Source: Chamaelirium japonicum (Eukaryota; Streptophyta; Magnoliopsida; Liliales; Melanthiaceae). Taken from it: a DNA stretch of 64,000 nt. Location of the stretch: NCBI GenBank assembly GCA_947650365.1, contig OX393550.1, forward strand, positions 50,733,633 to 50,797,632, given 5' to 3'. The position numbers were made by a program, and so were the translations under genes. Positions 1 through 64,000 of the stretch are shown piece after piece (position 1 is the first letter of the stretch; every line of letters starts with the position of its first letter). The notes under the pieces were generated by a model. That model worked only from the letters and a program-made list of their open reading frames with translations. It made no database searches and was not told the origin of the DNA.

Positions 1-893
1 TTTTAACGCATTCCAATGTTCTTGACTAGGGTTACTAGTGTATCTACTTAGCCTACTAACTATATACGCTATGTCGGGTCTAGTATAGTTTGCTAAGAAT
101 CCTAGTGAACCTATGACCTAAGCATACTCCTTTTGTAAAGCAGGATTTCCAGTATTCTTTACTAAGTAAGTCTGTGGGTCATAGGGGTGGATACGGGATC
201 ATAATCAAAGTAGTAGAACTTCCTCAACACCTTCTCAATATAGTGAGCTTGAGACATCTTAATGCATCTGCCCTCTCTGGTGATCTTGGTGTTAAGGATC
301 ATCTCTGCCTCTCCTAAATCCTTCATATCAAAGTTCTGGGATAGAAATTCTTTGACATCGTTAATGATGTCCATGCAGGTACCGAAGATGAGTATATCAT
401 CGACATACAAGCATAAGATAACTATGTTGCCATCAGAGGCTCCATAGTAAACACATTCGTCGGTTTTGTTTATAACAAAACCATACGAAAGGACTACTTG
501 GTCAAACTTCTCGTGCCATTGTTTGGGAGCTTGCTTAAGCCCATATAATGACCTAATGAGTTTACACACCATGTGCTCCTGACTAGGAACTACAAAACCC
601 TCAGGTTGATCCATATATATCTCCTCTTCTAAATCTTCATTCAGAAAAGCGGTTTTAACATCCATCTGGTGGATGTACAATCCATGAACAGAGGCTAAGG
701 CAATAAGAATCCTAATCGTGGTTATCCTTGCTACGGAAGCATATACGTCGAAGAAATCTATACCGGGTTTTTGAGTAAAACCCTTAGCAACTAAACGGGC
801 CTTAAACTTCTCTACCGGTCCATCGGGTCGCAGTTTCTTTTTGAAAACCCATTTAGACCCAATGGTTCTAGCGCCTGGGGGTAGATCGGTCAA
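1..893 (-). pseudogene. copia-1 reverse transcriptase and start of RNase H
   Basis: Open from 893 to 162 with GSKWVFKKKLRPDG, QMDVKTAFLNEDL, SLYGLKQAPKQWHEKF and the catalytic box LYVDDILIFG, the classic RVT_2 (copia) order. After a frame break the sequence continues to the window edge with [18 protein letters not shown], the start of the copia RNase H region. The YVDD box is intact, but the flanking nonsense and frameshift lesions make the whole non-autonomous. Confidence 0.88.
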
Positions 894-908
894 CTCCCAA
901 GTCTGGTT

Positions 909-1954
909 CTAGATAATGGATTGTATCTCATTATTCACTACTTCTTTCCAGAAGGATGAATCCCAAGATTTCATTGCTTTTTCAAAGGAGGTTGGAGTGT
1001 CCTCTACGAGAAATACGTAGAAGTTATCTCCAAAATCCTTCTCCTTCCTAATCCTAGTACTTCTCCTAGGCTGTGGTTCTGACTCGTTCTCTACAGGGGT
1101 GTTATCCTCAAAAGGATTAGCCCCACTAGAACTAGCACCTGCATCATAGTGCGGCTGACACACGGGTGCATCTATCCTAGTCCTAATGGGAAATACATCC
1201 TCAAAGTAGGTTGCGTCCCTGGACTCGATAACGGTATTAGTCGATATCCCATCGATATCAGATCGAACGACTAGGAATCTATTGGCATTACTATTAGTGG
1301 CATAACCTAAGAAAACGACGTCTACAGTCTTGGGTCCTATCTTTTCTCTTCTGAAGTTAGGTACCTTAACTTTAGCCAGGCACCCCCACACTCTAAGATG
1401 ACTCAAGTTTGCTTCCTATTCTTCCAAATTTCATAGGGTGTGAGGTTGCTAGACTTGAGGGAAATCCTATTAAGGATGTAGCAAGCTGTTACCAGCGCTT
1501 CTCCCCACAAGTTCTCTGCTGCACCTGAGCTAATCAACATTGAGTTGGTCATATCCAACAACGTTCTGTTTTTTCTTTCAGCGACCCCGTTTGATTGGGG
1601 ACTGTAGGGAGCAGTCATTTGATGGATAATTTCATACTCTTTGCAACAATTGGTTAATTCGTTTGAGGTGTACTCTCCACCTCGATCGGACCTAAGGATC
1701 TTAAAGGATCTTTGAAATTGGTTTTCTATCTCGGTTATATAAATCCTAAACTTACTAATGATCTTATCCTTAGTTTTAATAAGGTAGACATAACAGTATT
1801 TTGAGAGATCGTCAAAAAAGGTAACAAAATACCTGTTGCCGCCCCTAGTTAATCTACCCGAATCACATACATTGCTATGAATCAACTCAAGGAACTCAGA
1901 GTCTCTATCAACAGATCTAAATGGTTGCCTAGGTTGTTTCGCTTCTACGCACAC
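909..1954 (-). pseudogene. copia-1 integrase (two frames)
   Basis: Frame 1954-1403 has the catalytic-core blocks [22 protein letters not shown] and [17 protein letters not shown]. The first catalytic Asp of the usual S-D-V-C is Asn here, so the D,D,35E triad is damaged. Frame 1406-909 continues with [15 protein letters not shown] and VFLGYATNSNANRFL, the copia integrase C-terminal signature, then an acidic linker. A frameshift separates the two frames, and a TAG stop at 908 or so precedes the reverse transcriptase. Confidence 0.85.
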
Positions 1955-2364
1955 CTCGCATTTACGGGAGGGAATGTCGCTTTAGGGATTAGGTTTAGGT
2001 TCATTAGTCGCTTAATAAAATAAAAGTTTGCATGACCCAATCTATGATGCCAAGTAGAGGAGGACTCAATATTCATTATAATAGAATCGTTTGTACAAGT
2101 GGGAGTCATGACATTAAGCTGAAATAACCCATTACATAAATATCCTCTTCCTACAAAATGCACACCTCTAGTAATTACAACTTTGCTGGCTTCAAAAACA
2201 AGCTTGTAGCCATGCAAAACTAAAAGGGAGCCACTAATGAGGTTGTGTCTAATATCAGGTACAAAATGAACATCGTGCAACGTGACGGTGTTTCCGGACG
2301 TCAGATGGAGATCCACACGACCGGTCCCAAGTACGTTTGCTAAAGAACTGTTCTCCATGGCCAC
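1945..2364 (-). pseudogene. copia-1 protease end and pre-integrase HHCC region
   Basis: Contains the stretch after the protease (LHDVHFVPDIRHNLISG) and the GAG_pre-integrase motif WHHRLGHANF. The paired cysteines (C-A to C-V-E-A-K) are split across the frame break into the integrase frame at 1954. The HHCC zinc fold normally precedes the integrase core, as it does here. Confidence 0.8.
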
Positions 2365-2382
2365 AGCTCCTCCACACGATTC

Positions 2383-3613
2383 CTAAAATGTAGAGAACCA
2401 GGAGCGGTCAGAACATACGTGAATGCTCGCTCCGGTGTCAATCCACCAATCACAGAAATTGTAGGCCATATTAACTTGAGGGAAGTTAACAGACCTGAAT
2501 CCATCAGAAGCCGTCCCACCAATCATCATGTTGGCCTGGGGACGAGGAGCAGAGGTAGGAGGTCCAGTCTTCCTTTGATTTGGAGGACCGGTATGCTTGT
2601 GGTAGCAATCTCTCGCCAAGTGTCCCATGCGCCCACACACGAAGCATCGACGGACACCATCATCCTCCTTCTTGTTGAAGTTGCCTTGGAAAGGCTTGCT
2701 TTTTCTTCTTGAACCTCTTGTTCTGATGGGGTTTTGGGTTATGGGGTTGGTTTCTTTTTTGGAACTTGGGCTTCTTGGGGTTCTCAACAAGGTTGATCTT
2801 AGGTTTGGGCTCACTAGTGGGCTTGTCCCTAAGGCGGTGTTGCTCTTCAATCCTAAGGGATGTGAGGACATGAGAGAGGGTAAGATCTCCTTGGGTGTGG
2901 CTAAGGATCCTACCAAACTCTACCCAAGAGGAAGGGAGCTTCTCAATCAATGAGGCCACTAGGAATGACTCACTAAGATCGGTTCCATCAGTCTTAAGGT
3001 CGGCTACTAGATTTTCAAATTCATGGATTTGCTCATTCATGGGCTTTGTATCCACAAATTTGAATTTGTGAAAATCCGCGGCTTTGAATATCTTCAAGCC
3101 CGCATCATCCGTACCGTACTTGCTTTCTAGGGTGACCCAAAGTTCAATGGCACTCTTGGCGGTGTAGTGGATGCCATATAGACGATCCGACAACATGCTA
3201 AGAATACGGTGTAGGCGATGGAAGTCAATTTCTTGAGGGCTTCTAGAGGTAGTGGAAGTGGAAGTGGATGGTGCCTCGGCTTGGGTGGTTTGGACATTGC
3301 GGTTTCGATCCCGACGTGGGTTGTTTAGAGGTGCTTCTTGAGTTGGGTGAGACCCATCACTCATTTCGGTGGTAGTACCACCAATGGCCGACACCAACCC
3401 TAGTGTAGTTAGCCAAAACCTCATTTGGTTTTGCCAACGTTTGAAGTTCTTGCCGTCGAATTTGTTGGGTTTAGCCGACATGGATTCGGTGTGGGTGGGA
3501 TTCATGGCAAGAGGTCCGAGATGAAGTACAAATCTGAAAGTTGACAAGGCTACTGTCAAAACATAGTTGCAAGCATCTCTACAATTAGCCATAATAATCA
3601 ATTTTAACACCAA
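2383..3613 (-). pseudogene. copia-1 gag, zinc knuckle and protease start (frameshifted)
   Basis: The 5' frame (3613-2660) carries the copia Gag N-terminus with the block [15 protein letters not shown] and a UBN2-type region. The reading then shifts to a second frame (2916-2383) holding a CCHC zinc knuckle, CFVCGRMGHLARDC, which packages RNA. The aspartic protease active-site block follows, WWIDTGASIHVCS (D-T-G). The two frames overlap by about 250 bp because of a frameshift, so no intact polyprotein is made. Confidence 0.85.
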
Positions 3614-3639
3614 CTAGCAAAATCCAATCTTAGAATTTT

Positions 3640-4817
3640 GGTTATAAATTGCTAAAACAGAAATTAAGATGACTTTTATGAATTGTAAATACCAAATTTA
3701 AAGGGCAATGAAATAAGATGGTATTGACTATGTTTGATAGGTATCAAAATCAGCAACAAGCACAATTAAATTTTAATCTATGAGTAACCCATTTACCAAG
3801 CAGTTTTTGGTGATCACAAGTGCTAATTCTACAATCATGCAAAAAACTAGTTTAGCATGTGTATGTATAGAGATCAAGGGAGAGGAAGTAGCCTGGGTCG
3901 AGGCACAAGACGTTGTCCTAAGATTGGATTTGCCCTCCTCGGTGCGGAGCTCCCGGCTTCCGATCTTAGAGATACAACGACCCTTGAGTTCCCCCGTCGG
4001 CACGACTCCGTGGGAACGAAATGAACTCAGCTTCTACTCGAATCCGAAAAATGAAAAAGGAAACCGAAACCGAATCTCCTCTTCGAATCAGGTGGGAAAA
4101 TCACCCTGAGATTTGAAGAGGATGGAAATACTGTTATCGGGTTTTTCTCACGGAGCTCACAAGGTTCAGCAATGGCAGAAAAAGAGAGGAGGAAGAAGGC
4201 TCTGGTTTTTCTCTGTTTTGAAAGGCTGAAGCCCAAGGTATTTAATAGGCCTTGGGAATATATTTTAATGGCTGTTGACAGGGGGAGCGGAGTGGCTCGA
4301 GGTGGCAGCTGACATGGACAGGCAGCTGCGACATAACCGTTGGGGGTCTGCCCGCTGGCACAAATGATGACCGTTTGGGTGGCTCCAGGTGGCGAAATGA
4401 TGATGGCTGTAGGGGAAACAACAAGCCCAGCCCAGTGACTTGAAGCCCAAAAAGAATAGCCCAACAAAATCTCACCCGAAGCCCGGAAGCCCATTCGCGT
4501 CCACGTGGCTCGCGAACCCGGGCCCGGCTCGGCTCGGCGCGCGCGCACGCGTGTGTGGTGTGTGAGGCCTTAGGCCCATGTGAGCTTTACCATCCTCTAG
4601 GATGGACCACCCTTATAAACAAGCTAGTGCCTCTTCCCCTTATAGATATGAGACTAAACTTAGGGAGAGATAGTAAAAGAATGGTTGAGGCCAAGATTTG
4701 ATCCCTTGACCTTTGCCAAAAAAGGAAGCCCCATAAAATCAACCTTATTAGTCACTTGGCCGACTGGTTTTATTTGTTAAGAGAAGTAGATAATTAAGTT
4801 ATATATTATATCCAACA
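3640..4817 (-). repeat. 5' LTR plus untranslated leader of copia-1
   Basis: Non-coding stretch upstream of gag in the minus-strand copia. The outer end, TGTTGGA at 4817, is a canonical TG start. A TATA-like TATTAAATA lies at 4239-4247 (minus strand). No clear tRNA-Met primer-binding site was found, so the inner LTR boundary is uncertain. Reading frames inside it show no recognisable protein. Confidence 0.6.
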
Positions 4818-6666
4818 ATTTCCTCATGTTTACCCGGGCGACAGAGCTGAACGCATGTGGCATTCGTGAGGTCTTTGCGAAGGTTGCTAAGTGTACCGGA
4901 TCATGTGTGAATCCTCAGAAATCTAGCATTAAATTCTCTTGCAGTGTGTCAGGGGCGATCCGTAAGCGGATCATGCGAGCTTTAGGGATGGAATAAGCGG
5001 AAGGTCCTTGGACACATCTGGGTGTTCCTGTAAATGGGGGTGTGATTCCTGCTTCACACTTTCAATTATCTTAAGTCGGATGGAGACGACACTCGCGGGG
5101 TGGAAATGCAACTTATTGTCTCAGGTCGTGCGCATGGTGCTAATTCGATCAGTATTGGCTACGATGCCAATGCATTTGATGATTATGAGGTGCCTACCGA
5201 CGGGGGTGTTTCACAAAATGGATAAACTTAGTTGTGACTTCTTTTGGGGGCACAAAGGAGGGGATCGACATCTACATCTTATGTCTTGGGAAGTGATCAC
5301 CAGCGAGAAGAGGCTCGGGGTTTACAGATCCAAAGCTTCCTCACATCCTAGGTTCAACAAGGAATATCCGCCTTGGACTACAATTTGACGGATTTGAGGT
5401 TGGGGGCACGATGGATCCGAAATAAGTATCAGATAGCCTTGGATATATTTATGGAAACAATGGCAGGGGAGGAGGGCATCTTGCTGGCTGCGTGGGACCA
5501 TCTCGAGGATATAGAAGGTAGAAGATGCGGATCCTAGAATTCGCCCGAAGTATCAAAGGATACTGGCAGAGGTACATGGGGGAAGGGGCGGGAGAGTGGT
5601 GGATGGCACCAAATGGCAGGGGGAAGCTATATGGTCATTGCGGATTCCCCCTAGAGTGCAATCTTTTTTTGTGGAGGCTACTACAAGGAGCATTACCGAC
5701 GACCATTTTACTACGTAGGCGGCTCCTCTTAGGTTTTGGTAGTTTCCCTTGGTGTGAAGATCTCGAATAGGACATCGAACATGTGTTCTGGACTTGTACA
5801 AAAGCTAGGGAGTATTGGCGTCAAGTGCAGATTTGTACGGGGGTAGACTTCTATTGCGTGGATTTACTCGTCCCGGGTAATCGGGATGCGAGGAGGAGGG
5901 CTTTGCCGATGCCAGGGGAAGTGGTGGCGGTTGTGAAAATAGCATTGTGGGAAGGTGTTCAGACGAGAGTCCATGGACTGCTATTCGCTCGCACTCATCT
6001 CTGAATTTTTGCGAGCCACTGTGAGTAGATAACATGGTTCGAAGGACACAAACGGGGTGCAATTTGTTGTCTGGACAGATGGTTCGTTTAAGTAGACAGA
6101 CGAGATTGCGAGTGGGGCTTGGGTGATGTAGGTCGACATCCGATGGGAGTTTGTGTGCTGTGATGGCGTTTCTGTGTCGGGTGGACTCTCCGCTCCTGGC
6201 TGAGTTATGGGGGATTAAGGCTGCTTTGGAAGAGTTGGCTCGGCGTAAGATTGGCAAGGTAGTGATTTTCACTGATGCCACTAGAGCTAGGGATGCTTTG
6301 GTGCTGGGAAGGGGAGGTGTAGGTCAAATTGGACCTCTTATCATGGATTGTCAGCAGATATGGGACAAGCTTCCTGTTGACGAATAGTCTGACATCGGTG
6401 AGGGAGGCATCCATCATCCACTTAATATACCCCCTGTGGACCTCCTCTTACAATCCGGGTTTTGAGATGTGAGGGTATCTAACACTTCCTAATGTCGAAG
6501 TGCGATGGGTGTCGCGGACTGCAAATAGTGCATCCCATTGGATAGCTACGGAGGCCCGAGTGACAGAACGTGATATGTACTGCGAGTCTGCTCTCTCAGC
6601 CCTTGTGGTTGAAGACATGTCGGTTGTAATGTTATGACCACAGTTCCAAGTACCCAAAAAAAAAAA
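4818..6666 (+). mobile_element. LINE (L1-type) 3' half, interrupted on its left by copia-1
   Basis: Starts abruptly at 4818 inside the reverse transcriptase, two residues after where the [FY]xDD box should be (FLMFTRATELNACGIREVF). It continues through the RT thumb-like region (TLAGWKCNLLSQVVRMVLI, SCDFFWG at 5008-5388), a zf-RVT domain (FFLWRLLQGALPT-like, PWC, HVFWTC at about 5640-5830) and RNase H (6075-6390, DGS and AELWGIKAALEEL). It ends in a poly-A run at 6656-6666. Stops and frameshifts are frequent. Confidence 0.9.
6075..6390 (+). pseudogene. LINE RNase H domain (degenerate)
   Basis: The block WTDGSFK carries the first catalytic Asp. LLAELWGIKAALEELARRKIG carries the Glu, and VIFTDATRARDAL the next Asp. 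This is the RNase H_4-like domain at the C-terminus of plant LINE ORF2 proteins, which removes RNA from the RNA:DNA hybrid. In-frame stops between 6095 and 6135 show it is dead. Confidence 0.8.
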
Positions 6667-8470
6667 GTTTTAAGAACTAAGAAGAAAACAACAATTTTTA
6701 TAGATTGTTTGTTTTAACAAATTCGTGTTGTTCTCTCCTAAGTTTGTCGAAGCCGAGCATCAAGTCACCAACACGATGATGGTGGTCGGAGAAGACAATC
6801 CCCTCGCCCAACCCTCCATTTGATGCTTGTTATCGCCACATTGCAAACCGATCTCCACGAGCTTCTTCCTCCTCCGGAATGCCGAGACCCGGGGTGGGTA
6901 TGTAGTATAGGTAGCGATTTGCGCACATGAGATTGATAGGGGCACCCAACTCACTATAGAGAAATGCCCAATGTGTCTCCGAGGACGCATAAATTGCTAG
7001 GGGAACCCACTGTTTCCACCCCTCCTACTCCAATCCGCTTTTCACGGCCTGATCTTTTCCCTTGACAAACACAAGAAGTGACGGTTGGAAGAGAACTCCC
7101 TATTGCTAGTGGAGAATTACACTTCTCTAAGGTGATCGGAGCAGATGAGACCTTCCCCCCTTTTTATAAGTTATAAGTATGTACAAGAGTGGGTAGGATT
7201 ATGTCATTTGTTAGTACTAGTGTATTGAATGGAAATATTCTAGGATTCTCCACACATTTCTATAATAAAAACTCATAAATGTTATACAAGATATTTGACA
7301 ATCTGTTGTAATATTCTAAAGAACTAGAGGATCTACGATGGCTCCATAGAATTCTAGAACATTCCAGGCGAACCTCCATCCTCCAAGCACCTCTCTAGTG
7401 CTTGATTGAATGTAGGAGGGGCAAAAAGAGTTTAGGCTCCCCTCTTCCCTGTTCTAATCTGCCGATCCTTTTTCCCTGGTCTAATCTAAAGCCATCCTCA
7501 CCTTTCGGTCGCACGCATCGTCAATGTCATCGGGCAAGCTGACTTTGGCAACTCCTACGACTCATCAACCCTTGTCATGGTCGGAGATGAGGAAGGTGGG
7601 GGAGGAGGAAAGGAGTAGGTGGAGAAGGCGGATCAAATCAGCGGGAAGAAGGAGAGGATTTATGTGGGGTGACTCGATCAAAATTCGATTTTGGGCTAGG
7701 GTACTTGTATATCAAGATGGTGAGTGCACATAGTAAGACCCAAATTTTGTTTAAAAAATATTTAAAATCTATGGTCTTTCAAACGTATTTTCCATCCACT
7801 GATATTTGGGCCAACTTTCAACCAACCTCGAAGAATAGATAAAGACTACGTTCTGTCATCCCATCTACTAAGAACAACCACACAGGTGCACGCATAATCA
7901 TTCTAAAACGTCTCAAACAGCCTCCTTTCTCCTTCTTTCTGCTTCTTCTCACCCGAGCACCTTCACACCCCTCCTCCATCTACCGTCTCCCTGGCCGCAA
8001 CCACCACCACACCACCTCTCTCTCTCTCTCTCTCTCTCTCTGGTGGTGTGGATAACGCTAGGTTGTGGCGCTGGGTGACGACCTATGGGAGATGCAGTTG
8101 GGGTACTACGTTGGGTGCCCCTAGTAATTTTATTGGTGCAAATACCACCAGGTCAACCATCTTTTAAAAATCGAACCGACTCGAATGTTCGGAGCCGAGC
8201 AAATTGGAAACATGAAAATTTTCGTGGCAGGTGGCGGTGGGTGGTGGCCGACGGATGGCGATGGTGGGTTGCTGGTGTCAAGTGGTGGCTGATGAGGCAG
8301 CAATGATCGACGGGGATGGTGGCCGAGGGTGGCGGTATACATTGGCTAGCGGGGCGGAATCTATCAGTGGTGGTGGCATCCCCCTAGGGTTCATCCTACG
8401 GCCATTGTCCCGCCAATCAGGAGATGCCAGCGCTACTTGATTGTTGCTCAGTTTGTTCAAACAGCATTAC
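6667..8470. other. intergenic, no recognisable gene
   Basis: Short reading frames at 6760-6990 (minus), 7524-7733 (plus) and 8085-8460 (both strands) resemble no family I know. The last is driven by GGT/GGC-rich simple sequence. The AT-rich part 7150-7400 could be an old LTR, but neither ends nor a primer-binding site are visible. Confidence 0.5.
8019..8041. repeat. (CT)n microsatellite
   Basis: Uninterrupted CT dinucleotides, about 11 units, in CT/AC-rich surroundings. Confidence 0.95.
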
Positions 8471-8699
8471 CCAAAAAAAAAACGAGAGGAAACATGTTAG
8501 ATATTTTCACATGGGTCTTACAACTTGTTAGGTAGACACTAGTGTCAATCATAAACAGAGGAATACAGAAAAGATATGCATCGAATGCCAGAACCGGAAA
8601 AAATTTCGACAATGACCTCCATGCTATCCTGCGCACAACGTGTTCGCGCTAGAGAAGGCCATTTGGGACTTGGGAGGCACGTTTCCATTACAAATTAAC

Positions 8700-8714
8700 C
8701 CCCCCCCCCCCCCC
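8700..8714. repeat. poly-C tract followed by poly-A/T
   Basis: A run of C followed by runs of A and T at the left edge of an AT-rich repetitive stretch. It may mark a decayed insertion boundary. Confidence 0.9.
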
Positions 8715-8759
8715 TCGCTAAAACAAAAAAAAAATTTAAATTTTTTTTGGAGTTATTAA

Positions 8760-9350
8760 CGTTAGCTTTTTAAAAAGATTTTCGTTTAACGTTATTGGTA
8801 TGTAAAATTTTAACTTAATGTTAAGCCTCTGTTGTTGGACTTTGGCTAACGCGAGGTCCTTATCCCGTGCATATATAATAATAAAATATTTTAAATGATA
8901 ATTTTACCATGACAAATAAAGTTTAACAATCGTAGCAAAAGAGTAACAATTGGTAAAGAGCAAAAATCCGTTAGTTTTCGCCAACGCACGCTCCTTTTTC
9001 CGTGCACGTATAATAACAAAAAAATTTAAATGACAAATTTAGCTTTATATATAAATTGTAACAGTCGTAGCAGAAGAGTAACAATTCTTTATTAGCAAAG
9101 AGTATCAATTTGATATGGCAAAATGTCCTAATTGTCGATTGATTGTAGAAGTATTTCTGCCCATTTGATCAGAATATGAATTTTTTTTTGTGACAAAAAA
9201 TGCAGTTAACTATGCGAGACCAAACTGATTCTATCTCGTATATAAAGAGTAACAATTAAGTAAAAAAGAGTAACTATTTGGTCGGTTGACAGAATAAAAT
9301 TTTTTTTTGATGAAAATATCAGGATTTTTTTTTTTTTTGGTTTTAAATCG
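8760..9350. repeat. AT-rich repeat with diverged direct duplication and AGAGTAACAAT motifs
   Basis: A block at about 8838-8961 recurs diverged at about 8978-9090. Both hold a gCTAACG/GCCAACG start, CCGTGCA, ATAATAA, and TCGTAGCAAAAGAGTAACAA-type ends. Further AGAGTAACAAT copies lie at 9246-9275. The same short motif returns at 20400-20870, so this is a dispersed repeat family. No coding potential was seen. Confidence 0.6.
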
Positions 9351-9370
9351 ACAATCTAGAGTGATTTTAA

Positions 9371-10045
9371 TTGTTTTTCCTGCAGAAAATGGTTTGTATT
9401 AAGTTGATGGCAAGAAATGTAAATTTAATGAGCATGGGTTGGGCGACACTTTACCTTTTTTCTACTTGGTTATGTGGGATTTCGGGAGGAAGCTATTGCA
9501 ATGCGAAACTTGTAGGAGGGCTTATTGCAAGTAGATTTCTATGTTATGGAGCTATCACTAAGTCCCCCAAATTGTTTTGCTCTAGCGAGGGGATGCTCAG
9601 TGATGCATCTGGATTGTTCCCTTATGTGCAAGGAGAAAGGGAGTAGTCTAATGCTGTGTAAAATGCATATGGGTGAGATGCGCGGGTCGTGGCTGGGTGT
9701 AAAGTTTAGATCGGACGGCTCCCTACACTTCAATGAATGGTGCGGATGCATCATTGATCATCTGGAGCAATACTCCGCAGGAACAAAAAAAATTCCCAAC
9801 ATCTTATTTTTCTTCAATGCACCACATAAAGTTCGCTCCCTTGATGGACACCGTGGAGCGAGCTTTCCCTCAAGACTGTTGTTGCATGTTTGCGTGTGCA
9901 AATCCTGGCCGTTGATGTCATATGCATGTCCAGGCGATTATGAAATTTAATAAGAATAGCAATTATGTTGCTTTCCAGTTTCGATCTTTTTGAACCCATG
10001 CCCTGTCCTCTAATTGCCTGGCCAGTCCGTCAAAAAAATAATTTT
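9371..10045 (+). other. unassigned, possible old retroelement 3' end
   Basis: Two overlapping open frames (9371-9646, 9525-9950) have no family I recognise. The stretch ends in GCCTGGCCAGTCCGTC followed by A-runs at about 10020-10035. That tail resembles the one at 24403-24480 (CTTGGCCGGTCCAGC then poly-A), which suggests a shared poly-A retroelement 3' end. Confidence 0.35.
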
Positions 10046-10540
10046 GCTTTCTATAACAAGATGCATAACTCCCAACGAAATGGACCTATAGCCTAGGGTT
10101 GCAATTGGGTCCTGTGTGATTTTAGTTTGACATTATCAAAATTGGAACCGAAGCGGGTTTGGTTTAGGGTTAAGACCCAAATTGGATGCATTCAGTTCAT
10201 GGCTTGAATCTTGTCGATGTTGGATCGGGTGCCATATCCACCGGACCTGATATTGTGAAGTGTTTGGACAACGGTTAGTCAAACTTACTTAAGTCGGGTC
10301 CAATTTTGCTAGACACATGCCCAATCCGGTTGGGTGTTGGGTCTCGTTGTCAGCCATACTGATCCACCGGTCAGGAACTCGAGCACTCAAAGGTCAAAAT
10401 TAATTTGTATCAAAGTCAAATCCGATCTAATCCGGCTCATCTATATCACAAGGCACGACGGTCTACATGCTGACTAGAAAAAACTGAACAAAAAACTGAC
10501 TAGACAAAATGGAACAAGTTGACTTGACAAAAACGTCTCT
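10046..10540. other. intergenic; possible half of a TAGGG-type hAT MITE
   Basis: At 10095 the sequence TAGGGTTGCAATTGGGTCC resembles the left ends of the TAGGG(A/C)TxxCAA hAT MITEs elsewhere in the window, and GGGTTTGG/GGGTCG words follow. No matching right end was found. No gene is seen. Confidence 0.35.
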
Positions 10541-10542
10541 CT

Positions 10543-10552
10543 CTTCCCCTGA

Positions 10553-10596
<44 letters not shown>

Positions 10597-11114
10597 CCAT
10601 ATCTCTCTCTCCCTCCCGTATCTCTCTTCCCCCCTTATCTCTCTCTTCCACCGATCTCTCTCTCTCTCTCTCTCTCTCTCCATCTCACTCTCTTCCCCCG
10701 ATCTCTCTCTATCTCTCTTTTTCTCTCTTCCCCAAATCTCTCTCTTTGTCTCTTTCTCTTCTAATCGAACAAGATCACAATCGTCCCTGCATACCCAAGA
10801 ACCCCCATATCGCACCCCCTCTCTTTCCCTCGTGAATATCTCTTCTCTTAAAACCTATCGTAGTCGTCCAAGTACCTAGCCCCATCTGAGAACCTGAGTC
10901 TCCCCCTCTCTGAAAAAATCTACTATCTCATCCCACACACTCTCTCTCTCTCTCTCTTCCCCCACGATCTCTCTTTCTCCTCCCTCTCTCTCTCTTCCGT
11001 CTCTCTTTCTCTCTTCACATCTCTCTCTCTTTCCGTATCTCTCTGATCTCCGTATCTTTCTCTCTCCGTCTTTCTCCCTGATCTCTGTAACTCTGTCTCC
11101 GTATCTCTCTCCGA

Positions 11115-11164
<50 letters not shown>

Positions 11165-11465
11165 CCGATCTCTCTCTCTCTCTGTTTTTCTCTGGAAAAT
11201 TTTCAGCACATCTACGCTATAATCGTTGCCCATGGCCTATCAGCACACTCTAAGTGTTGGGTCCTGCAACTCCATGTCTCTTGAATTGCAGTGGGCCCCG
11301 CAGTTGTAGCGTACGCAGGATGTGCTAAAAAATTCCCTATCTTTCTCCTTCTCTCTCTTCCCCATGATCTGTCTATCTTCGTCTCTCTCTCTTCCCCACG
11401 ATCTCTCTCTCTCTCTTCCCCTGATCTCTCTCTCTTTTTCTCCCGGCCTCTTTCTCCCATGATCG
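10543..11465. repeat. CT-rich low-complexity region with (CT)n blocks
   Basis: About 0.9 kb of pyrimidine-rich plus strand with pure (CT)n blocks at about 10560-10592, 10656-10680 and 11123-11161. Long Ser/Leu- or Arg/Glu-rich frames over it are products of the dinucleotide repeat and not genes. A short ordinary stretch (11200-11340) interrupts it. Confidence 0.9.
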
Positions 11466-11477
11466 ATCTCCCTCTTG

Positions 11478-12240
11478 GGGGGGAGGGGGGTTGGCGTGCC
11501 GGAGGTGCTAGCGCTACTATATAATTGATCGATGGTTTTACTAGGGTTGTCGGTCCACCGGTGCGGGGCCGTAGGAGCTGGGTGCTACCGTCGAAGGTAG
11601 CTACTTAGGTAGCAGCAAATGTCCCAACAGTGGTCGCTGTTGATGGTGTTGGGGTCGTCGGTCCGTCGGGGCGGGGCCACTGTAGGCCAGTGTTGCCACC
11701 GAAATTATTTTGTTGTCAAAAGTGATCGAGCGTGTTGCTGCCGAATATGACGGTGTGAGTGTTGGTGGTAATGCTCGGGAGATGTCTTCCCGCCGATGGT
11801 GGCCCGTTGCAGTGCCGACAGGCACGGACATGCACTACTATTAACACTTGCTATAAGACACATGAAAGATCAATGGACTTGTACGATGAGTCCGTGTGAG
11901 CTTGAGGAACATTAGGATGGTCTCACTTTGGAGTAAAATTGAGCCGAGTTAATTTGGAAGGATAAAGAATAACTGAGTTTAAATGAAGGGATATGCTTGA
12001 AGGGGAAAGTAAAATAGTGGGGACTGGAGTGTAAAAAAAATGGAGGAAATTAAGTGCAAGTCCTATGGATAGCATCAAAAAAAGGTACGGTACAATTGAT
12101 CAAAGACTAGGTCCACGGAATCAAAGTAGTTTTTAAGGATGATCATCTCCCATGGTTTTGCATAGAATATATCTTTTGCCAACCGATTTTGATGATGTGC
12201 TTTTTTTAAATACTTAAATTGCCCAGGAGATCTTCCTACT
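11478..12240. other. intergenic with a degenerate ~105-bp direct duplication
   Basis: The words GTCGGTCCACCGG/GTCGGTCCGTCGG followed by GCGGGGCC and a TGCTACCG/TTGCCACCG stretch occur at about 11549 and 11654, so a unit of about 105 bp is repeated. The minus-strand frame 11601-11831 is unrecognised. Nothing else is supportable. Confidence 0.4.
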
Positions 12241-13400
12241 TTAATTAATAGTATATGATTTAGAAATATGTTTTTTTTTATGAAAATAGTGGTACGGGTT
12301 GCTACAGTGATTTTATTGTAGAAACAACAGTGAAACCACTGTGCTGCTACAGAGTAAAATCAATATAGCAATGATACTTAATTTTATGCAAATAATACTC
12401 AATTTAATTGAGTACTATTTTATATATTTGATTACCAATTACAACCACTATAGCAGTTACAATGATTTTTACCGCGACTGTTTGCTTATAGACTTCTTAA
12501 AGTAAAATCATTGTAGCAATGATACTCGATTATATCCAAATAATACTCAATTTAATTGAGTGTTTTGTTGTATATTTGAGTACCATTTAAAACCACTATA
12601 GAGATTTTGAGTATCTTTATGTATAGGTCAGTGCCAATTAAATTGATAGTCAATTATATAAAAATAATACTCAATTGTTAACCATTGATGATGCGAATCA
12701 GAACCTACCTCTCAATATACTGGAGGATAACATCATTCTCGATATAGCTTCGTCGATTGGCTTCTCAACTCAGAGAGAGGGTAGGAAGTCCTTTCTAGCT
12801 CAAATCCATGAGTTGGAAAGGTCGAGAGCTTCGAAGTCTTGAGACTTCGGAACTTTGGCTTTTCTTGTTCTAAGCTTTAAACTTTTGGGTTTTTCTGGTT
12901 AGACCGTTATGGTCGGGGTTTATCTTTTTTGGGTGTTTGGTACCTTTTATGTATAGATTGTACATTCTTACTATTTTAATAAACTGGTAGGGGTCAAAAC
13001 CGAACTCCTCCTCATCCACTAAGAGGGATTTCTCAAAAAATAAAAAATTATTTGAAAATAATACTCAATATGATAGTGGTTTTATTGTAGGAAATTGAGT
13101 ATCATTTTCATATGATTGAGTATCATTTTAAATAAATATAGTAATATATTGAAATCATTGTTGTACTACAATGAAATCAGTCAATTATATTAAATTATAT
13201 TCAACGCTTCCGCGATTTCAAAATAAAAAATTAAATATTATTTAAATAAAATTGAATATCATTGCTACAGTGATTTCATTGTAGCAAAGTTGTTTTTAAC
13301 AATCATGACGAAAATCACTATAGCTGCTACAGTGAAATTACTGTAGCAAATATAGTGATCATGCTATCGTTTTTGAAACTATATCGATATTTTGTGGGGA
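12240..13400. repeat. AT-rich palindromic repeat region
   Basis: Many variants of GCTACAGTGA...TCACTGTAGC are present. An imperfect palindrome at 13326-13347 has 8-bp arms GCTACAGT/ACTGTAGC. The block AAATAATACTCAATTTAATT recurs at about 12400 and 12536. There is no coding potential. A LINE tail (12676-13054) is embedded. Related sequence occurs at 20400-20870. Confidence 0.6.
12676..13054 (+). mobile_element. 5'-truncated LINE 3' end with target-site duplication
   Basis: Typical plant LINE 3' UTR: TATGGTCGGGGTTT, GGGTGTTTGGTACC, then AATAAACTGGTAGGGGTC, a GAACTCCTCCTCATC stretch and TTTCTCAAAAAATAAAAAA. It is bracketed by a 15-bp direct repeat AAAATAATACTCAAT (12661-12675 and 13055-13069). 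Because the host region itself repeats similar words, the duplication could be partly fortuitous. A short open frame at the left (about 12676-12840) is unrecognised. The same tail is seen at 27032-27131. Confidence 0.7.
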
Positions 13401-13756
13401 TCGGATGTGATTTATAGATTGTGGCAATTTAGTAAATTTAGTAAGTTATTCTTAATATTTTAGCCTTATAGCAATTAATTAAGCCGTTGCAATTGAAATG
13501 GTAAAACATGGACCTGGACTTAAAAGAAAAGGTTGTCAGGACCTATCCTAAAATGAAAAAGTTAAAAAGGATTGATTGTTATCCACTAAAAAAAAAACAT
13601 TTTAGAGGCTTTATGTCAAAAATTGGGCACGTGATTTCTCGATTGAAAATTTGGACTTGACCACTCATTTGTGGGTGATATGTAGTCGCAACCTTGTGCG
13701 TAATGGAGTATTTGCATATGAGAGATTCGAAGGCTCTATTGTAAAAGTGACAACCC

Positions 13757-13897
<141 letters not shown>

Positions 13898-14140
13898 ATA
13901 ATAGCATGGGGGTTGGTAAATCGGTAAAAATTATTTTCTCGTATAAATTGTATGATAACCTTATGGTCATTTATTTTGGTTGAGACAGTTTCACCTCATT
14001 TAAAGACGTAACTCGACAGCTACCAAGATATATGTATACCATGAGAATTAAGGAATGGTCCCATAAAATTGATTCCCCAAACATCAAAAAGTTTGACGAC
14101 TAATACAGGGGAAAGAGAATGTTAAGCCGGGAGATAGTAC

Positions 14141-14462
14141 TGTTGGAGGATTAGTCCCACCTCGGTAAAGTAGAGGGCAAAAACGATCATTATATGTATG
14201 ATGGGATCTCATCTCAACACTTGGGTTTTGAGATAGAGAGAATCTCACATGGTATCAGAGCCTAACCGTATCACTCACTTGCCTAGTGTGGTTTACACAC
14301 ATCTATCATCCACGTGTCAAGGACCACAAAAAGATTGACCGACACGTGGGGGTTGTTGGTGGATTAGTCCCACCTCGGTAAAGTACAGGGCAGAAATGAT
14401 CTTTATATATATAATGAGATCTCATCTCAACACCTGGGTTTTGAGATAGAGAAAATCTCGCA
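14141..14462 (+). mobile_element. TRIM retrotransposon (complete, 322 bp)
   Basis: Two direct terminal repeats of 109 bp each (14141-14249 and 14354-14462) differ at about 11 positions. Each begins TGTTGG and ends in CA. The 5' repeat is followed at once by TGGTATCAGAGCC, a perfect primer-binding site for initiator tRNA-Met. The 104-bp interior has no coding capacity and ends in a purine-rich CACGTGGGGGT. AGTAC and AATAC flank it as a 5-bp target duplication with one change. It lies in gypsy integrase. A second copy is at 23597-23892. Confidence 0.93.
14250..14262 (+). promoter_or_regulatory. TRIM primer-binding site (tRNA-Met)
   Basis: TGGTATCAGAGCC directly after the 5' terminal repeat. 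It is complementary to the 3' end of plant initiator tRNA-Met, the usual primer of minus-strand synthesis in copia and TRIM elements. Confidence 0.92.
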
Positions 14463-14604
14463 AATACCTATGTGTTGATAATGATCACAAGATTTACAGT
14501 AATTATGGGCATTCCGAATCAGTATTGTAGGTCAGTAAAAGACGCTTTGAAGGACTTTGTCAATGGTCTTTCTACTACCAAAGTGTCATCCTCAAGCGTG
14601 GGTG

Positions 14605-15126
14605 TAGGGCTAGCAATTGGTCGTGTCGGGTTGTCTTCGTGTCGGGTCTAGTTTGAGGTCTTGTCCAGAACCCCTAGACCTAGACTCGACCCGTTTAACT
14701 AATCGTGCCTAGGCCCTAAAATTGTACCCGACCCGCTTATAAACGATTAGACCCGTTAGACTTGTTTACCACACGGATTGTATTCAGTTGACCCGACCCA
14801 ATCCGACTCTACCAGACATGACCCGATAAGACCCGCTGGAAACAAGACTACAATATTAGCCTACTTAATACATACTACATACTACAATATTAGCTTACAT
14901 ACTAAAGTATCGAATTGCAGGTAAACACGACCCGACCCGACACGATCTGTTGAATTTTAAACGGGCCTACTCGTGTTTACCATGTCTAGACCCTAAACCC
15001 GGACCCGACCCATTTATTAAATGGGTTAGTCGTGTCGACCTGTTTACGACCCGAACCCGTTTAACCCAAACCCAGACCCGCTAATTTTGTTTTGGGTCGT
15101 GTCAGGGTCCAAAATTGATAGCCCTA
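14605..15126. mobile_element. hAT-type MITE, TAGGGCTA family
   Basis: Ends TAGGGCTAGCAATT and (reverse) TAGGGCTATCAATT. The interior is full of GGGTCGGG/CCCGACCC words on both strands. The flanking 8-mers are CGTGGGTG and TTTGAGTG, which match at 5 of 8 positions and fit a decayed target duplication. It sits in the gypsy integrase. It has no coding capacity. Confidence 0.75.
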
Positions 15127-15769
15127 TTTGAGTGTGACAAAAGTTGAGAATACTACGATATTCGCTTTCGGGAACACAACGTTGAATGACCTGATCGGAG
15201 CAATACTTAAACAATTTAGGGTATTCCCAAAAAAAAAATAACGAACATGCGAAAAGAATCGATCTTTATCTTGTTTAGACCAATGTGATGGAATTTGACT
15301 GATGGTAAGATAGTTGACAATGTGCGCATACCAATGTTCTTTATCCTCGGACACAATCAGGAGTTGCTCATCAGGAAATGTGAGACGAGAAAGATGATCA
15401 GCTACAACGTTTATAGTTCCTTTACGTTCCTGGATTTCATAATTGAATTCCAAAAGTTAGAGAACCCACCTCATTAGCCATGATTTGGTATCCTTTTTAG
15501 CTAATAAGTGTCATAAGGCAGCATGATCATAGAAGACAATAACCTTAGAACTTAAAAGATATGGTCGGAATTTATCCAATGCTTAAACTATGGCTAAAGA
15601 CTATTTCTCTGTTGTTATATAATTCAATTACGTACCACATAGAGTTTTCCTTGCATAATATATGAGTGTTGTAGGCGATTGGTTCGCTGACCGAAAACCA
15701 GGGGCGGACCTACATTGGGCTCAGGGGGGGCTCAAGCGCCCCGTCACTTTGGGAAAAAAATCAAAAAAA

Positions 15770-16008
15770 AGTTACACTTAGGCCCCTTGAAGTTTAACTC
15801 AAAAACACTTAACCCTCATATAGTTTATTCTGTTCAAAATCACTCCCTAAAGTTTGAAATGTTAGCACAACACCACCTTTTGTCAACTACTTGTTTTCCT
15901 TTTTTTTATATGATAGAAGCTGAATTGAAGGGGGGGAAAATGTTATTTTTTAACTATAAGGGAGTTATATGTTTTTTTAGCTAAACATCAGGGGGAGTAA
16001 AGTGTAAT
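15770..16008. repeat. foldback/MITE-like insert within the hAT element
   Basis: Left arm 15770-15826 (TTACACTTAGG...AACCCTCATATAGTTT) pairs with the right arm 15952-16008 (AACTATAAGGGAG...AAGTGTAA) as diverged inverted repeats of about 55 bp. A related left arm and an inverted central segment occur in the hAT at 53582-54132. Confidence 0.6.
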
Positions 16009-16387
16009 TTACTCAAAAAAACAATTATAGCCAACTTGTCTGTCAACTTTTGGTTGCCAATTTCATGTGGAGGTGGCCACCACCAGCCGCCACTGTCCCG
16101 CCGGCCACCACCACCCGTCAGTCAATGTCCACGTACCGCCATGCCGCTGAATCTGCCACTGAATCTACCATCGCCAGCATTGGCGACCCATGGCCGACTT
16201 CGCCATTCGCCGGCCACAACCCATTGTTGGCTACCGACGCCCACCACTGGTCGGCCGACATCCACCACTGTCTGCCACCACCCATCCATGTGGCATCCCC
16301 TTAAAGTTCATCACATGGCCCTTAGTGAATAAAAATCGAGTGGGAATTGGGGCCTATTTACAGGTTTTTGGGGGTATATATTAAATC

Positions 16388-16388
<1 letters not shown>

Positions 16389-16422
<34 letters not shown>
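16389..16422. repeat. poly-C tract (34 nt)
   Basis: Uninterrupted C run followed by A and T runs, inside the hAT element. Confidence 0.97.
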
Positions 16423-16424
<2 letters not shown>

Positions 16425-16693
16425 ATTTTTTTTTTTTTGAGGATCTGGTTTATTATTCATAACCCATGCACCCCGATCGAATCGGCCAGTTATAGGTCCA
16501 AAATTTCAAAGGACTCCGATGATCGAAATCCTCAACTTGAAGCAAAATCGTAATAGACCTTTTGCTACGCGATCGAAAGAAGGGTAGGGACATTGTCACG
16601 CTGCCAGCCGAAGCCTTCAACTGTGATGCAATGGCTATAGTTACTTTTTAATAATTAAGCCCCCCTTGAGAAAAAATCCTGGGTCCGCCACTG

Positions 16694-17640
16694 CCGAAAA
16701 CCACACCGATAGCGTAGTTTAATACATCACACATAAGCTCAAAAGGTACCAACCAATATGGAGTGAATAGGATAGGAGCAGTGGGTAAAAAGGCAGATTG
16801 AAGTTTCTTAAAACCATCTAAACATGCTTGATCAAAGAGGAAGGTGTATCCTTAGAAATCAAGTTGCACAAAGGTTGAGAGATCAAACTAAAATCCTTAA
16901 TAAAGCGACGGTAAAAACCAGCATGGCTTAAAAATGCTCGTATTTGTTTTACCGTAGTCGGTGGTGGAAGTGTTGCTATACTGTTGACTTTAGCTTTGTC
17001 AATATTCATGACTTGTTTAGATATAACGTGGCCAAGGACAATACCTTCTTGAATCATAAAGTGGCTCTTTTTTTAGCTCAGTACTAAGTTTGTAAAACTT
17101 CTAAAAATTTCTCTACCATGTCTGAAAAGATAGACATCATGCATCTTTGGATAGTAGGCATGCTACACAACCCGAACGACATCCGTTGATAGACGAATGT
17201 ACCATATGGAAAAGTAAATGTGATTTTCTCTTGGTCTTCTAGAAATACTGGGATTTGATTGTATCTAGAGTAATCATCTAAGAAACAGTAAAAGTCTAGG
17301 TTCGACCCGTTCGAGTACTTGATCGAGGAATGGAAGTGGAAAGTGATCCTTCCATGTTGTGGGAATTAACTCTCCTTGTGGGTTTTCGACTACGATGATT
17401 TTGGATTTTTTATGGAATACTTGAGTGGGACTAACCCATTTACTATCCGAGATCGAATATATAATACCTGCATCAAGAAGTTTAGTGATCTCCTTAAGAA
17501 CAACTTCCTTTATATTTGGGTTTAGTCGGTGTTAAGGCTCTTATGATAGTTTTACATCCTCTTCGAGATGCATTCGATGCATACAAATCGAGGGATCAAT
17601 GCACTTAAGATCGGCGATGAACCATCCTATTGCTCCTTTA
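16694..17640 (-). pseudogene. gypsy reverse transcriptase, catalytic box deleted
   Basis: The block FPYGTFVYQRMSFGLC, then QRCMMSIFSDMVEKFLEV (17090-17230, minus), leads to the position where the [FY]xDD box should be. The sequence jumps instead to SHFMIQEGIVLGHVISKQ at 17057 and on through QIRAFLSHAGFYRRFIKDF. About 30 residues including the catalytic aspartates are therefore lost. The connection continues into AIGVVFGQRTNRL, which the hAT at 15699-16693 interrupts. Confidence 0.8.
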
Positions 17641-17879
17641 TGTCTTTTTAGAAGGTCAAGAAGATGGGTTCTCTTGGTCAGCCAATAAATTGGTTGCAAT
17701 GATTACAAGGAGTGTGAATCTGGGCCTCAAAACATGTACTCCATGTTGGATTGTACAGTGAGATTGATTTCAGAATTGGAAATACTGACTAGCGGGTTGA
17801 TCAATGGTTGGCTTGGGAGTTTTTCTTTCTCATGTTGGTTTAATGCAGTAGCGAGTTGTCCCATTTGAGACTCAAGTTT

Positions 17880-18975
17880 AGATAACGACCGAGTATGAGA
17901 GTGCAGAAGTTAGTGTGTTAGCCTTCCAAGTTTGATGTGCACTCAACTCCTTATCCTAAGTTTGACGTGCAGTCAATTCCTCATCCTCAAAAGATGGAGT
18001 TCATTGGGGAGGAGGAATAGAGGGTTGATATTATTGATTAGATGAAAATTGGGGAGACCTATTAGTTGATTGATAGTTTTGGAATGTGGGCATTTGATTA
18101 GAAGTGTAGGAGTTATTAGGGGCTTGTGAACACCATGCAAGATTTAGGTGATCTCTCCATCCAAGATTATATGTGTCTGAGTAGGGATTATTTCTCGAAT
18201 TGGGGAAGAAATTTCAGGCATTCATTTGCTCCTGAACAAACTCAGGATATTGAGCTCCCATATATAAGACAGACACTCATAGGTGAGTGGGGAGTGAGCA
18301 CAACTAGGGATGGCAATTGTCTGGGTTTACCCGGTTACCCGACCCGATATTGGGTCGGGTTTGGAATGCTCAAAAACAGGTTTGGGACGGGTTTGGGATT
18401 TGAATTTAAAACCCGATCGGGTTCTGGTTTTACTCCAACCCGACCCGGGTATATAACCTATCATATCTTCATATATCTTAAATATTCTTTGATATGTTGG
18501 TTCTCAAGATCATATAAAAGTTGACTTGTAAATATAACTGTGTGATCGTAATATAAGAAAAACATTTGCTCTGTACTTTTCTCTATGTAGAGCTACGATT
18601 AGATAAGCCAAATAAGCTAAATATATAGTTTTTTGTGAAGCCCATCCGATCCGACCCGTATTGCATAAACGGGACGAGGCGGGGCGGGCACGGGTTTTTC
18701 CAATGCTAATTGGGACGGGTTTGAGAACTATCCTCAAAACCCGACATGGGTTTGGGACGGGTATAGAACGGGATAAAATATAATGAGGCAGGTTCGGAAT
18801 AGAGCCGACCCATCCCAAACCCGACCCGTTGCCATCCCTAAGCACAACGCACAAACCTTTGGTGGAGGTGGGGGCTCAAGGGATGGGTTTGGAATTTGTG
18901 GAACTCCTACTGCGAGAAGTTGATATAGTTTACATGCAAAGGCATCCACCATATTGGAAACTTTAGTCGAACTAT
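17880..18975 (-). pseudogene. gypsy gag C-terminal part, split by hAT MITE
   Basis: MVDAFACKLYQLL and PPPPPKVCALC (18841-18960) read into the insertion at 18305-18840. They resume as NPYSDTYNLGWRDHLNLAW and a Gln/Ser/Asn-rich stretch (17900-18230). This resembles the Athila gag region around its zinc-knuckle-like cysteines. Confidence 0.65.
18305..18840. mobile_element. hAT-type MITE, TAGGGATGGCAA family
   Basis: Ends TAGGGATGGCAAT and (reversed) TAGGGATGGCAAC. A perfect 8-bp target duplication AGCACAAC flanks it (18297-18304 and 18841-18848). Subterminal CCCGACCCG/CGGGTCGGG words are rich on both sides. It has no coding capacity. It lies in the gypsy gag region. Confidence 0.93.
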
Positions 18976-19151
18976 TCAGTTCATAGATGCCTCCTTTCTT
19001 ATTGATAGTTCTAGATCGATTTTCTCTTGCAATAGACGTATTTGAACTCGGGTTTGAACTCGGGTTTCACCAAAAACTTCGGACTCCACAAATATCGGAT
19101 TCGGGCCCAAATTGGATTTTGGCACACACTGATGTTCCCAGAATTCTTGGT

Positions 19152-19291
19152 CACGTGACCGGCGTAAACCCCACGCGGACTCCCGTTCTCGTTTTCGGAC
19201 TCGGAGTCGAAATCTCGGTTTCCCCGCCGCCCCAACTTTTCCACTGAGAAAATATCTACGAGCCACGTGGCGGAATGAGTGCAGATATTTT
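19152..19291. promoter_or_regulatory. cluster of two G-boxes and two evening elements
   Basis: CACGTG at 19152-19157 and CCACGTGG at 19263-19270. The evening element AAAATATCT lies at 19249-19257, with its reverse AGATATTTT at 19283-19291. The last three lie 112-154 bp upstream of the ATG at 19403. Evening elements are bound by CCA1/LHY-type clock factors and G-boxes by HY5/PIF-type factors. This arrangement suits a clock- and light-controlled promoter. Confidence 0.6.
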
Positions 19292-19402
19292 ATTCTCGCT
19301 GAGGCCGCAAAGGCCATAAAGTGAACCCGAGACCTGAAACCTCGAGAGCTCCCCCCCACCCCCTCACGCCCGATCAAAAAGCACCCTCGATCGTCCGATC
19401 CA

Positions 19403-20021
19403 ATGGATCTGAAGACGATGACGGTCTGCTCCGGCGAGTCCTGGACGGAGGAGCAGCACGCCTCCTTCCTCAACTGGATGGAGGAGTCCTTCGTCAGGCG
19501 AATGATCGACCGAACCAACGACGACGGCGGCCCCAACCGGTGCCCGACCACGTGCGACCGCCGGCCGCAACGCCGCCGTCGCCTCGATCGCCGCATCCCC
19601 GATAGCGCCAACGATTCCACCCGGGACTTCCGCCGCGCCGTCCCCGGGGGCAGCCGGAGGCATGGCACCGGCCGGTCGACGAGAGCTACGGCGGCAGCAG
19701 CAGCAGATCAAGGTAGGCCCGGTAGGGTGTTAGGCGTACGTTCTTGGAGCCAATGATCCCTATTGTGCTCGATGTGGTGACGTGGACGCTTAAGGATCGT
19801 AGGATCTTGTCCCCCTCCCGCACGTGCCCGGTAGCGCCGCCACCAACCGGTGGGCTGCTGGCGGTGTCTTGTTTATGGCCGCCGATAATGAAAATATCGG
19901 CGATGTTTTCGCCTAATCGGAGCTTATTTATAATTTATTTTGCTTTTTCCAGAAACTGCGGACTTGGCCGTCCGGCGTCGCAAACCATCGCCCCCGCGGT
20001 ACGATGCATCGGGGGATCAGG
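19403..20021 (+). CDS. COR27/COR28-like cold- and clock-regulated protein, 5' exons (putative, incomplete)
   Basis: GC-rich open frame starting at ATG 19403 (context CCAATGG). Near the N-terminus it has SGESWTEEQHASFLNWMEES followed by FVRRM. This W-T-x-E-x-H-x-x-F/Y-L-x-x-M-E-x-S-F-V block is what I associate with plant COLD-REGULATED 27/28 proteins, small nuclear regulators linking cold, light and the circadian clock. A second typical stretch is LDRRIPDSANDSTRDF. A donor AAG|GTAGG ends exon 1 at 19712. An acceptor TTTTTCCAG opens exon 2 at 19953, and the frame continues to a donor CAG|GTTTGT after 20021 (DASGDQ, where family members go on to V-V-P). I could not find the next exon, so the gene may be truncated or its last exon too diverged. 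The middle is unusually Arg-rich. The identification rests on motif memory only. Confidence 0.5.
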
Positions 20022-20135
20022 TTTGTAATGTTTGCTCCTCGCCCTTTTTCTCTCTTTCCTCCCCAAGTGGGGCCCGCAACCAGTCACGCCTTAGCTGGAT
20101 GATATCTGAGGGTGGCCGCTGGCCACGGATCCTCT

Positions 20136-20251
20136 GAGGCTGTAGCCTCGTGTTAAAGAGATAGATCAAACCACAGCCCTTCGTTTGGATTCCGATCAGA
20201 GATGAGTCTAATGGACGGTGGTGATTCAGTTTTGACCTTAACCATCTCCAG
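20136..20251. mobile_element. decayed MITE related to 59121-59294
   Basis: Left end GAGGCTGTAGCCTCG...TTAAAGAGATAG and right part GGTGGTGATTCAGTTTTGAC...AACCATCTC match the MITE at 59121-59294 piece by piece, with losses. It lies 115 bp after the second exon of the COR27-like gene. Confidence 0.5.
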
Positions 20252-20399
20252 GAATATGAGGATTTTTTTTGGGGAGACTTAGTGAGAGGTCCCTGAGAAG
20301 AGATCGATTTAAGGTTAAGGATACCAAAAAAGATAGCGTCACAGCAGGTCTCTATCGAAAAGGATCTAGCTAGAACAAGTCCCACACGTGACTTTTATT

Positions 20400-20870
20400 C
20401 TATTTTAATGGTCAAATTGCTATGGATTTACTATGGTGATTTTACTGTAGTAATTTTTTTTTTGACTCGATTTCACATAAAGATATATTGCTACAATAAT
20501 ATCACTTTAGCAAAAGAGTAACAATATATGCAAATTGTTACTCTACAAAGACCGTTACTCAATCTGTGCAGATTGTTACTCTTTTCCTACAGTGATTTTA
20601 CTATGGTAATTTTTTTTTTCCGATAGATTTTTCAAAAAAATTTACTACAATGATTTCACTGTAGCAAAAGACTAACAATTTGTACAAATTGTATACAAAT
20701 TGTTAAAGTGATTTAACTATAAATTGTGTACAAATTTACTACAATGATTTTGCTAAAGTGATTTTACTATAGTAAAAAAAATGATAATATTTTATAAAAA
20801 AATTTGCTACAGTAAAAGAGTAATAATTTTCGAAGATTGTTACAATTTTTGCTATAGGACCAGTGCCCAC
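20400..20870. repeat. AT-rich palindromic repeat region
   Basis: Repeated TACTACAATGATTTCACTGTAGCA-type words in both orientations. Inverted AAGAGTAACAAT...ATTGTTACTCT pairs lie at about 20514-20552 and 20570-20585. It is related to 8760-9350 and 12240-13400. No gene was found. Confidence 0.6.
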
Positions 20871-20999
20871 ATGTACAACTGCTTGTAAGGTCTTGCTCAC
20901 ATGTCCAGCTGGTTGCAGGGATAAAATTGATATTTTTCTACCAGAAAGACTTAACACTAATTAATGATGTTGATCGTCTTTATCCCTAAATTTGATCTG

Positions 21000-21203
21000 T
21001 TAGAGGGACCTATCATCAATCCTTCTCTCAAAGGTGGACTCTCCTAAAATTATGGTTTGATTGCTCGTCAATCACGGGTTAGGAATGCCTACAACCTATT
21101 CTTAGAGCTTTTTCTTATGTTCAGGATCCGACTTGACTTGTATCACCTGATTCGTATCATGCACCGTTCCCCCTCATCGAGGTATTTCTCAAAAAAAAAA
21201 AAA
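21000..21203 (+). mobile_element. LINE 3' tail (fragment)
   Basis: Ends TTCCCCCTCATCGAGGTATTTCTC followed by poly-A (21190-21203). This tail style is shared with 12676-13054 and 27032-27131. The upstream limit and target duplication were not determined. Confidence 0.45.
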
Positions 21204-21205
21204 AT

Positions 21206-22023
21206 TTATAACCTCAGATGATCCCGGGCCTTTGTGTGCACGTAATGTATTTCCCAAATTGTTGGTGATTTGCTTATAACATTTGGAATTTGTTGTTGTA
21301 TGTAGGTGGTTCCACAGCTTGAAGGTCAAGAGATGGGTGGTGAGTGAGACGCTGGTAACGCTAACAAGAGGCCGATAGGAGAGAGAAGAGGGAGCCTCAC
21401 CCCGACAATTGCGGCTGAAATGAAAAAGGGTCATTTCATGCACTAGGGTTTTAATTAGCTGATGAATAGAATCTTGGCAGTTGCAAGCTTTCACTTTTGC
21501 TAAGGTCGATCGATCGATCCACACTCCTCGTCTCTAATTTGAATTCTGCTTGTTGTAATCAGTAGGTAATCAAAAGGACATCTTGGAGATGTTGATAGGC
21601 CTTCACCATGCAAATGTTTTTGGATTGGATATAATTTCACATTGGTCCCTCAAATATTTTATTTTGAAACCACTTGACCCTTGAGCTATGCTCCGTCTGT
21701 ATGTTCACCCCCTTTGTCAACTTTCAACTGCTGATCCTAGGTATCTTAGTATGCATAAGATATTTCTAGTCTGGTTGGGAAGGGTATAAACATTAGGTTC
21801 AAAGGTTGAAAGTTGGCGGAGTGGGTGGACATGCAGACGGAGCATAATTTAAGGATCGTGTTGTTGAAAATAAAATACTCGAGGAACAATTTGAAATTGT
21901 GTGTATAGATTGGGCGAGATTTTCCTAATTTTTTTTTCATTAAATAAAGCAAGCAAAGGATATGTGTGATGCACATGAACCCAATCCAATTGATTGAGAG
22001 AAAGAAGGATGGTTGGGTCATGT

Positions 22024-22071
<48 letters not shown>

Positions 22072-22330
22072 TGATAATAGGAATTGATGAGTGAAGAGGG
22101 AACAAATATCTAGTTTAATTAGGTCCCACCTAAGATCTAGTTGGGTGCAATCCAAGTTGTCAATTTTAGTGCTTATAAGACTGGGGCTCCAATTGGTGTG
22201 AAGGGCAGAGAGATTTTTATTCGAGTAAGCCCTTGATGATCTCTTTTAATGCACTAATGGCGCTTGATTTAAGAAAACATTCCAAGAAAACGTATCAGAA
22301 AAGAAAAATCAATCTTGAGTTCGAAAGTAT
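21206..22330. other. intergenic, no recognisable gene
   Basis: AT-rich sequence with short frames on both strands that resemble nothing known to me. A (CT)n microsatellite lies at 22024-22068. Confidence 0.5.
22024..22068. repeat. (CT)n microsatellite
   Basis: About 22 uninterrupted CT units. Confidence 0.95.
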
Positions 22331-22344
22331 CTATCTAAAGTATG

Positions 22345-23298
22345 CAATGTTTAAAAAGGCGAAAGGCGTACCGAGGCGTTTTTCCTCTAGAGAGGCGAGG
22401 CGTAAGCCTCAAGGCGAACCGAGGCGAATGCCTCAAATTTTATTGAGGCGTTTTGGTAAAAAAAAATTAAAGAAGAAAAACTTCAGAATAAATACTATTA
22501 TTGAATGTGTAATAATAATTGAACTATATATGCATAATAAATCACAATGTATTAGAAAATATCTTATATAACACGATTGAGCACTCGAGCAATCTAACAA
22601 CAAAATAAAGTCAAATTGCTCAAACACGCTTAATTCTTTAATATTCAAGATAATAATTAAAGTAGCAATTAACAAGTAATAACAAACAATAAAATACGAA
22701 TATAGGACTAACATTGTCAAGATTCAAAAAAAAAAAAAAACAATGATACAAATATACATGACAATGGTAAAATACAAAGAAAAAATCATAGAAAAAACTA
22801 GTAGAAGAAGCAAGATCATGATCTATACCTTTAAAGTTGAAACAAATCTTGATCTCTCACTTGTAGTTAGTAGACAATTCACAAAGAAGAAGAATACAAC
22901 TTTGGAATTAAAATCGGAAAAGAAATGAGCACTAAATCTTGGTTTTGGGTTTTTGGAGGCAAAGGGGTTTCAAAACCTAAAAAGATCTAAAATAGTTTAG
23001 GAGGTTTCAATGGGTGAAAAAGGGCCCATGGGGGCGATTTACATATCAAACCCTTTGTGCCTCTTCCACACCAAACATTGGTTTTAACTCGTCCCTGCCC
23101 TATGTTTCATGCTTGGAGCACGAGACTTACGTCTCGAACGCTTTGAGACGCTCCTCGGACAAAGACATACAACTTTTGATGCAGGGGTGTAGGTTTTTTA
23201 TATGTGGCTGTTGAGGCGTACGCCTCGAGGCAACACAGGACCGCCTCACTTCGAGGCGGGCCTCGAGGCGTAAGCCTCAAACACCTTTTTAAACACTG
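22345..23298. mobile_element. non-autonomous hAT element with GAGGCG subterminal clusters, 954 bp
   Basis: Terminal inverted repeats CAATGTTTAAAAAGGCG and (right, reversed) CAGTGTTTAAAAAGGTG. A perfect 8-bp target duplication AAAGTATG (22337-22344 and 23299-23306) flanks it. Both subterminal zones (22365-22450 and 23210-23280) are packed with GAGGCG/CGCCTC, often as the palindrome-like GAGGCGTACGCCTC. The AT-rich centre has no transposase. Confidence 0.93.
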
Positions 23299-23306
23299 AA
23301 AGTATG

Positions 23307-23596
23307 ATTATTTTTTTATGCAATGCTTTAAGCAGTAATCAATCTTGTACCATTGCGCAATCTCACTTTAAGCAAAGAAGGTTTCAGGGGCTTGATTTAA
23401 ATTTTGTAATTCAAGCAAGCTAGGTGTTTTAGGGCATTAAGAGCATCTCCAACGGGTTCCTAGACGAGTGACCTTTCGGAACTGTGGTGAAATAATGTAG
23501 GCCCCAGGTTGAAAACGATGATACAACGGGCTCCCCCACCATTTGTCGGAGTTGGTTTCTCCCTACTCTCACTGGTGCTGGCGAGAGTAGTAGGAA
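23307..23596. other. intergenic
   Basis: No gene. Nothing structured apart from the flanking hAT and TRIM. Confidence 0.5.
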
Positions 23597-23892
23597 TGTT
23601 GGAAGACTAGTTCGACCTCGGTAGAGTAGAGGGCGGAAACGATCCTTATATGTATGATGGGACCTCATCTCAATACTTGGGTTTCAGAGCCTAACCGTAC
23701 ACTCACCTGTTGGGTGTGGTTCCCGAACATCTATCATACACGTGACAAGGACCACAAAAGATTGACCTGCACGTGGGAGGGAGTGTTGGAAGATTAGTTC
23801 CCCCTTGATAAAGTAGAGGGCGGAAACGATCCTTATATGTATGATGGGATCTCATCTCAATACCTGAGTTTTGGGACTGAGGAAATCTCACA
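23597..23892 (+). mobile_element. TRIM retrotransposon, second copy, internally deleted
   Basis: Same family as 14141-14462. The 3' repeat is complete at 109 bp (23784-23892, TGTTGG...CA). The 5' repeat (from 23597) stops at about 23684. A deletion there joins its middle directly to CAGAGCC of the primer-binding site, removing the repeat end and most of the site. AGGAA and GGGAA flank it as a 5-bp target duplication with one change. Confidence 0.9.
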
Positions 23893-24132
23893 GGGAAGAG
23901 ATGTGGTGAGTCCTTCCTCTGGTTTGAATAAAACAAAATATCAAGAGTGCTTTTATTATTAATTTTCAAAAGTCTTGTTTTTGGCACTTGCTGCGTTGGC
24001 ATGCATGTTAGAAGCATATGGCACTTTTCAAGAAATATGGAGAAATTGTGTGGAGCCCATTGGAGTGCACTTTTTTTCCCACTCCTTGCATATGTGGCAT
24101 CTATGAGCCCCAAGAATAGGAAAGGATAATTA

Positions 24133-24375
24133 GGGGGTGTTTGGTATGTGGAACAGTTGTTCTCCTTAATCCTCTTCCAGAAGGGGTTATTACTGTCAAT
24201 TACTATTTTCAATGCAATTTGATGGTTCAGCTCTCTCATTGGTACAGAAACAGCGGGAGTGAGATTTTTTAGTTCCCAAGTCCTTCATTTCATCGGAACA
24301 ATTACTAGCCGTTAATTTCAAATCAGGAAATTCGGAATGGAAATAGGATGGTCCAGAATAATGCCAAACACCCCC
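24133..24375. mobile_element. Tourist-like (PIF/Harbinger) MITE, 243 bp
   Basis: Ends GGGGGTGTTTGGTA and (reversed) GGGGGTGTTTGGCA with the 3-bp target duplication TTA on both sides (24130-24132 and 24376-24378). End sequence and TTA duplication are the hallmarks of Tourist elements. It is non-coding. Confidence 0.9.
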
Positions 24376-24402
24376 TTAGCTGCTGCTACCTCCTCTCGTT
24401 TC

Positions 24403-24480
24403 GATCTTCGGACCTCCTTGAGCCCTTGCTCCATCGCCCTGCCTTTGACAGCTTGGCCGGTCCAGCAAAAAAAAAAAAAG
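24403..24480 (+). repeat. poly-A retroelement tail
   Basis: CTTGGCCGGTCCAGC followed by a run of A ending at about 24479. It resembles the tail near 10020-10035. The element body upstream is too short or too decayed to name. Confidence 0.35.
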
Positions 24481-24659
24481 GCAAGGAATCTGGGAGACCA
24501 TTAGAGATGCTCTAAGAAAGATAAATTCCTAATAAGAACATGCGTAGTTGGATGTTGTATGTGATCGATTAGTTTGACCCATTTTACATAGAAGTTGTAA
24601 TTAAAAAAAAATTTGATGTGATTCTCTCTTTTTATGGGTACAAAATATGGGTAATTGCT

Positions 24660-25430
24660 AGCAAAGGTCCTACCTGTTTGTTGAAGTAGCAGGCAGTAGG
24701 GCTGCAACTCGGGCGGGTTGGGTCAGGTTGGGGGTCAACCCAAGTCCAACCTAAATACTAAAACCTCCAATCCTAATCCAACCCAACCCAACCTACAACC
24801 CGAGATGCCCAACCCAAGTCCAACCTAAGAAAAAAAAAATTATACTCGGGTTGGGCTCGGGTTAGCCTGAGTTGGTAGGACGGGTCAGGTTGTGCAAGTT
24901 CGGGTATACTTATTGTTTAAAATTTTACCCTTTGGAAATTAAAATCTAAAAAAAACTTAAACTTGCTAACACTACTACCATACAACTTTTTTTGCATATC
25001 TATCCATGCAATTTACTAGATCATTAAATAATGTCTTTATTTGATAAGCAAGAAGCAAACAAATAGTATGGCTACTCAGGATGCTAGTAATTGTTGTCTA
25101 TATAACAAACTCATGATATGAGTACTCGAGATGCTTGTAATTGTTACCTATATATAACAAACTCATAGATATACATGAGTACTCAGGTTCGGGTTGGGTC
25201 AAATTGCCCGACATACCCCTCAACCCGAGCTCAAGCCCGACCCAAATTCAACTCGGGTTGTATTTTTCAACCCTAACCCAACCCAATCTTTAAATGCATT
25301 AGCCCAAACCCACCCAAAATTTGGATTAGGCTCGGGTTGGGTTGGGTTCAACCCGCCCAAGTTACAACCTTAGCGGGTAGGTCTTTTTTTTTCACCCCTG
25401 CTGACAACTTCAACGGATAGGACCTTTTTT
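24660..25430. mobile_element. inverted-repeat element containing a hAT MITE
   Basis: Sequence left of the inner MITE (about 24663-24696, CAAAGGTCCTACCTG...TTGAAGTAGCAGG) is the diverged reverse complement of that on its right (about 25398-25432, CCTGCTGACAACTTCAACG then ATAGGACCTTTTTTTG). The MITE therefore landed in the loop of an older palindromic element. The type of the outer element is unknown. Confidence 0.5.
24697..25372. mobile_element. hAT-type MITE, TAGGGCTGCAAC family, 676 bp
   Basis: Ends TAGGGCTGCAACTCGGGC and (reversed) TAAGGTTGTAACTTGGGC, with subterminal GGGTTGGG/CCCAACCC words. The flanking 8-mers GCAGGCAG and GCGGGTAG match at 6 of 8 positions. Its centre closely resembles that of 56364-56976. 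Confidence 0.8.
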
Positions 25431-25439
25431 TGTAAGAAA

Positions 25440-26042
25440 TATTCTACACAGAAGCAGACAATTGTCTCTATTATCGAGAATCAATAGCTTTGAAAACGAT
25501 AAACAAAGAGACCGTATGCGGAAACGGTGGATCGAAACGTACCTCCCGCCATAATTTGTCGGGTGATGACGATTCACAATTGAATTGATGCAGACAAGTC
25601 TTCTTTTCACGAGATTCTGATTGCGATGGAGGAAAAAGTAGCTAGCGACGAGATCCGATGATCCCAGGTTTCGCCTTCAACTCTGGTTCTTCTTGGCGAT
25701 CGAAAACCCGTGAAGACCCATAAGATCGACGAAACAAAAGAGGAATCGGGATGTCATAAATCCTCTCTCTATTGTGATCTAAGGGGAGAACAAAACCTTG
25801 AAAGGGGGAGAAGTGGCAACCGTACCTTCTCTCTCTCTGTGTGTGTGTGTGTGTGTGTGTGAAAAACTAAGAGCACCAAAGGAGAGGGGGGCTGCGATTT
25901 TTGCAGTCCTCTCTCTCTCTCTGTTTGGTTTCGGAGGAGAAGCGAACGGGAGAGAAGAAGGGGAGAGGGGCTGTACTAGCCGGCCCCTTTCTATGGTACC
26001 TGCGGACGGACGGAAGAGAGGGGGAGGGTAGATCGTACAAAT

Positions 26043-26111
<69 letters not shown>

Positions 26112-26603
26112 TCGGTTTCTGCACGCCAAGCTCACCCCACGGACCGGATGGCAAGGATTGGCAACCCCCCCCCCCCTAAATCCCTGTAGACCACAACTCC
26201 CATGTGTTTTCTCGTTTCCTCAAGAGGGTCTCCTATAGAGTTTGTGTTAGCTAATGAGATGCGTTACGTGTGACGCATTCTCGTTACACCGGAGTTGGGA
26301 TTAGGGTTGACTAAGAGGGATCCGAACGCACTCAAACCCTAAAACTAATCCTGACACCTATAGGATTAGGGTTAGTTCAAGTTGACTTAACCACATAATT
26401 CTGAGTCCGACCTATTACCCACTAAACCAACCGAGTCTAAGACCAGCTGGGTGAAGTCGAGCCAAAACCCAATATTTTTCACAATGACCCATGTTTTGTA
26501 TCCTTTTAACCTATTATGTTATTTGTAAAATTGTTGTTCTTTTTATTCTCAACATAGTAGTTCCCGGATATTCATCCTATAGATGTCATGATCAAGAAGC
26601 ATA

Positions 26604-26640
<37 letters not shown>

Positions 26641-26830
26641 TTTAGTTTTACTTTGTTCTGGCATTTGTATTAAGAGATTTTAGTTTTACTTTGTTCCCGC
26701 ATTTGTATTAAATGTAAAGACCTTAACTTAGTCGCCGCGAACCACGATATCCCCTTGGTTCAGGGTCCAGTCTTCGACACCTGTTATTTTCGTCCATTTG
26801 AAGGGTTTTGAATTGTTGAGATCTACATGC
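25440..26830. other. unassigned, microsatellite-rich
   Basis: No recognisable coding sequence. It contains (GT)n at 25837-25860, (CT)n at 26045-26108 and (GT)n(GA)n at 26607-26639, and a tandem duplication of about 47 bp (about 26640-26712, unit with TTTAGTTTTACTTTGTTC). Long Arg/Glu and Ser/Leu frames over the dinucleotide runs are artefacts. Confidence 0.5.
26045..26108. repeat. (CT)n microsatellite
   Basis: About 32 CT units, uninterrupted. Confidence 0.95.
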
Positions 26831-27031
26831 CACCATGAGAATCTTAGGGGGATCCCATCATAAGGACCGGTTGATCAAACGGGTGGAGACAGATGTCGAT
26901 GGCTGGATTGGTGATTCCGTGGTTCGGGACGACTATTTTAAGTCGTTCGTATTAAATGGGGTTGGTGTGCTACTACTCTTCATGGTTCATTTATTGGGAA
27001 TGCCTTCGTCTCTTCACGTTTACTTTGACAT

Positions 27032-27131
27032 TTGGGGTCCAGGCCGAACCCCCCCCTCAGTCTTCTCTTCTTTAATAAACAGGTAGGGGTCCAGGCCGAA
27101 CCCCCCTTCATTGATTTCTTAAAAAAAAAAA
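27032..27131 (+). mobile_element. minimal 5'-truncated LINE tail (100 bp)
   Basis: Carries TTTAATAAACAGGTAGGGGT, CCAGGCCGAACCCCCC (twice) and CATTGATTTCTTA then poly-A. A 10-bp target duplication ACTTTGACAT (27022-27031 and 27132-27141) flanks it. The same LINE family as 12676-13054. Confidence 0.75.
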
Positions 27132-27179
27132 ACTTTGACATCTTGGAATGACTTGAAAAGGTTGGTGATGGTTTATATA

Positions 27180-27378
27180 GAAAAATTTGACGATCAGCTT
27201 TGACGATCTGTAACTACGACTGACCAGTAATATTGTGCCACATAGGGGTAAGGAGGTAATTTGAATCCTAATATAAAAAATTACCTCCTTAGTCTCTTCA
27301 AATTACCTCCCTATGTGATGCAATGCCACTGGTGGTCAAAGTTACCGGTCGTCAAAGCCTGCTGTCAAATTTCTTTTC
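27180..27378. mobile_element. Mutator-like foldback MITE, 199 bp
   Basis: Two inverted arms of about 90 bp (GAAAAATTTGACGATC..., AGCTTTGACGATCTG, CACATAGGGG, GGAGGTAATTTGA) meet at a short centre. The 12-bp direct repeat ATGGTTTATATA lies on both sides (27168-27179 and 27379-27390). Long arms and a target duplication of 9-12 bp fit Mutator-like elements. Confidence 0.75.
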
Positions 27379-27551
27379 ATGGTTTATATATCTTCCCATG
27401 CATTGCAAATGAAAACTCATAATTTCTTCGAGTACTCACATGGTTCCTTCCCTGAAATTTTTTTTTTTGGAGAAGATGACATATTGGAGGGATTTCTCAA
27501 GCTATGGCTCATTGGTTTGTGAAGAACATTGTATTTATTTTTGCTACAAAA

Positions 27552-27552
27552 T

Positions 27553-27612
<60 letters not shown>

Positions 27613-27628
27613 CCTCCCTCTCTCTCTG
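27552..27628. repeat. (CT)n microsatellite
   Basis: About 28 CT units, then CCCT-interrupted CT. Confidence 0.95.
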
Positions 27629-27668
27629 TGACACGTGTTCTTCTACACCCTTTCAGTCATCGTAGGTG

Positions 27669-27910
27669 TGTTAGGAATATCCCGATCTCACTTTGACTAA
27701 GAGAGTAGTCGACCTCCATTAGAGACCTAGCCCATCAAACACCCATTAGATTTTTATTATTAATTTGTTAGTTAGTTTGTCATTTTCACCGCATTTATTA
27801 GGATGCAAGCTGGTTCATTATATAAGAACATTTCCCTTCTCTTTTATGGTTATGAACGATATTAATAAAATTTACTTGATTGCATTGATCTTGGATCTGA
27901 TTCCATCAGA
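27669..27910 (+). repeat. candidate LTR or solo LTR
   Basis: Begins TGTTAGGAATATCC and contains a TATA box (TTATATAAG at 27818-27826) and AATAAA (27862 region). It ends near GATCTGATTCCATCA. The layout is that of a short copia LTR, but no proper primer-binding site follows, so this is tentative. Confidence 0.35.
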
Positions 27911-28017
27911 AAAAGATTCCTCGAATCCGGTGGAATAAAGAATCAAAGATTCACTCCTTCTTGTCTTCTCCCCGCTGTTAATTCTTCCAATTTTAAATCT
28001 TGGTTGTTTGAGCATCA

Positions 28018-28568
28018 TCAATGAAGAACGAGAAATAAAGAATCAAAGAAGAAGTTGAGAGCAAGAAAGATGAGAAGAAGCAGCTTCAAGGTTTCTTTTC
28101 GTTCTCTCATTCTCTCTCTCTTCTTCTCCCGTGAGCAGCCGCCCCACTTCCACTGTCCGTGTAACAAGAACGACCCCTGCGGGCACCTTATTACAGAAAT
28201 AAACATCAGCAACCATCAAGGGCACCCCCAACTTAGGACATGACTTCAAAATAGAAGCTGTACAACTTCCCTGTGCTACCAAAAAACTGCACATAGGTCA
28301 CAAGATCATCATTAGTAACAAACTGGCCAATGGAGGTTAAGGCATTAGCTAGAGATTTTGCGTGAAGGAGATATTGAGAGATGGAGCGGTTGTCATGTTG
28401 CAGAGATAGGAGACGGATGCGGATGGTGTAGGCGTTGGTGACGGACTGTTGGGTGAAGTGATGTTCAAGGGAGGTCCAGATATCATGGGAAAATGGAAGA
28501 CCAACAACTAACCCTAAAATGGGTTCGAGAGAGCGGCGTTAATGAGAGAGTTTGGTCAGTGCGATAGC
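28018..28568 (-). pseudogene. outer copia gag, distal part
   Basis: On the minus strand: DIWTSLEHHFTQQSVTNAYT, LLSLQHDNRSISQYLLHAKS, then GQFVTNDDLVTYVQFFG. This is the conserved gag/UBN2 pattern (W-x-x-L...F-x-x-x-S, I-x-x-Y, G-x-x-V-x-x-D-D-L-V) of small copia elements of the Ale/Retrofit kind. It continues the gag N-terminus found at 40077-40320. The two halves were parted by the element at 28569-40071. Leftward of about 28240 the homology stops. Confidence 0.8.
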
Positions 28569-30667
28569 TGTTGGAGAAATCCAATGATAGAGACTCGTAA
28601 TGGAAGCGATTTGCCTGTCAAAAGGCCGTACGTGGTGCACGTTACACGATTAAAACTTTCATTGAAATTAATCTATATGTGCATGCACATGAATCGAACA
28701 CTCTAATGGTAATCTAGCATGTATACAATTGAATCTATGCTAGAACTACATGTTAGAGTATTACATACCTTTCGTGCGGATCTTTTAACCGTGAAGAATT
28801 GTCTTCTTTGTCGATGAAGACAGAAGATTGTCTGCGAAGAAACTGACGATACACGAGAGGATAAAGCCTTCTTTGTTCATCTGATCTCACACGATGCATG
28901 GCACGTCAACGAAGGATCTTTAAGTACCTCCTTACTTTGGCCCTTCTCTGTCTATGAAACACCATGCAAGGAAGACATGTTGAGATCTAAGGTCGCAAAC
29001 GAGGCTAGGAGAGAGAAGAGAGATGGAGAGATAAAGAGAGGGCCAGTCAAGGCTTGCACTAGAACCGCCCCCCCTCTCCCCTTGCTCCTTTTATAAGGTC
29101 GCCCCCCCCCCCCCCCCCTATGTAGCTTGTGCAACTTGATCAGGTCGGCCCTCCTTTTACCTCTCTCTTTGTCTCTATCTCTTCCTAACTTCTAGGGGTT
29201 GAAAACCCTAAGTCAAACCCCTCATCCTTATCCTCTTTGACCAGCCCCTATTATGGAGGTAACAACCTTCTATAAACTAGGGGGCCGACCTTGTTAGTCT
29301 TACAACACATAGGGCTGCCCCCTAGTCCATGGTGACGCTTAGTTTTCCAAAATGCCCTCATGGCACTAGTTAGTCGTCCTACGTTTATGAGAACTTGCAC
29401 GATACACACAAGTGGGTTTCACTAGTGATTTCACTATTTACAGGGGTGCCCTTAGTAAACATATAAGTTGCCCCTAGTAAAGTCAACTAGTCAACTCACA
29501 ACATGTCCCAGTGCATCGCAACCATGTGGCGGAGTCCACTTATGGTAAGGGATGATTATGTGTGTCTCTGTATCACTATAAGTGGAAAACGCACAAACAG
29601 AGTTATGCATCTACCGGCACTAGTGTGATACATACACAAAGCGTAGGGTTGAACTTTTTTACTTCTTCTAATTGTGTCCTGTGTTTTGAGAAGATGGTTC
29701 AAGGACCGTACATAATGTAGATAACGTGAAACCTTCACGGTCCAAATTTTATGGCTTCCAACTCAGACTTGATTGACACACTATCCGAATATACCATCGA
29801 TCCTCCGAGTTCGTATTAACCTACGTAGGCACTCAGAGTGTGACACAGGCTACACTCTAATTCACCCAGATGTTTTATGTTCTCTCGTATACCCTGCTCT
29901 TCGCTTAGTAATGGTAAACTCATTGTCCCTTTACTTGGTGTCATGATACATTTCAATCAGTGTAGAACATCGTCAGACTCGAGAGCTCATTTGAGTTAGT
30001 TTCTTCTTGGTTGACTACATACGTCATATCTTCGATTACCCTATCGAGTAATTAGATCTGGTCAATAGTTCAACTGATGACCACTAGGCCAGGATTTAAT
30101 ACGACGTAAGTCAAACCAAGGAATGCACCTCCTGTTAGGGATGTAGATGGCCTATAGGGGTGATACATTGATGCGACACCAGTCAGGTAACCCAGTACAT
30201 CGTGGTTTTGGGTCACGTAATTGAACCCTTACATATTGGTACAACAAAGTACCACACAACTAGTTAGCCCACCGGTCGTGGTTCCTAAGGATTTAGAACC
30301 GTTTTATTCTAAACAGAAACATGGCTTAGTGCACTAGTGTCTGCTCACTGATTTGTGCACCGTGTTGGTTTTGTTAGGCCATAGATACTGTACTTGGTGA
30401 TGACAATGGCGAAGACATCCATTCTCTGTTATCCCAACAGCTTAACATGATTAGGCGACCAACCTGATCATAGTTGCGAACTGATTTAGATTATATAGGA
30501 CCAATTCATTTAGTCTCCTACTTAGTAAACTATCATATAGTCATGGTTCTCTGTTCTATTAAGAACACTCAATTGTGTTACGTACCAATATGATCTCATA
30601 TAACATTCATCATTTATTAATAGTTTAAAATAGAGTTTTACAAACTTAGAACATACCAATTCCAATA
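28569..30667 (-). repeat. 3' LTR of nested copia (2,099 bp)
   Basis: Matches 36250-40071 (minus the inserted solo LTR) end to end with moderate divergence. It ends at CCAATA where the partner has CCAACA. A purine run AAGTAGGAGA just inside (30668-30680, minus) is the likely polypurine tract. Confidence 0.9.
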
Positions 30668-30681
30668 ATCTCCTACTTGGT

Positions 30682-32060
30682 CTAGTGAAGTAAAACAGTT
30701 TTGACTCCCATCGCGTCCATATATCGCTTGAATACCTTAGTAGGTATCGTCTTTGTAAAGGGACCGACAATATTATCTGCAGATGCAATCTTTGTCACCT
30801 CTACTCGCCTTTGCTTTTGAAACTGCCAAATCAAGTAGAATTTGAGCTCAATGTGTTTCCCCTTCTGGTGGTGCCTTGGCTCCTTAACCTGTGCTACGGC
30901 TTCATTATTGTCGCAATAAAGCATGATAGGTAACTGAGCTTCTGGTACGTTCCCTAAGTTGGTAAAGAATTCCTTGAGCCATACCTCTATTGCTGTTTCT
31001 GGTACGCACCCGAAGTCCATAAGAAATTTCTTGAACCATTCCTCTTCATAAAGTCAAAATCTTTATATCCAATCGGCGTTAGTTTCTCTGAAGTGTAAAC
31101 GGACTTATAGTCCCATATCTGAAAAAGATACTTGTGTATACACTTCATAGCTATCCAGTGAGCTGGATTTGGATTAGACTAAAACTGACTCATCATGCCT
31201 ACTACGAAACATATATCTGGTCTTGTGCAATACATAACATACATTAGGCTACCCACTACCGAAGTATAAGATACCTTTTGCATTTTTGATCTCTCCTTAG
31301 ATATCTTAGGACTTTGATCCTTAGACAATTTCAAGACATGTCTCAATGGCATGAAAACCTTCTTGGTGTCTTGCATGTCAAATCTAGTCATACCTTATTT
31401 ATGTGTGCGGCCTATAACAACGAGAGAATCATATTTTTGACGATCTCATGTTATCTTGATCCCTAAAACATAACTTACTTCACCTAGGTCTTTCATATCG
31501 AACTGTGTTGACAACTAGACATTTACCGTTGATAATATTCATATATCATTCCTAATAAGCATAATATTATCTATGTAAAGTATCAAATACACCACTATAA
31601 TTTTTGTCACTTCTCTTGTACACACATGGTTCATCCTCATTTTGAGAAAATCCATATGGCTGAACTGCCTAATCAAAACTGTATTCTAACATCTAGATAC
31701 TTGTTTCAGTATATAAATAAACATTTAAAACTTGCAAACTAGATGCTTATGAACCTCTGATTCAAAGACTGAAAGATGTATCATGTAAGTATCCTCTTCC
31801 AAATCCCCATTGAGGAATGCTGTCTTGATATCTATTTGCCAGATCTTTCAATTATAATGTGCTGTAATAGATAGAAGAATCTGAATAGACTTAATCATGG
31901 CTGCCATCGAGAAAGTTCGTTAAAGTTGATTCCTTCTCTTTGGGTATAACTCTTGATAACTAATATACCTTTATAAATCTTAACAGAACCATCAGATCCT
32001 CTCTTCGTCTTTTACATCCACTTATACCCAATATGTTTAATATTAGATGATAGTGTAACA
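30682..32060 (-). pseudogene. nested copia reverse transcriptase and RNase H
   Basis: RNase H blocks LYCDNNEAVAQ and KHIELKFYLIW lie at 30682-31020. SVVGSLMYVMYCTRPDICF-type sequence lies at 31179-31391. The catalytic box reads LYIDNIML (YIDN at 31567-31578, minus) instead of YVDD, so the second catalytic Asp is lost. Upstream RT sequence to about 32060 is broken by stops. Confidence 0.85.
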
Positions 32061-32299
32061 AGAGTCAAGACATCGTCATAAGATTTAAATGCGATATCTG
32101 CCTCCATAGCCTTTTACCAATCAGAGATGTCAGAAGCTCAGTGGATCATCTTCCTGACCCTCTGGATCAACTAATAAGGTTTTTCTATAGTATCTGTTAG
32201 GAGCTCTGATGTTTCTTCCACTGTGACGAGGTGGTGGTAGTACTAAGTGATTAGGTTCTACATTATCTGGTATATTAGTGTCTGTAATGTTAACTCCAC

Positions 32300-33260
32300 T
32301 ATGCTTTCGGATGTGTATTCTCCATTAGTATCCAGTAGTTCGTCCAGAACACCTTACTAGTAGGATTGTGGTATATAATATAATTTGCTATAGAAAGATG
32401 ATATTTATAAAGATGATTATCTTATTGTCCTCGGGATCATAAAATAGTCTATCGTTGGTCTTCAAGGGATACCCTACAAACAGACATACTCTGGATTTAG
32501 ATTCCATCTTATCCCCCTTATCCTTCTGCACATGTGCAGGATATCCCCATTTTATGAAAAGTTGTACCATTGGCTTTCGCATCGACTATAGCTCTATAGG
32601 GGTCTGAGGCACGGACTTAGATAGAATGTGGTTCAAAATATATATTGTTGTCTATAAGGCATATCCACAAAAGGTCGTTAGTAAACTGGAGTAACTTATC
32701 ATGTTGTGAACCATGTCCAACATGGTTCGATTCATTCTCTTGAAAACTTCATTCTGTTATGGGATTCCTAAAGTAATTGATAGGGATATATATAATCCTA
32801 TGCTCCACTAAATATCCAAGGAACTCGTTAGATTGGTACTTGCCACCTCGATCAGATCAAAGAGCTTTAATATATTTGTCTGTTTGTTTTTCTACTCCGA
32901 TTTTGAATTCTTTGAACTTATCAAAATACTTTGACTTTTGATACATCAGATAAATGTAACCATATCTTTGACTTTTGATACATCAGATAAATGTAACCAT
33001 ATCTTGAGTAATCATCAGTAAAAGTGATGAAACACTCATAGCCTCCTATCGCATTGACGCTCATAGGTCCACAAACATCTGAATAAATTAATGCCAATAT
33101 CTCAATGGCTGTTACTCCCTTGGCTTTAAAGGCCTTTTTGATTATTTTGCTCTCGATGCAGAACTCTGCTGTAGGAAGGATCTTCAAATGATCTGTTTCT
33201 AGAAGTTCGGCCTTCACTAGTCTATGGATCCTGTCTGAGGTAATATGCCCAAGTCGTAAG
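32300..33260 (-). pseudogene. nested copia integrase
   Basis: IYSDVCGPMSVNAIGGYECF followed by ITFTDDYSRYGYIYLM (32921-33217) is the copia integrase core with its first two acidic positions. GYPAHVQKDKGDKMESKSRV and CLFVGYP (32388-32582) are its C-terminal part. A 37-bp tandem duplication (32929-32965 and 32966-33002) shifts the frame inside the core. Confidence 0.82.
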
Positions 33261-33699
33261 TGCCATAATTAAGTTAAATTTTTTAAAGGTTTCTTATGCT
33301 TAAATAAATTAGTATGGAATACTGAATTCATTATGTTTTCTTTTTCTAAATTAGGATTGAAATTATAAAGATTATTTTAACTATTTCTCTTAACACAAAA
33401 GTTTCATTCAGGTTAAATGACACATCAGAAGTGTCAAAATAATTTGAATAACCTTCATTAACCAAAGAGAAAATGAATATAGTTTTGTCTCATAGAGACG
33501 ATTCATAGAAAACACCTCTATGAGTCACAATCTTATTATTAAAAAAATTGAGAGTAACATCTCCAACGGTGTCAACAGTTACCACAACCTTAGTTCCCAT
33601 CCTCAAAATCATCTCCTCATCAAGCAAGCTTCTATTTTTCGGAAACACTGAAGAGAGTTACAGGTATGGTTAATGGACCAAGAGTACACAATCCAACTA

Positions 33700-34346
33700 G
33701 CAAAAAACTGTTACTTGAAAGAAATGATTTAACAATGAAGAGTTGTAGATTACCTTCCTTGATTTTCTTAGGCTTCTTACAGCCCTTCTTCCAATGCCCT
33801 TCTCACTACACCGAAAGTACTTGGTGCCTGATTTCTTTGATTCACCAAATCTAGAGGTCCCCACAGAGTTCTGCATAGGTGCTGACTTAGGTTTCTTCTT
33901 GAGTTTCTTACTCTGAGTTTTATTAGTCTTTTAAAGGATCTATGTTGCACGTGAAATGCTTCTCCCTTCTACTTAAAGCCATTCTCGGCTACCTGGAGAG
34001 TTCCCAAAAACTTCGCATTTGTCATCCCCAACTTATTTAAATTAAATTTAGTGACAAAGCCTTCAAAGACTCTAGAGAGTGACGAGATGAAGTTGTCTGT
34101 TATCACCTCGTCATCTAGTACAATGTTCATAGGTACTAGTTCATTATGAAATCCAAACATTTTCAATATATTCCAAACCAGCATCTCTTCGGACATCTTT
34201 GTGCCAACGAGTTTATTGATGGTGAGGTATCGTGTAATACAATTGTGACTCTCAAACATCTTATTCAAGTACAACATCATGTCAGAAGCATCAGAAATAT
34301 CATCGACTTGCTTCTGTAGAGTTATTTGCAAGGATGTTATTAGCAC
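33700..34346 (-). pseudogene. nested copia gag with degenerate zinc knuckle
   Basis: The gag region (33969-34346) has DDISDASDMMLYLNKMF, KMSEEMLVWNILKMFGF and FNLNKLGMTNAKF, a pattern shared with copia gags of the UBN2 family. Downstream (about 33745-33810) is a knuckle reading YFRCSEKGHWKKGC, where the first cysteine has become Tyr. Confidence 0.75.
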
Positions 34347-34719
34347 TTACATTTTTTACTAGAATCTTTCCAGTCAATGAACACCTTAATCTGTGCCTCT
34401 TTGGCATTGGGTCCCGGTAAGTTTGACTCATGGTCATTAAAGGCTGCTATATGTTTATCAATACTCAAGACCAAATAGAGATTATACTTTCAATCCTTAT
34501 AGTTAGGACCAATAAGTTTTTAGTCATTCATGATAGCGGACAGGGGGTCTAACTTGTTTATCTGAAAACAAAGGATTGGATGATGAGAACACATGAAAAT
34601 TTATTTTATAGATTTTTAAAACAAGCCAATTATATCCAAATATCAGTACTACCGTCAAGTAAGATCTCAAAATCGGATACACCAGCCCAAGAGGGCAATG
34701 CGCAACATCATTCATTCAC

Positions 34720-36234
34720 ACAAGTCTTTTTTTGACCCAAGCCAAATCTGCCAACTAAGGGGTTCATGGACCTTGGTTATCTTTTAGCTAGTACCACGTG
34801 ATCCCAATGCGAAGTACCAGAAGCCTCATATGCACTTCAGATGCTTAACCACAAGCCTAAGAAATTACGACACGGGAGTTCATGCAACCCCAACGAGGGT
34901 GGAAAAAACTCTTCTCTTATGGTCCCATAATCGCCATATCCCGAAGGAGACTGTTAAGTCATCCAGCATAAAACGACACAACTCTTACCTAAGGGCATAT
35001 TGACTTACGCCTTTCCACCCGAACATGAAACGATTGTCTGTGGAGGTCAAAGGATCTCTTAATGTCCTATCTTGCATTCCTTATTAATTTTGAGAGATTT
35101 TTTGTGAGTATGTGTGTACACTAAGGTTGCGACAACATATATACTAAATCCTGATTACTCCATACACCCACTAGCGCTTCAAGCCTTTCGCGAAGTACTA
35201 ATCGAACTCAGAATATCATAGTCCCTATCACAAGTGGATTTCTCTACTCAAGAACCATATTATATATGTCGAGAATATCAATGCTCCGCAAAATCAGCTA
35301 TCACACAAGTGCTCTAGAGCCTAGCCTAAGGTCAGATTGATGGGAAAAGACTCCCATTACCATGGCGCCTCGCTTATAAATTTGATGATTAATATCATAG
35401 TAGATTTTCATCTCATTATTGGTTTCGATGCTGGCCAAATAGAAACACCCGACAAGTCAAGCATTGACCTAATAGTGGCATAACTGAATGTGAGGAGGTC
35501 ACACTATCATCAAAGGTCAATTAAATAATAGACGTTACTAGTGAAGTCCTATCATAACAAAGTCACTTGGACCCGAGGAAAAAGTCACCCCTCTAAAACA
35601 TAAATAACTAGATTATCTCATCGAGGTTCGATATGAAAATATAAAAAACAAATAAAAGAAGCAATCAAACAACTGAATTAAGTTCAGGGTCCAACCCCTG
35701 AACCTGACTAGCTCAGCGCAGGCTTTTCGACTTCCTTTTTAAGGTTCCTTGCCCCGACTTCCTTCGTCACCTTTGCGAACACTTTACCCAATGACTTTTG
35801 TCCTCCAGGGTTCTTCTTATCTTCCCAGTGGTGGATCCTGCCGTAAGTTCTCTATAACCTAAAAGGTTCTAGTACACTTCGAGTAAGTGCTCGCTTGTAC
35901 ACAATTTTCTAGAAAAGAAAGAAAACATGCCTAGCAAAAAACTTGGGATTCGAGGGTGGTCAACCTCCACCACTCGCCCGACTATAGCTCTAAAACCTAT
36001 CTACAAATATAGAGAACAAATCCAGACAAAGGCTAACACGGGGTCCGACCCCCGGTAGCATGCAATCGTACATCTAGATTTATTATATAGCGGTGCCCTG
36101 TAAGCACGATCATCGAACAAGCAATATATATACTTATGCATGATCTAAGCATAGGAACCCTGATAAAATCTCACGCTCACCATGTGCGCACATGATGGCT
36201 TCATAAATAGCCATGAAACGCACACCAATAGCGT
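34720..36234. other. 5' leader region of nested copia, non-coding
   Basis: About 1.5 kb between gag and the right LTR. It holds no recognisable protein and reads as untranslated leader of the element. Confidence 0.55.
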
Positions 36235-36247
36235 GTATCTAATACCA
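36235..36247 (-). promoter_or_regulatory. degenerate primer-binding site of nested copia
   Basis: On the minus strand TGGTATTAGATAC directly follows the LTR end at 36250. It resembles the tRNA-Met site TGGTATCAGAGC with point changes. Confidence 0.6.
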
Positions 36248-36249
36248 AT

Positions 36250-39200
36250 TATTAGAAGAATCCAATGGTAGAGGCCTGCAACAGAAGCGATTTGCAGATC
36301 GAAAGATCATACATGGTGCACATTACACTATTAAAACTTTCATTGAAACTAACATATATGTGTGTGTGCATGTACAAGTACATGAATCGAGCACCCTAAT
36401 AAAAATCTATCGATATGAATATCTAGCATGCATGCAATTCGAATCTATGCTAGATGTACGTTTTAGAGTATTTCATATATTTTTTGCGGATCTTTTAACC
36501 GCGGAGAATTATCTTCTTTGTCGATGGTGACAGAAGATTGCCCGCGAAGAAGTTGACGGATCACGAGAGGATAAAGCCTTCTTTGTTCACGAAATCTCAC
36601 ACGATGTGTGGCACGCCAACGAAGGATATATAAGTGCCTTCTGTTGGAAAAATCTTATGGTAGAGACTTACAATGGAAGCAATTTACCAGTCGAAAGAAC
36701 ATGCGTGATGCACGTTATACGATAAAACGTTCTTCGAAACTAATGTGTGTGCACAAGTATGCACGAGAATCGAACACCCTAAGGTCAATCTAGCGATCCG
36801 AATGTCTAGCATGCATACAATTCGAGTCTACGCTAGATTACGTGTTAGAACGATGCATACCTTCATGTTGATATTTTAACCATAAAGAATTATTTTCTTT
36901 ATCGGTGAAGACGAAAGAACGCCCATAAAGACGAACGATGGTATACTAGAGGATGCAGCCTTCTTTGTTCTTCCGATCTCACACAATGCACGACACGTTG
37001 TTCTTGGATCTCTGAGTGCCTTCGAGAAACGATCATTTTCTGCCTTCGAGTCAACACGCGAGGAAGATGACGGAATCCGAGCTTCGTACGCTCACACGAG
37101 GGAGAGAGACAAGAGAAGAAGAGAGACGGGGGTCGGTTATGGCTTGCACCAAGAGGTCGGCCCCCCTTCTTCTCCCCTTGCTCCTTATAGTGGTCGGCCC
37201 CCCTCTTGCATATGCAAACTGCAGGAGCCGGCCCCCTTGTTTCTCTCTCTCCTAGCGTAATTGCATGGGCCGGCCACACACTTGCCTTGTGTGGCCAGTC
37301 CCTAAAGTCAAAGCCCTTTTAAAAACCGACCCCCATTCCTAGAAGTTTGCGAGCCAACCCTAGAAGCTAGGGGGCCAGCCATGTGTATTCCCCTTTGCTA
37401 GGGGTGGCCACCCTAGCGGATGGTGTTGTTTTGATTTCCCAAAACACCCCTATACCTCTAGTTGTTGCCCCTCACATACGGGAACTTGCATGGCACACCC
37501 TCGTGACTTGTGACTAGTGTATTCACTATTACAGGGGTGCCCTTAGTGAAATCAACTAGTCAACTCGCAACATGCACAGTTGCATCGTACCCGTGTAGCA
37601 AACTTCAATAAGGTTAGGGATTGACCTCGTGTGTCTCTGTACTACTCCGAATTTGCATCCTAGTACACAAATGCGTATACACAACTACCGTGCATTAGTG
37701 CAAAGCACATACAGAGTGTATTACGATTAGACTGATTACTTCCTCTTACTGTATCTCGTGAACCGAGGTGATGTTTCGAGAATAATATACGATGTGTATA
37801 AGGTGGAATTTTCAGGGACCAGGGTTCATGGCTTTTAATATGGACTCAGTCGACACACTACCTGAGTGTACCATCGACCCACTGAGTTCGAGTTAACTTG
37901 CGTAGCCACCCTGAGTGCGATGCATATTGCACTCTAATTCCCCTGGACTTACTATGCTCTCCCGCATACCCCTGCTCTCTACAGTAGTAGTAAACCCGCT
38001 ATCCTTCCACTTGGTGCCATGATACAACTCGAGCGGTGGAGAATACCATCAGACTTCAATGCTCATATGACTCAGTTCCTTCCAGGTTGACTATGTACAT
38101 ACCTTCGATTACCCCATTGAGTAATCCGATCTGATCAATAGTCCAACCGATGACCACCGGGCTTGGGTTTAATACGATGCAAGTCAAACCAAGGAACGAT
38201 CTTCCATTAGGGGTGTTGATGGCTTGCAGGAGTGGCACGCTGATGAGATGCCAGCCAGGTACTCCAGCATATCGTGGTTTAGGATTATATACATGTGTGC
38301 CAAAGTACCATACAACTGATTAGCTCACCAGTCATGGTTCCTTAGGGTTTAGGACTGTTTTACCCTATGCAGAAATATAGCTTAGTGCGCCCATGTCTGT
38401 TCACCAATTTGTGCATCGTGTTGGTTTCGTTTGGCCATAGATACTGTACCTGGTGATGACCATAGTGAAGACACCCATGCACTGTCATCTCTAACAGCTT
38501 ATCATGATGAGGCGATCAACCTGATCATAGCTACGAACTGATTTAGGTTACAGAGGACCAATCCACTAAGTCTTCAACTCAATAGACTACCATGTAACCA
38601 TGGCTATTTATTCTAATAAGAACACATAACTATATTACGTACCAACATGTATCTCATTAATAACATTCATTATTTATTAATAAATCAAAAACAGAGTTTT
38701 AGAAGCTTAGAACCCACAAAATTCCAACACCTCCTTACGTTGGCCATTCTCCATCTATGAAACACTATGTGAGGAAGATGCGTTGAGATCTGAGGAAGAC
38801 ATATCGAGATCCGAGATCCCCTTTGACCAGCCCCTATTATAGAGGTAACAACCTTTTAGAAACTAGGGGGTCGGCCTAGAATTGAAAGCTCAAAAAGAAA
38901 GTGAATGATCAGTTCCTCTCGGCCTTGCTAATCTCCCAACACATAGGGGCGGCGCCCCGAGTCTATAATGACGCTTAGTTTTCCAAAACGTCCTCATGGC
39001 ACTAGTTGGTCGTCCCATGTGTATGAGAACTTGCACGACACACACAAGTGGGGTGCACTAGTGATTTCAATATACACTGGGGTGCCCTTAGTAAACACAT
39101 AAGATGCCCCTAGTATAGTTAACTAGTCAACTCGCAACATGTCCCGGTGCATCACACTAATATGGAGGAGTCCACGTATGGTAAAAGATGACTACGTGTG

Positions 39201-40071
39201 TCTCTGTACTACTCTAGGGTTTCCCTTTAAAGTTACACATGTACCGTATACTATTACGACACACACACGGAGCGTAGGTTTGGATTTCTTGCTTCCTCTA
39301 ACTGCATCTTGTGTTTCGAGGAGATGGTTCAAGAATAGTGCATAATGTGGATAAGGTGGAATCTTCAGGGTCCACGTTTCATGACTTCCAACTCGGACTC
39401 GATCTACAAATTACTCGAGGGTACCATCGATCCTCCGAGTCCGTATTAACCTGCATGGCCATCCAGAGTGCAACGCAGGCTGCACTCCAATTCACCTAGA
39501 TGTTCTATATTTTCTCACATACCCTGCTCTCCGCTTGGTAATGGTAAACTCGTTGTCCCTCCACTTAGTGTCATGATGCATCTCGAGCGATGGAGAACAC
39601 CCATCGTGGTTTTTGGTCACATAACTGAACTCTCACACATTGGTGCGCCAAAACACCACACAACTGGTTAACCTACCAGTTGTGGTTCCTCAGGGTTTAG
39701 GATCATTTTACCCTAAACAAAAACACGGCTTAGTGCACTGGTGTCTGCTCACCGATCTGTGCACCGTGTTGGTTCCATTCAGCCATAGATATTGTGCATG
39801 GTGATGACCATAGGGAAGACATCCATACTCTATCATCCCAGCAGCTTAACATAAGGAGGCGATCAACCTGATCATAACTGCGAACTGATTTAAGTTACAT
39901 GAGACCAATCCACTTAGTTTCCTACTCAGTGAACTACTATGTAGCCATGACTCTCTGTTCTATTAAGAACACGCAATTGTATTATGTACCAATATGCATC
40001 TCATATGATATCATTCTTTATTAATAGATCAAAACAGAGTTTTACAATCTTAGAACACACCAATTCCAACA
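36250..40071 (-). repeat. 5' LTR of nested copia, interrupted by a solo LTR
   Basis: Starts TATTAGAAGAATCCAATGG (compare TGTTGGAGAAATCCAATGA at 28569) and ends CCAACA. Real LTR sequence is 36250-36641 plus 38730-40071. Against the left LTR it lacks about 230 bp at about 39600. Confidence 0.88.
36642..38729 (-). mobile_element. solo LTR of the same copia family (2,088 bp)
   Basis: Starts TGTTGGAAAAATC and ends AAATTCCAACA. It matches 28569-30667 along its length. It is flanked by CCTTC (36637-36641) and CCTCC (38730-38734), a 5-bp target duplication with one change, and the host LTR resumes exactly after it. It is left over from recombination between two LTRs of an insertion. Confidence 0.9.
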
Positions 40072-40076
40072 ATAGC

Positions 40077-40320
40077 AAGCGATGTAGTCTGGAGTTGGTG
40101 CGGCAGTGGGAGGGGATGGTGGTGGGGGGAAGGAGCCATCAATGAAGCATCGGTAATCTTGGCCGATGAGGAAGGGCTTCATCTGCGAACATAATAAAAG
40201 GTAGCTCGAGTCGGTGAGTTTGAAGGTGATAATATGGTTGATATGCGGGATGGTGAAGGCCGGAGCAGGGTTGGCGACGGGAGGAGACATCGTTGGGGAA
40301 TCCGCAGAGGAGGGTGACAT
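40077..40320 (-). pseudogene. outer copia gag, N-terminal part
   Basis: Starts at the ATG ending at 40320 (MSPSSADSPTMSPP). It includes INHIITFKLTDSSYLLLCSQ then MKPFLIGQDYRCFIDGSFPP, matching the N-terminal block (K-L-x-x-x-N-Y-L-x-W...L-x-G-x-x-x-x-x-x-D-G) of Ale/Retrofit-type copia gags. The reading is cut at 40076 by the nested element and resumes at 28568. Confidence 0.8.
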
Positions 40321-40412
40321 GGTTCACCATGAACTTGCCGGAGGGGATACTCGACAACAAGAAGGGCCGGAGGAGATGATAACTCACTCAACAGCAGATA
40401 GAAGTTGTATGA

Positions 40413-40646
40413 CCCTCTGATACCATGTGAGATTCTAAAAACCTCTCCTATTTCTCTTGTATTGATTACAATATATAGAATATTTATATGATCTTTCAAT
40501 TAGGACAAAATAACAAAGTAACAACTTCTATCTCTGTTGTTAAAGCCAGATGGGTATGTGCTTATCCACAGGACTGTTAAGCATAGCCTAAGTATGGCCT
40601 CAAATATAAGGATTTAGACTTTCCTAATCTAATATATATCCTAAAA
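40413..40646 (-). repeat. 5' LTR and primer-binding site of outer copia
   Basis: On the minus strand TGGTATCAGAGGG (40413-40425) is the tRNA-Met primer-binding site. The LTR lies to its right from 40426 (ending ...CTCACA on the minus strand) to about 40646. It is short, about 220 bp, as in Ale-type elements. The outer end has decayed. Confidence 0.75.
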
Positions 40647-41204
40647 TGAAGCCCTCTCTTATGTGTTGTTACACATGGGCCTCTTTTGTAGAGTCAGAAT
40701 CCTTCTTCCGTGTGTGACACACAGCTATTTCGCGTAAATCCTATTAAAAACCATATAAACAAATTCGGTGTTCGGAAATAATTCAATGAAGGGGCAAATT
40801 TCGGAGTTCGGAAAATATCCGAAAAATTCAGAAAAGGTTCGAGAGAAGTTCGGAAATACAAAACATAAAATATATTATATTACATTACTAATTTTATATT
40901 AATATATATATAACTAAATTAAATAGGTGGCACAAAAAAATAGAAATTTATAAATTATTTGTAAAATTCATGAATTATTCGTGAATGATTCGGGAGTTAT
41001 TTGGGCATGACTCATGTTGCCAACTACAGAGAATAATTCGTTTGCCTTTGGGTTCACGAATTATTCATGAATTTTTTAATAATTCGAAGAATATTGTTAC
41101 TACATTAAAACCAACTATAAAGATGATAAATACTCATTTAATGGTCATTTGATGTTAATCAGAAATTCATTAGTACTCTCTTTCTTTCTCTCAAGTGAAT
41201 CACA
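40647..41204. repeat. tandem ~0.5-kb repeat, copy 1, with an insertion
   Basis: Words from GGGCCTCTTTTGTAGAG through CGTAAATCCTATTAAAAACC and ACTATAAAGATGATAAATAC to GTTAATCAGAAATTC and a TC tract recur at 55440-55655 and 55935-56101. About 340 bp (40755-41097, rich in TTCGG and GAATTATTC) is extra in this copy. Confidence 0.7.
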
Positions 41205-41217
41205 CACTACAAAAAAA

Positions 41218-41722
41218 ACAGTTATTACCGACGGACAATATCCGTCGGTAATATTAAAATTTCGTCGGTAATATTATATAGCGACGGAAGATATTTCCGT
41301 CGCTGGCTGTCGGGAAAAAAGGCGTCGGGGAAAACAATACGACGGACCAAATATTACCGTCGGTATTAATAATTAATACCGACGGTAATTAGAACACCGT
41401 CGGTAATATTTAACAAATTTAAAACTAATATAATATAGTATTGCCGACGAACTATAAGAATCCGTCGGTAATACTATATATATTACCGACAAATATATAT
41501 ATTACCCGTCGGTAATAATATATATATTACCGACCAAATTAATATCACCGTCGGTAATACTATATATATTACCGACGGATATATATATTACCCGTCGGTA
41601 ATACTATATATATTACCGACGGATATTATATGCCGTCGGCAAATCATTAATAATTTAAAAAAAATAAAAATATTATTACCGACGGAATAATTCATTTCCG
41701 TCGGTAATAAGTATCTTTTTTT
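41218..41722. repeat. CACTA left subterminal array of TACCGACGG motifs
   Basis: About twenty copies of ACCGACGG/CCGTCGGT, mostly as facing pairs with 10-30 bp of A/T between them. Subterminal motif clusters are where the TnpA-like protein of CACTA elements binds. The right end has the same motif. Confidence 0.9.
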
Positions 41723-41759
41723 TTTTAATAAATTTACCTAAATAATGTTATTTAATTCC

Positions 41760-41907
41760 TGTGATTCAATACCACAATATATTACCACAATTTATCAAAT
41801 ATTACCACAATTTATCAAATATTACCACAATTTATCAAATATTACCACAATTTATAAAATATTACCTAAATTGATAAAAAATTACAGCAAATTATCAAAT
41901 ATTACCA
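41760..41907. repeat. 20-bp tandem repeat
   Basis: Unit ATATTACCACAATTTATCAA, four near-perfect copies followed by about three diverged ones. Confidence 0.9.
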
Positions 41908-42000
41908 CAGTTCCCGGCCGACAATTATAGATAGAAGAAAAAATAACCATATATTACAAAACAATATTTACACAATCCAGAACTGAGAGATGATACATGT

Positions 42001-42124
42001 CCTATCTCAACCACCCCCGCCCGCCACCAACGCCGGTGCTCTCATCGATCCCCTGACGCCGCCCTATCTCAACCACGCCCGCCCACCACCAACGCTGGTG
42101 CTCTCATCGATCCCCTGACGCCGC
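42001..42124. repeat. 62-bp tandem duplication
   Basis: Two copies (42001-42062 and 42063-42124) of a GC-rich unit starting CCTATCTCAACCAC and ending CCCTGACGCCG. On the minus strand a splice acceptor (ATTAATTGCAG... just right of it, about 42131-42145 region) could make this a terminal exon. That is speculative. Confidence 0.8.
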
Positions 42125-42165
42125 CCTGCTCCTGCAATTAACATGTATTTGTTAAAAAAATGGTT

Positions 42166-45100
42166 TATATCTATAACTGAGTCTAAGCGTTAAAAAATGA
42201 TAAGTTAGCGTGTTTCGATTTTGAAATAGGTTTGGATTCGATCCGATCGTCATCGGCTCGGCATCCGGTAATTTGAACTTGGAATTATTCCGTATTTCGG
42301 ACTTGCGAGCGGGTTCTAATTGGATATTTGACCAATTTACGCTCCGATTCACCGATTTAGAGTCTAAGTGTTGGAAAATCATAAGTTAGCGTGTTTCGGA
42401 TATGAAATAGGTTTGGATTCGATCCGATCGTCATCGGCTCGGCATCCGGTAATTCGAACTTGGATTTATTCCGTATTTCGGACTTGCGAGCGGGTTCTAA
42501 TTGGATATTTGACCAATTTACGCTCCGATTCACCGATTTAGAGTCTAAGTGTTGGAAAATCATAAGTTAGCGTGTTTCGGATATGAAATAGGTTTGGATT
42601 CGATCCGATCGTCATCGGATCGGCACCCGGTAATTCGAAGTTGGAATTATTCCGTATTTCGGACTTGCGAGCGGGTTCTAATTGGATATTTGACCAATTT
42701 ACGCTCCGATTCACCGATTTAGAGTCTAAGTGTTGGAAAATCATAAGTTAGCGTGTTTCGGATATGAAATAGGTTTGGATTCGATCCGATCGTCATCGGA
42801 TCGGCATCCGGTAATTCGAAGTTGGAATTATTCCGTATTTCGGACTTGTGAGCGGGTTCTAATTGGATATTTGACCAATTTACGCTCCGATTCACCGATT
42901 TAGAGTCTAAGTGTTGGAAAATCATAAGTTAGCGTGTTTCGGATATGAAATAGGTTTGGATTCGATCGGATCGTCATCGGCTCGGCATTCGATAATTCGA
43001 ACTTGGAATTATTCCGTATTTCGGACTTGCGAGCGGGTTCTAATTGGATATTTGACCAATTTACGCTCTGATTCACCGATTTAGAGTCTAAGTGTTGGAA
43101 AATCATAAGTTAGCGTGTTTCGGATATGAAATAGGTTTGGATTCGATCCGATCGTCATCGGCTCGGCATCTGGTAATTCGAACTTGGATTTATTCCGTAT
43201 TTCGGACTTGCGAGCGGGTTCTAATTGGATATTTGACCAATTTACGCTCCGATTCACCGATTTAGAGTCTAAGTGTTGGAAAATCATAAGTTAGCGTGTT
43301 TCGGATATGAAATAGGTTTGGATTCGATCCGATCGTCATCGGATCGGCACCCGGTAATTCGAAGTTGGAATTATTCCGTATTTCGGACTTGCGAGCGGGT
43401 TCTAATTGGATATTTGACCAATTTACGCTCCGATTCACCGATTTAGAGTCTAAGTGTTGGAAAATCATAAGTTAGCGTGTTTCGGATATGAAATAGGTTT
43501 GGATTCGATCCGATCGTCATCGGATCGGCATCCGGTAATTCGAAGTTGGAATTATTCCGTATTTCGGACTTGCGAGCGGGTTCTAATTGGATATTTGACC
43601 AATTTACGCTCCGATTCACCGATTTAGAGTCTAAGTGTTGGAAAATCATAAGTTAGCGTGTTTCGGATATGAAATAGGTTTGGATTCGATCCGATCGTCA
43701 TCGGCTCGGCATCCGGTAATTCGAACTTGGAATTATTCCGTATTTCGGACTTGCGAGCGGGTTCTAATTGGATATTTGACCAATTTACGCTCCGATTCAC
43801 CGATTTAGAGTCTAAGTGTTGGAAAATCATAAGTTAGCGTGTTTCGGATATGAAATAGGTTTGGATTCGATCCGATCGTCATCGGCTCGGCATCCGGTAA
43901 TTCGAAGTTGGAATTATTCCGTATTTCGGACTTGCGAGCGGGTTCTAATTGGATATTTGACCAATTTACGCTCCGATTCACCGATTTAGAGTCTAAGTGT
44001 TGGAAAATCATAAGTTAGCGTGTTTCGGATATGAAATAGGTTTGGATTCGATCCGATCGTCATCGGATCGGCACCCGGTAATTCGAAGTTGGAATTATTC
44101 CGTATTTCGGACTTGCGAGCGGGTTCTAATTGGATATTTGACCAATTTACGCTCCGATTCACCGATTTAGAGTCTAAGTGTTGGAAAATCATAAGTTAGC
44201 GTGTTTCGGATATGAAATAGGTTTGGATTCGATCCGATCGTCATCGGATCGGCATCCGGTAATTCGAAGTTGGAATTATTCCGTATTTCGGACTTGCGAG
44301 CGGGTTCTAATTGGATATTTGACCAATTTACGCTCCGATTCACCGATTTAGAGTCTAAGTGTTGGAAAATCATAAGTTAGCGTGTTTCGGATATGAAATA
44401 GGTTTGGATTCGATCCGATCGTCATCGGCTCGGCATCCGGTAATTCGAACTTGGAATTATTCCGTATTTCGGACTTGCGAGCGGGTTCTAATTGGATATT
44501 TGACCAATTTACGCTCCGATTCACCGATTTAGAGTCTAAGTGTTGGAAAATCATAAGTTAGCGTGTTTCGGATATGAAATAGGTTTGGATTCGATCCGAT
44601 CGTCATCGGCTCGGCATCCGGTAATTCGAAGTTGGAATTATTCCGTATTTCGGACTTGCGAGCGGGTTCTAATTGGATATTTGACCAATTTACGCTCCGA
44701 TTCACCGATTTAGAGTCTAAGTGTTGGAAAATCATAAGTTAGCGTGTTTCGGATATGAAATAGGTTTGGATTCGATCCGATCGTCATCGGATCGGCACCC
44801 GGTAATTCGAAGTTGGAATTATTCCGTATTTCGGACTTGCGAGCGGGTTCTAATTGGATATTTGACCAATTTACGCTCCGATTCACCGATTTAGAGTCTA
44901 AGTGTTGGAAAATCATAAGTTAGCGTGTTTCGGATATGAAATAGGTTTGGATTCGATCCGATCGTCATCGGATCGGCATCCGGTAATTCGAAGTTGGAAT
45001 TATTCCGTATTTCGGACTTGCGAGCGGGTTCTAATTGGATATTTGACCAATTTACGCTCCGATTCACCGATTTAGAGTCTAAGTGTTGGAAAATCATAAG

Positions 45101-46822
45101 TTAGCGTGTTTCGGATATGAAATAGGTTTGGATTCGATCCGATCGTCATCGGCTCGGCATCCGGTAATTCGAACTTGGAATTATTCCGTATTTCGGACTT
45201 GCGAGCGGGTTCTAATTGGATATTTGACCAATTTACGGTCCGATTCACCGATTTAGAGTCTAAGTGTTGGAAAATCATAAGTTAGCGTGTTTCGGATATG
45301 AAATAGGTTTGGATTCGATCCGATCGTCATCGGATCGGCATCCGGTAATTCGAAGTTGGAATTATTCCGTATTTCGGACTTTCGAGCGGGTTCTAATTGG
45401 ATATTTGACCAATTTACGCTCCGATTCACCGATTTAGAGTCTAAGTGTTGGAAAATCATAAGTTAGCGTGTTTCGGATATGAAATAGGTTTGGATTCGAT
45501 CCGATCGTCATCGGCTCGGCATCCGGTAATTCGAACTTGGAATTATTCCGTATTTCGGACTTGCGAGCGGGTTCTAATTGGATATTTGACCAATTTACGG
45601 TCCGATTCACCGATTTAGAGTCTAAGTGTTGGAAAATCATAAGTTAGCGTGTTTCGGATATGAAATAGGTTTGGATTCGATCGGATCGTCATCGGATCGG
45701 CATCCGATAATTCGAACTTGGAATTATTCCGTATTTCGGACTTGCGAGCGGGTTCTAATTGGATATTTGACCAATTTACGCTCCGATTCACCGATTTAGA
45801 GTCTAAGTGTTGGAAAATCATAAGTTAGCGTGTTTCGGATATAAAATAGGTTTGGATTCGATCGGATCGTCATCGGCTCGGCATCCGGTAATTCGAACTT
45901 GGAATTATTCCGTATTTCGGACTTGCGAGCGGGTTCTAATTGGATATTTGACCAATTTACGCTCCGATTCACCGATTTAGAGTCTAAGTGTTGGAAAATC
46001 ATAAGTTAGCGTGTTTCGGATATAAAATAGGTTTGGATTCGATCGGATCGTCATCGGCTCGGCATCCGATAATTCGAACTTGGAATTATTCCGTATTTCG
46101 GACTTGCGAGCGGGTTCTAATTGGATATTTGACCAATTTACGCTCCGATTCACCGATTTAGAGTCTAAGTGTTGGAAAATCATAAGTTAGCGTGTTTCGG
46201 ATATGAAATAGGTTTGGATTCGATCCGATCGTCATCGGCTCGGCATCCGGTTATTCGAAGTTGGAATTATTCCGTATTTCGGACTTGCGAGCGGGTTCTA
46301 ATTGGATATTTGACCAATTTACGCTCCGATTCACCGATTTAGAGTCTAAGTGTTGGAAAATCATAAGTTAGCGTGTTTCGGATATGAAATAGGTTTGGAT
46401 TCGATCCGATCGTCATCGGATCGGCACCCGGTAATTCGAAGTTGGAATTATTCCGTATTTCGGACTTGCGAGCGGGTTCTAATTGGATATTTGACCAATT
46501 TACGCTCCGATTCACCGATTTAGAGTCTAAGTGTTGGAAAATCATAAGTTAGCGTGTTTCGGATATGAAATAGGTTTGGATTCGATCCGATCGTCATCGG
46601 ATCGGCATCCGGTAATTCGAAGTTGGAATTATTCCGTATTTCGGACTTGCGAGCGGGTTCTAATTGGATATTTGACCAATTTACGGTCCGATTCACCGAT
46701 TTAGAGTCTAAGTGTTGGAAAATCATAAGTTAGCGTGTTTCGGATATGAAATAGGTTTGGATTCGATCCGATCGTCATCGGATCGGCATCCGGTAATTCG
46801 AACTTGGAATTATTCCGTATTT
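42166..46822 (-). repeat. 181-bp satellite array, ~25.7 copies, higher-order organised
   Basis: The word GTCTAAG recurs every 181 bp from 42181 to 46706 (25 intervals exactly). The last copy breaks off at about 46822. Monomers fall into variants by three sites (CTCGGC/ATCGGC, CATCCGG/CACCCGG, GAACTTGG/GAAGTTGG). They follow a four-monomer order over 42362-45257. Each monomer yields a 68-codon open frame. Because 181 is not a multiple of 3 these frames do not join, and they are not taken as genes. Confidence 0.97.
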
Positions 46823-46867
46823 AAAAGAAAAACAGAGGCTACATCATTACCATGAGAGAAAGAGAGA

Positions 46868-46920
46868 CCATTTACGATTCGATTTACTGATTTATAGTCT
46901 AAGTGTTGGAAAATCATAAA
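46868..46920 (-). repeat. detached 181-bp repeat fragment
   Basis: CCATTTACGATTCGATTTAC to GTTGGAAAATCATAA is a diverged piece of the monomer, separated from the main array by about 45 bp of other sequence. Confidence 0.8.
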
Positions 46921-46997
46921 TGTGATAATATGATCTAAACTCAAATTAGTAAGATTCATATTTTTTGCTAATATTATAAAGATTAGTAAGTACCTGA

Positions 46998-48697
46998 TCA
47001 TGAGGATGAGCCACCGCTAGACCGGCTTATGAATTCATTAAATTTACGCTCCAGTTCCCTGCGAGCTTGTCTTTCCTCATCGAGGGCCTTCTTCTCCGCC
47101 TCAACCCTCTGCTCGAGGGCTTGCCTCTGCTCTCGCTCCACCTCCATCCTCTGCTCGAGGGCCTGCCTCTGCTCTCGCTCCGCGTCTAGCGCAGACTGCA
47201 GCTGAGTGATAGCACCGGTCTGGGTGTCCCGTGCCCTCGAGCGCATACCCTCTCGTCCAAAGTAGGAGGAGGGCGTGACTCCAAGGCCCGTACAGAGGAC
47301 ACGGCCGTGCGTGGCAGGTCTCAGCACAGTATCCATCGCTGAGTCGACAGATACTGAGCTGGAGGAGGAGCCGGCCTCGCCCGACGGGGTCACCAGAAGT
47401 CGCATCCTCTCCTATATAAAAGCAACCAATGATATTCAATGATATTTTATGGCATATGTATAAGAATATATTAACAGTAATTTAATTACTTACCACTTGC
47501 GAGGCAACCCTGTCGTCCAGAAATGCCCCATCGACACGCCGCCTCCTAGAGGCCTCAAAAAGGTCAATCCTATTAGGCTCGTGGCCCAAGGACTGTGTCT
47601 GTTGGACATATAAAATAAATAGACGAGTTAATATAACATGTATAGAGCTTTAAATAATAACAATGTTTGTATCATTTACCAGCTGCTGGGCAAGCTGGGG
47701 CATGGAGGTCCTCCCCTTCACTGGAGCAGGTGTCGTCGAGGCACTTCTATTCTGCTTGCCTATAGCAGATTTATTCTGTGCAATCGATTAAATTTTGAAA
47801 CATCAATACAAATTTTTAGTATAACATTAAAACAAGTACGAATCAACAAAATTATAATTATACCTGAAAGTTAGGGGTGGCCCAGTGAGCGACCAAAAAC
47901 TGTAGAATGTGTAGCGGTGGCGCGTCTCTCGTCCCAGCCGCAGCCTGTACCTCCTCAGCCGGCTGGCCGACCAAGTAACCGTAGAGCTTGTAGAGCTCGT
48001 GACGGTAATCCCTGTACCGCTCACCCATCGTCTTCCACAAGTCCTCCCGATGGGTGTCGGTTTCCATGTTCTCCCATTTAAATTTCTCCTGCAAAATCAA
48101 TTTAGAAACAAGTCATTTTATCAAATCAAATTATAAAGAAGTACGATATTATTCTAAAATGCTTTAATGAAACTAACGTACCAAAAACTGCTGATACATC
48201 CTCTCCTTATAGGATGCATCAATGTTCTTCCACCCCCTTAACCCCACAATCGGGGCATTCCTCTCCTCCCGTACTATCATGCCGACCCACGTGGCGGCGT
48301 CAGAAGCGTGCTCGCCCACAAAGGTATGGCCGCTCCACTGTAGGGACAGCGGCTCGCGTAAGGCCGACAAGCGCCGGGCCGTCGTCACGCCCCGGTCGCC
48401 TACGTACCTGGTCGACCCTGCAAATAAAATATACATCAGTACTGAAGAAGTATTTACAACATGTATAAAACGTTAGATCTAAACATTACCTGTGGGCGTA
48501 GACGCTGCAGCCGAGTGCTGAGCAGTGCTCGAAGCTCCGGAGGCTGCGACCACAGCAGGAGCTGGTGTGGAGAGAGGAACAGCACTACCAGATCCGGACG
48601 GCTCAGCCTCGGACCCTGGGGTGGCAGCCGGAGCGCTCTCAGCTACCCTACCCCTGCCTCTGCCTCTGCCTCTACGAACATATGACCGTGATGCCAT
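46998..48697 (-). CDS. CACTA TnpA-like protein (Transposase_24 / Ptta-En-Spm family), six exons
   Basis: Exons by minus-strand splice sites: 48697-48490, 48417-48182, 48088-47864, 47775-47680, 47598-47494, 47411-46998. All introns are GT-AG and the frame stays open throughout. The N-terminus is Arg/Gly-rich (RRGRGRGRGR) then Ala/Ser/Pro-rich. The middle carries KFKWENMETDTHREDLW, TSMPQLAQQL, then GHEPNRIDLFE and VDGAFLDDRV, the pattern of the plant Transposase_24 family. The C-terminus is a coiled coil (EREQRQALEQR repeated) ending in a Ser/Gly tail. In CACTA elements the TnpA-type protein binds subterminal motifs and helps excision. Here it sits between two inverted arrays of the 181-bp repeat. 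No disabling lesion was seen. Confidence 0.8.
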
Positions 48698-48704
48698 CTG
48701 AAAC

Positions 48705-48866
48705 AATTTAATTTACATATGAAACAGTAAGATTTAAGATTTACATATGAAACAATATGAAACAGTTTGATTTACATATGAAACAGTATGATTTACATAT
48801 GAAACAATATAAAACAATATGAACCCGCTCGCAATATGAAACAATATGAAACAATATGAAACAGTT
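48705..48866. repeat. short scrambled tandem repeat (ATGAAACA units)
   Basis: Units GATTTACATATGAAACAGTA and AATATGAAAC recur about ten times. In their midst is GAACCCGCTCGCAA, a 14-bp piece of the 181-bp monomer. It lies between the TnpA ATG and the inverted array. Confidence 0.85.
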
Positions 48867-48867
48867 A

Positions 48868-49503
48868 GACTCTAAATCGGTTAATCGGATCGTAAAGTGG
48901 TCAAATATCCAATTAGAACCCGCTCGCAAGTCCGAAATACGGAATATAATTCCAAGTTCGAATTATCGGATGCCGATCCGATGACGATCGGATCGAATCC
49001 AAACCTATTTTATATCCGAAACACGCTAACTTATGATTTTCCAACACTTAGACTCTAAATCGGTGAATCGGAGCGTAAATTGGTCAAATATCCAATTAGA
49101 ACCCGCTCGCAAGTCCGAAATACGGAATAATTCCAAGTTCGAATTACCGGATGCCGAGCCGATGACGATCGGATCGAATCCAAACCTATTTCATATCCGA
49201 AACACGCTAACTTATGATTTTCCAACACTTAGACTCTAAATCGGTGAATCGGAGCGTAAATTGGTCAAATATCCAATTAGAACCCGCTCGCAAGTCCGAA
49301 ATACGGAATAATTCCAACTTCGAATTACCGGATGCCGATCCGATGACGATCCGATCGAATCCAAACCTATTTCATATCCGAAACACGCTAACTTATGATT
49401 TTCCAACACTTAGACTCTAAATCGGTGAATCGGAGCGTAAATTGGTCAAATATCCAATTAGAACCCGCTCGCAAGTCCGAAATACGGAATAATTCCAAGT
49501 TCG
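48868..49503 (+). repeat. 181-bp satellite, inverted array, ~3.5 copies
   Basis: GACTCTAAATCGG starts at 48868, 49051, 49232 and 49413 (spacing 183, 181, 181). The sequence is the reverse complement of the 42166-46822 monomers. It ends at 49503 inside a monomer, directly joined to transposase coding sequence. Confidence 0.96.
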
Positions 49504-52500
49504 TCCGAAATCTATAACCGTTCACGATATAACCATCGTACGATATTGCGTCTTGCAAAGGACTACAAGATAAGCGCCAGAGATCCTCATTCATCAGCGG
49601 ATCGTGGTTGTCGTGCAGCTCCTGTGCCTATAATAACCACACGACATTCATGATATGAACACATAATTATTGTTCGGTAATGGATGTCAATGAAATTCAG
49701 TAATGATGTGAATACTTACGTGTTTCTCGAACCACGATGGGAATTCACGATCATGAATTTGGGGAGCATTTCGAATACCCCGATTATTAATGATGGCTTT
49801 ATGCTTCCTGTTTTACCGGTTATGAATTAGATTATAATTAGCACATATACTTAATGAATGGACTGAAAGAATGAGTAAATGATCGTAAAATGCTTACTCA
49901 ATGAATGGCCACACTTCATCACATTGGCGCAACACATACATATGTGCCTGTTGAATCTCATCTACAGACAATCGACGGGTTTTGCCTCCTCCTACAGGTC
50001 TACCCATTTCGGCAAATATAGACAGACCCCCATCGAAGTCTATTGGACCACCGTCATAGTTCCGCTCAAGTTGATTGAATCGCGTGTCTATACCATGTAG
50101 GTATCTTGAGCAGAATGTTAGACATTCTTCTGCTAGGTATCCTTCAGCAATTGATCCCTCCGGACGACTTTTATTACGAACATATGATTTCAATGTTCGC
50201 AAGTACCTAATTTGAGAAAAAAATATTTGTATGAATATATCAAGAACGATCAAATACATTGTGCGAATGAGACGAGACGATTACCTCTCGATAAAATACA
50301 TCCACCGGTAATGAACTGGGCCGCCGAGTTTGGCCTCATTTGCCAAGTGAACGGTCAAATGCACCATGACATCAAAGAATGAAGGTGGAAATATCATCTC
50401 TAACTTGCACAATGTGAGCGCAATATCCCTCTCCATCTGTTCAAGTTGGTCCACTCTAAGTACCTTCGAGCACAACTGTCTGAAAAAAGTGCTGAGCTCA
50501 ATTAACGGACCGGACACCTCTTCGGTTAAATTCCCACGTATAGCAAGAGATAACAATCGCTGCATAAGAACATGACAATCGTGGCTCTTTAATCCAGACA
50601 ACTTCCGGCCGTTCTCTTGCACGCATCGTGCGATATTCGAAGAATAACCGTCTGGCGTTTTCACAGACCGTAGGAATGCACATAAGGCTGCCTTTTGCTG
50701 TGAGCTCATGGTGTAGCATGCAACTGGCAACACATACTTATCCCCAATCTCTTGGGGATGAAGTGATTTTCGGATGCCCAACTCCTTAAGATCGAGACGA
50801 GATTTAAGATTATCCTTCGTCTTACCGTCGAGATTCAGCAGTGTTCCTATAATGTTGTCACACACATTTTTCTCAATATGCATGACATCCAAGTTATGCC
50901 GCAAGAGTAGGCTGCTCCAGTACGGTAGTTTAAAGAAAATACTCTTCTTCTTCCAGTTATGCTCACGCGTTGAATCTTCATGCGTTCTCTTCTTTTTACC
51001 TTTTCCAAGTGCCACGGCATCAAGCTGATCCAATTCGCACAAGACTTCTACCCCCGAAAGCTGCTCCGGGGCCTTTGCAAGTTCCTTCTTGCCGTTGAAA
51101 GCTCTTTTGTTCTGCCTCCACTTATGGCCGTCAACAAGGAATCTTCGATGGCCCATATAACAGAACTTGCCTCCGTTCTTCAATCGTAATGAATCTGTCT
51201 CCTTATTGCATGTAGGGCACGCCAATTTTCCTTTAGTACTCCACCCGGATAAGTTGGCATATGCAGGAAAATCGTTGATGGTCCATAGAAGTGCCGCATG
51301 CATCCGAAAATTCTGGCGCAACGAGGCATCATACGTATCGGCCCCAACTTCCCATAACTCGTTCAACTCCTCAATCAACGGCTGCAAGTAAACGTCAATA
51401 TCATTACCAGGCGACCTGGGTCCGGGAATGAGCAAGGAGAGCATTGTGTATGGCTTTTTTAAGCACATCCAGGGAGGCAAATTGTATGGAACTAGGACAA
51501 CTGGCCAAATGCTGTACGACACACTCATATTCCCAAAGGGATTGAAGCCATCGCTAGCAAGCCCTAACCTGACGTTGCGAACTTCACATGCGAATTCAGG
51601 ATATGTATGATCAAAATCTTTCCACGTCAGAGAGTCGGCCGGATGTCTCATAATCCCGTCATCTGTACGTTCTCGTGCATGCCACCTCATGTGCTCAGCA
51701 GTCTTCGATGACATAAACAACCTCTGAAGCCTGTCCCTGAGCGGGAAGTATAGGAGAACCTTTGCAGATACATTTTTCTTCCTTCGACTGGTACTAGACT
51801 CGGCATCCGTCTCTTTATATCTCGTTGCTCCGCATATGTGGCATGACCGCGCATGTTCGTACTCTTTCCGGTACAACATACAATCGTTCACGCATGCATC
51901 AATTTTCTCATAACCCAGACCGAGATCTTTAATTGTCTTCTTCGCCTCGTAGAATGATTTCGGTACTGTCTCACCCATAGGAAAAGCCTCTTTCAGCAAC
52001 TCTACCAACATATTAAATGACTTATTACTCCAACCATTGAGGCACTTCAAATGAAGAAGCTTTACAGTGAAAGAGAGTTTTGAAAACTTCTCACACCCCG
52101 GGTATAGAGGTTGTTCGGCATCTTTAAGCAATCTGTAGAACTTGTCCGCTTCGATATTGGGCTGATCACCTGACGGTGTTTCCGTGCCTATTCCACCTTG
52201 CAAATCATGTATCATACCCTGCATGTCATCGTCATCGTCTGTATTAATATTATCATCAGCGATCACTGTGTTTGAAGTTTCACCGTGAGCTGCCATGGGG
52301 ACTGCATCTAGCTCCTCACCGTGCGAGAACCAACGGGTATAGGTAACGTCAATGCCACGCATTACCAGATCAACCTCACATTCCTCTCGAACCTTCCTAA
52401 TCACCCTTCCGCAGTCTATACAGGGACACACAATTTTTCCATCAAGCGGTGCAAGACGCTCAAATGCAAAATCCAGAAATTTCCTGACTCCTTCTCTGTA

Positions 52501-52554
52501 CTCTTGGCTCATGCGATTCGAATTACGCATCCAACTCTTATCGATCGAAGACAT
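49504..52554 (-). CDS. CACTA TNP2-type transposase, C-terminus truncated by satellite
   Basis: Main exon 52554-50285 (start MSSIDKSWM), then 50206-49898, 49807-49720 and 49627-49504, all joined by GT-AG introns in frame. N-terminal transposase-associated domain with CPCIDCGR (residues about 42-50). TNP2 catalytic region with SDGFNPFG (D335), PGNDIDVYLQPL (D385, D387) and NDFPAYANLSGW (D428), the likely metal-binding acids. A zinc-like CPTCNKE follows, then a DUF4218 region (HNLDVMHIEKNVCDN, DCHVLMQRLL, PVHYRWMYFIERYLRTLK). The last exon opens the DUF4216 domain (YDGYIVNGYRFRT) and is then cut by the 181-bp repeat. The frame runs about 39 more codons into repeat and stops. The catalytic part is uninterrupted. 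Whether the loss of the C-terminus matters is unknown. Confidence 0.9.
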
Positions 52555-52619
52555 CTTCGTCTATCTGGCTATACAACACCTGACATATAATTTCAAACAA
52601 TGTTATAAGACTCCGCACA

Positions 52620-52775
52620 ATTTCGGTTTCGGTTCCCGGGTAGGTGGAGAATTAAATAGATGGGGTAATACTGAAATTAACAAATGGAGGCAACATAATT
52701 TGAACCTAGGACCTCGCAGAAACCAAAACTCTGATATCACGTGACCATCTTAAGCTTTTGGGTAAGATAGTTATC
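52620..52775 (-). mobile_element. SINE-like, tRNA-derived insert
   Basis: On the minus strand a TGATATCAGAG box A-like word (about 52729-52741) and CCTAGGTTCAAATT, a box B-like word (about 52698-52709), are spaced as in tRNA-derived SINE heads. TTTCTGCGAGGTCC lies between. Ends and target duplication are not resolved. Confidence 0.4.
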
Positions 52776-52789
52776 TAACATCTAGCTAG

Positions 52790-53573
52790 GCATTCCCTGT
52801 GACCATGACCTGACTGTCGAGCTGCTTAACTATGCTCATGAGTCGTCTCTAGCTTAATTAAGACCACTTACGTACAAACCCAGTTAGCCATATGCGTTTG
52901 GGACATATCCAGAGTTGCTTGGCTTAACCAACAGCCCTTGATAGCATCCTTTTGGGTTCAAAATTAAACGGGAACAACATTGGCTGCACACTTGCTGCAC
53001 CTGTTATTCACGTTTAAATGATCCACATGGACCGTCCCGATTGAGCCATAAGCAAGTACAGTGTACCAGTCGGGAAGTAAAAATGCTCTTGTCCTTTCTT
53101 GGGAAAAAAAAAATTTTAATTTCTTTTAACCATAATGATGCGTCCCGATCACAGCCGTCCGTTGCACAAAACCCCAATTGGCAGGCTGTGATTGGATGAC
53201 ACGCCATTCTGGTTAGGTATTCAGGTTAGAGGTTGGGGGTGAAAAGTAAACCTTCCATTGCGGTTGGTTTGTCGTGCATTCTAGAGGTCATAGGTCTGAG
53301 TCCACCAACAAATTGGCTCTTGTACGAGGGCGTCAGATGTTTGGCCGTCCAAGTGGACCTACTTGGCCTTGGTGAGCCAAATATTCAGCCAGAGTCTGAT
53401 GCTTGACTCAACCCTGATTCAGACTCAGGTGCGCCCCTCATTGTGACCGGTGGTACGGGCTTCCTGGTCTTGATTTTGGATCGTTTGTTTGGTTCTACAA
53501 AGGCACGTACAGTTCGGGTGCATGGCACGCGCACATCTCGAGCTAGTTGACCGCGGTCCCAACTATTAAACAA
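52790..53573. other. CACTA interior upstream of transposase, non-coding
   Basis: No recognisable protein or clear repeat. It probably holds promoter and 5' leader of the TNP2 gene. Confidence 0.5.
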
Positions 53574-53581
53574 CTACCACA

Positions 53582-54132
53582 CAGAGGCGGAGCCAATATA
53601 GGCCCAGTGGGGGCAGCTGCCCCCACTGAGATTAGCAAAAAAAAAAAAAAACTAATGCTATTTGTACAGTGTCAACAACACGTTGATAATCAACCAATGA
53701 AGTGGAGTTGGTTCAGAGATCTGATGGGTCTGATTTGTCAATGAGTAGTACACTTTGCCCACTGAAGTTTAGCTGAAAGACACTTAACCCCCCAATAGTT
53801 TAAGAACTACATTTTAACCCTTTCAATTAAGTTTTCATCAGATAAAAGATTACCAAATGAGAAAATAAAATAGTTGACAAAAGGGTGTATATGCTAACAT
53901 TTCAAACTTTAGGGAGCCATTTCTTTCTCTTTCTCTTTCTCTCCCTCTCTAGATAGTTATTCACGATTTTTTGTGTAATATTTTTTTCAATGGGAGATTT
54001 TTGCATGCCTATGAACTGAAAGCGGAATTTTTTTGTAGTCCATTCAAATCCTTTGTTAGTAGAAATTGGATAAAACTTTTAAAGCCAAGCAAAGGTTGCC
54101 CCCACTGGAGTGAATTTCTGGCTCCGCCACTG
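53582..54132. mobile_element. non-autonomous hAT MITE inside the CACTA, 551 bp
   Basis: Ends CAGAGGCGGAGCCAATA and (reversed) CAGTGGCGGAGCCAGAA. A perfect 8-bp target duplication CTACCACA (53574-53581 and 54133-54140) flanks it. It is related to the hAT at 15699-16693 in its ends and in the ACACTTAACCCCCC interior. Confidence 0.93.
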
Positions 54133-54149
54133 CTACCACACATCAATGA

Positions 54150-54430
54150 TCACCCACGAGGAGGAGGAGGAGGAGGAGGAGGAGCTCACCGGGGGGAGGA
54201 GGAGGAGGATCTCACCGGCCGGAGCCCACGAGGACGAGGAGGGACGACGGATGCCCACGAGGAGGAGGAGGGACGACGGATGCCGGATCTCACCAACCGC
54301 CGGTCGATCGGTCGGCCGGAGGGACGCGACGGGGCCGGGGAGGGGGGGAGGGAGGCCGGGGAGGGGGGGAGATGGGGGGGAGATTTAGAGAGAGAGAGAG
54401 GGCCGGGGGAGAGTTTCAGATCGAAATAGA
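54150..54430. repeat. GAGGAG/GGGGA-rich low-complexity block
   Basis: Purine-rich plus strand, with (GAG)n at 54157-54183 and (GA)n at 54389-54402. On the minus strand, in the orientation of the transposon genes, it would be a pyrimidine-rich 5' leader. The Glu/Arg/Gly frames here are not taken as protein. Confidence 0.7.
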
Positions 54431-54477
54431 ACAGAGAAGGCTAGGAGGGGATCGCTGAAATTAACTTATGGCAGGCG

Positions 54478-55290
54478 TTTTACCGACGGTAAATTTTACT
54501 TCCGTCGGTAAAAATATCTTTTATCGACGGCACAATAATATCTGTCGGTACAAATCCACCTTTTTACCGACGGATACTTAATGTCCGTCGGTAAAACTCC
54601 ACGACTAACAAACAAGTTCAATTTTTTCCAGAGGCTCGGTTTGGCACCCTGAGAACTGTCGGGACATTTTACCGACGGCAATTTAATTACCGTCGGTATT
54701 ATACCGACGGATAGATAAATTCCGTCGGTATAATCCCGACCAAACTTCAAGCTCAATTTTTCCCAGAGGCTCGGTTTGGCACCCTGAGAACTGTCGGAAC
54801 ATTTTACCGACGGAAACGTAATTACCGTCGGTACAGTGCCGACGGAAATATAATTTCCGTCGGTCTAATTAGTTATACCGACGGAACTTTTAAGTCCGTC
54901 GGTAAATAGTACGACGAAACTCTCCCTTCTATTTTTTTCCAGAGGCTCGGTTTTTACACTGAGTTTCGTCGGGACAATATTACCGACGGAAATTTTATTA
55001 CCGTCGGTATATGGCCGACGGAGATATTATAGCTGTCGGTAACATTGTTTATACCGACGGAACTACAATGTCCGTCGGTACAATATCACGACGATGACAT
55101 TTTGCCGACGGTTTATATGTTACCGTCGGTATAAAGTATATTACCGACGGTAAATATGTATACCGTCGGTATAAATATGCACAGAAAATTAAAAAAATTG
55201 AAGTTATAATACCGACGGATATTATTGTCACCGTCGGTAAAAAGTGTATTATTACCGACGGTGATAATAATGTCCGTCGGTAAAGACCCT
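54478..55290. repeat. CACTA right subterminal array of TACCGACGG motifs
   Basis: More than twenty ACCGACGG/CCGTCGGT words, again largely as facing pairs. A second layer is a longer tandem unit containing CAGAGGCTCGGTTT and CTGAGAACTGTCGG at about 54631, 54760 and 54940. Confidence 0.9.
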
Positions 55291-55306
55291 ATTTCTTGTA
55301 GTGACA

Positions 55307-56110
<804 letters not shown>

Positions 56111-56363
56111 GTTGCATCCATATCCGACCCGTGTGCATCGCACTAAGCCCCCTCTAAGGCCTACATTCGAAAACAATAAGTAGAAGCATATTTTGTTGAA
56201 GGTCGTGGGCCTTTGCGATTGGCGCATTATTCTCTTGTAAGTGTGGAAGATGGCTTCAAACGATTGCATACGGTTGCTGCCCATCTGAGTGGGCACAAAC
56301 TCATGCTCCATGTGTCAACCCACCCGAGATTACTGCACCACCAACTATGTCGATCATGACATG

Positions 56364-56976
56364 TAGAGCTGCAACTCGGGCGGATAAAGGGTTGGGGGTC
56401 AACCAAAGCCCAACCCAAGTACTAAAACCCCCAATCCTAATCCAACCTAACCCAACCTCCAACCCGAGATACCCAGCCCATGCCCAACCCAATCAAAAGT
56501 TTCTATGCTCAGGTTGGGCTTGGTTTAGCCCAAGTTGGTAGGACAAGTCGGGTTGTGTAAATTGGGATATACTTAGTGTTTAAAATTTTATCCTTTGAAG
56601 ATCAAAATCTAAAAAGACCTTATGCTTGCTAACACTACCATACAACTTTTTTTGCACTTCTATCCATGCAATTTACTAGATCATTAGATAATAACTTTAT
56701 TTGATAAGGAAGAAGCAAATAAATAATATGAGACTGGATGAAATGGATGACATTGACTGCGACCCCTCGACATATGAGTACTCGGGATGGTTGTGATTGT
56801 TACCTATATATCACAGACTCATACATATATATCACAGACTCAACCCGAGCCTAACCCAAATTCATCTTGGGTTGTATATTTTAAACTCTAACCCAACCCA
56901 ATCTTCAAATACATAAACCCAAACCCATCCAAAATTTTTGTTAGGTCGAGTCCAACCAGCCCAAGTTGTAGCCCTA
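56364..56976. mobile_element. hAT-type MITE, TAG(G/A)GCTGCAAC family, 613 bp
   Basis: Ends TAGAGCTGCAACTCGGGC and (reversed) TAGGGCTACAACTTGGGC. The target duplications ATGACATG and ATGATATG match at 7 of 8. The interior matches the MITE at 24697-25372 (ACTTGCTAACACTAC, CCATGCAATTTACTAGATCA). Confidence 0.9.
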
Positions 56977-56984
56977 ATGATATG

Positions 56985-57840
56985 TCATATCCTGACTTCT
57001 GTGCTTGATTGTGATTTCATGCGCAACCACTCTCTGGTTGTTGGCATGTTTATTTTCAGACTATTTTGAGTGAGGTTGATAAAACTTGCTCACATGTTTG
57101 CACATCATCAGTCGAAAAGGGGGGTAGGGGAAGATATGATATATTAATAGCAATGAGTGTGTGTACAAAATCTGGCTAAGAGCATGACAGAGGGGCCCAC
57201 CAGCCCCACTTGGGGCCTGCGATGACACTTCGGGCCCCTCTAGCATTGCTTGGAGTCCCCGACAACTATCCAGGGATCAATAATCAGTCTACAGAATCTG
57301 CCCATGGACTTGGTTACTTCAAGATCACTATAAATAGTAGACTTGACATCAAATCCAGGTCAAAAATTTCATTCCAGAGCTAATTCATTTGCTCTTGAGT
57401 TTCAGAGCTCAGCTGAAGAACATATAGGTTTTTGGAAACCACTTTCACCTCCTCCACTTCGCCCTATGGATACTTGTTTAAGCACTCTTCGGTATGTTGA
57501 GAGTTGCTCTACTTTTCTCAGAGTTAGTGGATTCAAGATTGCGCCTCACTGCACATAGATGTGGGCTTCAGCTAAACTTCATTACCATGTCATTGTGTTA
57601 ACTCTACTCATTACTCTCTACTCTAGCTCTATGTACAACAACGCTACGTTACAGTTTAACACGCTACAGTGGACCACACTCGAATTTCATTGACTAATGA
57701 CCGTACGAAGGCAAAAGTCCCCCCCCACAACGAGCGTCGGTACAAAGAACATTATAGACCCCAAGGGGGTACTGTAGTATATGTAAATTGATTAAATACA
57801 TGATTGATACGAGTATTGATTCATAGAATAAGCCGCCTTG
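56985..57840. other. intergenic, no recognisable gene
   Basis: An open frame at 57343-57558 (plus) and one at 57061-57246 (minus) show no family I know. A C run lies at 57720-57727. Confidence 0.45.
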
Positions 57841-59110
57841 TGACAATCCCGTGGAGCATGTTAGATAACAATATCCGAAGTTGACTATGTCAAGACCATG
57901 TAGTCATGGAGGATAGTGTGATTGCGCCATGGAGGATCCAAAGTATTAGTTGGAGATGATTGGCAATCTCTAAAGTTCCCCCCTCCACTATGCAGCTAAG
58001 AGGTTGCATGGATTGAGCAAGAGCAGCCCCTTCTCTGAATGCTTCCACCTCGGCCACCATGTTTCGATTTATTGAAGAGACAAGAAACTAAGTGTTATCT
58101 TGAGTGATAGTGAAGATGTCGCACCATCAACATTGATTTTTATTGTATTAAGTGGAGGGTGTATACTCATGTTGGGTAAAAACACACATCCGCCATGGAA
58201 GATTTATAACTCTATTATGGAATGCAAGAGACTCACCCATGCAGTTGTTTGCTATTTGTGAGCGGAACCATGTCAATAGAAATGGCAACTAGGTGGCACA
58301 TGTCTTAGCTTCTAATGTGCATTATTGTAACTCAAACTTCTTCTTATTCTCTTCCCTTGAGTATATCTCACCACTATTTGAAGAGGTGCTATATAAGGAT
58401 ATGATTGAAGATCATTAATGAGATTGTTCCACTGACCCATTACTCTCTCCATTCTCTACCAAGGCCTGTACTGGCTCTGGGCAATCTATTGGGATTGGTA
58501 CCCAGTGCCAGCATAGATAGTGATAGAGAGTAGTGAGAGGTTGGTTTTTAATTGCAAAAAAAAAAAGAAGTGGAGGGTCTATCAATGCTGCTATGTAGTT
58601 AGATCCATTGGACGAACTCTCATAATGTCACATGAGTAGAAAGTCTCATTGAAAGACTAAAACGGTGCGATATTTCTCTTAATTGTATTCATCTGGGAGA
58701 TTTCTGGAAATCTTCTCAAATACTCATGAGCACCAAGATTTCCTTATGTTCCATAGGATAATGGTTCAATTATTGAAGTCATTTACGTGTGATATCTAGA
58801 TAATCCAATCTGTCATTGATTTATTGTATGGTCTAATGTTCAGAGCAGCATTCCGAACCAAACCGTCGATACTATCGAGCATTGGAATAGATGAGATGAG
58901 AATGAGATTCTGAGTGTTGCTCGCATGTAGGACACATTGCATCAATGAATGAAATTCTCCATGAAAGTAAATAATGAGTTAGAATGCTACTTACGTTTTT
59001 TTGAATGACCACTATAGTGGTCAATACATCACTTGTTAGTGCGCCAGCACAAGATATACCAGGGTCGCAACTCGCCACAAAAGTAAGAAATGTCTCAATT
59101 TTTGAAGGCA
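57840..59110 (-). mobile_element. LINE relic: zf-RVT and RNase H, interrupted by another LINE
   Basis: On the minus strand 59110-58872 carries PSKIETFLTFVAS and RISFIDAMCPTCEQHSESHS-HLIY, the zf-RVT pattern (CPxC...E...HL). After the insertion, KINVDGATSSLSL (about 58140) opens RNase H, which continues with MVAEVEAFREGAALAQSMQP and LSCIVEGGTLEI (about 58060-57960). It is full of stops. The 3' end is lost at about 57840. Confidence 0.78.
58165..58567 (+). mobile_element. 5'-truncated LINE inserted into the older LINE
   Basis: ICERNHVNRNGN-stop-VAHVLAS (about 58250-58310) is the end of a LINE RNase H (N-x-V-A-H-x-L-A). It is followed by a 3' UTR and poly-A (58557-58566). A 15-bp duplication AAGTGGAGGGT(G/C)TAT (58150-58164 and 58568-58582) brackets it, within the minus-strand LINE. 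Confidence 0.75.
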
Positions 59111-59120
59111 CATATTCTCT

Positions 59121-59294
59121 GAGGTTATGACCTCAGTTTAAGAGATAGGTTAAATTCAAAATTGAATCACATCCGTTCTTTTACAGGCATGGTGGTTGGG
59201 GATGAGTGTGATTCCCCGGTTAGGGATGGGTGTAACGGATGGTTGTGATTTAGTTTTGTCTCTAACCTATCTCTTGAACCGAGGCAGCAACCTC
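59121..59294. mobile_element. short MITE with GAGGTT...AAGAGATAGG ends
   Basis: Left GAGGTTATGACCTCAGTTTA, then AGAGATAGGTTA; right (reversed) GAGGTTGCTGCCTCGGTTCA, then AGAGATAGGTTA. The inverted repeats are about 33 bp. No convincing target duplication, so the superfamily is open. A decayed relative is at 20136-20251. Confidence 0.65.
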
Positions 59295-59617
59295 ATAGGA
59301 TCCAGTAAACAACTTTTAATAACCCCACAGGTAGGAAAGCTCTCCACAAAAATGAGAGAGAGAGGCCCGCCTCGTACTACATAGGGGAAGGAAATATACA
59401 CTTATTCGAATCCTTGACCGAGGCAACGGGTTTCATGTCTTACGAACTAAGCTATCAGTTGGAGGGCCTTCAAATAAACAAATGGGTTCTCGGTGGTCTA
59501 GATTTAGAGGACTAGAGCTTTCGCTAAAGAGGATCAACAAGCCACTCCCATGAAGGGGGACTTTGATCAGCATGAATTGTATGCCAATTTATTAAAAAGA
59601 TACCACACACACACACA

Positions 59618-60783
59618 TGTTACAAAAATTGGTTTTGATAGAATAATGAAAAAACCGGTTTTTGGTTTAGTCCCATATTGCCCGTGGGGAGATCTTTTAA
59701 TGCGTTTTTTAATGGAACTCCTTTCATTGGGCTTTGTAGCTTCCCAAGAGCCAGGCCATAGCCCACCACACACGCGCGCGCGCGCGCGCCGAGCCGAGCC
59801 GGGCTCGGGCCGAGGCCGCGGCTCGCGAGCCGCGTGGACGCGAATGGTCTTCGGGCTTCGGGCCTTGTTTTACACTGGGTTTTAATTTTTTAATGTTTAA
59901 TGGAGATTTATTTCTTCCGTTACACTATTCACGAGGCTGAGCTAGGTTCATTGAACCTGGACCTCTGCACTGTCACATGCAACCGTTTCACTTGACAGAG
60001 CAGTGAATGCTCATCAGTGCGTTGCATGCAATGGCTGAGAGTGTGGGGACGTTATGGCTAAGGACCTCTATATAAGAGAGGGTCCGGTGAAGCCAGAAAC
60101 ACACCAAGCTAAGAGCTCTCTCCACTTTCTCTTTTCTTTCTCGTTCTCTCTTGTCTGGAGTGTCTGGAGTACGCTGAGAGTCCAAAAGGGGTTCCCTTCG
60201 GTGCTGAAGAGGAGTCCAGTCGTTGTACCCTGGGGAGCGTTCGTCGGAGGCCTTGAAGCACCTACCGAGGTGGCGAAATAGCTTTCAGGGCATTGTGCTA
60301 GCACAAGCCTCGACAACTGCTAAGTACCTTGTTCTTCTTCCTTCTTCCACCTCTTTGCCATATCTGTAGACAACCTTAGGACAACCTAAACCTTGTTTGA
60401 TTGTTGTGTTCAACCTTGCATGCTAAACCCCTTTAGATTGTTCAATTTGTTTTGCACTAGATTTGTTTCATCTCTATATTATGTTAGTCATCGTTTGATT
60501 GTATTCATAGAGTAGAATACCCAACAACTGAAAGCTATTTTCTTTGTTCTATTCTATTCCGGTTAGATCTAGATCCAATACGAGAGTGTTTAGATCTAGT
60601 CTCTTGTTACCTGTTAGAATTCATTTGATTTTTCATAAGTTTGACGGTGTCGAGGAAAGCTTGACAAACCGGCATTAAATTGCCCTAGGAAGCTTGGTAC
60701 TTAAGCGAGCCAAGTGCTCCACCTCCTTCCTGGAGCTGACCTGGCAGTCAAATTTTTAAAAATTCAAAAGGAACTCTTCCTAG
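59618..60783 (+). repeat. 5' LTR and leader of copia-2
   Basis: The candidate LTR begins TGTTACAAAAATTGG. The inner end is uncertain, since CCAACA at 60521-60526 is not followed by a normal tRNA-Met site. TTGGTACTTAAGC at about 60696 may be a variant primer site, similar in place to TTGGTGTTAAAATTG before the copia-1 gag. Confidence 0.6.
60069..60075 (+). promoter_or_regulatory. TATA box of copia-2 LTR promoter
   Basis: TATATAA within CCTCTATATAAGAGAG, about 450 bp into the LTR and 715 bp before the gag ATG. It is the expected position for the U3/R border region. Confidence 0.7.
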
Positions 60784-63002
60784 ATGACTACTGAGATGGA
60801 GAGGAAACCTAGCAAGTCTAGTGAGAAACCTGAACCATTCGATGGGAAGAACTTTAAGAGATGGCAGATGAAACTTAGGTTCTATCTGACTGTCCTTAAG
60901 GTTGTCGACCTTATCTCTTCCGAGAAGCCTACCCTTATCTCTAAGGATGATGGCTCATCTAACCAAACCGACTTAGACTCCTGGGAGAGGCAGGATTATC
61001 TGTGTAGGAACTATATCCTCAACTGCCTTGTCCCCGACCTATATGATGTTTACTTCACCTGCAAGTCCGCAAAAGACCTGTGGAACTCCTTAGAGAAGAA
61101 GTACGCCACAGAGGACGCCGGGTCGAAGAAATTTGTGGTCGGGAAGCTGCTAGAGTTCAAAATGGAAGATGGGAAATCTGTAGTCTCCCAACTTGAGGAG
61201 ATACAGATTATCATCCATGAGGTCATTGCTGAGGGGTACAAAATCTGCGAGGGATTCCAAGTTGCAACTATCATAGAGAAGTTGCCTCCCTCGTGGAAGG
61301 AATATAAGAACAGTTTGAAGCACAAGAGGAAGGAGATGACCCTGGAAGACCTTGTTGTCCGAATCCGTATAGAGGAGGACAATCGAGTGTCTGAGCAAAG
61401 GGAGCGAGCCTCTATGATGAAAGGAAAGGCCAACCTCGTGGAGGGAAAGTCTTCCAAAAAGAAGGCTCTTGCTCCTAAGCCCTGGGAGAAGAACAAGCAA
61501 TCCAAGCCCCAGTTCAAAAAGAAGCCGAGGGGAGACTGCTTCGTTTGTGGCAAGCCAGGTCACCTGGCTAAGGAGTGCCGCTTCAATGCAGCTAATCGGC
61601 CGAAGAACAAGTCCGAGGTGAACGTGGCACAGAGCGGCTACTTCTCGGCAGTGGTGACGGAGGTCAACCTAGTCAGCAACCTTGCAGACTGGTGGGTGGA
61701 TACGGGAGCTACCCGACATATATGTGGGTCGAAGAGCTGCTTCTCCACCTACACACCTGCAGAAGAAGGCGAGTCGCTGTACATGGGGAACTCCTCAGTT
61801 GCTCAAGTTGCTGGGAAAGGGAATGTGACTCTGAAGTTCACCTCTGGAAATCTTCTGACTCTGAAGGAGGTGCTTCACGTCCCAGACATCCGGAAGAATC
61901 TGGTCTCCGGAGCAATGCTGAGCAAGAAGGGCTACAAGCTTGTATTTGAGTCGGACAAATTTGTCCTGACTAAGGGAGGGTCTTTTGTGGGAAAGGGTTA
62001 TCTTGATGAAGGCTTATTTAAGCTCAATGTAACCTCTTTCAATAATGATAATAAAATATCTTCTTCTGCTTACTTGTGTGATTCTTTTGATCTGTGGCAT
62101 GCTAGACTAGGACACGTTAACTCTAAAACCCTTAAAAGGTTAGTTAACTTAGGTAGTGTACCTAAATGTGTTCCATCCTCAAATGGAAAGTGTGGCATAT
62201 GCGTAGAGGCTAAATATGCCAAGAAACCTTTTAAGAGTGTAGAGCGTAGCCTAGAAACCCTAGACTTGATCCACTCAGACGTGTGCGACCTTAAAGGTTA
62301 CACTACGAGAGGAGGGAACAAGTACTTCATCACATTTATTGATGATTGTTCCAGACATTGTTCAATCTTTCTCCTTAAGAGTAAGGACGAGAGCTTGTCC
62401 AAATTTAAATCCTATAAGTCTGAGATAGAAAACCAGTTAGGGAAGAGGATCAAAGTCCTTAGGTCGGACAGAGGAGGTGAATATGAGTTCGGAGAATTCA
62501 CTAAATTTTGTGAAGACAACGGTATAATTCATCAGACCACTGCTCCATATTCCTCTCAGTCTAATGGAGTAGCTGAGAGGAAGAACAGGACCTTAAAGGA
62601 CATGGTCAATGCCATGATGATCAGTTCAGGGGTACCTACGAACCTGTGGGGGGAAGCTGTGCTCTCAGCAGCACATGTTCTTAATAGAATCCCATTTAAG
62701 GAATCTGAGCAGACTCCTTATGAGATTCTGAGAGGTAGTAAGCCATCCTATAAATACCTCAAAGTGTGGGGTTGTTTAGCGAAGGTATCCATACCTAACC
62801 CTAAGAGGACCAAGCTAGGTCCTAAAACAGTTGACTCTGTATTCATAGGATATGCCCAGAACAGTAGTGCGTATAGGTTTTTAGTAATCCATTCTGAAAA
62901 CCCATACATAGATGATAATACCATCATCGAGACTAGGGATGCCGAATTTTTTGAAAATCGGTTTCCTTATAGAGAGAGGTCTGAAAAACCTCAAGAGCCC
63001 AG
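60784..63002 (+). CDS. copia-2 polyprotein, gag-protease-integrase (3' end in gap)
   Basis: About 740 codons open to the gap. Gag (UBN2 type) starts with [19 protein letters not shown] and spans residues 1 to about 230. The zinc knuckle [14 protein letters not shown] occupies 252-265. The aspartic protease active site WWVDTGA has Asp at 306. The pre-integrase motif [10 protein letters not shown] leads to CGICVEAK. Integrase core acids are D499 (HSDVCD), D562 (RSDRGGEY) and E598 (NGVAERKN), giving the exact D-35-E spacing. [12 protein letters not shown] follows at the C-terminal end. No lesion is visible, in contrast to copia-1. Reverse transcriptase and RNase H would lie in the gap. Confidence 0.92.
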
Positions 63003-63502
63003 NNNNNNNNNNNNNNNNNNNNNNNNNNNNNNNNNNNNNNNNNNNNNNNNNNNNNNNNNNNNNNNNNNNNNNNNNNNNNNNNNNNNNNNNNNNNNNNNNN
63101 NNNNNNNNNNNNNNNNNNNNNNNNNNNNNNNNNNNNNNNNNNNNNNNNNNNNNNNNNNNNNNNNNNNNNNNNNNNNNNNNNNNNNNNNNNNNNNNNNNNN
63201 NNNNNNNNNNNNNNNNNNNNNNNNNNNNNNNNNNNNNNNNNNNNNNNNNNNNNNNNNNNNNNNNNNNNNNNNNNNNNNNNNNNNNNNNNNNNNNNNNNNN
63301 NNNNNNNNNNNNNNNNNNNNNNNNNNNNNNNNNNNNNNNNNNNNNNNNNNNNNNNNNNNNNNNNNNNNNNNNNNNNNNNNNNNNNNNNNNNNNNNNNNNN
63401 NNNNNNNNNNNNNNNNNNNNNNNNNNNNNNNNNNNNNNNNNNNNNNNNNNNNNNNNNNNNNNNNNNNNNNNNNNNNNNNNNNNNNNNNNNNNNNNNNNNN
63501 NN
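63003..63502. other. assembly gap, 500 N
   Basis: Exactly 500 N, a placeholder length. Frames shown through it are meaningless. Confidence 0.99.
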
Positions 63503-64000
63503 GGGCTAATCCCAAACCTTGGGGGATTCACGATACCCCTAGGCATGGGTTTTGGCGTTTTTTTTTTAAAGTAGGCTAAGAAGCAAGAAGTAAAAGACAT
63601 ATTGCCATCCATGAATTCTCTCGTTGGAAGTCTTACTCGGTGGATGTTCTTTTTGCACCTATTGAGAGGGGATGTGAAAGAATGCCATGTGCAGCTTTCT
63701 TTAGTTTTGCCAATTGATCGTAGCCCTTTGCTTCCTAAATAGTTCTTTTTCTTGTAATCGGAGTTCGTCAAAGGTTCGATGTGTGCATTATCCTCCCTAA
63801 AAAAATCCTCCAATGGCTGAATTTCTTGTATTTTCCGATTCTCTTCGATCTTTTCCAGATTTTTGATGGTTGGAGATTTGGATTTTGCTCTCCAGCCACC
63901 GACGAACCAACCTCCTTATGGAACGAGCTTTCGCCCGAAGAGACGAGCCTTGAGTGGGTCCGGTGGTACAATTCCACCGATTGGAAATCGGAGCATTGAG
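63503..64000. other. unassigned sequence right of the gap
   Basis: Not continuous with the copia-2 frame. A minus-strand frame reads HRVRLPTREFMDGNMSF and SPLNRCKKN. The plus strand has PTSLWNELSPEETSLEW. I do not recognise either with confidence. An organelle-derived insert is one possibility to test. Confidence 0.3.

What the first reader, a model, noticed from the sequence alone, without database searches (positions are those of the whole stretch)
41205..55303. CACTA transposon that carries its own satellite DNA in two opposed arrays around the TnpA gene
Seen: a 14.1-kb CACTA with target duplication ACA holds about 25.7 copies of a 181-bp repeat at 42166-46822 and about 3.5 reverse-oriented copies at 48868-49503. 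The six-exon TnpA-like gene (46998-48697) sits between them. The arrays are about a third of the element. Known: CACTA elements often have subterminal repeats bound by TnpA, and some carry internal minisatellites. A satellite of centromere-like monomer length in inverted flanking arrays is not a standard part. Inference: the element could seed satellite DNA at new sites, or the inverted arms could form a hairpin or small-RNA source over the TnpA gene.
Basis: partly seen in the sequence, partly recalled or inferred. Interest (0 to 1): 0.9.

Follow-up and report, generated by a model that had tools for sequence, protein, structure and literature searches.

The report
Jumping gene family carrying satellite DNA
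This is one copy of a large plant transposon family in which arrays of a 181-base satellite repeat are a built-in part that travels and diverges with the element; similar cases are known, but the two opposed arrays around one transposon gene look like a new variant.

Summary
A CACTA element (41205-55303, TSD ACA) has a 25.7-copy, 181-bp array at 42179-46822 and a reversed 3.5-copy array at 48860-49503 around a six-exon TnpA gene. It is not unique. In this 1.52-Gb genome an exact 29-mer of the monomer occurs 30,055 times, the family's left end 1,628 times, the left-end/array junction 1,438 times and the right-array junction 591 times. Ten of ten copies read in full, chosen for identity to the window, are the same family; nine have 3-bp TSDs. 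All five array loci of a positional sample abut it too. The window copy is a deletion derivative lacking the TnpD 3' end and part of the right array. The left array is ancestral: diverged relatives have it in the same place with 79-82% identical monomers. The right array is a later, single-origin gain. Arrays differ by whole monomers or blocks, and recombination between them appears to have inverted TnpA at one locus. Satellite arrays inside CACTA elements are known (Chenopodium quinoa). New are the opposed pair, its long inheritance and the inversion. No free-standing array was found. The hairpin idea is untested.

The parts
41202..41204 (.). target-site duplication ACA, left copy
41205..41760 (+). 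left terminal/subterminal region with ACCGACGG / CCGTCGGT repeats (3' end of the element in gene orientation)
42166..46822 (+). left satellite array, 181 bp x 25.7 (TRF 42179-46822)
   Evidence: monomer string JEAFIKACBDACBDACHOHPQRZAM
46870..46919 (+). degenerate monomer edge between array and TnpA 3' end
   Evidence: (I1-I3)
46998..48697 (-). TnpA-like gene, exons 48697-48490, 48417-48182, 48088-47864, 47775-47680, 47598-47494, 47411-46998; 427 aa, PF03004
48699..48863 (.). short AT-rich tandem repeats (TRF periods 10-59 bp; ATATGAAACA/GATTTAC) between TnpA ATG and right array
48860..49503 (-). right satellite array, reversed, 181 bp x 3.5 (truncated; 7.0 in six of the ten other copies read)
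49500..49503 (.). deletion junction (TTCG microhomology): 752 bp of TnpD 3' sequence and probably some right monomers lost relative to eight of the ten other copies read
49504..52554 (-). TnpD transposase gene (Transpos_assoc, Transposase_21, DUF4218), 3' end lost in this copy; 1113 aa in 8 of 10 sampled copies
54479..55303 (+). right terminal/subterminal region with ACCGACGG / CCGTCGGT repeats (5' end of the element in gene orientation)
55304..55306 (.). target-site duplication ACA, right copy

Best explanation
The feature is one member, an internal-deletion derivative, of a high-copy, recently transposing En/Spm-type (CACTA) family whose non-coding regions include satellite DNA. The big array lies between the TnpA stop and the 3' subterminal repeats and is ancestral to the family. 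The reversed array lies between the TnpD end and the TnpA start and arose once, later, in one clade. Shown: the arrays move with the element and are inherited through long divergence. Shown by comparison: they differ between copies by whole monomers or blocks, as expected from unequal recombination or slippage. Shown at one locus, with a related rearrangement at a second: a TnpA segment lies inverted between the arrays, as expected if the opposed arrays recombine as inverted repeats. Inferred: the arrays are mainly tolerated passenger/spacer DNA, multiplied genome-wide by transposition and not by a separate satellite process.
For: Ten of ten fully read copies (top of the identity-ranked list of 40 scored of 612 candidates) are this family. 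Left arrays have 14.6-29.6 copies; right arrays 0.7-13, and none in L013. TSDs: 9 of 10 perfect, eight different triplets among them. The 8 copies with all parts differ from the window by 0-5 substitutions in 7,864 non-array bases, plus one small gap in two of them (the 54-kb GAG-rich stretch, where they share a 3-bp length difference, is left out); TnpA is intact in 9 of 10 and TnpD (1113 aa) in 8 of 10. Left arrays share a monomer order; differences are block losses such as LEAF (4 monomers), and right arrays are B-G dimers. Genome counts: 1,628 left ends, 1,438 left-end/array junctions, 1,542 TnpA 3' flanks, 591 right junctions, all controls 0. On C1, 73 of 88 exact left ends have the exact array junction 826-1024 bp inside. 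Old relatives L041 and L043: left array 81-82% to the monomer, TnpA 86-87%, no right array in L043. Element A on C1 has both arrays, closely matching right-array edges and the same odd first monomer. L044: inverted TnpA 5' part between arrays.
Against: The ten full copies were chosen by identity, so they over-represent the youngest. Counts use short probes and miss diverged copies. Exact-match lists leave 15 of 88 left ends without an exact junction, and 52 of 100 TnpA flanks on C1 without an exact left end in range. The single origin of the right array rests on two copies compared in full. Passenger status is inferred from absence of evidence for function. The near-universal presence of the left array could equally reflect selection for it.
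Confidence: 0.75

Rival explanations
1. The opposed arrays are an RNA hairpin device: read-through from TnpD to the left array gives a transcript whose inverted arms (about 1.3 kb in copies with 7 right monomers) pair around TnpA, making small RNAs that silence or tune the family.
For: Opposed orientation, about 95-97% mean monomer identity between the two arrays, both arrays downstream of TnpD on the same strand, at least 591 junctions of the right array.
Against: The right array is absent in L032/C1:494788 and old L043, so the family lived without it. The near-identical copies with both arrays have evidently spread recently, which strong self-silencing would hinder; but they were picked for identity to a two-array copy. 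No RNA data.
Confidence: 0.12
2. The left array is a selected cis part (chromatin spacer, terminator or protein-binding array) needed by the element; nucleosome-like monomer length and fixed position reflect this.
For: Retained at the same place over about 13-14% TnpA divergence; exact junction behind 73 of 88 exact left ends; also kept in deletion copies L013 and L027; quinoa array also near the 3' end.
Against: The subterminal motif ACCGACGG/CCGTCGGT is absent from the arrays; copy number is loose (about 14-71 by distance on C1); no sequence relation to the quinoa 171-bp monomer.
Confidence: 0.2
3. A host satellite, for example centromeric, was recently captured by the element, or the element inserted in satellite DNA.
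For: Monomer length typical of plant satellites (recalled).
Against: 5 of 5 positional array loci are element-borne, 33 of 34 variant monomers lie near element marks, and old relatives carry a diverged array at the same place.
Confidence: 0.05
4. Assembly artefact.
For: Tandem arrays are hard to assemble.
Against: The same monomer-variant order, apart from block differences and a differing later part in L025, recurs at eleven loci with different flanks.
Confidence: 0.01

Closest known systems
Jozin-like CACTA elements of Chenopodium quinoa with a 171-bp satDNA array (Belyayev et al. 2022, PMC8978399; abstract and passages read)
   Same: CACTA with Transposase_21; one array of about 30 nucleosome-length monomers near the 3' end; reported in several elements of the genome; dispersed by FISH.
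   Different: No opposed second array mentioned in the passages read; monomers unrelated; the authors favour capture, whereas here the array is ancestral and has diverged with the element.
Tpn1 family CACTA of Ipomoea nil (PMC5105172; passages and figure legend seen)
   Same: CACTA with arrays of about 100-bp tandem repeats as family parts.
   Different: Those repeats are subterminal (122 bp at the 5', 104 bp at the 3' side); here the subterminal repeats are separate short motifs and the 181-bp arrays lie internally around TnpA.
En/Spm of maize and soybean Tgmt* (PMC2613891, passages read)
   Same: TIRs starting CACTA, 3-bp TSD, repeated subterminal motifs, transposase plus a Ptta-type or DNA-binding protein.
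   Different: No 181-bp arrays described in the passages read.
Helentron/Helitron elements with central satDNA-like arrays (reviews PMC12628747, PMC9659126; passages)
   Same: Mobile elements carrying and spreading tandem arrays; arrays of differing orientation are mentioned.
   Different: Other transposition mechanism; the arrays described there are central and also occur outside the elements; no TnpA/TnpD.

Membership tests
CACTA (En/Spm) superfamily | TIRs beginning CACTA | tested here: met
   CACTACAAAAAAAAC / TTTCTTGTAGTG
CACTA (En/Spm) superfamily | 3-bp target-site duplication | tested here: met
   window ACA and 9 of 10 other copies
CACTA (En/Spm) superfamily | TnpD-type transposase (Transposase_21) | tested here: met
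   E 2e-102; gene truncated in this copy, intact in 8 of 10 others
CACTA (En/Spm) superfamily | second protein of Ptta/En/Spm type | tested here: met
   PF03004 E 5.6e-17
CACTA (En/Spm) superfamily | repeated subterminal motifs at both ends | tested here: met
   37 exact ACCGACGG/CCGTCGGT, all in the first 500 or last about 820 bp of a 16,206-bp copy, none in arrays
CACTA (En/Spm) superfamily | transposition in vivo | not testable with these tools
   only inferred from near-identical copies with TSDs
satDNA-carrying CACTA (C. quinoa type) | long satellite-like array inside the TIRs, in several copies | tested here: met
satDNA-carrying CACTA (C. quinoa type) | array near 3' end, monomer homologous to the quinoa one | tested here: inconclusive
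   position agrees; monomer shows no similarity
Classical satellite DNA | large blocks independent of transposons | tested here: not met
   5 of 5 positional loci and 33 of 34 variant monomers are with the element; not a whole-genome scan

The most novel reading that the evidence does not exclude
The opposed satellite arrays are a functional recombination and expression module of the transposon: they let copies flip TnpA (turning it off or changing its strand) and make a double-stranded transcript that tunes TnpA dose, and gaining the second array preceded the family's recent burst.
Probability: 0.1. Interest if true: 0.8.

Novelty: new variant of a known kind. Interest (0 to 1): 0.5.

Why it matters
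It gives a clean case, perhaps still mobile, in which satellite-like DNA is multiplied and dispersed by a cut-and-paste transposon: about 5.4 Mb if each of the 30,055 exact 29-mers stands for one 181-bp monomer, about 0.36% of this genome, carried by a family with some 1,400-1,600 probe-positive ends or junctions. Near-identical copies with different array lengths make the unit of array change visible and its rate measurable. The opposed arrays give a natural test of inverted satellite repeats flipping a gene or making small RNAs.

Tried and rejected
Rejected: unique or assembly-made array (shared monomer order at eleven loci); host satellite capture at this locus; arrays as extra subterminal sites by sequence motif (no ACCGACGG/CCGTCGGT inside); monomer derived from element coding DNA (matches outside the arrays are the degenerate edges and chance-level words); relation to the quinoa monomer (none found; the consensus as typed from the passage is 169 letters, against 171 stated in the paper).

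Inconclusive: dN/dS of TnpA between copies (0.45-1.85 over six comparisons; small counts; three of six have stops, which were skipped). Concerted evolution of left against right arrays: the mean identities do not separate (canonical left-right 96.6%, element A left-right 94.9%, A right to canonical left 96.0%, A right to canonical right 95.4%). The species was not identified; 'plant' is inferred from the protein families. No other plant genome was available to me. One script compared TnpA copies out of register and printed meaningless differences; it was redone correctly. The monomer counts include six old-type monomers from the array beside L009 and a few cut one or two bases out of register.

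Results against: 15 of 88 exact left ends on C1 lack an exact array junction. Only 48 of 100 exact TnpA flanks have an exact left end in range and 34 the exact right junction. 43 of 88 exact left junctions lack an exact TnpA flank in the standard orientation within 13 kb; one junction has a flank in the opposite orientation, beside neighbouring elements. These lists hold exact matches only. Some long distances may contain nested insertions. L042 shows an old array without TnpA downstream; its left side was not read, but TIR-like sequence lies about 1.4 kb beyond. One of 34 variant monomers had no exact mark within 12 kb.

Full report
What is there. The window holds a complete-ended CACTA element at 41205-55303 with TSD ACA, a 181-bp x 25.7 array at 42179-46822 and a reversed 181-bp x 3.5 array at 48860-49503. 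Between them lies a six-exon TnpA gene on the minus strand whose spliced protein is a Transposase_24 (Ptta/En/Spm) member. To the right lies TnpD with Transpos_assoc, Transposase_21 and DUF4218. Both genes read leftwards, so in gene order the element is: 5' subterminal repeats, TnpD, reversed array, TnpA, large array, 3' subterminal repeats. The short motif ACCGACGG/CCGTCGGT fills both ends and is absent from the arrays.

This copy is a deletion derivative. Seven of ten other copies read over 20 kb carry 5-7 right monomers and one carries 13, all eight followed by 752 bp that end the TnpD gene with a DUF4216 domain. The window lost that stretch at a TTCG microhomology, leaving 3.5 right monomers and a truncated TnpD. 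The remaining two copies, L013 and L027, have other deletions.

It is one of many. A 601-bp array probe had 612 first-look candidates; 40 were scored and all are printed at 100% identity after rounding. The ten read in full were taken from the top of that list, so they are biased to the youngest. All ten are this element. Nine have perfect TSDs (GGG, TAT, ACC, ATT, TTG, ATT, ATG, AGT, AGA); L013 lacks its outermost left bases and shows no TSD. The eight with all parts differ from the window by 0-5 substitutions in 7,864 bases, TnpA is intact in nine of ten and TnpD in eight of ten. This indicates very recent amplification; activity today is inference.

Genome-wide counts with reversed-pattern controls of zero: 30,055 exact monomer 29-mers, 1,542 TnpA 3' flanks, 591 right-array junctions, 1,628 left ends and 1,438 left-end/array junctions, the last four with up to three mismatches. 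On contig C1, 73 of 88 exact left ends have the exact array junction 826-1024 bp inside. Distances on C1 imply left arrays of about 14-71 monomers in 45 pairs, the longest perhaps holding insertions.

Is the satellite ever free? The first 100 monomer places on C1 form six arrays at five loci. All five abut this family: left ends 82-93% identical at the four where they were read, TnpA 94-99%; the third locus is a right array. A rarer variant monomer gave 34 places on the first 89.85 Mb of C1; 33 (28 of 29 loci) lie within 12 kb of an exact element mark, against 4.1% of random positions. The exception lies 13 kb from an old-type TnpA flank. No free-standing array was found, but the whole genome was not scanned.

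History. Old-type monomers (1,401 places with up to two mismatches) were read at three loci. L041 and L043 show the left array in the same position between the left-end interior and TnpA, with monomers on average 81-82% and TnpA 86-87% identical to the young family; in L043 TnpA's upstream repeats run straight to TnpD without a right array, while L041 has a deletion there and cannot tell. The third, L042, is an array with TIR-like sequence beyond it and no TnpA in the part read. A further old array beside L009 has monomers 76-81% identical and 52 bp of TnpA 3' flank at 86.5%. C1:494788 also lacks the right array. Element A (C1, from about 420,924; TnpA 95.5%, TnpD 98%) has both arrays, closely matching right-array edges (the outer nearly identical, the inner offset by about 45 bp) and a shared odd first monomer. 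So the left array is ancestral and has diverged with the element, and the right array most likely arose once in a younger clade.

How it changes. The left arrays of the eleven copies share one order of monomer variants with block differences: loss of LEAF (four monomers) in the window and L023, nine fewer monomers in L009 and L011, a different later part in L025, and a truncated array in L013; right arrays are built of a B-G dimer (340 cut monomers, 34 sequences, six of them old-type). That is what unequal exchange or slippage predicts. Of 37 left/right junction pairs within 15 kb on C1, 33 have the standard relative orientation and four the opposite. Two of the four involve one right junction beside neighbouring elements and were not read; the other two were. 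L044 has array, reversed upstream repeats, reversed 457 bp of TnpA, reversed array, TnpD at 99.6%: an inversion between the opposed arrays with loss of the rest of TnpA is the simplest reading (about 2.8 kb of its left array was not read). L045 has a reversed right-array edge embedded in a forward array that then joins the TnpD 5' part by a deletion.

Mechanism. Shown: the arrays are carried and multiplied by transposition and vary by monomer units. Shown at one locus: a TnpA piece inverted between them. Inferred: they are mostly passenger DNA. The hairpin rival fits the layout but is untested, and the array pair being a later addition to the family argues against necessity. A selected cis role of the left array remains open.

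Comparison. C. quinoa CACTA elements with 32.5 copies of a 171-bp satellite near the 3' end (PMC8978399, passages) are the nearest case and make this a known kind. Tpn1 elements have 122/104-bp subterminal repeats (PMC5105172, legend). A separate route, a 40-bp tnp2 fragment becoming satellite, is known in Chenopodium (PMC7320549, abstract). In the search listings and the passages read, I saw no CACTA with opposed arrays around TnpA. Absence from print is not claimed beyond those searches.

Noticed in passing
L013 (G000:C76:394245-414244): A deletion derivative whose left array joins TnpD at one point occurs twice, about 6.8 kb apart with the same deletion junction and right end, as if tandemly duplicated.
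   Followed up: no
L029/L039/L030/L040 (C1:420000-434500) against canonical copies: Left-end subterminal DNA has diverged far more (81%) than TnpA (95.5%) and TnpD (98%), and TnpA dN/dS to the young family is 1.85 (42.5 against 7.5 changes): possible co-evolution of the binding protein and its sites; significance was not tested.
   Followed up: partly
L031 (C1:492800-494900): A family member lies directly beside the TnpA start and upstream repeats of an older relative (81% TnpA): nested or adjacent insertion within the family.
   Followed up: no
C1:425900-428800 (L030, about 290-550): Element A has about 260 bp of other sequence between left array and TnpA flank that the young copies lack; possibly a captured fragment.
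   Followed up: no
window 10553-11456: Dense CT-rich low-complexity block of several tandem periods; a 122-bp pure CT run at 13775-13896 and a 34-bp poly-C at 16389-16422.
   Followed up: no
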